A stretch of 64,000 nt of DNA from Hydractinia symbiolongicarpus (Eukaryota; Cnidaria; Hydrozoa; Anthoathecata; Hydractiniidae). The translations under genes and the position numbers were made by a program. The stretch lies in the NCBI RefSeq assembly GCF_029227915.1, contig NC_079885.1, positions 25,047,001-25,111,000 on the forward strand, written 5' to 3'. Positions within the stretch are counted from its first letter, which is position 1. Each line of letters opens with the position of its first letter. The notes beneath the pieces are model-generated. The model saw nothing but the letters and a program-made list of their open reading frames with translations. It was not told where the DNA came from and made no database searches. Shown piece by piece: positions 1 to 64,000 of this stretch.

Positions 1-1780
1 TTTGGTGTTGTTGACCACACTTTTCTATTTACTTACTTGTTTTATGAAACAAAAGGCTTTTATTACCGTCTTTTTTTCATTTAGATTAAGATTTAATCAC
101 GGAAACGTTTTCTGCTGCTATATAATAAAAGTATTACCACTTTTGATACCAGCTTAGCCATCGCTTGGTCAGCTGAAATCTAAAATCAAGAAGCATCTTT
201 GTTCTGATATTTTTGGTAGCAGACCCTGAAAGATTTCTACCGATTGTACGTAGTGACACCTTTCTATCACGTATTTCTGTGCTAAATGTCTATAAGCTGT
301 AACTTAAAAAAAGTGTCTTGGGCGTAATTTTGAAAATGCATTTAAGTCGACTTCAACCCTTTTAAATTTTCAAAATAGGGAAGTTCTGACTAAACTCTGA
401 TTTTGTAGGTGTTGCATAGTCCAAGTTGCAAGATATTTAACAAAGTTCTCTGGAAATGAAAGCAAGTGTATCCATAAGGTAGGTATGACTTTATATTTAA
501 AACGGATAATTTCGTATTTTTTCTAAAGAAATTAGTGCGCAAATCTTTACTTACTTTTCGTGTTTGATTGTTTTTAAAATTGGCAGCTGATTATGTTAAT
601 AAACACATTCCACGCTTTGCAAAAGCTGCTTTTTGCTGCTAAAATAAATGTATAATTGCAAGAAGTATTTTTTCTTCTTTCAGGTTTTAAAATATGAACG
701 AAAATTTTATTTTCCAAAGTACCTGCAATGTGACGAAGTAAAAAACGAACTTGGCGCAATTTCTTTTGTTTGGGCTCAACATTGCACACTTTGGATAAAG
801 TCTCACTATATGTAAACTATGACGAATCTCTCACGAACTTAAACCTCAATTAAGGTGAAAAAGATGAAGATTATATTTAGGATGAGGCTTACAAGCCACC
901 TGGACCAACTGCGCTTACTTACCTGAATATTTGACTTCAGGATTAAATGAATCAAACGTAATGTTAACCCAATTCTTCAAAACTAAAGGGAGGGGGGTTG
1001 GGGTGGTTTGAACCCCCCCCCCCCAAAAAAAAAAAAAAAAAATTGAAGGTGTAACGATAAACATAAGTTAGTTAAAAAATTTTAAGACGGGGGACTAAAT
1101 CAATAAACGTGACTAGTAAATCGTTTCACCACAATGGCATCTATAAGAATATCTAAAATTAACCTAACAGCTTCTGAAAGAAAATCATATGCAAGGTGAT
1201 AATATATTTTGTTAATTATTTTGCCTAAAAGAAATAATAATCCGAAATCTCTGAAATCCCGATAAAGGTGTGTAACAAATGCGTGTAAACTTCAAAGCGT
1301 GTACTTAGTTTAAAAGTAACATGTTTTAGTCCGATGCGTTCCGGATCAGTTGAAACGTCCTGAACATCATCTCAGTTATTTGCAGAAGACTTTTTCTGCA
1401 GTGTTTGTATGCTTTTGTATACTAAATATAATACTTCAATAATTTATGTGTGTACAAATCTTCGCGCACTGGCGCGCATACAAAACGTATAATACATAAA
1501 TTGCACGACAACCGTTTCACTTCAATGTTAGGGTGTGCAAAATAGACATTTTTAAGTCATTCTAACCGTAGAAAGACATGGAGAACAAGGAACTCGTCGG
1601 TTATAGCGCTTTTTAACAAACAGTTAATTTTGCGCTCACGCATACAATTTCTGATCAATAGCTGCCACATGCACAAGTCATCAAACATGTATATAGGATA
1701 GAATGGCATGGTCAGAATCAATTAGGCACAATGCATACTTATTACCATAATATTACTCAAATAAATGGTGCCCAGAGAAG
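1..1780. other. No gene recognised; contains a C/A homopolymer tract
   Basis: I see no coding motif, RNA gene or terminal repeat here on either strand. A run of C followed directly by a run of A (about 1011-1042) is a low-complexity tract where assembly length may be unreliable. The short open frame at 574-789 on the minus strand has no recognisable motif and is probably chance. Confidence 0.6.
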
Positions 1781-2109
1781 TTAACAATGTAATGAGGATA
1801 TACCATGCCACCAAATCCATTTATTCAGAACATTACAAACACATCCAACAAACTCATCAAAAACAAGCAACCTTTATAATCTAATCAATATCAAAACCAT
1901 GCCGCACAGTTAAATCAACAAAAAACGTCACTAAAGTCATATCCAATATCACTACAAACAGCAGCTGTTGCGAATCCTTTTGCTCAACTAACTGCTCTGA
2001 TGAGAACTTGAACGACTTCCTCTTAACTCAGGTCACTTTTAACCGTTATATTTAGAAAATTCTAAGTGTCTCCCTCTAGATTTATAATATCCGTTGTTTA
2101 TGTGTTTAA

Positions 2110-2850
2110 CCCTATTCGGTCCGGGGGGGCGGAATCCGCCCCCCCCTGACGGTTTTTTTTTAATAACTCCTGATTGCTTTGTTATATGGCTATGATACTT
2201 ACTGAGTTTTAACATTTATCTATTAGACACCTGCATGTAAATTTTTTAGATCCCATACCTTTCAGAGGCTTTGATATTGGCCATTACTCGAAACTACCCC
2301 TAAAAATCTCTATGAAATCCTTGTAATGGAGAAAATATAATAACTCCTGTTAGGATTATCCTTAGAACTTGAAACTTGCAACACAACTTTGTTTCATTAA
2401 GAAGAATCATTTTGAATAATTTGAACACGTGACTAATCCGATTTCCCGATTTTGTCGGATTTTACCCGAAAATCGGAAAAAAACGGATTTACGGGCAATT
2501 TTTGGCAATTTTTTATCCGATCCATGTAAAAACCGTAAGATATGTTAAATAACTTTTATTTAGCTTTCAGAAACTTCAAACAGAATGTAAAAATTCGCTC
2601 TAGAACAAAAGTAATTATATTTTAAGCAGATAGTGGCATTTTTAAAAATTTTTAAGCTTTTGATGACGTCACAGAAAATGTGCTGACGCAAGCAATTTTG
2701 TTTTGGCGCCATTTTGTTCCTTTTATGACGTACTATTAGTGTGCCAAGTTTGATTCAATTTGAACAATCCTATAAAAAGTTATTGAGGGGGGGCGGAATC
2801 CGCCCCCCCCCCGGTCATAGTATGTTCGAAAAACCCCGGACCGAATAGGG
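2110..2850. mobile_element. piggyBac-like MITE, copy 1 (741 bp, TTAA-flanked)
   Basis: The element begins CCCTATTCGGTCCGGGG and ends with the inverted form of the same sequence, and TTAA lies on both sides (2106-2109 and 2851-2854). TTAA duplication and CCC...GGG ends are the signature of piggyBac-superfamily transposition. Just inside each end is a G/C-rich hairpin built on a GGCGGAATCCGCC palindrome. There is no coding sequence, so it is non-autonomous. A second, inverted and internally deleted copy lies at 55995-56459. The empty site is preserved in the duplicated segment at 7304-7307. Confidence 0.9.
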
Positions 2851-4318
2851 TTAAAGTAGTTTCTCGCTACTTCAAATGGGTAGATTATTCTGCATTCTAG
2901 AGCAAAATTAAATAGTATCTAAACAAGTCGCTCGTACATGTTGAATGCTAGCACCTAGTTAATCATTCTTGTTTGACGAACGTTTCCGGGTTAAAAGTTG
3001 TGCGATCGAGTCCATTTATCGCATTACCAAGTGATTTTATAGGTAGGGGAAGAGGGGAGGGTTTAAAGTGCCTATAGTTCATGACTTCTGACATGATGAT
3101 TGTTAATTTGTTTGTAGGCTAGATCATATGTTACTTTCTCTTTTATATAATTAGCTTGTTGCAGTTTGAAATCAACATTAAAACTCTACTACTTCTTTCT
3201 TAAATCAGTAACTATCAATGTGCCGGCCATGGCATAGGTTGAATTTTAACGTTTTACAGATGTCCGCATATGTACGTTGTATTTTTTACTTAGTGGTGTT
3301 GGTATCCTTCTGTTGTATTTTGTAATAATATAATAAAAAGTGCAATATTGTTTATTGTTTATTGGATGTAGACAGAGGCGTTAGTGTCCTTTTATTGTAG
3401 TTTGTAATAGTCTAATAGAAAGTTTTGACTAGGCTTGTGCTACATAGTGAAAAAGAACGAGATCGATGTTTAAAAATAGCGAACTATCAAATTAGCTAAT
3501 TGTAATTGTATTACATTGTGAAGCCGTGTGCAAGGTTAATTCGTTTAGTCGCTCACTAAAAGATTTAACTGTCTAGATATTGGTGTCTCAAGTCTGTTTT
3601 TGTTTTTAAAAAGGGGTAGTTACTGTGCAGGAAACTTTTGTCTGCTTTAGAAAATTCCCATTGTATTATACAGTCTGCTGCATAGCCTTGCCGCGAATTA
3701 AAAGGTATTAGTTTATTTACAGCTTATATTCCAACAGATGTGAATGACAACCGCTCAGGCGCTATTTTTTCCTTCATAATGCGTACAGAAGAGTTTTGCG
3801 CCGTTCTCATACCATAATTAGTCGCCTGATTATACAAATGTTGATTAAATTAGGACATATAATTTGGTTTCTGTTCGTACTTTTACTTTGTCTCATAGTC
3901 AGTTCGAAAAAAATACGATTATAAGACTTCATCATAACAGAATTTTTTGCACTTACGTACAGCGCAACTTGCAGAACTAATTTTTTTTAATACTGACCCT
4001 CAGTCAATAACTGGTATAAGCCCTTCCAAAATGCACGTTCTTCAAATTAAGCGAATAATTTCAACCATTTCGGTCTATATGCTCACCACCACAAACATAA
4101 CCATGTACCGATCCTCTGATGCAAACACGCTACCAAGTGTGCATAGTAAAAAGTAATAGAACGAATCCGACTGTTTCAATGTAAACAATTATCATGATAG
4201 ACCAAACCATGTACCGACCGTCTCTTCAGGCGTACAAAATCTTATAACTTTAAGTTTGCACGTTTTTACGGTTTAAATCGTTCTGGGGCTTCCCAGAAGA
4301 ACGGTTATATGACCTACT

Positions 4319-4376
4319 TATATTTTCAAGGAAATTTACTACGTTTTTACTACTAGTGAATTTCCTTGAAAATATA
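4319..4376. repeat. Perfect-arm hairpin
   Basis: An inverted repeat with arms of about 17-19 bases (ATATTTTCAAGGAAATT and its complement) surrounds an 18-20 base loop. It lies in copy A of the duplicated segment; copy B (near 8340-8390) shows only a poor match to the arms. It may be the remnant of a small palindromic MITE. Confidence 0.6.
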
Positions 4377-4699
4377 TTATTAGGGCGTGCTATATTACAC
4401 AGATATCTCATATCGATCTACAGGTTTATCCAATCGATGTTAATATTGTCTTACCGCGCATGTGCTTTCACAAATAAGAAATATGTTTTTAGAATAAATT
4501 GAAATACGTTAGAATACATTTAACTAATCCGGTACAATAATTCACACAGATTGGTCCAGGATATTTTAAACATATAACCAGGCGTGGAGGGGGTGATTCT
4601 GCATTCTCCAAAAGATCTTTTTTTCTGCCCGGTGATCAAAAAAATTAAAATTTATCCACAATATCGCTATATTATTTGAGGTTAACATTACGAAAAAAA

Positions 4700-5340
4700 T
4701 TGGAAAATCAAAGGGCTGCGGAGCGGGAAGAGGTACCCTATGTTCGCAAGCAAAAATTTTTACGGCAAAATTACCCCAGGCGACTTTGACCCCCAGGGCT
4801 CTTTCTTTTTACAATAGGAGTCAAGGTGCTCAGCAAGTGCAACTCACTTGAACTGAACTTAGACTGAATTATTTAGCCACAAATCGTTTATTAAAAGTTT
4901 TGCAGAGTAAGCATTCTAGTACCCAGAGGTGTTTGCGGTAAATATTGAAAAACATCAAGAACGGTGTACACACATTTAAAAGTTGCAAACTAACGGATAA
5001 CATCGTGTTCAGTTTAATTTCTTTTTTGTGTTTCATTATATAACACCAACAACATTAAACTATCCCGCGTGCGTAAACTTTCGACAGTTATCAACCAATA
5101 CAGTAAAAAGGCATTCGATTATTTTGTTTGCTAAACTAAGTTAAATTACAAGACAAAGAAAGAGTATAAGAAAAGAGAGTTTTAAATATTCCTTAACTGG
5201 AAAAATAAAATAAATTTTAGCTAGGTGACAAATACTATATGCCGACATTTTTTTTCAACCTTGTTTTTTGCCGACTTTTTCCTCCTTGGTGCTAATTTTT
5301 ATCAATTTTATGATATTTTTCCGACTTTTTATTTTTGCCG
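4700..5340. other. No feature recognised
   Basis: AT-rich sequence without open reading frames or repeat structure that I can name. A short motif built around 'gccgactttt' recurs several times at 5240-5360 next to the LINE fragment, perhaps decayed simple repeat or LINE 3' sequence. Confidence 0.5.
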
Positions 5341-5341
5341 A

Positions 5342-6700
5342 CTAACTTTTTTGCCGACTTTTTTTTGACCGATAAGGTATCTTTACCAGCAAGCATATTT
5401 GAAGTTCTTTACAATATTTGTTAAATAATATTTCTATACTAAAACTATCTATACTATCGCCCTCGTTTTGTAGGTACTGGTTAAATAATCTATAATTTAA
5501 AAGACATGGTTTTATTTTAGTGTAAAGAGAACTAAAAGCAGGTTCGGAAGTTTGTTGTGATTTTTTCCCCAAAGTTGGAGAACCGTACTGGTACAATGAC
5601 GCTAGTAGTCTCTTCGTGATTTCTTCGTTTATAATGAGTGATGGATCGATTTGCATACCAATAGATTTATATGATTGTACACAGTTTAGTTTCAGTGGCA
5701 GTACCAAGGAGCATGCTCTCTGTTTTATTGATCTTCAAACTCAAGAAGAGATTGTCCTGCGCTTACCATCTGTGTACTGCGGCGATGTCTTCACGTAGTT
5801 TCTTTTTTATAAATTCAGTGTGTTTCCCATATACATATATAACATTATCGTCTGTCTATGTAATGATTTTATAATGACGCAAACCCCAATGAATGTCATC
5901 CAACAGCAGTATGAATAATATTGGACGGAGAATTGATCGTTGTGGTGTTCAAATTTTTTTGAAAATATTCCACTGTAATTTACTAGTTAACGTCCGCCAA
6001 AAAGATAATTCTCAAACCACGACAGCGTCGAGTCTTCTACTCCATAAGTAGATAGCTTGGACAATAATGACAAGCATATTATCAAACAATCAACAAATTT
6101 GCGCTGGTTAGATTAATCTTGTCGATATTCTTAGGGATATCATCAATCAGCAACGTCGAACGTTTTAATCTAAAACCAAACTGACTGTTCTTTAAAAGGT
6201 GATTATTTTCGAGATATTCGAAAAGTTGAGGATTTACTGATTTCTTGGGGGGTTTTGTTAGACAGAGTAGTACTTAAATTGGACGATAGTTATTAAACTC
6301 CGATGTTGACTGTCATAATTTGCATACAGGTGTTACTTGTATACAGGTATTTTACTATAGTAAGGACCTATTCATAATGTAAGCGATTGATTTAGACATC
6401 ACATCAACATCTTTTAATAAGTTCGGTGGTAAGTTGTCTATTCCAAACGCTTTGCTTTATTTAATTCTTCTCAGTTTTTGATCAACTTCTTTTGCTGTGA
6501 CTGATTGAAATGCAAATTTCGGAGTCGTACGAATGCAGGATGTAAAGTATGTAGTAGTTTCGTAGCGATACTTGAGAAAAACTATCTGAGTTCATTGGAT
6601 ATGATGCGCTTTTTACTTACTGTTTTGCCATCGACTGAGAATGTAGCGGAGGAAGTCTTGCTTTCTTCGTTTTTTTGGAAATATTTTTGTTAATAATTTC
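5342..6700 (-). pseudogene. Decayed LINE reverse transcriptase fragment
   Basis: Read on the minus strand, pieces of a non-LTR retrotransposon RT appear in order but in different frames. Near 6180-6240 comes an LEYLENN-HLL-QFGFR-like block (fingers). Near 5900-5950 is a block resembling the G-PQ-SIL-P-LF motif, and near 5850 TDDNVIY, a degenerate form of the catalytic (Y/F)ADD box. At 5342-5707 follows an open stretch of 121 codons resembling the thumb region that follows 'GMQIDPSL'. The aspartate pair is present, but several stops and frameshifts make the protein unusable. The 5' end and endonuclease are missing or unrecognisable. The clade is not certain; the motifs are of the CR1/Jockey general type. 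Confidence 0.7.
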
Positions 6701-6984
6701 TATAATGTGTCAGGTGAGTTCCCCTTAAGTAAATTGCTTCCCATTTCATTGCGGAGTTTTTGTTGATTTTTGGTTTCAGGAAATTTACTTACACCTAGCG
6801 TGACTGATTAAAGGAGGTCTATGCTGGTTACTTAAAGTTCAGGCACATGTTTAATCTCAATTTAAGGAACGGGTTCTATTAACGGCGTTCATCTAATGGA
6901 CAGCAATTGCATGTCTGCGAGCTAATTTAGAAACTATGGCTCTTGTAATCAAAAACGCCACTAAAATGATAGCAGTAAAGTCAA

Positions 6985-8700
6985 AACATAACCATGTAAT
7001 GACGACATACTTGCCTTCTCACTTTATACACTTATACAGAATAGCACCAACAAATCTCACAAACTTACCGAAAACAACCGAAAACAACCGACCGTTTTAA
7101 TTTTAATCTAAACAATGTCATAACCGTGGCAAACAATTAAAGCAACAAATACATCACTCAAGTTATATCCAATATTAAAACGACTAGCAACAGTTTCAAA
7201 ATCAAATCCGTTTACTGAACAAAGTACTGCAATGAAAACTCGGACGACATTAGAAAGTTCTCAGTGTCCCCTTTTATATTTGTAATATTTGTTGTCTATG
7301 TGGTTAAAATCGCTGCTTCAAATGCGTAGATTTGTTTTGCATCCTTGAGCAAATTTTAATAGTCTATTAACAGGTTGCTTGTAGATGTTGCTCATTGTTT
7401 TCTGTAACATATCCATCCTAGTACCTTGTTTATTCATTTTTGTGAGACGAGTTCATAACGTTTTCGTTTTAAACGTTGTACGAGCAAGTCCAATTATCTC
7501 AGTACCAACTAATGCGTTAAATAACGTATTATAGCATATTACTTTTATACAGTTTGGGAGGAGGGAAATAAGGGTTCAAAGTGTCCCAAAGTGCGAAGCG
7601 TTAGTTTTAAAACCAGTAATACTACTGTTTTAATCAGTAACTATTAATAAACCTGTTCCCAGAACTTCAAGTTACAGATTAAATTTTATTCTCGGGACGT
7701 TTTACAGATGTAAAGTACGTTGTATTTTTTACTCCGCAATCTATCTTCAATGTGCACAAGGTTGTTTATTATTTCATTGCATGTAGCAAATGACGTTACC
7801 GTTTCTTTTTTGCTGTATTTTGTAATGACTTTGTTGATTAGACTTGCCCTACATAGTAAAAAAGAAAAATGCTGCAACAGTTCATTCAAATAGGACATAC
7901 AATTTAACTTTTCTTTGCGCTCTTACTTTGTTTCATAGCAAGACTTTATTCCAACACAATTTATGCACTCGTACAGCGTGACTTGCGCAACTGAATTTTC
8001 TCAATGCTGATCCTCGCAGTCAATAATTTGTGTAACGTACCACCAATTCCACGTCTTTCCTACTACCCGAAGAAATCCAAAGATATCAGACTATATATCT
8101 ACAATGTCAAACGAGACCATTTACCGCTCCTCTTCTTGCCAAAAACTCGACGACTATGCATAGTACACACTAACAGAAGGAATTCAACCGTTTCAATCTG
8201 AAATACCATAACAGACAAAACCATGTACCGACCTCCTAATTGCCATGACAATTGCCCTGGACCTACATATTTTATACCCAGATTAAGCCACTATGGGCAG
8301 ACTAAACTTCTGGACACGGACATCAACTAAGAACGGCAGTGTGATCTACTTTAAATGTCACCGTTTTTACTACTGGTGCTCCTGATAGTCCCGATCAATG
8401 CCATGCTAGTGTAACACCTGCAAATTAAGCATATATCGGATACCGATCTAAAGGTTTCTCCAATCAATGAAGCAACATTATACGGGGCGCAGCGCGTGAA
8501 ATATTGTCTTACCGTGCATACAATATCTGTCTTACTATATACCTAATTAATCCTTGTTTTTTTACAAGTAAGAAATCTGTTTGTAGAATGCATTAGAAAG
8601 TTTGAATACTTTCAACCAACCATGCACAATAATTACCCCTTTTCATACAAATAACCGGGGATAAAGGCTGATCACCCTTTCCAAAAGACCTTTTGAAAAT
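6985..8700 (+). repeat. Segmental duplication, copy B
   Basis: The partner of 1780-4700 in the same orientation. It is shorter because the MITE insertion and several smaller blocks of copy A are absent. The pre-insertion TTAA (7304-7307) aligns exactly with the TTAA pair around the MITE in copy A. The right boundary is near 8700, where the match around 'ccaaaaga' to about 4615 fades. No gene is recognisable; the open frames at 7686-7898 and 8004-8201 lie in repeat sequence and look like chance. Confidence 0.75.
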
Positions 8701-11700
8701 AAAAGCAAACTTGACATACTCGTAGTAGCTACAACATGAAACAACAAAGTAAGTTTTTGCTTATGTCGTCTCTGACCCGTTTAAAATTGCTGAAAGACGT
8801 CTTTAATAGACGGAAAATACACTTTTTTGTGACATGTTAACCACATTTCAAAGACATTCTCGTAGGTAACTGCCAAGTCAGTCTTGCTTTAAATATATTT
8901 AGCTGATGCATAGTAGGATTTTAGTAATTTTAACTCTGATGGAAGTATGAAAAACAACCAAAGAGAAGGCAAAACAATGATGAAGTATTTGTGGAAGAAA
9001 TTTATATTTCTATGAATGAACAATTTTTTGAGAGGAACATAATTTTTATAGCCAACAACAAGAATAAAAAAACAATATGATCGGTTAATTTTCTTGTTCT
9101 ACAAGATCGACCTTCTTTGATTGGATGATCAATGAGCGACAGGTAAGCACCATATACTTTTTACATGTTCTTAAGATTCTGTAAACTTTTGTTTACATTT
9201 TTAATGGGTGGGACAAATCATTTGACAATAGAAGACGATTTAATTAGCAAGGAATTCTATTCTATACTACATTAGAATCCCGTTTAGTCTACACCAGGCA
9301 GCTCCGACAATCGCTTAGTCGTTTCATGCTCTTTTTGGACTATTCAAGAAAAAATACTGTATTTTAGTCGTACCCCGGATATCTCGGACATTAGCTTAAG
9401 TTGTATCATTTTTCTCGGTCCCTTAAGCATGGTTCACAATCATTCAACGGAGAGACGCGTTAAATGAAATTTGTCAGATAGCAACCATTTTATCATTGTT
9501 TAATCTAATTTTCCGAATTAGGATTTGTGAAGGGATTAAAAAATGCACAATGATAAATCTTTATTACCCGCCGTCAACGTGAATATTTTCCACTTTTTTT
9601 ATAGTAGCTGTATTGTTTTTAACAGTGAAGGCTTCAAGACCCATGGTGTAGGATGGTTATATAGATCAGAATATCTTTTACACTGCAGAGAAGTGCGGAT
9701 TTGAATCTCACTACTTTTCCATATGGTGTACTCTCACTAATAAACGAATCCACTTGATTTGCTGAAGTAAATTTTACGGTTTTCTTTAGAAAAATGGTGC
9801 CCCTGGACTTCGAAAAAAACAACAACAATAGAACGGTCCCTAAGTAAAGTTAGAAGTAGAAAATAAAGGCTAGAGTTTGAAGTGGATTAAAAATCAATAA
9901 TAGTAAGAACTTTGATATTTTCACACGTTTAGTTTTTATGTCACTGGAGCAAGCAGACTCGCAGTTTTATGTTTTAACGCTTTTTTAAAAAAAAACTTAA
10001 CCACCATATTTGTTTATGTTTGTGTGGCATAATTAATGTGTCCCCTGACGTGTAACTAATGCATTTGTCCTAAAATTCAAAATGCTACATAAAGCTGTTG
10101 GCTGACTAAAAAACGGAAATCTTTGGTTTGTTGAACTGTAGTGTTATTAATTTTACATTACTATTGTTTCTCTTTATATGTGTTTTACTAAGCATAAATA
10201 ACTAGCTTTAGTTTTAGGTAAGTGTTACCAGCTTAAGTATATTTAACTGGGTGTCTTAGCTACTGTTAGCTAGCTAATGTTAGCCTCCAAGTCCAGCTTC
10301 CCCATGCCGTCATGGCTAGCCCTAACCTATGACTTCTGTTATTATTCCTCTTTTTTAATTATCTATAGCTAATTACCATAGTTTCCAAATTTCTCTTCTT
10401 TTTTGAGCAAGAACTATGATGTAACAAGCTACCTACAAAATCTTTCAAAGACTTGAACTTTTGCAGAATAGTAGGATGTATTTTTATGCCCATATAGTAT
10501 AGATGAATTTCGTTGTTTACATTTTTAGTAGTAAGATCTTTCGGCTTCGGCATTTGCGTGGCAGAGAAAAGGATTAGGGTGCTAGGTGAAGCAAAGTAAT
10601 TTGCAAAGTAAAAGACTTTCGGCAGACACAAATTTCAAACGGAAAAATTTTCAGACAAAAAAAAATCCGAAAGATTTTCAGTCCGAAAATATTGGTTTTT
10701 AATGTAGTCAAAGTTGTGCACTTTTTTAGAATTTCGTTACAACAAATAACAACACGTTACAACTACCACTTTGATGTGTTACAAAGCGTTAAAAGAAAAT
10801 GTAGACAAAATTACCTTCTTTAAATGGCTTTGGTTCGGGATTTTTGCCATTACGATAAAAATACTGTACACATACTCCGGAAAATTCTAACAAACTCTAA
10901 TTGGCAAGCATATAATGTAATTGTAGTCTAGAACAATTTGATTATAGATTATTGTATAGTCTGCGGCACAAAAAAAACAATAAAAAGTGTTAACAAATAC
11001 AACAACAAATTACTGTCAAAAAGATCTACTCGCAGTGCATGATTATAGTCTGCGGCACAAAAAACACTAAATTTAAAATTAGAAAATTTATATATATATA
11101 TAATTAAAAGTACTGTTGTTTTACCAGACTGCAAAAATTGGCGGAGCTCTGACTGTTCCTAGTTGTAATATTTGACTGGCTCTGTCTAAGAATGCGTGTT
11201 TTATCTTTTGTGTTCGTGTTGAATTTAAATGTGGAGCACAACAGTACATTATACCAGGTAATATCATTGATTCATAAATTCATAAGTTCTGACAATATGT
11301 ATTTGTTGGCAATCATTGCAAAGTTGTTCTAAGAAATCATGTTCGACTTTGTGACGTGACTGCTGAAAATACAGATCTTCACGAACAGTTTCTTTGTCCG
11401 TATGGTTTATTTAGTCAAATTGAACCACTTCTTTTTTGTAAATGAAAACGCCAAAGATAAAAAAACGCGTTTTATTGCTGAATAAAAAACAAATTACTCA
11501 CCCGTCGCCGTTAGTAGTTACCTTTGTATGGCTAGGTGTTGGGTAACGCTTTCCCTTAATTAATTAGGACGCTTTTCAACTGTAATTTACCAAGAAAATC
11601 TTTTTTGTGCTGTTGTGGCGCTCTATTGTCAGTGCGATTACCAGTTGTTTTGCAGTCTATAAAAAGCGCCGTTTCAAAAATAGCACGTTGAAAGTTATAT

Positions 11701-12300
11701 ATAGCAATCGTTGTACTAAACTTCTTATGAGTTAAAATAACAACGAAAGTCTTTTGTTGTGTTTGAAGTAACTCCGTCAACGTTGACATTAATTTTATCA
11801 GCCTGCATATGTCGTTTAAATAATTAATCCCCTGTTGATATCTTTAGATTACAAAAAAATACAATAACATTTCTTGGTTGGATGGATTACGTGGCAATGT
11901 TCTAATAAAAACCATTTCACAACTTTTTAGTTTTAGCAATGTAAAATATTCTTGTACGCAAAATACGGCTCTGTTGCACTTTAAAAAGATATTCTTATTT
12001 TTCCATTGAATAGAAATTGTCATTTAGAAACAGTAAATGTTTATTCCCCAATTTTACCACTGAATTCAAGGAAGGCCTAACACTGTGAATGTAAAAGAAG
12101 AAGCGGTTTGACATTACAAAACATCATTAATTTCTGGCCTATGCCTAATCAGAAAAAAAGCTAGTCGTGGTAAAATAACACCCACGCCCCTCCCCTCCCC
12201 CTCCAAACCAACACTATACCTGGTAATATCACCACCTCTATATCCAATCACTTTGCGCAATTTCTTGTACTAAATCAGAGTGACTGACTTGTAAATAATC
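8700..12300. other. No gene recognised; one short direct repeat
   Basis: No motif-bearing reading frame is visible. A block of about 21 bases (TATAGTCTGCGGCACAAAAAA) occurs twice, at about 10954-10975 and 11044-11064, some 90 bases apart. A minus-strand frame at 10359-10631 (90 codons) has no recognisable domain and no convincing splice context, so I do not call it a gene. Confidence 0.55.
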
Positions 12301-12309
12301 CTGCTCCTA

Positions 12310-14277
12310 TTTGCAGCCGTGATTGGAGGAACTTTAATGAATGTGCTTTTCATGATGATCTTAATAAAAATGTCAAAATGTTAATGCCACATTTGATAAT
12401 TCTTTTAAAGCAATTGAAGAACTACTAGATCTTCATGCGCCATTGAAACAATCCCCAAGTAAAAAGTACAGCAAAAAGTCCAATTCTCCATGAATGAACT
12501 GTGGTATCATCCGCTCAATCGAGGTTAGAAATCGTCTATATAGATCTTTTTTGCATTTTAGAAATCCTATTCAGAAAGCTATTCACAAAGAAAACTATAA
12601 AAGGTATCGTAATAGGATTGTTTCTCTTTGCCGGCAAAGTAAGCGTAATTTTTATAGGAAATACCTTAATGATAATCTCAATAATTTATCCAATGTATGG
12701 AAAGGTGTAAGGTTCATTATCTCACTAAAACAAAATAATAATTTTGTTCCCACCTTCCTGAACATCAATGGTTAAGTTTCTTCTAATCCTGGTCAAATTT
12801 CAAATGAATTCAATAATTTTTTCTCTTCTATTGCTGATAAAATCCGTTCTAAAATACCCTTTGCCATCAAACATTTTTCTAGCTTTCTTGGCAACCCCAT
12901 TCGCAGTTCAATTTTTCTTAATCAAGTTTCCCCACAAGAAGTTGTTGATTATTTTAATTCTCTTTTAAAAAAAGGCACTGGTCCATATAGCATTCCTCCC
13001 AAAATTTTATCTTCTATAAATAACGTTATATCTTCCCCACTATCAGAGCTTATAAATTCATGTTTCTCAACCGGTGAATACCCCATCAATCGTGTTTATA
13101 GTTTTTTTGAAAAGTTTAAGGGTTTGTATAGTCATCAATTTGGTTTTCGAAAAAATTATCAACATCTCCCAAAGAATTCTTGATGCACTTGATAAAGGAC
13201 ATTATGCTTGTGGTATCTTTATTGACCTGCAGAAGGCCTTTGATACTGTTGCCCACAATATTTTACTAAAAAAGCTATCTCATTATGGTATTCGTGGCAA
13301 AGCTCTCTCTCTTTTCAAGTCTCTGGGCGTCAACAATTTGTTTTTGTTAACAACACCACATCAGAAAAATTACCTGTGAATTATGGAGTGCCTCAGAGCT
13401 CAGTACTAGGTCCCTCTCTCCTTTTGGTATATATTAATGACCTTCACTCTTTAATTAAGTTCTCAGAAGTGCATCATTTTGCAGATGATACAAATCTTCT
13501 TTACATAAATAGTTCCGCTAGAAGTCTAACAAAAAAGTAAATTTAGAGCTAAAATTCCTTTGGCAATGGCTTAATGCCAATATCATATCTCTCAATGCTA
13601 GTAAAACTGAATACATCATCTTCAAACACGCCAACAAGCCTCTAAATCATCCTGCAAAACTTAAAATTGGTGGAAAAAGAATCTTTCACAGTGAACACAT
13701 TAAGTATCTCGGTGTATTGTTAGACTCCAATCTTAGCTGGAACTCTCAAATTAAAAAAGTTGCAGTCAAGCTGGTGCCAATGGAGCAATAGCCAAAATTA
13801 GACACTTTGTACCACGTGATGTCCTTGTCTTAGTCTATTATGCTATTTTTCATTCTCATCTGCTATATTGATCTCAAATCTGGGGTCAACCAAGTGCTTC
13901 TGTTAAAAGGATTTATACACTCCAAAACTGGGCTATTCGTTTAATGTCTTTCGTCAATAGATACACATCTGCTACAATTCTCTATGCAAATCTTGGTGTA
14001 CTTAAATTTTTTGATACTGTACATTATGAATAATGTTCTCCTCCTACATCAAATGTATCATAAAACAATTCCTGATCCTATTTGCTCAACAAATGCTATT
14101 GACTTCACCCACCCCCGCACCACACGAGCACAATACAATGGTCTTTTGAAAGTTACCTACTCACGTACCAATCTATTAAGCTATCAAGCTATTATTTCAT
14201 GGAACACCCTCCAAACTTATATGCCTCATATTAAATTCTTTGATGCCTCATTTATTATCCTCAAAGAGAGCCTCTAA
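12310..14277 (+). pseudogene. Decayed CR1/Jockey-type LINE ORF2 (RT)
   Basis: Consecutive blocks of a LINE reverse transcriptase run along the plus strand with frame changes between them. There is a basic linker of RNRLYRSF / YRNRIVSLCRQSKRNFYRKYL type (12494-12775), then a FNNFFSSIADK block (about 12800-12850). The DLQKAFDTVAHNILL palm motif lies at 13220-13270, a GVPQ-S-LGP block at 13385-13420 and the catalytic FADDTNLL at about 13480. A YLGVLLDSNLSWNSQI thumb block (about 13705-13755) and a C-terminal tail to the stop at 14275 follow. The endonuclease is not seen, so the copy is 5' truncated. At least four frameshifts and several stops show it is dead. It lies downstream of anonymous sequence and upstream of a SINE. 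Confidence 0.85.
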
Positions 14278-14569
14278 AAACATATTCTTGCAACCTACTA
14301 TATATAGTCACATGGTTTGTACCACACTCTACATGGTTCTAGATTATTTTATTTTTTGATTCTTTTTGTCTTTGTTTGTCTGTGTAACCAGGCATTTCCC
14401 TAGGCCTGTCCCTGTTTGTTCTTGTCCACGGTGACTATCATAACCCTAGCTTCTAGCTATTTTGATAGCCTCCCTCCAACATACTCATATATAATTAACA
14501 TATAGTATATATAAAAATGAATTAATATTTCTAGGCTTTATATATTTACTGGATACTCGTAACTGTAGA

Positions 14570-14749
14570 TTTTATTATTAGTCCGAATATTTATACAGGA
14601 TAGCCACTTCAGTGTTGGAAACACTGTTATCAATGTGGGTCCTGTGTTCTGAATGTATACATTAAGTATACACCGGCAATACCTACCCAATTTCCCTTAC
14701 ATTGACCCGTAGCTGTGGTAAAGGCACTTGCTAAACATGCCCGCGCTGT
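14570..14749 (-). mobile_element. tRNA-derived SINE, 5'-truncated copy
   Basis: This is the reverse complement of the body of the SINE at 17821-18070. Shared blocks in the same order include the 'gcccgc' stretch, the 'agctacgg' stretch, the segment with 'caatgccggtgta', the 'aggacccaca' block and the 3' 'tggctatcctgta' end with an AT-rich tail. The tRNA-like head with its internal promoter boxes is missing. Confidence 0.75.
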
Positions 14750-17700
14750 CTAGAATAGATATGTTCGGTGATGCTCAAGGGAGTTAGCGCTGGCGAGTTA
14801 GTGAAAACAAGGCCTGATGGTGGGTACGGACAAGTGAAATAATGCGCCGGTGTTTGTTTTCAATGTTAACATAAATATATTGTCACGTTTGTCAGCCCCA
14901 CACAGATCTTAAAAGCACCATTTTTAGGATTTTTGGCTAGGAAAGAGGATTTTTGAAGGCTAGTTAGCTAGCCAAGAACCTTACTATTCTCAATTTTGTA
15001 GCCAACATTTATTTTTATGTTGAGGCTATGATTATTTAGCTAGTTACTTAGCTATACTTTTAGCTAAAAAGTGAAAGTAAAAAAATGCAGTTTGGCTTAT
15101 TCTTAAGCAATTATTCGTATGCTAAAAGCAGGTGGGTAGCCACATCTTTAATATTTTCCTGAAAACTTTTTCTGCGAATAAAATGGCTGAGCTATTGTTT
15201 TAACTGAACAGGTTTTAAACCAAAGTTGCAATGGAAGTTTTTTTCGAAAATGGTTTGACGCCTGTACGCCTGTTAAGCGCTTAGCCCAGTGTTAACAACT
15301 GACCGTTTTCTTGGAAAAGGCTGTTACGCTCATGCGCATGTGCAACGTGGTTTACCTATACTAAAGGGTCAGCCCACTGTGACAATTAATTTTCAAAATT
15401 TTTTCGATAATCACGCCTGTACGGATGTGCAACATTGTTAAATGCTCAGGCGTGTGTTAACAATGGACTTATTCTTGTGTTTTAATTTAAACAGAGCTTT
15501 TGTTGTAGGAAAGTTATTTCTTCAAAAATATGTTACAGTCGCAACGCTGTAATGGTGTTTGCGCATCACTTGATTCACGACATACTGTAAACCTGTACTA
15601 AAGTGCTCCACCTGATCGTGTGGCACAGCTTATTAAGCGCTCCACAGAGTGTTCAACGCTGCGTCACACACTTACTTGTGGCTTAACCCGGTGTTAATAA
15701 TATTCTTGTGGGTGTTTTTATTCTTCTTTGACTTACCTGAAAAATGTATGTTTTAAACAATAATATACAAATTAAACGTCAGGACGTCAATAACATTCTT
15801 TAACGTTAATAGATAAATTTAAAGTAACCAAGCTGTTACTCACTTTCAACCCACTCATTTGGCATCAACAGTTTGTAAAAGTGCATGATCCTATACATTC
15901 TCTGGAGCACCTTTTCGGCTCTACACAATGGAGGCAGCAGCTTAGCAAATTTCCAAATCAAAAAATTCAGCGTTCTGCCTCTACGCAATTAATGCAACGA
16001 GTAGACAAATATAAAAAGAAAACATCTTCAGGGTCTAACAGGTATTTGCTGTCGTCAAAATTAAAGTAATGTTCTTTACTGGCATTTTCCTGCCAAAGTA
16101 GATTTTTCCACAAACCTTACAAGTAAACAGTGTACTGACAAAACGACCATAACCGATAACACAACGTTTCATCGTTTGGTGTGTGTTATCTATGTCATTC
16201 TATGCCTGCAAGAAGACAAGCGTGTACACTGAGATAAGATTTTTGTTGCTATTGATGTTTGGATGTGTATCAGGTGGCGGTATCCCCATTTTAAAACATT
16301 AAACAACTAACAAAATAGAAAAATTTACTGTAGATTTGTAGCTAGTTTTCTCGCTTGCTACTTCCCATGTCTGTAAATTGCAGTCCGCGCATTAAGCAGT
16401 TTTCATATAATAATTTGTGCACTTTTCACTGCAAAAAGACACACGAACTAACTCTTATCAGATTTTAAGCAAATATTTCGTCGCGTAGAATTTAAGGACA
16501 TGCTTTGGTACCATTTTTTTAAAAAATGGAAAACAGGGGGTTTGCTTACAGTAAAACGACTTCACATGTGAAAATATATGGTGCGCGACACAAAAACACC
16601 GATTTTTATTTTTTTTGGGGTGCATTTTCTTTAGAATACTTCACTTTTTTCACTGACAGTCAATGATTCCATAAATATAGCACGTAAGATCTGTAGAAAA
16701 CCTAAACCTAAAAAAAAATTGACCTGGTAAATGCGCTATCAAAACATGGTTAAAACGGGCTAAAATGTCCTCTTTTTTGAAAAATTGAGCTCCCAAAAAA
16801 CATTAAACAACCAAAAATGCGTTTGACAGTCGTTGAATATTAAAATACTATCCTTTGCAAAGTGGAAACAACAAAAAATAGAAAAAAAGAAAAACCTTAC
16901 CCCTGGCAAATGCACTTCAAAGTTGATACACTTCGCAACTTTTTCAAATAATCAAGGTAATTAGAGAATTTACAAGATCGCAAGAACTTTCATCTTTCTA
17001 CTAATTTGAAATTCGAAGTTTTATATTTTTACTTTCGTGCGAGAGATTAACCAGATTGCATTCTGGTGGGAGATATAGACATCGAGAAATCTTGTTTTGT
17101 ACTTCGATTTTGTTTCATACTACGATTATCTAAGAATTGTACATTAACAAAGTTATGTTTTCACAGAAGATACCCACCCCCTGGTAACTTAATTAGAATT
17201 GTCGCAATGATGCATAACTAGATAAACTTAAAGCACAGCCTTCCACCCTTGTAGAATTAAACAAACGGACTGGAGACTAACCTGCGCATGAAAAAACTCT
17301 TCCGCAGTGCGAACTTTTTTGTGAAGATTTTTGTAAAGAAGAGAAAGCGCTAGAAACTTTATCACAGACCATGCGGGCTTAATTATTATATAACGACAAT
17401 GTCACACATAATTATAATTTATTGTTTTTTTAACAAATCAAAATAACGCAATTATCCAGTCAGGGGATTAGGGAATAAAGAAACGCGAAAAAAACGAAAA
17501 ACAAAATGTCGCTCGCTGTGAAAACATGCTACGCTTCGTCCTTGTATGTTATAAATTACAAATTGTAGACAAATTGGCTTATTGCTTATAATATATAATA
17601 TATAATAACAGCTAATTAATGATCACACAAGATTTAATAATTTTGTAAATGTAGCAGACTCAAAATCAGTTCATTAACTTCAGTCGAAAAAGAAATCCAA

Positions 17701-17820
17701 CAAACCGCTAAACGTAAATAGCTTGTAATTCTACAGAATACTTTTCAAACGTATGGTAGAACACCACTAAATACTTTCATTTGCACAAATTTCTGGATTG
17801 GGCTTAAATCTACTTGTTTG
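14750..17820. other. No gene recognised
   Basis: AT-rich sequence with short 'gctagc' repeats near 14960-15060. The open frame at 15881-16069 lacks any recognisable motif. I see no RT, transposase or exon signature. Confidence 0.5.
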
Positions 17821-18070
17821 TGGCGCGTGGCCTTGTGGTTATGGCGCTCGCTTCGCAATCACAAGGTCCGTGGTTCGGTCCACAGTGCGGGCATGTTTAG
17901 CAAGTGTCTTTACTACAGCTACGGGTAAACTCATGTCATGTGAGGGAAATTGAGTAGGCAATGCCGGTGTGTACTGAATATGCACATTCCGAACACAGGA
18001 CCCACACTGAACACTGAAGTGGCTATATCCTGTATTTGGAATAATAATCATAATAATGATAATAATTGTA
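17821..18070 (+). mobile_element. tRNA-derived SINE, full-length-looking copy
   Basis: The 5' 70 bases resemble a tRNA. An A-box-like stretch TGGCCTTGTGGTTATGG (about 17828-17844) is followed by a B-box GGTTCGGTCC (about 17871-17880), the two elements of an internal RNA polymerase III promoter. A unique body of about 130 bases follows and ends in an ATA/AAT-rich tail near 18045-18070. The second, inverted copy at 14570-14749 proves it is a dispersed repeat and not a functional tRNA gene. The acceptor stem does not pair cleanly. Confidence 0.8.
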
Positions 18071-21000
18071 CCAATAAGTCTTATTGTCTTTATAAATTGG
18101 TAATCGTAACAATTTTTACTTGCAGATACACGAATTGACACTATGATCGGAACTTTCATGTCACGGATATTCCATTTGTTTTATATTTTCATCTAAATGT
18201 AATGCAAGATAAATAAATAAAGTTTACAGATTAAAGATTGCACAAATACTATGCAGAAAAAATTTAACATAGGAGTTGACAAATAGCACATTTTACAAAG
18301 AGAAATCTTTTCTCCTGCATTTCACAAACTTTCCACAAACTTCACAAACCGACGAAATTACGACTCTTGAGAGAACCAAGAAAAGTATACACGTAAACGT
18401 TTGGAAATAAAACAATTATTTTAATGATAGGAGAACACAATATGAATTTCGAAAAAGGGTGAATTAAAACATTAACAAGCATGGACCAAACCTGTCGTTT
18501 AGCAGGTACTATAGGTGTTTTTCGCAACCGAAGAACTTAATTTGTCATCCATTTGTCGATTCCGCGACCCGAACACTCTGTGATAACAATCTATTTGTCT
18601 TTCTAAAACGGATATGTTAACCCGGTTCTGAAATAATTTAAGTCATTGTTTCTTTCATTTGTTTTAATGTTATTCAACCTGAAACGTAAAAGTGAAATGC
18701 AATGGCTTTATTTTTTTAGCGATATTGACGTTTATCTATTGTACTAGTCAATAAGGCCCGTGGAAAAAACAACTTAGGCAGAAGAACAAGGGGAAAAAAT
18801 AGGTTGTTTTAGGTGTTTTGCTGAAGTGCATATATAAATATACAGTGCATATATAAATAATCCGGCAAAATTTATTTTTCCGATGCCTGTATTATGTAAA
18901 GTTTAAACCGTCATCAATCCGTCTGTTCCGAAACGAATTGATTAGCCTTATTTTGCTCCCGGGTATACCTTACTTACAAACGCAAGAGTTGACGTCAGTT
19001 ATTTCTGGCTGTTTCCAACTTTTTCGGCCTTTAACTTAAATGTGCACTACAAATTTAAGCATTTTCTAGGAGAAAAAAATATCCTTTTTAGAAAATCGAA
19101 TTTTTGCCGGATTCGGTATTTTTAGTTTCAGAGAACTTTTTAAGAGATTTACGTTGCGACTCGCCAGCAGAGCCAACGTGTAATTTAGGATTTAAAATGT
19201 AGTTTATGTAAAAAGCAATTACGTGCTCGTCTAAATTTTTAGAACAAAGATTTTATGGTATTAAAACCCCATTAGGTCTAGCCCAACTGCTAATAGTTTC
19301 CCATACATCTATCCATTACTCAAAACTACCCCTTAAGTTGCTGTACACATTCTTTTCTCGGGAAAAGATGACAATCGTCTTTAAAATTAGAAACCAACAA
19401 CAACTTTATTCAATCAGTGAGTTATTCTGTGCAATTTGGACAGGGGATTTACTTTTACTTAACAAATTATTATTAACTAATCAAATAAAAAATGTTTTTT
19501 GCATGCTTTTTCAGCCAATCAGAGAAAACATACAAGTTCTTTGCAGTATAGAGTTGGAGTATTTCACTCGTCTCTTAGTAGAAAATAAAATAAAAATCAT
19601 ATATTTCGTGTAGATTAACCAATCAAATATGCGGTAAGAACTCAATCATATGGAACGTAAATATACGTAGCTGTAGTTTTATCTATATAAATATTCGTTT
19701 AACACAGAAATACTTTTTAAACAGTTGATAGAAGAAACAATTCAGAACAAATGCCTTCACATATGAAAATGTCAACAGGTTTTTCAAAAAAAGTGTGTAT
19801 CGAATTTCCTATCTTGGCGCCATAGAATCTGGTAGATTGCAAACGCATGCCGTAACGCAATTTGGTCACCGTGTGTTATCTGCCATTGTAAGTGAAACGG
19901 ATTTTAAGTAATGTTCTATATAGTGTTATAGTAATAAAAAAATTGTCATCAAAACTTTTTATACGAACACGTTTAAACGTTAGTGAGTATGAAGCCAAGT
20001 CATCTTGTAATAAAACAATGTTCTTGTCGTCTCGCAAGTTGCTAGGTTGATATGTCTGGAATCAAACAACAAGTGAATGTGTCATACATTGCATTAAGAC
20101 TGGATTTTTCTTTAGAACTTGACACTTGGCACTGAATGACGGGAAAAATTGAAGATTTATGTCTTATTCAGGAAATCCAGGTCAGCAAAAGCGTTTTATA
20201 AGCTTAAATGGTCAGAAAAAGCCGTAGAATCCTACTAATTTATGCAGCTCTGTTCTGGTTACATTTTTCGCGCGTTAGAAAGTTTCCAACAGTGTGGAGG
20301 AGGAGAATGGCTTTAAAATAAATTCAGGAGAAGCAAATAAGTCGTTAAACGGCATCAAATTTGCACAAATTAGCCGAAAATTATAATCCAACTTGTTTAT
20401 AAAACAGACGCATAGAAAATCGTTCAACAGAAATACTTCAAGAACTAATATTGACAAAAAAATGCATGAAAATGAAATTTATTTGTCTGTTTTACGATAA
20501 ACGCAGCTTCGTTTGTGTTTTAGCTTTTGTCACTACAACATTTTCTATTATACCTGAGTGAGAAAAAGTGTTGATAAAGAAGCACGCAGAAGTAGCTCAA
20601 GCTTTCTGCGGTAAAAAGTTTTATCAAGCTTTGTTTATCCTGATAAGATCGAAACTTCTAAAAATTTAGACCCCCGCATAGTTAAAAGTTGAGGAGTTCT
20701 ACCAGTTTTTTGAGGAAGGGGGAATACTTTTATAAATTATAAGTAATTTGAACGGTTTTATTTTACAGGAGGCTCCTAAAAATTAGAATAAGCAAAACTG
20801 CAGAGTGTTTTTCCTTATTTCAGGACTATATGCTGAAATTCTAATACCCAGTCCCTAGTGTGCACACGACGTCTTTTCAACGTGATTAGACGTGGAATTC
20901 TAGTTGCAATATCACAACTAAAAATTCAGCGTCTAATTAACGTTGGGTCAGTAAAGTTGATGCAACCGGCGTAGATTCAAACTATTTTCAATGTTACCTT

Positions 21001-21913
21001 CCGAACAAACGTGATATCAATGTTGATACAACGTCGAAAAAAAGACGTTGTTTTGACGACCTAAATAAACATAGATAAACCAACGCTTTTATACAACTTC
21101 GCACCTTGATTTCACTTGCGTATTATCAATATTCACACAATGTTAGATGTTGGTTCCAAAGTAACCAGGCGTACTTCATGCACTGAATTTGTCTAATCAA
21201 CAACAACAATAACACGAGCATTGGATAGAGAAACCATGCAAAGTTTGCGATTTCAAACCCGTTTTAAAAATGTATATTTTCTATTTAAAATAAATATTCT
21301 ATGAATTATAAGCTTTCCAAAGATATCTGAAGGAATGTACAAAAATAAGGATTTCTAAATCTATTATTTTTCGTCATCGATTTTAAATATTGTCTTGGCA
21401 TTAATTAAAGGGTTCGGTGGATTAGTTGACAGCCACATAAAGAACTAAATCTGTTCTAAAGGCTGGTTGCGTAAAATAAATGCACAGGAAAAAAGTGTAC
21501 AAAATTTAGACACGCACCAAATCTTCGCAAATATATACTTCCGCAATTACACGTATAAAAAATATACGTCATATGTTGAAGTATATATTAGCCTTGCAAG
21601 CGTTTGCATGGTTTCATAGCACAGGATGCGTAATATATTAGAAAGTAAAAAATCACATACAGCAATTCAGTATCCTCGCTTTCAACCTCTACTGGGCTTC
21701 CGCATTTCTCTTTTTACCTCTCCATAAAATTCTGGTAAACCAAACTAAAAAAGTGCAAGTTTCTTGCTTCTGAAGTTCCTTTACTTTGTCATTCTATTGA
21801 TAAATTAAAAACAGATGCAGCGTTCTTTTAATCAAGTAAATAAAAAATGGATAATAAATCAGTAAAAGCGCAACTTACCATCGGCTACCACAAATTTTAC
21901 ACAACCAATGTTA
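18071..21913. other. No gene recognised
   Basis: No domain-bearing frame. The open frame at 19338-19613 (91 codons) has no known motif. A short direct repeat 'cagtgcatatataaat' lies at about 18825-18858. The segment 20870-21070 contains several copies of the string 'aacgt' in both orientations and may be an old MITE, but I cannot define its ends. Confidence 0.5.
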
Positions 21914-22133
21914 TAATACTCCCAGATGAAACTATCTGAGAAGCTGCATAATTATTTGTAAATCACCCGCTAGATCTTTGAAAACTCTCGAAATTCTCAC
22001 TCCTTGGGAACGAAACAAAAGTTCTACTTTGTGAGAAATGAAAGCTGATGGGTTAGAGTCATTTAGAAAACAACTGTGGTATGATTTACAAAGAATTATG
22101 CAGCTTCTCTGATAATTTCATCTGGGAGTATTA
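21914..22133. mobile_element. 220-bp MITE with 52-bp terminal inverted repeats
   Basis: The left arm starts TAATACTCCCAGATGAAA and continues for about 52 bases; its reverse complement occupies 22082-22133 with few mismatches. The unpaired middle of about 115 bases has no coding capacity. The outermost TA on each side may be the target duplication, which would fit Tc1/mariner or a related TA-inserting superfamily. No other copy was noticed in this window. Confidence 0.85.
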
Positions 22134-23159
22134 AAACTGAATTATAAAGTATTTCATTAAAAATATTTAACTATTGACAGTTTACGATATTAATTCTATA
22201 ACCAACTGGATACCCAGATGCCTTAATAAAAAAGCTATAAAATGTCAAAAAATATAGACTACAATTGTTGGAAGACTAGTCCAGAATGTTTCCAGGTAGT
22301 CAATGCAAAATGGGGACCTTTTCCGCTATTTTTCAAAATAAGAAATATCAAAATAGAAAATTTCTGTGTTCAAAAACTTATGGCGTATATGCATTTTGTT
22401 ATTCTTGGGTGCATGAATACAACTACCTAGTGCCCTCTGTAAATTGCATTTCTAAAACGATTGACAAAATTAAAAAAAGAAGAAGTTAAAGGAGTGTGAG
22501 TAATTTCACTGTGGGAAATCAGTCAATTTTTGGGCATGCCTTAGAACGAAAGGTAAATTTAAGCCATTTATCAAAGACACTTTAATTAAATTTTTAATAA
22601 GAATACTTTCAATTGACTTCGACAGAGCGTTTCAGGATTCGGCCTTTTCAGATGTGACTGAACATCATAAAATAGGCACAGAGTGCCTTTGATAACAAAA
22701 CCACAAGGTACGAAATCCGAAGTTATTATATCAATTGGAATGTAACTTAAAAAGGCACAGGGTTCTAGAAATTATGACTTTACTTTTAGCAGTTTTCCCA
22801 GAAAGTAACGAAATTTGCCATCAAGTCTTACGTTCTTTATCACAATGTCTACCTGCTATGTGGGAAGCATCCCAAGAAAATCACCTCATATCCAGCAGTG
22901 GCGCAGTCAGTTCTCAGAAATTGTAGCACTTGCCGTAAAGGCAATTTAAACTTCGATTTATCTGGTATCGTTAAACCAATCTGGATCATCCGTGCCTGCT
23001 ATAGAAAGTTCGTAGTATGCAATTAAACATCCGCATTCGTTATTGGATACAAGTCCCTGCGATTCAAGTTTGTGCAAAATAGTGCTGGAAGCGGGTAGCT
23101 GTGTTCTAAATGAATAAGGAAGAAAGAAACAGTAACGTTCGATCGCATAAAAAAATTAT
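22134..23159. other. No gene recognised
   Basis: A 63-codon open frame at 22735-22926 reads like protein (leucine-rich, 'LLLAVFPESNEICHQVL'), but I recognise no family and see no clear splice sites. The rest is featureless. Confidence 0.4.
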
Positions 23160-23175
23160 ATATTATGTATATAAT

Positions 23176-23343
23176 ATCTGATATCTCCGCTACCGAAATC
23201 CTTTTTCGTGATGTGCAGGGTAATGTCGTCCAACAGTCTCTGGACAGGTCTTCCGCTGAAATGGACCACATCATCAGAAGAGAAGAGGAAGTACAGAAAA
23301 AGCACATACCTCTCGGTCATGAATTGCACAATCGTTACTGTTA
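23176..23343 (+). pseudogene. Protein-like fragment of unknown family
   Basis: A plus-strand frame without an ATG runs for about 55 codons to the TAA at 23341. It has a charged, coiled-coil-like composition (SDISATEILFRDVQGN ... AEMDHIIRREEEVQKKH). It is bounded upstream by TA-rich sequence. I do not recognise it; it may be an exon or a fragment of a multicopy element gene. The minus-strand open frame over the same bases is its shadow. Confidence 0.3.
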
Positions 23344-23584
23344 AGTCCTGACTGTAAAAGATATTGACTATCTGGTCAAAATGAACTTTTGGAATTATGG
23401 CTTGCGAGTAGTACCACCTTCTGTAGGATGACCTTCTACGGTGATTAAAATTCTCTTAATCTTGGGATCATAGAAGACAGCTAAAAGTCTAAGCCGCATA
23501 AGCATGGAAAACTCTTTCTGTATTTGGTTAGCAAGGAACACTACAGAATGGTCCAACAATCCCACCCCACGTAAAATTGACCGT

Positions 23585-23695
23585 TAACAAACGTGCACAT
23601 TCTAAAACCACATCCCTTGCATTATCAATAACCGTCCATGAAACAATATTGTCAACCGAATTTTACATTCCACCAAACCGAACCAAACAGAGACA
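23585..23695 (+). repeat. Repeat shared with the USP-element region
   Basis: About 110 bases match 58845-58955 in the same orientation. They share a 'acattctaaaa' start, the 'caaaatcaataacc'-type middle, 'acaatattgtcaac' and the 'cacattccaccaaacc' end. At 58.9 kb this sequence is the linker just before a USP domain in an RLE-type retroelement. I infer that this is a fragment of the same element family. Confidence 0.6.
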
Positions 23696-23699
23696 GACA

Positions 23700-24420
23700 C
23701 AGAGATGCGTTAAATGGAAATACTTCACGACTTCAAATTTCTACAAATTAGCCAAAAATTGAAATTAGACCGGCTGGTTTGAAAAAATACATTTTTTTAA
23801 TTTTGTTTGGGAAATTCCTAGAGCACCCAACAACAGATCTATGTAAATACATTGTACTTGTACATGTATAACTGCATGTAAAGTCTACAATTTTGTTCAG
23901 ATGTATGTAATTTCAAAAAGTTAGCGTTGGCTTAAAATAACCCTAATTATAAATAGTCTATGACAATTTCGCTGCTATAAGACGATCCACGAAAAACAAG
24001 TCGAAACAAGATAAAAGTAACCTGGTATTACACAAAAACTGGTGTGGTCTTTTAATAAACAACTTCAAAAGTTTTATCCTGCAATAAATCTTATTTCGCA
24101 AAACCGCAAAAGGAGTGATTTTTCAATACGGATAGGACTTCATTTGTGAAAGATTTCCATGCAGCTGTTGTCGCGAAATAAGGAAATTAAGGAGGCCTCC
24201 CTTAAATCGTTGTATTTTCCTTCATTATCTTCACTAGAATTCACTAGCATAAGAACAAACAAAGAGACAAGCAGTATTTCTGTTAGCTGAAAACAAAAAC
24301 GATATTGTTGCTTTAAATATAATGTATTTTCTTATGTCATCTATAAATAACTTTCTTTATATAAATATCATTATTTTAGGATTTGTTTGGGCACGATTCA
24401 TCGCAGGGGAATGACCTGCT
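23700..24420. other. No feature recognised
   Basis: Intergenic sequence downstream of the minus-strand claudin-like gene, expected to include its 3' untranslated region near 24300-24420. No other motif is seen. Confidence 0.5.
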
Positions 24421-25467
24421 TCAGCACGGCGATTTTGTTGCTATTATATGAAAACGCACGCTTCTCTTTTCACTAGGAGCGTCTTCTTTCGTTTCAGCAA
24501 AGATGCTACGAGCGATTGCATTTCCTTCATGCTTTAACAGCATTGATTTTGATAGATCTGGGCTCTAAATAAAAGCAATCATTTAATGCATATATAACTT
24601 AGTGCATGTTTTTCCATAATTTTACATCTGCTTATTTTTAACCTTGTGCACCACTGTTAACTAGTCACTGTAATTTATTAAAGAAATTACGTTCACTATC
24701 TAAGCAACAATAAAAAACCAAACAAAGGCAAAAAAATGTTTATCTTTTTTTCGCAAAAACGCGAATCGACTAACCTTGACTATTTCCCGACTTTCAAAAT
24801 TGAAATTATTTCTTCTAAAGTCAACGTGACCTTTGACAGGCCAATATAAATTAGTGCCATCATTTTGCCAGTTTTTCATTTTTGTCTTTAAGTTATAGGT
24901 AGAATTTCTTTTTTTCCTGTAGCGAATCGTGTTAATCAGGTAAAGTGAAGTTGATAATATGACCAACAACCCATCGAGAGCCGCACTTATACAGCAAATA
25001 ACAAAAGACCAACCATATGATTTATTGCGTAAATTAATATCAGCTATGCTTTGAATAAATAGGCACACACTGAGAACAGTAGTAATGGTCTGTGTCACTG
25101 CTACAATGCAGAATACGAAAAGATGAATCATGTACCTTCGCTTCAGCACAATAAAAAATAAAAATATAACGGAGATGACTTCCAGACCGGTACTAACAAG
25201 AAGCCAAACTTTGACATGAGTGTTTCCAATTCTTCCTGAAGTACTGATGGGTTCTTCGAATGATGAACATGCGGTTTTCAATGTCGCTTTAAAACGACAC
25301 ACACGCCACAACCCGGATACATAAGACACATTCTTTCTACCCGTTGTTCCAGTATCCTTATAATGAATCCAAAAGTTAGTAGACAAAGATATTACAAGCA
25401 TGCACAAACTAGATACTAAAAAAACTGCCAAAAGGAACTTTATCGCTGCTCTGCAAAACCATCCCAT
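24421..25467 (-). CDS. Claudin/PMP22-like four-pass membrane protein, two exons
   Basis: Exon 1 (25467-24775) encodes about 231 residues. It has a first membrane segment near residues 8-30, a first extracellular loop with the claudin-superfamily signature GLWRVC followed nine residues later by a second cysteine, then three more hydrophobic segments. A basic KMKNW cytoplasmic stretch follows. A splice donor (AAG/GTTAGT) at 24774, a 210-bp intron and an acceptor (TTTAG at 24565-24566) join it in phase 0 to exon 2 (24564-24421). Exon 2 adds 47 residues and a TGA stop. The total is about 278 residues, within the range of long claudins. Start choice: MGW at 25467 sits directly before the first membrane segment; an upstream in-frame ATG at 25497 is possible. 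Members form cell-cell contacts or act as membrane organisers. It cannot be assigned to a precise subfamily, and other GLW-C-C tetraspans remain possible. Confidence 0.75.
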
Positions 25468-25499
25468 GTTTGGCACGACTAAAATAAAGAAACACAAAA

Positions 25500-26250
25500 A
25501 TCTGACGACATCCTTCGCAAGGAAGTTATGAGAAAATATATATACTGTTTATACAAAAAATATATACCGTATATGTGTCTGCGCAGTTATTTTGTAGATA
25601 TGATCATGATGCTTGATCTGCGTCCCTTGTGAAGCGTAGTGTTAGTCGGTCTCGTACCTCCGTTGTTTGGAGAAAGAAAGTTTTTAAATCTTTTATAATT
25701 CACAGAAGCGACGGGGGACCACTTGACACTAGCGTCAAAGTTTCTGCTAGAGATATAATAGCTTCTGGTGATTTTCAATTTGTCACTTGAGATTCCAATG
25801 TACCATTTCAGTAATAAAGCTTAATCGCGAAATTTCGCTGTATCTCCATCAGAATCGTGTGCCGGTGTGTTATGGGACCGCGAGATAAATAACTACATGT
25901 GTGTTGTGTTTGTGTTCCTTTATCTCTGTTTATACAACAGTGTATCAATATATATATACTAAAAAGCAAGCGAGGCAAGTCTCGCTTTTCCATACAGCAC
26001 AATAGGTAAATAAAACTTATATTATTTGCCTACGAGGTGCCGAAGAAGTTTTTATTCTAGAAAAGGCAACCAATAAAAAAGGCGAATAGCTACCTTCCGG
26101 TTGTTTACTCTTTCGTTTCTATTGCGTACATATATATTTTTGCTGACGTAAAAAATTGTGCCGACCTCAAAAAAGAGTAATAAAGATGTGATATTCCGAT
26201 CGTAATCACAAAGACCTATTTTTTCTTCTTTGGCACTTCTTCTACGGTGC
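25500..26250. other. No gene recognised; likely 5' flank of the claudin-like gene
   Basis: Sequence upstream of the minus-strand claudin-like gene. Open frames at 25587-25778, 25808-26002 and 26052-26267 have no motif. TA-rich tracts near 25535-25570 could hold a core promoter, but I cannot choose one. Confidence 0.45.
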
Positions 26251-26256
26251 AAATCT

Positions 26257-26692
26257 CCGGAGTGCAATTATTTCTTAATTGCACTCTAGAATCTTAACAG
26301 CACTCTTTAAGGAGCGCCGATAATTTAAATAATATATATGATGTTTTGTATATGTTTACTTGTCGTTTAAAAAAATTACTGTTGCTTTTGGATTCATACC
26401 CATAAATATTTATTTACTCGCGTTTTATGATAAGTCAAAAAAGATGTCGTTACAATGAATCGAACTTATTATAAATCGGGTAATAAAAAATCACAACATT
26501 GAAATTGACATCCTGTGCTACTCTTACAAAAATTATCCATTGTGTGATTAGCTCGTAATCGAACGTTTACTTGTGCAATTGGGAATAATCGAACTCGTAT
26601 TTTTTTTGCTTTTTAAATTTATCCTCGTCCTAACGGACTGGGAAAATTAAAATTAAAAAAAATACCCGTTCGATTATTTCCTAATTGCACTC
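26257..26692. repeat. Nested palindromes built on a GAGTGCAATTA motif
   Basis: At 26257-26285 a hairpin has GAGTGCAATTA arms. At 26573-26690 a longer inverted repeat has arms of about 35 bases (GTGCAATT...AATAATCGAAC) around a central 48-base segment. The same TAATTGCACTC string ends both structures. This may be a MITE ending in GAGTGCAATTA, or the non-coding inverted terminal region of the DIRS-like element that starts just downstream. Confidence 0.6.
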
Positions 26693-26859
26693 GTAAACGC
26701 ATGCACATACAAATAATTGAATTTAATTTCGTATGTATGGCCAATGCCGGTCACGTGGTTTTTTAAGTGTTTAAAGGGCGTACAAGGCATGGAAGCGCTC
26801 ACATGTCAATTAGTTCTTGAGCCGTACACGTAAAACTGTTTGTCCACAATTCACTCAAA

Positions 26860-27580
26860 ATGACTGAGCAACAAGAAGCGTCAATGGACACAAATAACGC
26901 TGAACCCGACATACTACAACATCTAACAAACTACTTTGACCGTAAATTCCAAGAACAGAACGAAAATCTAGAACAGAGGCTTACCACTGCATCGAAAAAC
27001 TTGGAAAAACGTTTTCTGGAGCAGCACAAGATCAGTAAAACCGAATTTAAATTCAGAGGTAATAAAATACAACATCAATTCAATAGCGATTTAATTCAAA
27101 GTCTAGAAATAATAAAACGACTAGTAAAAGATGGTTCGATTACAAGATCTTCCAAAAAGATTGATAATGTCATAGATGATCTCCACAAGCGAAACAAATG
27201 TATCCGTTTCGCAGATAAATCTACGGCTGGATGGGCTGCTGTCGACGAATACTTATCCGATGATCTTGCCAGCGATTCAGAGGATGACAAAAAGATGAAG
27301 GCTGCAGAAAACCGGGCTCTGAACAAGAAAAAGGCGACCAAGAGAAAGTCAACCTTCGAGCATGTTCCACGTCGGCCCTCATACCAGTCTTCCTCATTCA
27401 CACACCCTTCGCAGCATCAAAATTTTATCCCCTTCGGCTCACAATCTGCACCTCCGGGGAGGCCTATTCGCGAATCAATACCAGCGAAGTTACCAACAGC
27501 CACAACAGCGATCTCTGTGTTTCGGATGCGGAAAACAAGGACATTGGCGAAAGGACTGCCCTGACCTCAAACAACCCTAA
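26860..27580 (+). pseudogene. DIRS gag-like protein with CCHC knuckle (frameshifted)
   Basis: It opens at an ATG with a glutamine/glutamate-rich, coiled-coil-like N-terminus (residues 1-80), then a charged middle. It runs about 200 residues before leaving frame. The adjacent frame carries a zinc knuckle CFGCGKQGHWRKDC (C-x2-C-x4-H-x4-C) near 27520-27565 and stops at 27580. A one-base frameshift near 27450-27470 separates the two parts. Zinc-knuckle gag proteins bind the element RNA and package it. The stop lies about 100 bases before the pol frame. Confidence 0.75.
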
Positions 27581-27677
27581 AGAAAAAGAAAAAGTTAAGT
27601 GTGATACTGTTTCTACTGTATATAATTTTTCTGAATGCAATAGGTCTTATTCGCGCAAAGCTAATCCTCCACATACC

Positions 27678-29581
27678 GTGAAGGGCAATCTCAGGCGGCG
27701 TCTACCTTACTGGGAGAACATAGGCACTAATAAAACCATTTTAGAACTTATAAAATACGGATACAAAATTCCCTTTTTCACCACCCCTAAAAAGGCTTCT
27801 TTCAAAAACAACTGTTCGGCTCTTGACAATGAAGATTTTGCAAATAAGGAATTACACGAGTTACTTAAAACCGGAAGAATAAAAGAGATGGCTACTGAGC
27901 CACACGTGGTTAATCCACTGAGCGTTGTTAGTTCGTCCAAAAATAAGAAGAGACTTATTCTTGACCTGAGACATGTAAACAAACACGTGTACAAACAAAA
28001 AACCACATTTGATGATTGGAAGATTTTCGGAGAATTTGTTGAGGAAAATGGTTTCATGTTTAAATTTGACATAAACAAGGCTATCATCACATAGAAATTG
28101 CTCCAGAGCATCAAAAATAATTAGGATTTTCTTGGGTAACAAATGACGAAAAAAGGTATTTTATTTTTACAGTCCTACCGTTTGGTCTCTCTTCTGCCCC
28201 CTTTATTTTCACAAAAACAATGCGAGTCCTCGTAAATACTGGCGAGAACATGCTATAAAATCTGCATGTTTTATTGATGACGACGCTGGCACAAGCAATA
28301 CCTATGAATCGACTCTGAGGGCGTCAAACTTCGTCCGAGACTCGCTTATGAAATCTGGGTTTGTCGCAAACAACGACAAATCTCTGTGGAGTCCCACTCA
28401 AAACATGACATGGCTCGGCATTAATCTAGATCTGAAGAAAAAACTTTTTTCTACACCTTCCCAGCGATTAATTTCTACTCTTTCGAGTTTACAATTCATT
28501 CTTGATTCCCTACCGTACACGTCAGCACGAAAATTAGCAAAATTTTGCGGGAAAAATCATATCCATGAAAGTTGTTATAGGCAATTTGGCTTAACTGAAA
28601 ATTAGACGAGTTTATTATCTTATTGAATCGCGAATATCACGGGACTCCCGAATAAACATGTCACACGCTTCAGAAGCTGTGAAAGAACTGTTCTTTTGGA
28701 AGAACAATCTGCTAAAACACACTGAGAGACCAATGACACGGGGAAATACTCCCTGGTTAATCGTTTGTTCTGATGCGAGCGATACAGGGCTGGGTGCGCA
28801 CACGTGGTACAAGAATAGAATGCATATTTCTATTAAGAATTTCACACTAACGGAAAGCCTAATGCACTCCACGTGGAGAGAGCTATACGCTATACAATAT
28901 TCGCTACAATCATTAAAAGCAGTTTTATGCAACAAAGCAGTACTTTGGAAGACAGATAATTACGCGAGCCATTGTATAATAAAAAGAGGCAGCTCAAAGG
29001 AAAACTTACAGATATTGGCAGAAAATATTTTTGATATTTGTAAGAAACAAAAAATAGATTTAAATGTCGAATGGGTCCCAAGAAACCAAATTAAATACGC
29101 TGATAAATTAAGTCGTTATACGGACACGGACAATTGGGAAATCACAAAAAGCTTTTTCAAATACCTAAACAGGCTCTGGGGTCCATTCACCGTAGATAGG
29201 TTTGCTAATGACGAAAACAAAAAGGTGGGCAGGTTCAACTCAAAATATTATTGTCCGGAAACTGAATGCGTAAACGCCTTTAATACCTCGTGGGAAAACG
29301 AAAATAATTTACTCGTGCCCCCGATTCAAACGATATCAAAGGTTTTAAAACACATGCAGACCTGTAAAGCTTCGGGCACACTGGTGGCCCCATACTGGCC
29401 TTCGGCAGCGTTTTGGCCATTTTTTACTGATTCAACAGGGGACTTCCAAAAATTTATTAAAAACTTCAGGATCTTTGACAATCCCAATTTATGCGTTACT
29501 CAAGGAGAGTGCAAAAAATCCGCCATAGGTTCAAAGCATTTTAAAAGCAAAATAATAGCTTTCAAACTGCAATTTACATAA
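27678..29581 (+). pseudogene. DIRS RT-RNase H polyprotein (several frame breaks)
   Basis: The first block (27678-28094) holds the RT fingers with RLILDLRHVNKHV and FKFDIN. After a one-base slip near 28070 the reading continues in another frame, with an in-frame TAA near 28120, to VLPFGLSSAPF. After another slip comes the catalytic FIDDDAG near 28270-28290 and TWLGINLDL near 28410. The last block (28658-29581, 307 codons, open) is RNase H: CSDASDTGLGAH, WRELYAI, KTDNYAS and WVPRNQIKYADKLSR. It is followed by the DIRS-specific tail with DRFAN and GTLVAPYWPSAAFWP. RT copies element RNA and RNase H removes it. At least three frameshifts and two or more stops make the RT non-functional, while RNase H remains open. 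Confidence 0.85.
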
Positions 29582-29626
29582 ACCGAATCCACAGGGACAG
29601 CGACGGTGTCGTCACCGGACTAAGAC

Positions 29627-30679
29627 ATGCAGTCACTGGACAAACAAAAACTCTTAAAATCAATAGGCAAATTTTTTTACATTTTAGAACTCTTTGCAAG
29701 TCATTTTACGCAACATTTGGAAAACGAAACTTTGAGGCATTTAGCAGAAGATCTACCATTACATATCTTAAATTCCAGGGCGAATAACACGATAAAAACG
29801 TACTATTATTCTTTTAATTCATGGAATACATGGTGTCAAAAATATTCTGTATCAAAATTACCAGCTCTACCGCTAACAGTTGCGTTGTACATACTTAACC
29901 TAACCCAAATGAACAATTCTTATCCTAAGATCGAAATCGCATTCTACGCTATCCAGTATTTTCACAATTTGACAGGCTACAATAACCCATGCGACCACAC
30001 TTTACCAAAAAATATGCTCGAAGCCGCTAAACGCCTACTACAACATCAAACCCGCAAGAATGACATAATTACGGTTGAACATTAGCACGCATTACATAAA
30101 CAACTTGTTAAAAGCGAAGCTGTTAACCTTTACAAACTTAGAACTTTTAATATCTTTCTCTTGGGATTCTGTGGCTTTCTTAGGTTTTCGGAAATTAGTA
30201 ATCTGAAAAGATGTGACGTCAATTACAAAAATAGCTTTATGAAACTGTTCATAGCGAAAAGCAAAACAGATATCTACAGAGAAGGACACTGGGTTTACAT
30301 CAGCGCTTGCGGAAATGGGATCTGCCCAGTATATAATTTAACTGAGTATATGAAGTATGTACCTGCTGAGCCTGATTCCTATCTTTTTAGAGCGGTCACA
30401 GTTACATCAAACAACAAATTCAGAAGTTTTAAAAAGATGAACCGCTCAATCAGCTACACAACAACAAGAGAAAATGCACTCGATGCACTGGCATCAATCG
30501 GATTGGATAGGACAAGATTCGGACTCCACAGCCTACGTGCTGGAGGAGCAACAGCAGCGGCAAATGCAGACGTCCCAGACCGTCTTTTTAAACGACATGG
30601 CAGATTGCGTTCGGAGACAGCCAAAGATGGTTATGTGGAGGACGACGCAGAGCATTTACTATATGTTACAAGGAATCTA
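29627..30679 (+). pseudogene. DIRS tyrosine recombinase (one TAG; 3' end split by insertion)
   Basis: Two open blocks in one frame (29627-30085 and onward from 30086) are separated only by a TAG at 30083-30085. The N-terminal half resembles the SAM-like core-binding domain. The catalytic half carries all expected residues: arginine in GFLRFSEISNL, the HSLRAGGAT box (H-x2-R), a later HG and the tyrosine in KDGYVEDD. This recombinase joins circular element DNA to the target. The insertion at 30680 replaces the last few codons; joining the flanks across it gives a natural stop three codons on. The fusion peptide now read into the insertion is an artefact. Confidence 0.85.
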
Positions 30680-30860
30680 CAATCATGGCTAAAACCTTTG
30701 GAATTTTCTGTCAAATCTACCATTCACCCTTTCCCCCATGTACAAAGTTGAGATAAGCAGCTGACCTTGTTTCAACATCAACTTTGTAGCTGGGGGGAAG
30801 GGGGGCTAGCTAGATTATGTCAATATTGTGTAGAATTTCATAAGGTTTTGGCCATGATTG
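30680..30860. repeat. Left terminal palindromic module (181 bp)
   Basis: Outer CAATCATGGCTAAAACC and inner GGTTTTGGCCATGATTG form a 19-base inverted pair. Further in, a second inverted pair surrounds the centre (CCCCCATGTACAAAGTTGA against TCAACTTTGTAGCTGGGGG), so the module can fold on itself almost completely. It is about 95 percent identical to 34241-34424 in direct orientation. The module alone resembles a MITE. Confidence 0.85.
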
Positions 30861-30965
30861 TCTGCAGTGCAGAAAAAACAAGAATTGGCCTAAAATATAG
30901 CAATACACATATTTTTTTTGAACACAGGCTCCCACACCAACACAAACTCATCCAGCATGGGCACA

Positions 30966-31025
30966 GCCTCATTCTGGTGCCGTTTTTGATTATTAGCCTC
31001 ATTCTCGTGCTATTTTTTGATTCCC
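30966..31025 (+). repeat. Tandem 30-bp repeat upstream of rep (iteron-like)
   Basis: Two adjacent 30-base units start GCCTCATTCT and share most positions (30966-30995 and 30996-31025); a weaker third start (ATCCTCAGTCT) follows. Tandem repeats next to an initiator gene are the usual binding sites for Rep proteins, so an iteron role is possible. This is inference from position only. Confidence 0.55.
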
Positions 31026-31204
31026 ATCCTCAGTCTGATGAAAAATGTAAACAAACCAAAGTTTAAGGCTGTAGAAGGTATCATGGTGATTCAGCTGTGT
31101 TGGTGCATGTGTTCAAAGCTACTAGGGGGTCTTTCACTGCTCAATTTGTGTCTTTAACACGTTAAAAGGTACTAGGTAACAGATTTTGCTGAAAATATGT
31201 ACAG

Positions 31205-31227
31205 TATATAACCAGAAATATATAAAT
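31205..31227 (+). promoter_or_regulatory. TATA-like boxes before rep
   Basis: TATATAA (31205-31211) and TATATAAAT (31219-31227) lie 64 and 50 bases before the rep ATG at 31269, a plausible spacing for a short leader. Confidence 0.4.
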
Positions 31228-31268
31228 TACATTCTACATACAGCTATAAACAACAAAACAGAAGAAAA

Positions 31269-32555
31269 ATGTCCTTGTCCTCAGACCAACGTAGTGTTTA
31301 CTTGATTACGTATAGCCATGCAGATCCCGCAAAAGTGGATAGCAGAGAGAAATTCGCAGGCATTTGGGTTGATGTGTTTGGCACGGATCTTGTCAAACAG
31401 TGGGTGTGTTCCTGTGAAAAACATAAAAATGATGATGCTGTACACTATCATCTCGCCTTGAAACTGAAAAGGGTGAAGCAATGGAAAATGGTTCGGGAGC
31501 AGGTTATTCGTAATCAAGTTATTGTTTGCAATTTTCAAGAGTTTCACACAAATTATTATGACGCGTATAGTTATGTAACTAAAGAGGACTTAGATTATGT
31601 TACTTCAGAGGGCAATGCTATGCTCGCAAACTTACCTCAAACGAAAAAAGCATCAATAGCAAAAAGAGCAAGAGTAGTAGGTTCTGCATTAGATTTGCGC
31701 GTACGTCCAGCTCAACAAAATAAGAAGCGACAGCGGCTTGACACAGTGACTGTTTACGACATAATATTAGAAAACAATATTCATAACGAACGCGAACTAT
31801 TTGTGTTGGCTCATTCACAAAAGGAATAGGGGAAAACTGACCTGTTAGAGTACGTACTAAAAATTTCAGACAAACGGAGGGCAGAATTAATTAGAACGGC
31901 ATGGCGGATCGAAAATTCAACAAAGGAAAGTGAACGTTTGAAGCAAACAAACATGGAAATACTTGAAAAGGCGACAGAGAATCAGTGTGTTTGCTACGGG
32001 CAGTGGAGTATTCACGCTATAGAAACTCTACATAAAAATAACATAGACATTGAACATTTCAAAACAGCAATAAAAAATGCAATACAACACGGTCGTAAAA
32101 AAAACAACAACGTGATAATCGTAGGTCCATCCAATTGTGGAAAAACATTCCTGTTACAACCAATCACAGAAATATTCAAATGTTTCGTTTCGCCAGCAAC
32201 AGGGACATTTGCCTGGGTGGGAGCAGAAAGCGCGGAATTAATTTTTCTTAACGATTTCAGGTGGACCGAGAAGTTAATGCCATGGTCTGATTTTTTAAAT
32301 TTGCTTGAAGGCCTTCCAGTACATTTGCCGGCACCAAAGACACACTTCGCAGAAGCCATCTTGTGGACCAGAAAAACACCGATATTGGCTACCTCCAGTA
32401 TGCGAATTCGCAAATATGATGGTGGTGTTGTGAATGATATTGAGACAGGTATGATGGATACACGGTGGAGGTATTTTGAATTTGTTAAGCCTATTATGAA
32501 CCCAAAAGAAATCAAACCTTGTCCCTGTTGCTTTGCAAACCTGATTCTCGGTTGA
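31269..32555 (+). pseudogene. Rep initiator: HUH endonuclease plus SF3 helicase (one TAG)
   Basis: A single frame of 428 codons interrupted only by TAG at 31827-31829 (codon 187). The N-terminal endonuclease shows motif 1 (YLITYS, residues 11-16), the metal-binding HYH (residues 59-61) and the catalytic YVTK (tyrosine 102, lysine 105), the one-tyrosine arrangement of CRESS-DNA virus and plasmid Reps. The C-terminal half is a superfamily-3 helicase with Walker A GPSNCGKT (near residue 286), Walker B (ELIFLNDFRW) and motif C (ILATSS). Such proteins nick an origin and unwind it for rolling-circle or rolling-hairpin replication. Length fits the family. The TAG falls in the linker between the domains, so either a recent nonsense change or readthrough is possible. 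Parvovirus-type NS1 is an alternative relative; I cannot decide without a tree. Confidence 0.8.
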
Positions 32556-32568
32556 CATTGTAATGTGA

Positions 32569-32590
32569 ACGGTTCACGCCCGTGAACCGT
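32569..32590. repeat. Perfect hairpin 1 between rep and transposase
   Basis: ACGGTTCACG, a CC loop, then CGTGAACCGT: 10-base perfect arms, 14 bases after the rep stop. A second overlapping palindrome (GTGAACGGTTCAC) can form with the bases to its left. An AATAAA follows near 32602. It could be a replication-origin stem, a cruciform, or a 3' end signal for the convergent transcripts. Confidence 0.8.
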
Positions 32591-32634
32591 CAAAATATAA
32601 TAATAAAAGAAATATTTTTTTTTTTTATATAACG

Positions 32635-32656
32635 ACGGTTCACGCCCGTAAACCGT
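32635..32656. repeat. Hairpin 2, direct repeat of hairpin 1
   Basis: The same stem-loop occurs again 66 bases downstream, with one arm mismatch (CGTAAACCGT). The AT-rich spacer between them contains a long T run (about 32615-32626). Duplication of an identical stem argues for a protein- or DNA-structure-dependent role. Confidence 0.8.
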
Positions 32657-32857
32657 TTCTGTTAAACTTACAAAGCTATTTTATCCTTTATTGGTTTTGT
32701 TATATATGTTATGTTCTTATATAAACATGATATAAAAAGGTATGTACAAAACAGAAGTTGATGCACAAATACAGCATCACCAAAACAACAAGAAAACTCT
32801 AAATGGGCAGTTTCAAAACAAAACAAACATACTTTTGTCTTATCCGAGGGGTGTCTG

Positions 32858-33978
32858 CTAATATTTTGTTCTTATCCCTTTATTTTTGATTATCATATCC
32901 AGACGTTTCGGCATAGATTCAATTGTACGGTTTATCACGTCAGCTGGAAAGTTCACAATGGTACGTTTTACTCTTCTGCAGAACTGTTCGTAGCTTTCCT
33001 TTGTGATGCCAGTGTCTATTGCCTCCTTTTTCAATTGCTTACCGACCAAGTGAAACACATTTTCTATTGGATTCAAGTCTGGGGATCGAGCAGGTATCTT
33101 AAATAATCTACACCCTATATCATCCATTGCAGCACGTGCAAGGGCACTGTTTAGGGATGGATCCCCATCTTGCGAAAATAACATACCTCTTTGGTTTGCC
33201 GATTTTGCGAACATATTTGGAAAATGCTCACGGATGAAGGTTGCGCACATTTCTGCATTTACATTTCCTGTGTAGTGATGGCATTTGATAGTGCCAGCTC
33301 CATAAGAAATTGCGACCATGAATCTTGCTACTTTGCCTCCAACGCCTTCTTTTTTCCTTTCGCAGTGCAATGACCACTTAAACTTTCACCATGTTTTCTC
33401 CATGTCCTTGAACGCAGGGTGCGCGCATGTTGACTGGGATTAGTTTTGTGTACCCACGATGTACCATCCAAATAAAATGCGATTCCCTCCTTCCAAAAAG
33501 TAGACGGTAATCGTTTACATCTTCGAGCAAACTTCAACCGTTCGCTCAAGTCTTTTTTAGACAATTGTCCTTTACGCCGACACTGTGCATATGTGTATCC
33601 CATTTCGTGTAAATACCTTCTAACAGTTCTATTTGATATGTCTTTAGTTGATATACACGCTTCATGCTGGATGTCAGTCGAGCAGAAATTTCCTTCGGTT
33701 TCCCGTAATTTCAATAGTGAAGCAACTATTTTTCTTTTGTCTCTGTCGGTGCCTTTACGAGGACGGCCACCACAATTCTTTTTCGTTGTGTTTATGTTAG
33801 CAGCAGGAATCGCTGCCACAGGTTTTTTCATGTGTCTGTAAATTGTTGTCCGAGAGTACTGTGGGTACAGTGTCTGTAGGTGGGCCAACGTTTCACCCTT
33901 CTCTTGGTGAAGGTACCGCAAAACCAAAGATACCGCCTGTGGCATCGGTTCACGTTGATTTTTTGTTTTTGTTGTCAT
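32858..33978 (-). pseudogene. Tc1/mariner-type DD34E transposase, two overlapping frames
   Basis: The upstream frame (33978-33328) has an N-terminal helix-turn-helix region (residues 10-50), a GRPRK linker typical between paired-like DNA-binding subdomains (residues 71-75), a second HTH and the first catalytic aspartate in FYLDGTSW (residue 171). The downstream frame (33370-32858) supplies the second aspartate in FSQDGDP and the glutamate in SPDLNPIEN, 34 residues later (DD34E). The join is at an A run (33350-33355), where a -1 slip at A-AAA-AAG in the correct register restores the frame. This is either a one-base deletion or programmed frameshifting. Together about 370 residues, close to the usual Tc1 length. 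It would cut at the terminal modules and insert at TA. Confidence 0.88.
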
Positions 33979-34240
33979 TTTTATTTTCAGCTGTAAAAGA
34001 AAGGAAAATAGTATTATACAGTAAAGTTCATATCATTGTTATGTACATGTACATTCGTTTGTTTACCTACAATACACAGAAGCCTAGAAACTAGAGTGTT
34101 ATTCACTTAGAACTATTCCGGTTAAGAAGCACCCCACACTTCCCTGTCTCACACGAAAATAAGTAAAACTTATGTTTCAGGGCAACCCATCTTCTTTATT
34201 AAGGATATTAGTATATGTCAACACAGTAACATTTTGCAGA

Positions 34241-34424
34241 CAATCATGGCCAAAACCTTTGGAATTTTCTGTCAAATCTACCTTTCCCCCTTTCCCCCAT
34301 GTACAAAGTTGAGATAAGCAGCTGGCCTTGTTTCAACATCAACTTTGTAGCTGGGGGGGGGGAGGGGGGCTAGCTAGATTATGTCAATACTGTGAAGAAT
34401 TTCATAAGGTTTTGGCCATGATTG
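34241..34424. repeat. Right terminal palindromic module (184 bp)
   Basis: Same structure and direct orientation as the left module, with about eight substitutions and a longer G run. The flank TGCAGA to its left mirrors TCTGCA to the right of the left module, so the inverted symmetry of the element extends about six bases beyond each module. Confidence 0.85.
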
Positions 34425-34426
34425 TA

Positions 34427-34916
34427 GGCCTTTGAAACACCTACTAACCCTAACTTTTTCGTACATAACTACTACTACTAGTCGAAGTTCTTTGAGTCTT
34501 CCCTGTCGCAAAAATAAGAAAATAAATAAGGTTATTTTCGGTTGAGCGCAGCGAATTAGAAAATAATGCTAACTATGAACAGTTAGGTCAGATATGCTTT
34601 ACATTTGTATATTTACACTCTGATGACTAAGATGAATATTTTATGCTGGCTATGTGCGGCGCTGTTTGCTCCTTTTATGCTAGCTTAGTCTTAAGCTATA
34701 TGCTATCTAAGTCCTATCATTATTATTCCACCAGTAGTTTAATGCTGTCTAACTTTAGGAGTGAGTGAAGGTGTGAGTGAGAATATGAAGGAGTTCAATA
34801 CCCGTAAAAAATTAGTGATATACTGGCTACTATACATACCCTTTCTTCGTTTTCTTGAAAATGACCTTCCATTAGTTGCGATCAGGGAGAGATAGCATAG
34901 ATTACCGCAAGTTCAG
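34427..34916 (+). other. Probable DIRS 3' non-coding end
   Basis: Directly after the insertion the resumed YR frame stops within three codons. The rest shows no coding motif; 'gtgagtga' repeats lie near 34757-34790. The DIRS 3' terminal sequence should be here, but I could not match it to the 5' side. Confidence 0.4.
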
Positions 34917-36373
34917 TTCGAGGCGCCCTGTATCTGAGAAAACGTCACTTGATGTTAGTAAAAATGACCTATGATCACCTTGAACCAAAAGAATTGGCTG
35001 ATTTTCTTGAGATACTGGGAGAGGTTGAAGTTGGGACTGAAAAACTTAAAAAATTCTATGGGGAAAATGAAGCAAAGCAAAAAAATGTGAGTTCATATGA
35101 TTGCTGCTGTTATTAGAATTATAACTTCATAGAGTATGCACCTTGTAAATCCATGTTCTCCTGTATCATGTTTTCTTCTTTCTCCTGTAACGAGATGCTT
35201 CCCTCTTCTTGTGCTATTTCTATTTTCTGATGTTATAAATTTTTATATCTCTATAATAATGACGTCTGCCCATCTGTGAGTCGGAATGGTGGCTGGTGGT
35301 TAATGCTTATTTATTTTGTTACACTTTTTTACTAAGTACAAAAGTTATTTTATGGGGAAAATATTAAAGTTATAATTTATCCGTCGTAAAATCATGGTAA
35401 AAAACATGGGAATTAATCTATCTAAAAATCCACGTTAATTCACCTTTTGCTAGTCGTAGCTACCATCTCTGGCTTACAGACGGACGGCGTTATATACATT
35501 TGCATTTTTTCATCTAGGTTGAGGTTGCACCTGTCAAAACATACTCACTGCGTGAAGGTACAAAAAGCGATAAACAGCAGGTATATATAAAAAAATTAAT
35601 AAAACTTGTGCCGTAAATACTTAGTTTAGTAATTAGGATGAGCACATGCGCATCATTTCGTATTGAAGTCCTAAACCTGGTGTATTTTAAGATATAGAAA
35701 ATTACGCTGGATTAACATGTTTCTAGAATGACTTTTATACTGGTCATATGCATTTAGCTTAACATTATCATGCATGCTATATGCTGTTGTACTCTTTTTT
35801 CCCTATTTTAGAATAAACCTTTATCGGATTCCGAAGATGAAAGTGATTTCAACAGTGACAGTACTGCAGAAAGTATGCACTCCGACACTTCGGACGAGGT
35901 TTTAAACACAACAGAAAAAACAACTGGTTCTTTTGTGAGGTCAGATGAAATGGTAATATATATAGCGTTTTACGTTGCTTAATTATAATGTTATGTGAAA
36001 TTTCCAAACCAAATTTTTCACAGGTTTAAGCACATTTTTCACTGGGTTAATAATAGTTCGTAGAAAATTTTAAAAAAAATGCTAAGAATGAAATTAAGGG
36101 ATTAATAGGAGGAATAATAAATGTTTTAATTTTAGATATTTAGTGAAAAATATGCTGATACCAAACAAGAAGACCTGGTTAAAGGAAGAAAACATGATAG
36201 GCGTATATTTCTTGCCCTTACGTATGCGTGTGAGGAACTTATAAAACGTGCAGATTACGATAATGCGTTTAGCACAAGAAGTTTTACTGCAAAGGAAGTG
36301 AAGGCGTGTATTCAAAAACATGAACGAATACGAGAAATGTGTAAAATGAACGACGCGGATTATTGGAAATATC
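34917..36373 (+). pseudogene. Spliced gene of unknown family, exons 1-4 (exon 4 broken by a LINE)
   Basis: Four exons with good splice sites, joined in phase 0 throughout. Exon 1 is 34917-35086 (donor GTGAGT; ATG at 34964 or open upstream). Exon 2 is 35518-35580 (acceptor ATCTAG, donor GTATAT). Exon 3 is 35812-35952 (acceptor TTTTAG, donor GTAATA). Exon 4 runs from 36136 into the repeat at 36374. The product has a helical N-terminus (LEPKELADFLEILGEVEVG), an acidic serine-rich middle (SDSEDESDFNSDS) and a basic helical part (RRIFLALTYACEELIKRAD). I do not recognise the family. Consistent phases and codon sense argue for a real gene. A LINE with an (AAT)n tail sits in exon 4, so this copy is probably dead; a possible tail exon lies at 37993-38085. 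Confidence 0.6.

Positions 36374-36466
<93 letters not shown>
36374..36466. repeat. (ATT)n microsatellite, the LINE tail
   Basis: About 31 uninterrupted ATT units. On the minus strand this is (AAT)n, lying at the 3' side of the minus-strand LINE, so it is most simply the LINE's 3' tail. The poly-Asn and poly-Ile frames here are repeat artefacts. Confidence 0.9.
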
Positions 36467-36467
<1 letters not shown>

Positions 36468-37975
36468 ACATATATTTGGCATCCATAATTTACAAATGGT
36501 TCTTCTGCCTACAAAAAAATAAAAACTATAAAAATCTATAAAATCTATAAGATCAGTAAAAAAATATATTGAATCTAAGTGCGTAATGAAATAAATGGGC
36601 TCACAGAGTACGAAATGGTGCCGGTAGAGTAAGTAGACACATTGAACAAGAAAAAAAAATAAAAAAATAAAAAAATAATTAAAAATAAATAAATTGATGG
36701 CACCGATGTAAGGACACACAAAAAAGGTAGAACTATAATGAAAAGATGGGGGGAAATAGGTAGCCTACATGCATAGAGTTATTCACATTATTTGGATAAA
36801 AGTTTGCACAAAGCACTATCGTGTAAAAATAATTTGACTTTTTTGATAAATTCTTTATGGTTGACAACGGAACGAATATTGCCAGGAAGATCATTAAACA
36901 ACGCTGATGAGCAATCCATAAACGTTTTTCGGAATGTGTCGCTTTGTAGTTTATTTTTGTTTTCTGCATCAGATCGCAGGCTTCGACCATTTTTGTACCA
37001 TTTCAGTGTAAGGTATTCAGGTGAGCATTCGTCATACAACACCTTGTGTGCCAGTTTTAGTATCGATAAATTTACACGCTCTTGCACTGGCAGCCATTTC
37101 AGTATTACTAACACATCGTTAGTGGAAGCATATCTCTGAAGAACAAAGCTGGCAGCGACATTTAGAACTCTTTGTAACCTTTTCATTTGATATTGTGGAA
37201 TATTACTATAGACTAGTCGTTGCCCGTGGAAAAATCCACGGGTTCGCCCGTCCATTATATTTACCCGTGGCAACAAAGTGGATAAAAATATATCGCATTT
37301 GATATTCGTGTTTCCGTGACATAATTTTCTAACTCAGCGGGGGTTCCGCGCAGAGACAGACAGACGGAATACGGCTATTATAATATTATTATAGACAAGA
37401 TTTCCGTAGTCTATCTTTGATAATATCAGTGCTTCAGCGAGATTCTTTCTCACGTGAAAAGGTGCCAAACGTTTCAATCGCTTTAATGTCGAAATCGTAG
37501 CGTATGATGATCTAATGATGTTATTCACATGTGTAGACCACGTCATATGTTCATCGAATGTTATGCCCAGTATTTTGAGAGAGGATACCCGCTCAATCTC
37601 AGCACCATTACTATGGAATTTGAATAAGTTACTGAAGTTTAAATTGTTTATACAGCTTAACTGGCTTGTCGAGTACATAATTGATTTTGTCTTTATGGAA
37701 TTAAACATCAGATTGTTTATCTTTGACCATGTTGTTATTTGGTTAATGTCACTTTGAAGCTTTGCTGTTGCGATATCCATTTCTTTTAGTTTGAAGTGTA
37801 TGTAAAGATTTGTGTCATCTGCGTACTGGATAGAATTACACGACGAATTCAACGATAGGTCAGAGACATAGATGTTGAACAAGATCGGACCAAGAATAGA
37901 TCCCTGGGGAACACCGTATTTGATCAGCAAGGTGTCCGATTTTTTGTCATCAATTTGCATCTGGTTTTAAATCTG
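36467..37975 (-). mobile_element. 5'-truncated CR1/L2-like LINE, minus strand
   Basis: Minus-strand RT pieces start at about 37960. GVPQGSILGPILFNIYV and the catalytic YADDTNLY come first, then the LKILGITFDEHMTWSTHVNNI thumb block, ending at a 169-bp insertion (37214-37382). Downstream, the same frame resumes in 37199-36788 with ILKWLPVQERVNLSILKLAHKVLY to a stop. An untranslated stretch (36787-36467) and the (AAT)n tail follow. The RT domain N-terminus and endonuclease are missing. It is closely related in motif layout to the LINE at 38815-40000. The 5' junction at 37960-37990 shows a duplicated 'ctggttttaaat', probably filler from integration. Confidence 0.85.
37214..37382. mobile_element. 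169-bp insertion with 14-bp target duplication inside the LINE
   Basis: ATATTACTATAGAC at 37200-37213 recurs with one mismatch at 37383-37396. Between them lies a block starting TAGTCGTTGCCCGTGG, with a CCACGGG palindrome, and ending in 'gacagacagacgg' and 'ctattata'. A 14-bp duplication is typical of LINE-mobilised SINEs. I see no Pol III boxes, so the class is open. Removing it restores the LINE frame. Confidence 0.8.
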
Positions 37976-37992
37976 GTTTTCTGGTTTTAAAT

Positions 37993-38085
37993 ATGCGCGA
38001 AAAGTATCAAATTGAAATGGCAAGGGAGAATTTTTCTAAGTGTCGGATGTGGCTTGAAGAAGCACAAAACATGGTTGCTGAATAA
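37993..38085 (+). other. Possible last exon of the 35-kb gene
   Basis: A 30-codon frame with protein-like composition (MREKYQIEMAREN ... WLEEAQNMVAE) ends in TAA just beyond the LINE. It may be the displaced end of exon 4 or a separate last exon. No clear acceptor precedes it, and its frame does not join directly to exon 4, so this is tentative. Confidence 0.3.
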
Positions 38086-38535
38086 GTTGTAGTAAAAGAA
38101 AACTAGACATTTTTGCGGATACTTGATTTGCACTAGAAGCGTCATTTTTATGTTTAAGGATTTATGTTAATTTTTTATGTGTGCTATTTAAATACGGTAT
38201 CTCCGTTGAGAATTTAGTTACTTAAGTACTTTCTGTGGAAGAATAAACTTATAATTGAAGGGTGAATGCTGTTTGTATCTTATTTGTGTGTTTGGTTAAC
38301 GCGCTCTCCTTCGCAATTCAATACTCGTAAGTTTTAAATGACTGAAAGTTTACGTTCCTCAAATAAGACGCCGTCTATTACAGAGAGAGTATAGGGATAG
38401 GGGAATATCGTGCTTAGACTTCGGGAAGTCGGGAAAAAATATAGTCGGTAAACATTTAGTCTCCTATTGCCGACTAATATCCTTTGTTTTTCGTTCAATA
38501 AACAACAACAAAAGGACACTGAAATAGAAAAAATG
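38086..38535. other. No gene; a weak tRNA-like SINE head
   Basis: The string GGTTAACGCGCTCTCCTTCGC (about 38294-38314) resembles the head of the SINE at 17836-17858. No B box is seen. Nothing else is recognised. Confidence 0.3.
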
Positions 38536-38690
38536 AAAATTACAAAGTGCACGCACAATGATAAACTCGACCAGTTAAGTCTTAAAATTTAAATTCTAGA
38601 GGTTTTGCTCCTCTAAAGAATATGGTCATATAAAAGAACACAATTCTTCCTTTTTCCAAGGAGATAATTGACACAAAAATTGAACAAACA
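38536..38690 (+). repeat. Dispersed repeat, copy A
   Basis: Resembles 55500-55640 and 59750-59830. It shares a 'caatgataaactcgacc-gttaagtct' block, a 'gaggttttgctcctct' hairpin-like block and a 'cacaattct-cctttttccaaggag' block. It lies directly before a LINE and may be that LINE's own 5' sequence or another element's end. Confidence 0.6.
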
Positions 38691-38758
38691 AACAGACAGA
38701 GAGAGTAGGACAGGACTTCTGTTATATATATCAACAATTGTAAAGGTTATTTAGAAAA

Positions 38759-40000
38759 ATGGGAGGAGAGACTCACACAATTTTTGTGTTCTCACTATTA
38801 CTGCTATGTTTTCGCAAAGGTCATACGACTACCACATTGATGCTTAAGCTTCGTGACGACATAAAAAAAGCAATGGCGAAAAGTGAAGTGACACTCTCTA
38901 TCCTCATCGATTACTCCAAAGCTTTCGACACGATTGATCACAAAAATCTGCTGCTGAAACTACGTGATATGAATTTTTCATTTCGTGCTTTAAAGATATT
39001 ATCAAGTTATCTGAAAGATAGGAAACAATACGTTCAAATTGAAGACAAAATTTCATCTTTAAAATCAATGTTTTACGGTGTACCACAGGGTAGCATACTT
39101 GGCCCTGTCCTGTTTAACCTCTACGTCATCGAGTTATCAAATCAAATCAACTCCGCCAGTATCCAATATGCTGATGATACAACATTATATAAACACTGCA
39201 AAGTCAGAGATCTATTTCAATCAATCAAAGATATGGAAAAGGATGTAGATAACCTTCTAGCTTGGTCAAAAGAAAACAATCTTTTGTTCAACAGTGACAA
39301 GCTTAAGTTAATCATATTCCATTCTAAGCGACTGAGAGCATTTGATTCTGACCGAAGCTATCTTTGTCGTTGTGCGGGTATGTCAATCGAGCAGGAAGAA
39401 AATGTTAAGTTACTTGGCATTCAATTCCATCAAAATCTATCATGGACCTGCCATATAAACAATGTTATAAAATCCTCGCACTCAACACTACGTGCTCTAC
39501 GAAAGTTTAGTCGTTTCACACCTTTCCATGTACGCAAAACCTTGGCGGAAACGTTGATCTTATCAAGGATAAGTTACGGTAATGTTGTCTTCTCGCAAAT
39601 ACCTGATTATCTGATATGTCGGCTACAAAAGATCCAAAACATGGCTGCTGGTTACGTTCTCCGCCGTTATGCTAATCTGCAAGAAGTCACGAATCTAAAA
39701 TGGCTTCCCGTAAAAGAACATATTGAATTCAGTATAAGTAAACTTGTACACAAATCGAGAATTGATAACAACCATCCAAGCTATCTAAACGTAGAGTTTG
39801 TTGTACCAACACGAAATTTGAGATCTTCTACGAAGGAGCCTCTTGTTAAAAATGTTGGAAATGGCACTTTTCAAAACCAAGCACGGTGTTACGATGAAAT
39901 CCCGGATAGTATAAAAATTATTGAAACTCTAGAAAAATTTACTAAAGAAGCAAAACAATTTTATCTAAATAAGGCAGTCGCTAGAGTCTTGTCTGTTTGA
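38759..40000 (+). CDS. CR1/L2-like LINE ORF2, C-terminal half, open frame
   Basis: A 413-codon uninterrupted frame with convincing RT similarity starting near 38815 (RKGHTTTTLMLKLRDD); the first 20 residues read from the ATG are probably not original. Motifs in order: ILIDYSKAFDTIDHKNLL, GVPQGSILGPVLFNLYV, catalytic YADDTTLY (about 39165-39190), LLGIQFHQNLSWTCHINNV, then a conserved C-terminal WLPVKEHIEFSISKLVHK region to TGA at 39998-40000. The endonuclease and RT N-terminus are missing, so it cannot move alone. The absence of stops over 1.2 kb implies a younger insertion than its neighbours. Confidence 0.85.
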   Translation: MGGETHTIFVFSLLLLCFRKGHTTTTLMLKLRDDIKKAMAKSEVTLSILIDYSKAFDTIDHKNLLLKLRDMNFSFRALKILSSYLKDRKQYVQIEDKISSLKSMFYGVPQGSILGPVLFNLYVIELSNQINSASIQYADDTTLYKHCKVRDLFQSIKDMEKDVDNLLAWSKENNLLFNSDKLKLIIFHSKRLRAFDSDRSYLCRCAGMSIEQEENVKLLGIQFHQNLSWTCHINNVIKSSHSTLRALRKFSRFTPFHVRKTLAETLILSRISYGNVVFSQIPDYLICRLQKIQNMAAGYVLRRYANLQEVTNLKWLPVKEHIEFSISKLVHKSRIDNNHPSYLNVEFVVPTRNLRSSTKEPLVKNVGNGTFQNQARCYDEIPDSIKIIETLEKFTKEAKQFYLNKAVARVLSV

Positions 40001-40730
40001 ATTCTGTTCGCCGAAGTTTGGGTGCCAATATTCAATCGACCTGTTCACAATCTACCCTTACTCATTTTCAGCTTGTGTTTACTTTTGCCTTTTCTCCTTT
40101 TGCGACTAGCCAAGTATATATATGAAATATTTTTTTTTTTTTTTTTTTTTTTTTTTCATAATTCAATTAGTTTATTTTATATTTTCTTACTTCCTAGGCC
40201 ATTTATCGTTTTCTCTGGGTTTTTTTTTCTAGTTACTCCTATCTAGGTTGATTCCAATATCGTCTCTATTTATCTTGTCGATTCGAGTGTTTCAATTTCT
40301 TTCGAGCCTTTCAAGTTTATTTTTAATTTTGCTTTTCATCGCGGTTTTTATAATGTATATATATAAAAAGATATTATTTTTTTGAACAATTATTTATTCT
40401 TTATTTATAGTTTATTTATATTTTCCTTACTTTCAAGGCCATTTATCGTTTTCTCTGCTTTTTGTCTAGTTACAATTTAGGTTGATTCCATATATAGTTT
40501 CTTAATTTCTCGTCGATTCGAGCGTTTCAATTTCTTTCAAGCCTTTTCAGTTTTTCTCATCGCGGTTTTCTTTTTTATTTAATGTATATAAAAAAATTTA
40601 TTTTTTGAACACTTATTTATTCTTAATCTATAATTTTTTTCATTTTTATATTTCATTTTAGGGAGAAGAACAATTTTGTACAAAATTGAACCCAAATAAA
40701 TGTTAATAATAATAATAATAATAATGGTCT
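40001..40730 (+). repeat. LINE 3' tail with 240-bp tandem duplication and simple repeats
   Basis: After a T run (40131-40156) two copies of a unit of about 240 bases follow: GGCCATTTATCGTTTTCTCT occurs at 40197 and again at 40437, with matching flanks from 'gtttatttta' to 'gaacaattatttattctt'. An (AAT)n tract at about 40700-40725 may be the tail, as in the related minus-strand LINE. Confidence 0.75.
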
Positions 40731-40982
40731 TATAGATAGTAAATTGAAAATTTTGACAAAAAATAAAAAATGACAAAAAAACAGCAAAAAATTGTAGTCC
40801 GCACAAAAAAGGCAAAAATCGTTGCTCGGCAAAAAATATTAGTCACTTAGCATAAATCTGGTCAGATATTTTGAACTTGCGACGTATGCGATGGATGCGA
40901 AAGAATCATATTTTTAGATATAGCCACTGTTGTATAGTTTTTGCCAAAAGCCTAAGTCTCATTCAATGGATCTGCATACTTT

Positions 40983-41535
40983 ATTGGGATAAATTTTCGC
41001 GGGGATTTAATTTCGCGGATTTCTCGGAATTTGACCCAATCCGCGAAATTAAGTCCCAACGAAAATATTGTAAAGTATAGTTATCCGCGAAAATTTGTCC
41101 CCGCGAAATTTTTAAATAATTAACTGACACGCGAAGTTTATATAAGAAAATTTCCGAAAAAATTTCCATTGTCGAAATCTTTACTTCCACAAGCGTTTTC
41201 CCATAAGAAAAGAAACGAGTAAAAATTAAGAGATTAAGCTATTCTATATTTCAAAATAAAGTACCTCTCGTCATCGATTACAGAAGTATCTACTTTTCCG
41301 CCTGGCTTTGGTTTCCCAGCTGGTTGATTTTGATCTTTGAGCATTCAAAAACAGACAATAGATTTGGCGGTTTGTCATGAGAGCTAATTTTGCCGGTTTC
41401 AAAAAATAGTCAAAAATGTCAAAACGCGAAATTAAGTCCCCGCGAGATATTAGAAAATGGCTCATCCGCGAAATACTCGATTTTCGCGGATGAGCTTAAC
41501 CGCGAAATTTAATCCCTGCGGAAATTTATCACAAT
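40983..41535. mobile_element. 553-bp MITE with CGCGG-rich inverted repeats
   Basis: The left end ATTGGGATAAATTTTCGCGG continues to about 36 bases and matches the reverse complement of 41500-41535 with few mismatches. Further internal copies of 'atccgcgaaatt' and 'aagtccccgcgaa' occur in both orientations. Non-coding. Superfamily unknown; no clear target duplication. Confidence 0.8.
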
Positions 41536-41589
41536 GAAAATATCAAGAAAAAATAAAAATCCTTGTCAAAAAAAAAAAAAAAAGCCACA

Positions 41590-41715
41590 ACCACAGTTCA
41601 GAATAATACAACCAAAAAACACGAAACAACCAATTACGGAATAATACAACCATTTACAGAATAGCACAACCAAAAAAACGAGTTGCAGAATAATACAACC
41701 AATTTCAGAATAGCA
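41590..41715 (+). repeat. Degenerate minisatellite, 'cagaataatacaacca' units
   Basis: About six imperfect units of 17-30 bases follow each other, alternating 'cagaataatacaaccaa' and 'cagaatagcaca-cca'. No coding frame. Confidence 0.7.
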
Positions 41716-44700
41716 CATCCATCTTAATAATAATAATAATAATTATAGCGATAAGGTGGAATAATTCGGACCCATTAGTAAAAGGGTGAAATAAGAAAAA
41801 GACAAAGTAATTGAGCAAAATGCATCGTTTTTTGAATTCTTGACATTTCTAACTTTATTTTATGACATTTGTGTCAGCTGAAAAATGATCCGTGATGAAA
41901 ATATTTTCGTTTGGTCCGATATGTTCCACCATTTGATATACGCGTGCAACCGCTCTACGGAAGGATTTACACCATTGTTATTGGATATTTTTGTTCATTT
42001 ATCCTTTTGCAATTTTAACTCAAAGACGATTTTTTTTGGTGGTAGGTATATTATTTTAAATTTTTAAGGTAGCCTGAAAAACCCAGCAAACTTCTTGAAG
42101 GGTCGTTTGAGAACAACTTGCACTAGAAAACGAAAAATGGTTATTAGTATGCTGCAACATAAATCCTGAAATTCCGATCTTCTGTAGAAATTTGAACGTT
42201 GGGAGGATGTGAGATAAAATATTTAAGTTATGTACTAACTTTTCACTTAAGTTTTATCAAATGGGGATTAAAATTTACCCAAAATTTGGAATAAAAAAGT
42301 TACATTAGTCCGACATGTTCCACCATTTGATATCCATTGTTTATATACGCCATGTTGTCATTTAAGCGTCTTGTCGGAATGATTGTTTTAGTATGGCGTG
42401 CCAACAATTCATGAATTTGTAACTTTGACCCCGCAAAAATTGTAGCAATCATTTACTATGTTGTTCCCGAAGAGAAGATGTGCATGAGATATTACTTTAT
42501 TTAGTGTATTTGTTTTTGCCGTTTGTTATTGTTAATTTTTATTAGCTATCACATTTTCTGCTTATTGTGATTTTCTCAGAGTAGCTTCTAGTTTGTTTTG
42601 ACTGAAGAATATATAAATGTCAACTATCATTTTAGATTAGTAGGGGCTAGCATATTGCTAGCTAGCTAGCTAGTTATTGTTGTATACATTTGAAATAAGT
42701 AAGATAGCTATGCATGGTTGATTTGTCAGTAGCATGCAAATTGTTGCACTATAACTAAATGTCTTAAATAATGTGTAGCATATAGCTACCATCTTAATTA
42801 TGTGATTATATTATATTAAAAAAACAGAGGCAAGAATCTAGCAACTTGCTCACCACATATTTTTATGGTTTTTATTATAAGCAATTCTCTAAAAGAACTT
42901 CAAAAAATGCAGGTGAACAAGGTAGATAAATTTTTTGTCTTAATAATTTTCACCAACCTGTCTAGTTTCATACTTAGTAATACCCAATATCACTCAAAAA
43001 TTTGTCTATTGTATACTCTGTAACATGCTCAAGTTTCGGTGCCAGTAAAAATGGCAATATGTTATCCTGATATAAGGCTCAGAATATCATGTCATAGCCA
43101 TCCAGTGTTGCCAGTGGAAAGAGAAAGTGAAATCACATATTTAGGATGTTCACGTAATATGAACGGTATAAGCTCACTCTTTATTATGCCAGTTTATGGC
43201 CTTTGGGAAGTTGTTGTTGATACTATGTAGAATGCAAACATTTCATTTATGTGACGTGTTTGGTGAATCAGTTACATAAAGATGAAGAAAAAAGTTTTTT
43301 GACCATAAGTATTTTGCACACAGTTTGTTTGGTCCTTATATGCCTTTTGCTTTTAATATATTTGAATATGTATCTTTGTGAAATTTGGTATTCTGTGTTG
43401 TTTATCGACCTCCTTTTAACAGCTAAAATTAGGGTTTTAGGAAATATGATAACAGTGAATTTTTTTTTGGGTCCATTTTATCATGCTGGTGTAGGAACAC
43501 AGCATGCCAATTTTAAATTCATTCTTTAAATTTGTCCTATAGTTTTCATTGTTGTCGCAGTAATAAAGCTGTTCAATAATCACTACACTAAAATCTAGGT
43601 AACCACGGTCAAACATTAGGCACATGTTATAGACTTTGGAAGTTGCAACTACCTACTTGCAATAAAGCACACAGCATCAATGTTGCAGTTTGTTTTATGA
43701 TTGCAAATATAAATTAAGTAATTTACACATAACCTTTTTGGATTAGTAGCCAAATACAACCCAAGTCAGTTTTATATAAGAGTTTTGGAGAACCACAAAA
43801 AGAAAGTATAAAGTTGGTGGAATGGATTAATTCCAAACTAAACAAAAAACTTTCCTGATCACAACCATGAAGGTTGGTAGCTAAAATATTAAAGAAATTA
43901 CTTTAACATTTATATACATGTGGCTAAAAACACTACAACCTAAGGTTTAACTGCCTTGGAGTGTTTTTTTTTTTTTTACATAATTCTTAGTGTATTAGAG
44001 GGACTAAAAACAAAAATTATTATCAAAGGAAATCAAATTAACGTACTTTGACTGTGTTACCTGACTCTTAAGTCATTACCACGTACAAATATGGGTACTA
44101 GAATTTTGTACTAAGTATGTCAAGTTGGACAGCTTTTGGTTTCACAAGCTGATTTTCTTTTTATATTGTATAAAACTACTTAGGGACTGTCTCCACAATT
44201 GTTTCCAGGATTCCCTCTAAAAATCAAAAAACCTCAATGACTTTTTGTGAAAACTCTTACATTTTTATCTATTTGTGAAAATTGTAATTGATTTTTGTGG
44301 AATATCCATCTTCCGCATCAGCTAATGCAGAAATCAAATCGGGTATCCCATTTGTATCCCTTGTTCAATTCCTTTGGCATTCTTGATTTTACATAAAATG
44401 AAATGAGGCAAATGAGAAAAGTTTGTATTGGAATTAATTTGTGAAGCCTGTAAGAGTTGTCTGTCTTGTCTGCCTAATACCTAAATTAATAACTTGTATT
44501 TGGAAACTTAAAGAATAACACCCTTTATGCAAAGCAGATTTATTTTTAAAAACTAGGATTTAACAACGTATTAACTAAATGTTTAGCAGTTAGTTGAAAA
44601 TAGTATATGTATGATGATAATTGCATTCGTATAGTCATAAATGCAGAAACGTTTGGATAAATAAAGTGTTTCATATAAGATGTCCTTTTATAAGAAATGC

Positions 44701-46575
44701 TGAAAGATTATTTATCAAAATATATATATTTTTAAGAAGAGTTTTATTAAGTTTCACTTGCTTTTATCGTTAGGGCAATCATCTTGTTTCTCTTTCTCTT
44801 CAGCTTCTGTAATATTACCCTCATGGCACTTCTGAAAGAGAACTTATTTAAGCATTCAAAACCTGAATACCTTAAAATACATTTTTTATGATCCTGCTCT
44901 TAGCTTTAAAAGAACAGCAGCAAACTAGAGGTACAAATACAGAATATTAAGCAATCCAATGTCGAAACTTGCATGGTCTAATAAGCAATCCACAATACTC
45001 TCAAAACAAAAGTTTTCAATAAATAATTTTAAGTGATTATCAAGCTGAAATCGGTTAACAACCAAACCAGTGTACAAAAATGGAATACAAATTGAAACTC
45101 AATCTTTCATACATTTTTGATTCTGTTTTGACTCCTCTAATGTGAGTAAAGACGTGATCTTCTATTAATTTGTATATGCCTATGTAATGGTACAGTTGAT
45201 AAAAAGATGTTACTGAAAGTTTATGCTATATAGATCTAAATACTAAAGATAAGGAGTAGTAGTTAGTGATTGTGTTAGTGAGTATTTATTATAAAGTGGA
45301 AAAGCCAGGTGTACTTTTCGCACTGTTTCCCGTCACATTATCTGCTTAGATTCTAGTTGAGAAAAATAACGTTGATATTTTCATGGTGTTTGAAATCATT
45401 AGTTTCTTGATATTTTTTTTTTTAAAAAAAATTATTCCCTAATTCTACTTAATATTTCTTTCCCTTTTGAATAATTGAGGGTAATCTTATAAAACAGTCA
45501 ACGGTAATTTTCTTAATATAAGGAGTGTAATAACTTAAAAAAAGATAAAAAAAACTTTTACTTTGTTCTGCGAAAAACATTTTAAGGCCAGAATCGCAAA
45601 AATAAGATCTGCAAAATGTTCTCATCTTTAACGCCGTAAGCTAGCCATTGTTAATCTTGTATTTCTTCTTCTCCCAATTGAAGATGTTTTTACGTGATGT
45701 ATATATACATTGTTATCCTTGTCATCAAATATATTAAATAAGTGCATCGATTTTTTAGGAAGATGTCTAAAAAATCGAAATTATCTCGTACATCAAGCCA
45801 TCAAAATTAACTCAACTGCGACTTATAAATATTTCCGCACGGTTGTATAGACCAAAACTTTAACATGAGTAAGAACTTGCACCTAATAAACAAGAAAATA
45901 AAGCAAGAAAGTATCGAAAATACGATTATTGGAAGCATCTAGATCCTGCTTAACGAAGGAAGAAGTGTCATTTTACCAATGTTAGATTGTGTTAAAATTT
46001 AACTGTTATAAAACAAGAACTGAGATTGACTGATCGAGAACAATTGATGGAAGAGTAGCAGTAATATCGGATCTTTAAATATATAATCACACTGTCCGTC
46101 CTTTTGTTTACATAACTTACTAAAATATTGTAAATATATATATTTGTATGTATTGGGTTTTATTATCAGTACACGCTATGAAAGCAGTAAATTAATACTG
46201 AACTGTAAATCATTTACCCTAATATTCACTATAAATCCTTACATAGTTATGTAGAGTTTGCATGCACTACTAATATGTATCATTTATTTAACAGTACAAA
46301 TTGTGTTCTATAAAGAGGTCCGTTTTAAAATTATCATGCAATAGTTCTTTTATGCAAGTAAATAAACTGCTACTTAAGTGTTTTAAGAACCTGTATATAA
46401 AACATTTAGGCTGGATTTTGTCAAGGGTTAAAGATTTGAAAAAGTACCAGCATGGTGTTTTAAATAGATTATACTTTACTCAGAGAAAAAGTGGCGAAAG
46501 AAATTTGAAAAATTTGGCGTAAATTAAGTTTTTACGAGATTGGTTTTGGGAACGTTTCTTTAAAATTTTAATTTG
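41716..46575. other. No gene recognised; one separated direct repeat
   Basis: A 26-base string around 'gtccgatatgttccaccatttgatat' occurs at about 41914-41939 and 42308-42333, about 394 bases apart, suggesting an old duplication. 'gctagctagctagc' lies near 42655-42672. Open frames at 43039-43230, 43251-43529 and 46301-46522 show no known motif and no clear splice signals. Confidence 0.5.
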
Positions 46576-46577
46576 TA

Positions 46578-46975
46578 AGGGGCTGTTTTTATGGGAGATA
46601 TTTCCTCAGTTAGGGGGGGGGGGGGAATATTTACGCATGATATAATTTTATGACATGGACGTGAAAACCTTTCTTCGAGTGAGAAAATACCATGTGATAA
46701 TTTCTATTGTTTATCGTGATAAGAATCTATTGTTTATTTTTGAAAATTATGCCGAATCGACATAAATTTATCTCGCCTACCAAGGAAACTTATGTTCATA
46801 TGGGAAAATGCTTTACCCGCTTACCGAGATCTCGATCATGTGCCCCCGAGATCTTGGTAAGCGGATAAATGTTTTTTCTCATCTGAACGCACCTAAATTT
46901 TGTTGATCTCGACTTGATATCATGCTGAAACATTTACACGGTTCCCGAGGAATTATTTCCCATATGAACAGCCCT
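46578..46975. mobile_element. About 400-bp MITE, TA-flanked
   Basis: The left AGGGGCTGTTTTTATGGGAG and the reverse complement of the right end (AGGGCTGTTCATATGGGA) match over about 35 bases, with TA on both sides (46576-46577 and 46976-46977). An internal hairpin (GCTTACCGAGATCTCG against its complement, about 46817-46867) lies near the middle. Non-coding. A long G tract (46613-46624) may be mis-sized. Confidence 0.75.
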
Positions 46976-46979
46976 TAAA

Positions 46980-47634
46980 ATCAACACATAGAGGTGGAAC
47001 AGAAACACTGAGTTACTATGCGCTGTTTCCGACGTTCTGCGATAAGTCGGGAACGAAGTTTCTTTTTAGAAAGGCTCGGTCTTTGGTCGCGCGGAAAGCA
47101 TCGCAAACTTTAACTGTCATTAATAATAATTGATGCAATTTTTATTTTGATGTACCTCATCGGCGCAAGTAATCAAGAAAATGTTGGCCTGAAGAAGAAC
47201 AGACGGACATCGACAACTCTAAAATGACAAATTTTAAAGTTGTCTAACAGGGAGATTGCATGTGAAGATAGAGCTAGTGCCGTTTTTTGCCCCTTTTCGT
47301 TGATCTCGCGTTGAGCATACTCAGTATATGCTTTTGCGATTGCTTCACCCGGTGCCTTGTCTACAAACCCCCCAGTACATTTCTTTGGTTAAATATGCCC
47401 TTTTCATTTCCGCAGAGCTTCTTCTAAGGCTTTACGTTTACTTCTGTGAGAGTATCCACTTGCATGAAATGTCATCGATTATTTTAGCAATCTCTTTCAT
47501 TCTGTTTATTATTAGCCTATATTTTAGAAAACAGAGTAAGAGCAACACGTAAGGTAGAGCGAATGCGCATGTGCAAGATATACTTAGACAAGTTTGCATC
47601 ACATGTGTGTCCATTTTGTTTCACTATTTTTTAA
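46980..47634. other. No feature recognised
   Basis: Sequence between the MITE and the polB remnant. The open frame at 47328-47552 is hydrophobic but has no family motif. Confidence 0.5.
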
Positions 47635-49600
47635 CAGCATAGTGCCCACGAGCTAATGTTGGAGTCTGATCCTCTTGGACAAGCCTTTTATCATCAGCGC
47701 GATTTAGGGCTAGTTTGTTCACCTTTGGAGTGTAGACTTAATGATTTTTCTCCTGGATGAGCACCTATATCCAACCATTGCTTGTATATAATCGTCGAAA
47801 GTGATAGATTACTCCGTTATACATTTCTTTACACCTTTCGCTTTACGATCACCACCATTTTTCGTGAAACTTTTGTAGGTATAGAGTTTTGCTCTCCGTG
47901 CTATGAACTGCGTCATGATTTTCGTCCTTCATCAAGCGAACGAATTTTTTATTCTTTCCAATTGAAGGCGGTCTATTATCTTCTTCACTATACCCACTTG
48001 TATCAAAGCGTTTCTCAACGTCGTCTGCAATTTCTTTGTAGAAATCTTCCGTGCGAATGTGGTAAACGAAACTGTCAGTATCCATATAACAGAGTTGAAG
48101 CTTGCTACCATATATCGGTTGTATATAGTCATAATGCAATTCATACATCAGTAGCTTAGATATATCTAGAATCGCCTGACCGACATACACAAGCTTCAAC
48201 ATTTTAATCTCCGTTTTACCCATTTCTATACCCATTAAATGTTTGCTAAAACGAATGCAACCTTTGAAGTTTGGCTTTGGTACAAGCTTTGAATATTTTC
48301 TTGGTTTGTGACAAGCTTAAGATGACGATGATTTCTAACATTTTCCATCGTCTTCCTAAAGACAGAGACTTCTCAGGGTAGTCTATATCAACCTGGAGTA
48401 GGTATCCATGCTTGTTTTTTTTTTTTTTACTAACTTTGCGATTTTTTTTGACTGCAAACTTCTCCGTCTCGGAAATCCATTTGAAGCTATCTATCGGTAA
48501 GCCTTCAATCATTGCCCGTTCATACTGGTTGTTGTTATATTATCCTTATCGAAGAACCGTGTATTTCTTTCCTAATTTAGATGCGCATCGTAGCCACTCA
48601 GGTTGTAGAAGATGATAAGGATTTGTTTTGGAATCTTATACGCCAGGTTGCAGTTGTTATGTGCTGCTCCTCGATAGAGACCAGTATAGTGACAGTGATC
48701 TCGAACTTTTCGATTTTGTACAGGATAGACGAATGGTTTCATACAGATATGACATTCCGCAGCCTCATTGTTTTCTATCTTGAGCACCTCTGTAAGTTCT
48801 ATCATTTATTGCTGAAGAAACGTATCGTACAATCTCTTCACCTCGTATTCCAAATGGTCCACGTATCAATCGCTTAACACAATCATTCCCGCGATAAACC
48901 GTTAGTGGGTTCGGTACGTAAGTAAATTTGCTATATGTGCACCATCCAGATAATTCATGCTTGTTCAGCTTCTTGTTCTTGCTCTTTCTACGATCTTCAA
49001 CCCAGATGATTAGATTTACGAAGTCTGCGTATATGGGACCCTAAACTGCATCTGACCATCCTGGTATTTCAACCATTTTTTCGCTCTCCTTTTGCATCTT
49101 AATCTATGCAGTATTTGTAGTGCTTGCCTCTCAATTCTATCGTGTTAAATGCTGCGAGGCAGTTCAGACAGAAATACTGTTGATGATGTTTTTTACAATT
49201 CAACCGACTCAACAATCTTAATATGTTTATAAGCAGAGGTGTAGTGCGTCTTCTTACCTTCTTTGATGAGCTGTAGGTTCACCTGTTTACTACTCGTGAT
49301 GTTATAGCCGGATCATCGCAGGGTACTAATGCTATTTTTCGTCACGTAAAACACGTTTACAGCAATGTCTGGGTTGTTCTTCTCAAACTTGGATATACTT
49401 TTGATACTTGTAGAAAAATCTAAATCCTGCCAGTTGTAGTGATTTTCGAACTCTCGTAGTTTGGATATCCTTTGCACGTCTTTCACGATCTTTTCATGGT
49501 GCAAAGATGCTATGCCACTCCATTTAAAACACTCTTCATCTTCATTGTGGAGTTAATGATAGCCTTTTTAAAGGAAATCCAGCTAGGCAGTTTTATGTAC
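47635..49600 (-). pseudogene. Polinton/Maverick-type DNA polymerase B remnant
   Basis: Minus-strand fragments appear in the order of a protein-primed family B polymerase. An N-terminal block (49504-49313) with FEKNNPDIAVNV comes first. A zinc-binding region (48805-48572) follows, with CHICMKPF, VRDHCHYTGLYRGAAHNNCNL and an NLSGYDAH exonuclease-side motif. The palm (48235-47849) carries the catalytic YMDTDS box, and a C-terminal block lies near 47640-47720. Frames change repeatedly and stops are frequent, so it is inactive. The family includes Polintons and related virus-like elements; no integrase, ATPase or capsid gene is seen nearby, so this is a fragment. A piggyBac remnant lies directly upstream. 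Confidence 0.8.
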
Positions 49601-49798
49601 GAAGAACCTCTCGTAAGCAGCAGCTTATAGAAGTCTACATCTAATAATATAACTCTGCATTACTTATCAAAAGAAAGCCATATTTTATATAAGATAAAAT
49701 AAATAACCACTTTAAAGATTAAAATAGTAGATGTTACTTTAGATGTTACTTTTAGTGTGAAAGTCCTGAAAACAGTCTTCGCAGATATATTTTTCACA

Positions 49799-50735
49799 TT
49801 AGACACAGTAGTTGACTGTATGTTTGTTTTTCCGCTTTCCAGTCTGTGCATCTAATTTGTAAGCACACATATAGCATTTTCTCCTTGGGTTTTTCTTTGA
49901 TGCATAATGCTTTCCAGTCAATCTTCTAGAAGGCAGAACATCAACCTTTGATGCAGTTTTTATGTGGCTCGGGCGACCTGCATTGTCGACAAGGCTTTCA
50001 TGTTTCTCGTCCAGGAACGGCTGAACAAATTGATGAATCAGCATTTCACGATATTTATGATGTTGCCGTTGTTTCGTTTGGAACTCAGGGAATTTTTTGA
50101 AAAATAAAATCATGCTATTCAATATGGCCATTTCAAAAAGTCTGAAAAATACTTTTTTCCACCATTTTCTCGCTTTTCGATTCAAACCATAACAGGATAA
50201 TCGAATTTGTCGACACCACCCATATTGTCATTATACGCCTTGTTCATGACAGGCTTTTAAACATCCCTTTATGACGATGGACAATTTTTTCCTGATTTCC
50301 ATGAATGGAGGACATAGAAACATATCTCTGTTGTTCTTCCAGTGCACAGCAAGGATCTTCAAGTTTTGCCTCCTTGAATGCCTTTGGAAATTCGCCACGG
50401 TTTATTCGGATTGTGCCGCAAGCAAATTTTTTCCTATATTTCAAATCTTTAATGAGTTGAAGACTAGTGTACTAGTTGTCAATATATAAATGAAAAGCTT
50501 TGTCTAAGTAATCTAGGATTTCTTTTGAAGGCCCATTTGTATCTGAAACAAAGCGGATTGGAAAATTTTCTTCCTCTTCGCTGCTTGTTTCTTCAAGAGA
50601 ACTTTCTTCCCAACACTCATCATCACTGCTTAACACTTCTTAGGAATCAAGTACAGCATTTATAACCTCTTGCAGGCTCAAATTTTTATGTTTGTACACT
50701 TTTTCACCAGTAGCACTTCTGTCTTGGTCAGCCAT
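49799..50735 (-). pseudogene. piggyBac transposase remnant with internal deletion
   Basis: The minus-strand start at 50735 opens an acidic N-terminus (MADQDRSATGEKVYKHKN ... SSLEETSSEEEENFP) with a TAA at about 50641. It jumps to the catalytic-core segment HLYIDN (second aspartate), where a TAG follows. Then come FACGTIRINRGEFP and MGGVDKFD (third aspartate), a hydrophobic RKWWKKVFFRLFEMAI block and a C-terminal cysteine-rich tail (CYMCAYKLD). The region with the first catalytic aspartate is missing, so the gene has lost about a third of the usual length. It belongs to an element ending at TTAA 50946-50949. The gene cannot produce active enzyme. Confidence 0.85.
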
Positions 50736-50876
50736 TTTTTTGCTTTGTTTTTGTTCAGTTACTGAACTTCAAAGGCATTTTTTCAATGTTTATGTTACTC
50801 TAAACCAATCAGATTTGTTGAATATGGATTCTGTGCTACTTCAAGACTGTGCATATGAATTTTGAAGAAAATCCGG

Positions 50877-50949
50877 GCAGGCAAGCCGAGTATATTCCGG
50901 ATTTTTTTGGGGGGTCCGTTTTCGGACCCCCTAGTTGCTAAAGGGTTAA
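50877..50949 (-). mobile_element. 5' end of the piggyBac element with subterminal hairpin
   Basis: On the minus strand: TTAA, CCCTTTAGCAACTAGGGGG, then a GGGGTCCGAAAACGGACCCC hairpin (about 50910-50930). TTAA plus CCC is the piggyBac terminus, and the minus-strand transposase starts about 200 bases inward. I could not find the matching right end near 49600-49800, so the other terminus is lost or degraded. Confidence 0.75.
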
Positions 50950-51440
50950 TATTTAGATTACCTTTCTCGCAGGATTTTTACACTTTTAATAGACTTTGTT
51001 CTCTTTTAATTTTGTGAACGACGAACCCACTTTTTTATAAGCTCTGTTTTAACAAAAAAGCTGACACTTTTAAGTTTAAGTCCTTAATTTTTTTTTAAAA
51101 TATCTCCAAATATTTAAAAAACCTTATTCGCTCTTTAACTTTTATAAACAACGAATTCCGTTTTTATAATCTCTGTTTTGTTACACATGAAACCTTTTTA
51201 ATAAGTCCTGGCCTCATTTTCCCATAAAATAAATCAATATATTATTTATAGGTTACTAAGGATGAGAAAGATGAAATAGAGGATAGTGGAAAGTATGTTG
51301 TGCGTTGTTAAGTAATGATCATAATTATAGTTATATTTATCTATCTTTATTTTGCATGCTACTTTTTTTTTTAATATTCCTCAATTTCCCCTCCTCCCTC
51401 GCCCGATGTTTGATATTATTGCTCGTTTTGTTATTACTAG

Positions 51441-51515
51441 AAAAGTACAGTGAGAAGGTGTCAAAGTAGCTACATACCGCCGCCAACATGTAGTATGCCT
51501 ATATTTATGAACGAT
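51441..51515 (+). other. Candidate exon upstream of the SET-domain gene
   Basis: Acceptor TTACTAG and donor GTAAGT enclose 25 codons in phase 0 (KSTVRRCQSSYIPPPTCSM). The spacing and shared phase fit an upstream exon of the SET gene, but nothing connects them directly. Another possible short exon is at about 51252-51294. Confidence 0.35.
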
Positions 51516-52523
51516 GTAAGTACCGCTTTTAAATTGTTTTACGTTAGCATGTACACCTTGTCATTAAAATCTATCATTTGTTTCTTTATTTGTTACTGTG
51601 TCCGTTTTAATCTTTATCACCAGTTAGCAGAGTCATGTCGAATACTATAAGAGTGAGAAATGATTTTGCTAAGCATTCAGCATAAGAATAGGATTTTAGG
51701 AGGCTACCTGGTTAAGCAATTGCTTTGTTTGAAGTTTCGTAGTTTAAATAGGAAACCTAGGACACTCTTCGTAGCACCCTTGTTGATAAAGTACCAGAAA
51801 CCATTGAAGAAGCTATCCTGAGAAATAAATATAATAACAGTTACTAGTACATTACCTACTTGATTATGGTCTTAAGTTTGTCTTTTAGATTTTAATAAAT
51901 AGTATCATTAGCCCAAATTAATTGACGTAAGTTCAATGTCTTCATGCATTAGAAATTGCAGAACCGTTTCCTTCTCTTACGCTATACGCAGGCTTAACGT
52001 AATAATATAATAGGCTTAAATCGTTTTGTCTTCAAAAGTTCCAAAATATCTCCCTACTATTGTGTGAAGATGGTAAGTCTGGTAAATTTTTAAAAAGATA
52101 TTGTTACAAATGCCTCCATTGAGTCGTGCCGGAATCTCAAAGATTCAAGAAATTAGGCATAAATTTTTCGTCTACTTTACAAAGAAATGAGCGTATCCAC
52201 TTTGGGTGTTACAGCCAATAGCCTCGTAATATAACAGAACTTCATTTCTTTTAGCCAAATGTAAGAAAAGAATTTGCAAAACCATCGGAGGTAATCCTCT
52301 TTATTAACGCTTACCTTTTTGAAGGATTGGTGCTTAATGTTTAACGCATTAAAAATACTAAAATTTTTTTTTATAGATTTCTTTATGCAGGTTTTTCCTT
52401 GTTTCAGGTTATGCATGTCTACAATATCCACTTTACCCGTGAAAAAATGGTTTGTGGTTTTACTTTTATTTAATAATTCTTAAGCTTGTGAACTTACTTA
52501 GGCATTTTCTCATTAAAGTCTAG

Positions 52524-53312
52524 TCACAATCTGAAGCGACGGGGGAAAGATATTGTGTGACCGCAACGGATCCAAAAGAAAGCTTCATTTGTAAAAAAAA
52601 TGATGATTTCACTGGTAACTCAATATATTTTTTTACATACACAGCACTTCGTGTATTTGACATGCTTTTAACCCAACTTTGTTATTTTTTAGGCAGAGGA
52701 GTTTTTGCTTTAAAGACCTTTTTACCCAATGATTTCTTATTGCAATATCCTGGGGAATTGGTTGATGCAAAAGTTGGGGCAGAGCGCTAGCTTCTTTATG
52801 AAAAAGAAGGTCGTGGCTGTTGCTTGTTTTTTTTTTTAATTTTAATGGCAGAAAACTTTGGTAAGTGCGCTAGCTATGTTTTTTTATAAGCACAACATGT
52901 ATAAGCATGCCCAGCCTCCATTTTGTCAAAGGAATAAGAGTAATCACGAGTCTGTGGAATTTCAGTACTACATCGTTCCCCTAACCTTTAATACCCCACT
53001 TTACATTTTTCGCAATGATTAATTCACTGACGTTGTACAGCACCATTATGTCATAAAATTATACTGTTTTGAGAAAGTGCGTAGCATCCTCTGTAATAAA
53101 TTTGGTTAAACTTATGGTAATTTGTGTTTAGAACAATTATAAAAGACCGTTTACTTTGGAGATGCTCGTGAGTATAGTTTGGAATGTTATATTTCTTTCT
53201 TTTATAATCAAGCGTAATTCAGGTATTCATTAATTAATTAATTAATTCATTCATTCATTCACTTTTACTTTAGGATGATGCCACTTTTGGAGATGCCGAA
53301 GCAAATCAATAA
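52524..53312 (+). pseudogene. SET-domain (KMT5A-like) gene remnant, three exons
   Basis: Exon a (52524-52614; acceptor GTCTAG, donor GTAACT) encodes ERYCVTATDPKESF ... DDFTG. Splitting a glycine codon, it joins exon b (52693-52860; acceptor TTTTAG, donor GTAAGT), which gives RGVFALKTFLPNDFLLQYP and GELVDA, the N-terminal half of a SET domain. SET enzymes methylate lysine on histones or other proteins. A TAG at 52788-52790 interrupts exon b, and a frame slip in an 11-T run follows. Exon c (53274 on) begins DDATFGD, resembling the SET cofactor region, then stops at 53312 without the usual NHSC motif. This is most likely a dead copy of a multicopy family. Confidence 0.65.
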
Positions 53313-54066
53313 ACCAATAGGAATAAGGCGAAAGAAGTGGAAATAATATTTTCCTTTATTCAATATTATATATTAATTGCAGTAAATGACCAATTAAACG
53401 TAATGGGTGTTTATTGAAACAACGATTAAATGTTACATTGGGATTACTAGTTGCGTTTCTTTCGCTAAGTCTGATTTTAGCTTTATCTTTTTGTGAATGT
53501 ACACCCTGGACTTTCTTCAAGCGTAAGCGGTTATTCATAGTTATGGGTCAATTATGGCAACACTAAAGTACATTTTGTAAAGAAAGATTGTTTCTATCTA
53601 AAATATGTTATATATCCTTTGTTCATTATTTTCAATCGAATATATGTCTACTCAAATTTTCTGTTTTCATTTATTATGAACGAAAGAAAAATGAGAAATT
53701 TAAATAGTTATGAACTTAACTGGTAGGCTTGGGTTTTTAAATACCAGTACAATAGCAGATGCTTATAAGTTACTACCTTGAAAAAAAATAACATCAATTC
53801 ACAAAAGCAGTTATGCATTATACAGACATGGCAAGAATATTTTGCGAAGTTTTGACAGGTTACATAGTTAACTAGGTGTTCTAGTTTTCTAGCCTTGTAG
53901 GTACTAAAGAATGTAAAATTAAAAATGGAGTTTAAAGGTAACAATTCACTCGACACACAAAAAGAAATCCAAACGTTTTTAAAAGTCTAAGCTGGCTCAG
54001 ATTTATTAAAAAAACACTTAAAGTCAAAGGTCGAAACAGTCAGAGCAATATATTAGTTGCAGTAAT
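53313..54066. other. No feature recognised
   Basis: No motif-bearing frame; minus-strand open frames at 53356-53538 and 53708-53956 look like chance. An ATTA/ATTC simple repeat lies just upstream (53230-53260). Confidence 0.5.
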
Positions 54067-54870
54067 ATGCCAACCCAAGTTTTTGATTCACGAACAATAA
54101 CTGTGGTTAGAAAAGGTAGTAGTCTACTAAGTGAAGTAAGTTACATGTGGCAGGTCCAAATAATCTTGACTGGAGATATGAACAAAGACTTATTTAAAGA
54201 ACATAATATAAGTCAACAGTACTTGGGCATGTTGCAGTCTTACGACTTACATCAACATATAACGAAACCTACGAGACAAGAAGCGTCTATTGAACATATT
54301 TGGACAAATAACCCTAGCAAAGTTAAAGTTCAAGACGTGTTACCGGCAGACGAAGTGAGTGACCACAATGCAACGTATATCTTTATTAACATTAGACCAG
54401 ACTGGTTCAAAAAGTGCTATAAGTATATCCTTAATATTAAAACATTTAATGCAAATTTGTATATAAAAGACTTCCAAACATTACCATTTAATGTGGTCTA
54501 TGCTTTAGACGATCCAGAAGAAAATTCTCCATTTTTAACGATTTAACGAAAGAATGTATTGACAGACATGCTCCACTTATTCGAAACAAAATCACTCCAG
54601 CGCCAGCACCTTGGATGCGTGATCCTGCTATACTAGAGTTAAAACAACAGAGGAACTCTAGTCGAAAAACCGCATTCGAAACGAGCAAAAAAGTAGATAG
54701 ACACAAGTTTGTAGAAATTAAAAATGGACTTGCTTCTCTATCAAATCAGCAAAAAAAGTCCTTTCTCACAACTGCAAAGAAAATTTTGAAACCATTCTTT
54801 TCTATGAATGACATCAAGGACATCAATGCTTTAAATAATCACTTTACCACTGCCGAACGACAATAAATCA
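54067..54870 (+). pseudogene. LINE APE-type endonuclease fragment
   Basis: A 159-codon open frame contains the C-terminal half of an apurinic-like endonuclease: ILTGDMNKDLF (GDxN), ITKPTRQEASIEHIW (TR...D/H-IW) and the SDHNATYIF box with the catalytic SDH. After a one-base slip near 54520 the frame continues with the linker that follows APE in LINE ORF2 (RHAPLIRNKI, PWMRDP, then basic residues) to a TAA at 54866. RT is absent. It may be the missing 5' half of the same family as the LINE at 38.8 kb, but the two do not overlap, so this cannot be tested here. Confidence 0.8.
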
Positions 54871-55480
54871 CCGAAGCATAAGTATGGAAACAGTTAAAGC
54901 ATTTTCGTTGTTTCTCTCTCTTCTCTTTACTCTCTCTTTCTAACAGCCAACTATGGCCCTGTCTTTTCTTCTCGCTTCTTAGCTGTGGTTTATTACCCTT
55001 TCTATTCTTGTTGTTTTCTTAGTTGTTGTTTCCCTTCCCAAAGCACAACAAAACAAACCCCTAATTTTTGTTATATTTACTCTTGACTTATACACTTTAA
55101 CTTTTTTATAGATTGTTTACTTTCCCATCTGCCAAAAAAAGACGTGTTATGAGGGACAAGTGGAAGGCAATGATATCTCGGATAAGCCCTAGGAATGAAA
55201 AAGGCTTACAATACAGCAAGCTGCACTGAAGTATCTTGTCTACAGGGACGGTGGTTGTCAAAACTGGGATTAGGCTCCCAGAAGAAGGTGCTGAATAACC
55301 TTTTTGCTTCTTACAAGCATGAGTACTGTCCGACTTGGACCTAAAACTATTCTTTAAGAAAATCGTAAAGAGAAAAAACAATCCTTCTATCACAAAAAAC
55401 ACAACACAAGACAGAGCTAACAACATAAACGGACTGGTTACAGAACTAACACATATAGGAAAATGTATATGACAAAAGAA
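54871..55480. other. No feature recognised
   Basis: Pyrimidine-rich stretch (54900-54960) followed by anonymous sequence. The minus-strand open frame at 55106-55426 is hydrophobic but not recognisable. Confidence 0.45.
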
Positions 55481-55640
55481 GAAAATAATTTACAAAGAGG
55501 TGGCAAGCCACCGCAATGATGAACTCAACCTGTTAGGTCTTTGGAAAAAGCTAGACGTTGTACTCCTCTGGAGAAAATGCCTCTAAAAGCACAATTCTCC
55601 CTTTTTACAAGGAATTAATTAAAAAATATATAAAAATAAA
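55481..55640 (+). repeat. Dispersed repeat, copy B
   Basis: The core 'gaaaataatttacaaagagg' and the following 70 bases are nearly identical to 59730-59821, including a GGTGGCAAGCCACC palindrome and a 'gttgtactcctct' block. The 3' half also matches 38590-38690. Confidence 0.8.
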
Positions 55641-55889
55641 AAGGACACAACACATTTGAAAAGATGAACAGAACTTTATATATTAATATAAAAAAGAATT
55701 AAATAAGACCCTCCTGTGCGGCAGAACTTGTGACTCTGGTTGTAGCCTTCCACATATGTTACAGGGCCCAAACTCTCAGCCTTACACAAGAGGTTGTCAC
55801 GACAGGACCAGCCTGTCGATATTTTGACTAAGGACAGCAGGGTTGTCAAGCCTGAAGACCAAGTTAGTAAACTTGGGCACCTCACTGAA

Positions 55890-55927
55890 CTGGGGTAAAA
55901 AGTGGGGTTGTTACACCCAAAGACAAG
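55890..55927 (+). repeat. CTGGGGTAA repeat block, copy 1
   Basis: A 38-base block starting CTGGGGTAA and ending CACCCAAAGACAAG recurs at 58199-58235 (plus) and 59966-60003 (minus). It probably belongs to the untranslated region of the retroelement family whose coding debris fills 55-60 kb. Confidence 0.7.
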
Positions 55928-55994
55928 CTAAAAGCAAACCCCCTTGCTAAGCTTCTTATAAGTTACCAGAGAAAAGTGAGCTGAACTCTTTACC

Positions 55995-56459
55995 CCCTAT
56001 TCGGTCTGGGGTTTTTCGAACATACTATGACCGGGGGGAGGGCAATAAATTTTTGCTTGCGTCAGCACATTTTCTGTGACGTCATCAGAAGCTTGAAAAT
56101 TGTTAAAAATGCCACTATCTGCTTAAAATGTAAGTGTCAAAATTATTCAAAATGAATCGTCTTGATGAAACAAAGTTGTGCTGCAAGTTTCAAGTTCTAA
56201 GGATAATCCTAACAGGAGTTATTATATTTTCCCCATTATAAGGATTTCATAGAGATTTTAGGGGTAGTTTCGAGTAATGGCCAATATCAAAGCCTCTGAA
56301 AGGTATGGGACCTAAAAATGTAGCATGCAGGTGTCTAATAGATAAATGTTGAAACTCAGTAAGTATCATAGCCATATAAGAAAGCAATCAGGAGTTATTA
56401 AAAAAAATCCGTAAGGGGGGGGGGGGCGAAATCCGCCCCCCCCCCCGGATCGAATAGGG
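55995..56459. mobile_element. piggyBac-like MITE, copy 2 (465 bp)
   Basis: The same family as 2110-2850 in inverse orientation, with about 275 bases deleted. The right TTAA is intact (56460-56463); the left one is mutated (TACC). Ends are CCCTATTCGGTC...GATCGAATAGGG with G/C-rich subterminal hairpins. It splits older repeat sequence upstream of the minus-strand USP copy. Confidence 0.88.
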
Positions 56460-56512
56460 TTAAGGGTAAACTGGCTTGTCAACCAGCTGGGGTAATACAA
56501 AACTACTCGGAT

Positions 56513-57472
56513 TTACATTTTCCTCCCCCATGACCACACACACAAAAACAAAGAAACAAACAAAAAATAGCAGCAGGTATAAAAGAAAACATATGATGTA
56601 GTGCTGTTGAGCGTTCTTGGATCAACTTTGCTTATTGCCTTATCATTGCAGAGGTACCAAGAGTTTGTGGTCCGATCTTTGATATGGGCCCAATAGTGGC
56701 CTGCATTCAATGTTGCAGAGCGATTTATCACAGCTACCAAAGCATACTTTTGGATAAAAGATGTGTCCGAGTCACTAGATATTGAGATAAGGATTAGAAG
56801 AGGAAAAACTTTTAACAAATTAATTGTCCTTAACCAAATGTTCTCCATCTCAGGTTAAAATTTCGCTATTCCTCGTAATCCTTGTTTCCATAGTGCTCTC
56901 TTGGTGCAGTGAACATTGTGGGCAAAACCATTTATTTTCATTCTCCAGATTTTCAGAATCTAACTGACAATTGTACGCTGGAAGACGGTGACAGTGTTAG
57001 GATGTCCTGATTTTCAACAGTAACTGAAGAACAGAGACAGGTGTTACAGCTTACTGACACCGATACTTCTGTCGAGATGTTCTAAGACGCAATTACCGAG
57101 AACTCTTTCAATTCATCATAGACAAGAAGTAACATCTCTGCTACATCTTGCTGAGAATTGTATTGGACGTTTTATTTCCACAAGAGTGTATCTTAGTTCT
57201 AGAGCCTTGAGAATGTTTGAAGGATGGACGGGGGTCAAAGAACGGTTTAACATGGTCATGTTAAGAGCAATCGCCCTCATAATTGGTGACAAACGGGATG
57301 ACTCTGAAGTACTCTGGGACCATAGGGATGGAATAGTACTTAGTGCTTGCAAAATAACATTGGCATAGCACGTATTGCCTTTGTTGACAAAACCTGCATT
57401 TATAAAAATTGTCTTTGTTTTTGCACTATTTTTGTTTTGGTTGGAGTAAAGCAGAGAGTATGTTAAGAACAT
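56513..57472 (-). pseudogene. USP (C19) ubiquitin-protease-like copy, minus strand
   Basis: From 57472: NKGNTCYANVILQAL carries the catalytic Cys box, then SPIMRAIALNM. A slip leads to QQDVAEMLL (the QQD box) and cysteine-containing sequence. At 56848-56513 come the His box NAGHYWAHIKD, the Asp/Asn box YLCNDKAISKV and the family-typical end SYVFFY. USPs remove ubiquitin from proteins; here the domain is repeated and lies among retroelement debris, so it is probably a mobile element's own protease. Several stops (for example a TAG after VIAS near 57080) and frame changes make it non-functional. Confidence 0.8.
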
Positions 57473-57582
57473 TTTGTTGATAAAGAACCAACTTTAGAAA
57501 ATCCTGTTGCTATCTTTCACATGGGTTACCATTCATCACCTCATGCTAGAAAAATGAATTTAGCACTAATAGTAGGCGCCAG

Positions 57583-58038
57583 TTGAAATATGTGACTGCT
57601 ACTACAACATCCAAGATGCAAGAAGGTAGTTTCAACAAAAATTTATCGTCATCTTTAGGCACTATGGATACTTTCGCTTCACATACCTCTCTTAATTCAG
57701 CTTCATCATTTACAGATAATAATATTGGAGAGAAATTAAACGACTCAATTTTAAATTCACCAGTGGATACTTTCACCTCACCATCATCACATTACTGTAC
57801 TCCATCAATAACACATAATTGTTCTAAAGAGGGATTACACGAGTCAGACTTTAACCCGCCAGTACCACCATCTACTCAAGGACCAGCTATGATCTGCTCC
57901 ACACAAAATCATAGAGGTTTTGTTCCTCCAAAGTTACTGCCAATAAGACAGTTAAACTTCCTTTTCGCAGGATACACAATATCAGTGAAAAAAAACACAC
58001 ACACACACATAACACAAATTTCACAATCCCAGCCTTGA
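57583..58038 (+). other. Open frame, Ser/Thr-rich linker-like protein segment
   Basis: A 151-codon frame with low-complexity serine, threonine and proline content (SSLGTMDTFASHTSLNSASS) and a late CSTQNHRGFVPPKLLP block. No catalytic motif. Its position beside the USP/RLE debris suggests an element linker or N-terminal region. Could be chance-open, but the composition is protein-like. Confidence 0.35.
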
Positions 58039-58349
58039 CACCAAAAGGTTTCGCCTCAACCAAGGGGTGTCAGGATTTCAGGCGGGGCACCTCTAATCCG
58101 AGGTCCACTAAGTGGTCATCAGGAGGCCCGGGAATCCTCTTCTGTCATCAAATGTTCTTTAATCCGTGCAATCTACGGACATATAAAACAAGGGTTCACT
58201 GGGGTAATAAGTGGGGTTGTCACACCCAAATACAAGACTTGTAGAAACCTGTAAAAAGGGAACTAAGGAAGTCAAACCCCCTTGCTATGCGACGTTCTTA
58301 TTTCTAATTTTTTTTATATTTTTTATTTTCCTATTTTTATTTTATATGC

Positions 58350-58841
58350 GGTAAGGTAGTTTGCACAACATCTCATGTTCTACGCGCATGTAAAATATCT
58401 TTGACACAAGGAAGGTTTACCTTCCGACATGATACTGTGCTAAAAACTCTGGTGGAGTCAATAAATGCCTTCATTTCAGATATTCCAGCAACCGCACCAA
58501 AGCGCATCACCAAACAGATCTTTGTAAAATCTGGCCAGGCACCTGCGAAAAGGTAAAGTTTGGCAACAGGCATTTTAAATCTTGCCTCTGATTGGAAAGT
58601 CGAATCCGACCTAAACAACTTATATTCTTTTCCTGGTCATATTGCAATTACCTCATTAAGACCAGATGTAATTATATTTTCCAACTGCCATAAAAGAGTA
58701 ATACTTATAGAACTAACATGTCCATGCGAGGAAAATATTGACAGTTGGCATGCCACCAAAACAACAAAATATTCATCCTTAGTAAATGTCATTGCAACAA
58801 ACGGTTGGTCTGTCGATTTCCAACGATACCACCCCCTGTAA
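58350..58841 (+). pseudogene. Retroelement C-terminal domain with PD-(D/E)XK-like endonuclease
   Basis: In one frame, with one TAA near 58553: a CTTSHVLRACK-ISLTQGRFTFRHD block resembling the CCHC/H-C region before restriction-like endonucleases. Then come ILNLASDWKVESDL, and RPDVIIFS followed by VILIELTCPCEEN, the spacing expected of P-D...E-x-T catalytic residues. It ends WHATKTTKYSSL and NGWSVDF. Such domains lie at the C-terminus of R2/NeSL/CRE-type LINEs and nick the target DNA. The RT itself is not visible upstream. The USP copy begins about 130 bases downstream on the same strand, consistent with one polyprotein or adjacent ORFs. Confidence 0.6.
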
Positions 58842-58965
58842 AAGCGACCGTGAACATTCTAAAAGCACTGACAAAAAACGACCTTGCAAAATCAATAACC
58901 ATCACTCAAACAACATTGACAACTTAATTTCACATTCCACCAAACCGTACGGAAATTCTTTAAAT

Positions 58966-59799
58966 CAAGGATCTGCGAGAAGACCAGGCTTTATTAACAA
59001 AGGCAACACTTGCTATGCAAATGCGATCTTGCAAGCTCTGAGTGTTTGTCCGTTGTTGTGCTCTCAATGGCTGTTTACGTCTTCTTGCATCTCTCCAATT
59101 TGAAAGGATGTCGTACTTAATATGTCTATGCTGAAACGTTCTTCATCAGACATTGACCCATCAAACTTTCTTTGGGCTTTAAAAAGGATAATATCAGAAC
59201 AATACACTGCTTTTAACTACAACACGCAGCAAGATGTTCCTGAAATTCTCCATACAGTTTTGGATAAATTAAAAGGCTCTTCCTCACGCGCTGACTATAT
59301 GTCTAGGGTGACCACCACTTCAACCGTAACATTAGATACCTGTTTTTGTTCCTCTTCAAGAGAGGACACATCAAACATTTTAACTCTTCCCACTTCTTTA
59401 TCCATTTCACAGGGACTTCTCAAACCCGAGTCACTATCAGGGGAATATAAATGGTTTCGCCCACAGTGTAATACACATCGGGAATGCACAAAAGAAACAC
59501 ATATCAGTCACTGCGGGTCAGTGCTGATTGTGCAGCTCCTTAAATTTTCTGCTGCCCAAAACACTTTTGTCAAAGACACCCGTTCGGTCGATTGTTCTTC
59601 CGAAAGCGAAAACCCTTTAAATGTCCAGATTTGCTCGAATAATGACATCTCCTTTAACAGAAACTTTTCACTAGTCGCGACCATAAACCATTCAGGTACC
59701 ATAAAATCTGGACATTACTGGGCAAAGGGGAAAATAATTTACAAAGAGGTGGCAAGCCACCGCAATGATGAACTCAACCTGTTAGGTCTTTGGAAATAA
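58966..59799 (+). pseudogene. USP (C19) ubiquitin-protease-like copy, plus strand (one TGA)
   Basis: A single frame with one TGA (59101-59103). Cys box FINKGNTCYANAILQAL, then PSNFLWALKR, NTQQDVPEILHTVL (QQD box), LDTCFCSSSRED and KWFRPQCN (second half of a zinc-binding pair). LIVQLLKFS and the His box IKSGHYWA follow. After GHYWA the frame runs into repeat core C (KGKIIYKEVASHRND), so the Asp/Asn box present in the minus-strand copy is missing. It lies just downstream of the endonuclease domain, and its linker matches 23585-23695. This points to a retroelement family that carries a C19 protease where others carry Ulp1 or OTU proteases. Confidence 0.8.
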
Positions 59800-59830
59800 G
59801 CTAGAGGTTGTACTCCTCTAGAAATCTAAG
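59730..59830 (+). repeat. Dispersed repeat, copy C
   Basis: Fused directly to the truncated USP frame; nearly identical to 55481-55573. The 3' part again carries 'gaggttgtactcctct', a short inverted repeat. Confidence 0.8.
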
Positions 59831-61142
59831 GACTGGTTACAATGCAACGATAGATCGGTACAAAAAATTCACCCACCATCTCTGAATAGTTGCCAGGTCT
59901 ACGTCCTTTTTTACATTCGTAGGTAACAAATTGTAACCAAACAGCAAGAGGGTTAGATATTTTTTCTTGTCTTTGGGTGTGACGACCCCACTTATTACCC
60001 CAGTCAAGTAGGGAGGTTCATGTTTGCTCACTAAACTTTCGGGTTTGACGATCCTGCTGACCTAAGTCTGCCATAAGAAGCATTGCAAGGGGGCAAATAC
60101 TAACTTGTGTTGTCTTGGTGGTTTGACACCCACCCATATTACCCCAGTCACCTTCCAGGACGGTCCTTTGGAAAACACAGCAATGATCTGTGTAACGCTG
60201 AGTGTTGGGGCCCCGTAACACGTGTAAGGCTACTGCCAGGGTCACAAATACTGGCACACAGATCGTTGGCTGCATGATTTACCCTTTCATTCGTTTAGGA
60301 TTTTTAAATAATTTATCCGTTTCAGGATAGTCAATTGTATGATAAGTTTTACTTATTCCATGTAGCGTACACTGCTCTAACTCCGGACACGTTCTAACTG
60401 CGGACGGTTCATTTAAACTCCTCACCTATCACCACTGCGACCGACAAGCTCACTATACATCTGCCATTATGGAAAATACAACGGGAACGATTGAGTGCGT
60501 TCTTGCGGTTCGGTGTAAGTAAAGGTGTAAGTAGTGATTTAAATTCTGATAAAATAATCTGAACAAAAGAAATACACTGTCCAGAGATTGGGGAAGTTGT
60601 CCGAAGTTACGGGTACTTATGTGCCGTGTTTAAAACTTCAAAAATTGGTCTCGATGTCCCCAAACCTTTTTGTAACTCCGAGGTTAGATCGAGACATGCT
60701 ATAAATTAGGCCGTGGGCTATGCAATAAAATCGTTCAGTTTCGTTGAACAAATTTGGTGACCGATATTTTCTTTCAAAAGTTCATAGAAACAATGTTCTA
60801 TATAAGAAAAAAATGATGTTAACAACTCTGTAAACCCGCAGTTTTCTCAAAAAATACAATTATAATGACAAGTTTTTTCGACGATCTCCCACGTCTTTCT
60901 CCGCCCTATTTAGCAGTTTGTTTTGATCTAAGAACCACCTGCTACAATACGGAATGACCGAAAATCTATTATGCCCACTGCGATTTCAGTTGGTAAAATA
61001 TCATTTTGAAAAAAAAAAATGCTGACCACGCGATTTACAAAGTAAACAAACTTGAATGAGCGCGAAAGAGAAATGGAAAACGAAAGCTTTTGTTTTATTC
61101 ATTCGGATTGTGTAGTAAACTAAACCATCTTACGTTGTAGTA
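59831..61142. other. Repeat debris, then anonymous sequence
   Basis: 59966-60003 is the third copy of the CTGGGGTAA block (minus strand), and a partial fourth lies at about 60127-60149. The rest to 61142 has no coding motif. An ATG at about 60471 with a GTAAGT donor soon after could be a 5' exon for the CXC gene, but the phases do not join cleanly. Confidence 0.45.
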
Positions 61143-63470
61143 GTTCAGGATTGCGTAGAATTATAGAATTTAGCAAAGAGTGGATTAAATTAAATAGCGT
61201 AGAGTGTGCCATTGCCCAAACTTCTTACGATGTATTTCCCAAGAGTGAAGAAAAGAAACTAGAAAACAAGGAATTTCCGCCTATGTGTTATCACAGAAAA
61301 TGTTATCAGTTGTTTACCAACATCAATAAATTAAAACGAACGAAAGATAAAAAACAAAAGGAACTTAAAATTTCTAAGGTATGTGATGTTAAAGACTTCA
61401 GCTGCAGAGTTAGTTTAATTGTGTATAGCTATATTTTATATGTATTTTTTCTGTAATTCGATTTCTCCATAGAATTATGCAGTCAAAAAAACAAAAGATG
61501 ATATTGTACCTCCTGCAAAAAAAGTTGCAGAATTTCTCAGCCTACGGAAATTTCTGAGAGATCGAAGCATGTTCTAGCCTCAGTGTATTATTTGTGAAAA
61601 GAACATCATTTATAAAACTGAAAAAGTAAGAATATTTATTTACAGCACATACAGCACATTATTCGAATGATCGAATAATACTCGAAACAATTTATTTTTA
61701 GATTAGTGGAAAGCGAACTCGTAAAACTCTTTCACGAGCTGAGACACTGACACGCGGTCAGTTGAAGGCTGTGGCCGAATTTAAAAATGACGAGCAAATT
61801 TTGACAGTGCTGAGAGAAAAAGATTGTGTTGCGCTTGAAGTACAATATCATAAATCCTGCTATAAGCTTTATGTTAAAAATCAACAAAAGAATATGACGC
61901 AGTACTAGTCTTGCTATGATATGTTTTGTGAAATTTATGCCAAAATGAAATTAATAGAAGAAAAGAAAATTGTCAATATGAGTACTCTGGTTAGAAATTT
62001 AGATATATTGCTGCTCGACAGGGTAGCAATACTTTCAATTATAAAGCTTCTAGACTGCGGTTAAAGTTACAAAAAGACTTCCCTGTACTCGTCTTCTATC
62101 GCCCAAAATTTCGCAGAAAGAGCTACATTGTCTATCTAAAAGAATATGAGGCGGGGGACATGTTAGAATCTGCAAATCCAACAGAAAGTGAAGGTACAAC
62201 ATCAGAGAGTTCTTCCAGCGACGAGAATGAGTGGGGTGATAACGCGACGGATTCCGGGCAAATATCTCTACCATGCAGCATTTCACTTGCGCAATGTTCA
62301 CTTTATTGGAGATAGGTACCCTGACATAAGTATCAAAAATGCTGAAAGATCACGAAGAGCTGACGGAGGACAACAGGTTGTGGCCGTCATTGGGAGAGAT
62401 CAGAAAACCCCAATTCAATGGAAGAAATTTTTATTGGTTGGAAAAAAACGGTTGGAAAAAGAGTCTCTCTTAAATTTCTTGGCATCAGCATGACAGCTTT
62501 TCCTTCAGAGGAATTTCAATGTAAGACCATATACGTCACATCAGATGATAAATGTTATATCCTATCTCCTAGTGCAGATGAAATTTGTTCCTCAGCTTGA
62601 GTTTAATCATTAAGAAGCGGATATTGGGTTGATATTACATGCTATCTTTGCATCGCAGTCAAGTGTACTAATACGCACTCCTGATACAGATGTCGTTATT
62701 TTGGCTGTTGCATCAGCTAAAGATTTTAATCATCGTTTTTATGTGGAAACTGGCGTTGGCGAACAAAATCGAATTCTCGATATGCATAACATCGCGAACT
62801 CTCTTTGTGAAGTTACTGATGCTCTCGTCGGATTTCACGCCTTCACAGGTTGCGATTTAGTTACCTCCTTTCATGGAAAAGGAAAAAAAATGCTTTGACT
62901 TAATGAAAACCAAGCCAGTTTACATAGACTTTTTTCAACCCTCAGAGATATAGCAGATGCTACGGAAGAGAGCTATAATAAAGCTGCTGTCTTTGTATGC
63001 AGTTTATACGGTTCTCAGACAGTATCTTCAGCAATCAATAGTACAAGATTGTACCTTTTCACTCGTGGAAAATACAGCGAAGATCTTTTGGCACCAATAG
63101 ACGATGCCTTGCGCTACCATCTTTTAAGAGCTATATACCAAGCTTTTATATGGAAACGACGCACTGTTCAGTTCATTCCAGATATTAGCATAACCGACCA
63201 TGGCTGGACGTTGAATAACAGCTCGCTTGTAATCAAATGGCTCAATCAAAACCTGCAACACAAGCATTACTTCAAACAACAACGTGCAAATGCAAAAAAT
63301 CATGCACCAACAATGCTTGTGGTTGCAGAAAAAACGGTCTTGAGTGCTCCAGTTTATGTTTATGTGAAAACTGTGAAAACGCAAAGCCTCTTGAAGCTGA
63401 TGGTACTAGCACTGAATCATCTGATAACAACTCAGAGAGCGATGAGGACATAGATTTTAACGATTTTTAA
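61143..63470 (+). pseudogene. Multi-exon CXC-domain family gene, with stops
   Basis: Exons 1 (to 61378, donor GTATGT), 2 (61473-61625, donor GTAAGA) and 3 (from 61702) join in phase 0. Exons 1 and 3 each carry a CYHRKCY/YHKSCYKLY-type histidine-cysteine motif; exon 2 has CIICEK. Later blocks: VLVFYRPKFRRKSYIVYL (about 62090-62140), DRYPDISI, IRTPDTDVVILAV (about 62655-62710; resembles the acidic motif of PIN/FEN-type nucleases), ALVGFHAFTGCD. Last is a C-terminal CXC domain CKCKKSC-x4-CGC with further cysteines (63285-63380) and an acidic tail. Stops include TAG 61575-61577, TAG 61906-61908, TAA near 62612 and TGA 62896-62898, plus a frameshift near 63235. The nuclease role is inference. Layout and stops suggest a dead member of a multicopy family. 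Confidence 0.65.
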
Positions 63471-64000
63471 TATATGAAAGCAGCGTTTTCATTTAATTTT
63501 ATTTTATCGGGTAGCATTAAGATCTTCGCTTTGTTCTTCTGAGACTTAACATTCCTAATATTATACTTTCTAACAATCATAAAAGGCTTAGGCAAGAATA
63601 TAATAACTAATGGCGACAAAAATTTTTCCATTTACAGCCAAAATGTTGCTTCTTTATGTTATCGAGTATCGATACATAAAGATATCACACGATAAAGGAA
63701 TAATCGCATGTTAAATGCAGTTTTTGAAAATATTGTTGCATTAAGTAAGTTAGTTTTACGTACTTTTTAAAAAAGTTTTGGCTTTGTTGTAATGTTATTA
63801 TTAGTTAGAAACGCGTAAAATCGATAATGCACTATATCACACGATAACACATTTTTAAACCCTTAATTACACGAAAACTGCGGGGTATCGAAATTGGTAA
63901 CATCGATAATATAAATCAGTACAACCCTAACGCTGATTTAACCAAAAAAATATTGGTCACCAAATATGGGCAACGAAAATTATTTTAGAGAGCTTTTTAT
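63471..64000. other. No feature recognised
   Basis: 3' flank of the CXC-family gene, AT-rich, with short repeats of 'cacgataa' (63685-63850). No gene is seen. Confidence 0.5.

What the first reader, a model, noticed from the sequence alone, without database searches (positions are those of the whole stretch)
30680..34424. Possible new element type: Tc1/mariner-like transposon carrying a Rep (HUH + SF3 helicase) gene
One TA-flanked unit contains convergent rep and DD34E transposase genes between two near-identical palindromic modules. TA flanks occur only at the outer edges (30678-30679, 34425-34426), so rep, transposase and both modules appear to have inserted together. Rolling-circle or rolling-hairpin initiators and Tc1 transposases normally belong to separate worlds. 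An element that can cut and paste at TA and also replicate as single-strand or hairpin DNA would be a real chimera. The element interrupts a DIRS recombinase gene, and removing it with one TA leaves a sensible end of that gene, which confirms the boundaries.
Basis: partly seen in the sequence, partly recalled or inferred. Interest (0 to 1): 0.92.

Follow-up and report, generated by a model that had tools for sequence, protein, structure and literature searches.

The report
Tc1 transposon with viral-type replication gene
In a marine hydroid genome, a cut-and-paste jumping gene also carries a virus-like DNA replication gene and often occurs as head-to-tail multimers, which suggests that it copies itself as a circle before pasting itself back in.

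Summary
The 3745-bp unit (30680-34424) sits in a DIRS element with a TA duplication at CTAG; five of five fetched DIRS paralogues show the empty site. The host is Hydractinia symbiolongicarpus, by exact scaffold lengths. Its genome holds further copies, a head-to-tail dimer, solo end modules and diverged relatives with the same convergent gene pair, an HUH+SF3 Rep and a DD34E Tc1 transposase. Of 53 strong Rep hits, 45 have a convergent transposase within 3 kb. The 18 loci compared fall into eight families. Five intact Reps from five of these are under purifying selection.

The end modules are palindromic, ~170-205 bp, and in direct orientation wherever both ends could be read (three families). 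Copies look like n units with n+1 modules inside one pair of CTA/TAG ends, including Rep-deleted and gene-less forms. Best reading: Rep copies circles or concatemers out between direct modules, and the Tc1 transposase pastes module-bounded monomers or multimers at CTAG. Anatomy, target site and gene linkage are shown; the copying step is inferred, and some arrays grew partly in place. The window copy is itself broken. Nine literature searches listed no such element.

The parts
30678..30679 (+). left copy of the duplicated TA target (within CTAG)
   Evidence: empty site with a single TA in five of five fetched DIRS paralogues
30680..30860 (+). left palindromic end module (inverted ends outside, C-rich/G-rich stem inside)
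   Evidence: DNA fold z=-7.06; same anatomy at 11 loci
30861..30866 (+). inner edge TCTGCA next to the left module (no TA)
   Evidence: TCTG at this place in 9 of 11 loci
31269..31829 (+). rep gene, first part (HUH nuclease), ends at an in-frame stop 31827-31829
   Evidence: motifs invariant in intact relatives
31830..32555 (+). rep gene, second part in the same frame (SF3 helicase); listed ORF starts at 31938
32568..32657 (+). intergenic palindrome between the convergent genes (possible origin)
   Evidence: I1, D5; fold z=-6.36; kept in Rep-deleted and gene-less derivatives
32858..33370 (-). Tc1 transposase, C-terminal part
   Evidence: DDE_3 E=1.9e-9
33328..33978 (-). Tc1 transposase, N-terminal part in another frame
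   Evidence: HTH_Tnp_Tc3_2 E=3.9e-9
34235..34240 (+). inner edge TGCAGA next to the right module (no TA)
   Evidence: I2
34241..34424 (+). right palindromic end module, direct orientation
   Evidence: 94.6% to the left module
34425..34426 (+). right copy of the duplicated TA target

Best explanation
The unit is one copy of a diversified group of chimeric mobile elements in Hydractinia symbiolongicarpus. A unit holds a rep gene (HUH nuclease + SF3 helicase) and, convergent to it, a DD34E Tc1-type transposase, with a palindrome between them and one bipolar palindromic module per junction. Integrated copies consist of n units and n+1 modules in the same orientation. Proposed mechanism: Rep starts replication at one module and ends it at the next identical one, releasing a one-module circle or head-to-tail concatemer without loss of the integrated copy (copy-out). 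The Tc1 transposase recognises the inverted ends on both sides of every module, cuts any module-to-module stretch and pastes it at CTAG with a TA duplication (paste-in), so that single modules, monomers, multimers and gene-deleted units can all move. Shown: gene pair and its conservation, module anatomy and orientation, TA/CTAG target, multimers inside one pair of CTA/TAG ends. Inferred: nicking by Rep, the circle, which palindrome is the origin, and that multimers are inserted as such.
For: Convergent pair at 45 of 53 strong Rep hits, 31 of 33 sites merged within 60 kb; eight families among 18 loci. Intact Reps: pS 0.75-0.82 against pN 0.33-0.46 in 10 of 10 pairs, HUH His pair, YxxK Tyr and Lys, P-loop Lys invariant in 5 of 5; fold like AAV2 Rep68. 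TA at 32 of 33 readable outer ends, CTA/TAG at 30 of 33; exact empty site 5 of 5. Direct modules in the three families where both ends were read. One module per unit in the dimer and arrays. The 12-unit (by length) and 5-unit 808-bp arrays are each bounded once by CTA...TAG at different sites. Left and right modules are not separate lineages; C6b left and right are identical over 118 nt against 2 and 5 differences to left modules of two other copies. Rep-deleted and gene-less units keep module and intergenic palindrome.
Against: No circle or single-stranded form was seen; no reads were available. Variants in the C15 array are shared by blocks of neighbouring units, as unequal exchange would give; the C4 dimer's modules also fit unequal exchange. 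Multi-unit sites are 5 of 36 for this transposase clade against 1 of 35 for other DDE_3 hits, no significant difference by itself. Window family left and right modules differ by 7 substitutions, no less than between copies. Rep and transposase trees disagree at depth. One intact Rep (P0004) lacks the second P-loop glycine.
Confidence: 0.6

Rival explanations
1. A plain Tc1-type cut-and-paste transposon that captured a rep gene long ago. Rep serves another purpose (regulation, gap repair), and multimers and solo modules arise by ordinary recombination between direct-repeat modules after insertion.
For: Block-wise sharing of variants in the C15 array; C4 dimer modules explained by unequal exchange; multi-unit excess over other DDE_3 elements not significant (5 of 36 against 1 of 35); arrays of Rep-deleted units exist.
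Against: Rep keeps its nuclease and helicase motifs under purifying selection in diverged families. Direct rather than inverted end modules are unexplained by cut-and-paste alone. The same gene-less 808-bp unit is multimeric at two separate CTA...TAG sites that were read at both ends.
Confidence: 0.28
2. The integrated form of a CRESS- or parvovirus-like virus that uses a captured Tc1 transposase for integration; capsid genes are lost in these copies or carried by a helper.
For: Rep fold and Pfam matches are viral. RepE1 cressviruses with capsids and apparent high-copy integrations are reported from sea anemones (PMC11071296, section 12).
Against: No third gene lies in the window unit or the fetched C12 derivative, and intergenic space leaves little room for a capsid in the 3.7-4.0 kb units. 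No viral contig relative was found.
Confidence: 0.08
3. Composite: two independent MITE-like modules happen to flank a rep and a transposase, or separate elements are nested.
For: Modules exist alone with TA flanks.
Against: The same arrangement recurs in diverged families. Inner module edges read TCTG/CAGA, not TA. There is one module per array unit.
Confidence: 0.02

Closest known systems
IS630-Tc1-mariner transposons (Tc1, Tc3, Sleeping Beauty)
   Same: DD34E transposase with Tc3-type HTH, matching SB100X (E=9e-10) and Tc3 (E=0.0031) in the PDB; TA duplication; inverted outer ends
   Different: carries a second gene, a HUH-SF3 Rep; end modules are palindromes in direct orientation; multimers of n units with n+1 modules; CTAG preference
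CRESS-DNA virus Rep and 'RepE1' cressviruses (PMC11071296: passages and section 12 seen)
   Same: HUH nuclease with single-Tyr YxxK plus SF3 helicase of E1/NS1 type; cnidarian hosts; high-copy integrated sequences
   Different: no capsid gene in the units read; linked to a Tc1 transposase with TA-flanked ends; the paper holds no mention of transposase, mariner or Tc1
Parvoviruses (AAV Rep68, ITRs)
   Same: best PDB fold match; palindromic termini able to form hairpins
   Different: head-to-tail multimers, not the inverted dimers of rolling-hairpin replication (recalled); TA-duplicating transposase
Helitrons and Replitrons (recalled; only listings seen)
   Same: eukaryotic transposons that use HUH enzymes; Helitrons can form tandem arrays (recalled)
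   Different: there the HUH enzyme does the whole job without a DDE transposase; Helitrons have an SF1 helicase and no target duplication
Teratorn, bidnaviruses, Polintons (recalled)
   Same: a DNA-integration enzyme joined to viral-type replication genes
   Different: other enzymes and other element sizes or capsids; none joins a Tc1 transposase to a HUH-SF3 Rep, as far as recalled

Membership tests
IS630-Tc1-mariner | DDE/D transposase with DD34E spacing and Tc1-type HTH | tested here: met
   spacing counted by eye in the translations
IS630-Tc1-mariner | TA target duplication | tested here: met
   five of five empty sites; TA at 32 of 33 readable outer ends
IS630-Tc1-mariner | terminal inverted repeats | tested here: met
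   outer 30 bp are inverted at 87% (I3); but whole end modules are direct repeats
IS630-Tc1-mariner | transposase as the only gene (usual, not strictly defining; recalled) | tested here: not met
   Rep gene linked at 45 of 53 strong Rep hits
HUH-SF3 Rep (CRESS/parvovirus type) | HUH and YxxK motifs plus SF3 helicase | tested here: met
   invariant H76, H78, Y119, K122, K321 in 5 of 5 intact Reps; P0004 has Ala for the second P-loop Gly; Pfam cut-off passed for the helicase in 2 of 5 and for the nuclease in 0 of 5; fold matches
CRESS-DNA virus | capsid gene | tested here: not met
   only two genes recognised in the window unit; no third gene seen in L076; other families not fully read
CRESS-DNA virus | circular DNA form | not testable with these tools
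   no reads; one-module head-to-tail arrays only suggest it
Parvovirus-like rolling-hairpin replicon | inverted (head-to-head) dimers | tested here: not met
   the multimers read are head-to-tail
Helitron/Replitron | HUH endonuclease as the sole mobility enzyme (recalled) | tested here: not met
   DDE transposase linked and TA duplication present

The most novel reading that the evidence does not exclude
A new class of DNA transposon with divided labour: an HUH-SF3 Rep copies the element out as one-module circles or head-to-tail concatemers (replicational release between direct-repeat origins), and a Tc1 DDE transposase pastes monomers or whole multimers at CTAG. It would be a copy-and-paste Tc1 element that creates satellite-like arrays and gene-less satellites directly.
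Probability: 0.5. Interest if true: 0.95.

Novelty: categorically new. Interest (0 to 1): 0.88.

Why it matters
Cut-and-paste DNA transposons are thought to multiply through host repair or replication timing (recalled). An element with its own replication initiator beside a DDE transposase would be a copy-out/paste-in DNA transposon. It would also be a direct route from transposon to satellite array, since gene-less 808-bp units in tandem sit between one pair of CTA/TAG ends. It may give a transposon context to 'RepE1' sequences now read as viral integrations in cnidarians. The host is a tractable laboratory animal, so the idea can be tested directly.

Tried and rejected
Rejected: nesting or chance adjacency (same gene pair in eight families among 18 loci); two independent MITEs (inner edges TCTG/CAGA); rolling-hairpin inverted dimers; Helitron membership. 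Led nowhere: viral-contig scans with both Rep halves, the transposase C part, the end pattern and the Rep alignment; genome contigs; phages; PHROGs and NCBIfam for Rep (it did give IS630 transposase for P0006, below its cut-off). dN/dS between close copies was too noisy to use (0.13 to 5.6, many pairs with dead copies). Nine literature searches ran; six aimed at Rep-bearing Tc1 elements and listed no paper that by title or abstract describes one. Repbase and most subscription journals are not covered. Papers: PMC6668415 seen as passages; PMC11071296 as passages and section 12; PMC10411563 as passages and section 15; all others only as listings.
Full report
WHAT WAS CHECKED. The 3745-bp unit at 30680-34424 is real and its limits are exact. 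It holds two modules of 181 and 184 bp (94.6% identical, direct orientation, each a near-palindrome), a rep gene on + and a Tc1 transposase on -. TA occurs only outside. Both genes of this copy are broken: rep by an in-frame stop at 31827-31829, the transposase by a frame change around 33328-33370.

HOST. The window is C11:25047001-25111000 of a 480.9-Mb genome. The lengths of its contigs C1 (42,572,105) and C7 (33,314,500) equal the longest scaffold and the N50 of the HSymV2.0 assembly of Hydractinia symbiolongicarpus (PMC10411563, Table 2 passage). Total size and sequence number differ slightly (480.9 Mb in 76 against 482.9 Mb in 84).

EMPTY SITE. The left flank has 23 other close DIRS copies, 84-99%. 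All five that were fetched at the junction run on without the unit, with one TA in CTAG.

OTHER COPIES. A second full copy lies on C15 (98%), a nearly full one on C1 (94%), and a head-to-tail dimer on C4 with one module at the junction and CTA/TAG outside. Seven solo modules lie at unrelated sites. Over all families, TA stands at 32 of 33 readable outer ends and CTA/TAG at 30 of 33. Ends too degenerate to place were not counted (for example the left ends of L047 and L070/L071 and the right ends of the C9 and C10 solo modules).

A GROUP OF FAMILIES. The Rep helicase part matches 90 places. The transposase C part matches 150 scored places out of 201 candidates. Of 53 Rep hits with E<=1e-20, 45 have a convergent transposase within 3 kb, 31 of 33 when sites closer than 60 kb are merged. 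Only 85 of the 150 transposase rows were used, so this is a lower bound. The eight Rep hits without a partner include five of one C1 array. The 18 loci compared fall into eight families whose Rep C-parts differ from each other by 33-65%; to the window the helicase part is 41-63% identical in tblastn pieces. Distances of the two genes correlate (10 representatives, r=0.69; 18 of 20,000 permutations as high), partly driven by two shallow pairs. The trees disagree at depth: the transposase joins C1c/C7 to the window family, Rep does not, with low support. Exchange of halves is likely.

REP IS CONSTRAINED. Five intact Reps from five families, 38-52% identical to the first, keep H76, H78, Y119, K122, K321, D358 and R431 (numbers of P0001) in 5 of 5; P0004 has Ala for the second P-loop Gly. 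Motif names are recalled. Synonymous sites are saturated (pS 0.75-0.82) while pN is 0.33-0.46 in 10 of 10 pairs. The predicted fold (mean pLDDT 66.5, pTM 0.45; nuclease part mostly 80-90, part of the helicase under 50) has AAV2 Rep68 as best PDB match (E=2.8e-8, low TM 0.3), with papillomavirus E1 helicase, and vientovirus and geminivirus Rep nuclease domains at target TM 0.70. BFVD matches include HHV-6 U94 and parvovirus NS1. Pfam cut-offs are passed by P0001 (PPV_E1_C, Parvo_NS1) and P0002 (PPV_E1_C) only, and by none for the nuclease. The transposase P0006 matches Sleeping Beauty and Tc3.

ANATOMY. At 11 loci the module has CAAT... and ...GATTG ends, with a C-rich stem facing a G-rich one (strict double blocks in 9 of 11 each). 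The inner edge is TCTG in 9 of 11 (C6a TCTC, C14 TGGC). Where both modules could be read they have the same orientation: the window family, C6b (118 nt) and C12b (40 nt, then truncated). A self-complementary stretch lies between the genes in 12 of the 13 other loci that reach that region (small in L068; not found in L052, where no transposase was found either).

MULTIMERS. C15 carries 12 Rep hits at about 3978-bp spacing. Ten of the other eleven loci differ from L055 by 0-6 substitutions; L064 runs past the array edge and is 99.8% identical over the 3092 shared bases. One module lies between units. The low-coordinate outer edge is a module with TAG outside; the other edge is lost. A 2752-bp derivative, with rep reduced to its two ends and an open transposase frame of 386 codons, forms an array on C12. 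An array of 13 transposase hits on C1 starts with the same spacing (its sequence was not read). An 808-bp gene-less derivative of the C12a family, one module plus stubs plus the intergenic palindrome, forms about 12 units on C7 (by length; 11 hairpin hits) and 5 on C11 (one search hits; ends read; the interior was read only in part on C7). Each array is bounded once by CTA...TAG. The table shows a further run of 3 and four single hairpin places.

MECHANISM. Direct bipolar modules, n units with n+1 modules, and left and right modules that do not form separate lineages (C6b L=R over 118 nt against 2 and 5 differences to other copies) follow naturally if the mobile form is cut from a circle or head-to-tail concatemer. 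Release of unit circles by Rep between two tandem origins is established for CRESS viruses (recalled). The Tc1 transposase accounts for the ends.

AGAINST. C15 array variants are shared by blocks of neighbours, and the C4 dimer modules fit unequal exchange, so arrays have grown at least partly in place. Multi-unit sites are 5 of 36 for this transposase clade against 1 of 35 for other DDE_3 hits, not significant alone. No circle has been seen.

NOVELTY. Nine literature searches, six of them aimed at this, listed no Rep-bearing Tc1 element. The nearest report, RepE1 cressviruses with apparent high-copy integration in sea anemones, mentions no transposase, mariner or Tc1. The Hydractinia genome paper counts Tc1-IS630-Pogo as 0.48% and leaves 48% of the sequence as unclassified repeats. 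Each half is of a known kind; the joined element and its multimer anatomy are what is new.

Noticed in passing
27678-30679 and from 34427 on: A DIRS-type element (RT/RNase H, Dam-like methylase match, tyrosine recombinase) split by the unit; 23 other close copies in the genome, none next to each other in tandem.
   Followed up: partly
36094-36522: Long trinucleotide repeat (reads as poly-Asn or poly-Ile in opposite frames).
   Followed up: no
37334-37960 (-): ORF that looks by eye like reverse transcriptase; not searched.
   Followed up: no
C1 copy, locus L040, right module: Its outer left arm is an inverted copy of the right arm, so the module is more perfectly palindromic than its relatives (alignment), as if one hairpin arm had been copied from the other.
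   Followed up: no
G000:C13:8873733-8920540: Tandem run of transposase fragments at about 2735-bp spacing, without Rep hits; sequence not read.
   Followed up: no
G000:C1:25565788-25604002: Run of Rep hits at about 6.96-kb spacing for which only one end has a transposase hit among the rows used; its other genes were not read.
   Followed up: no
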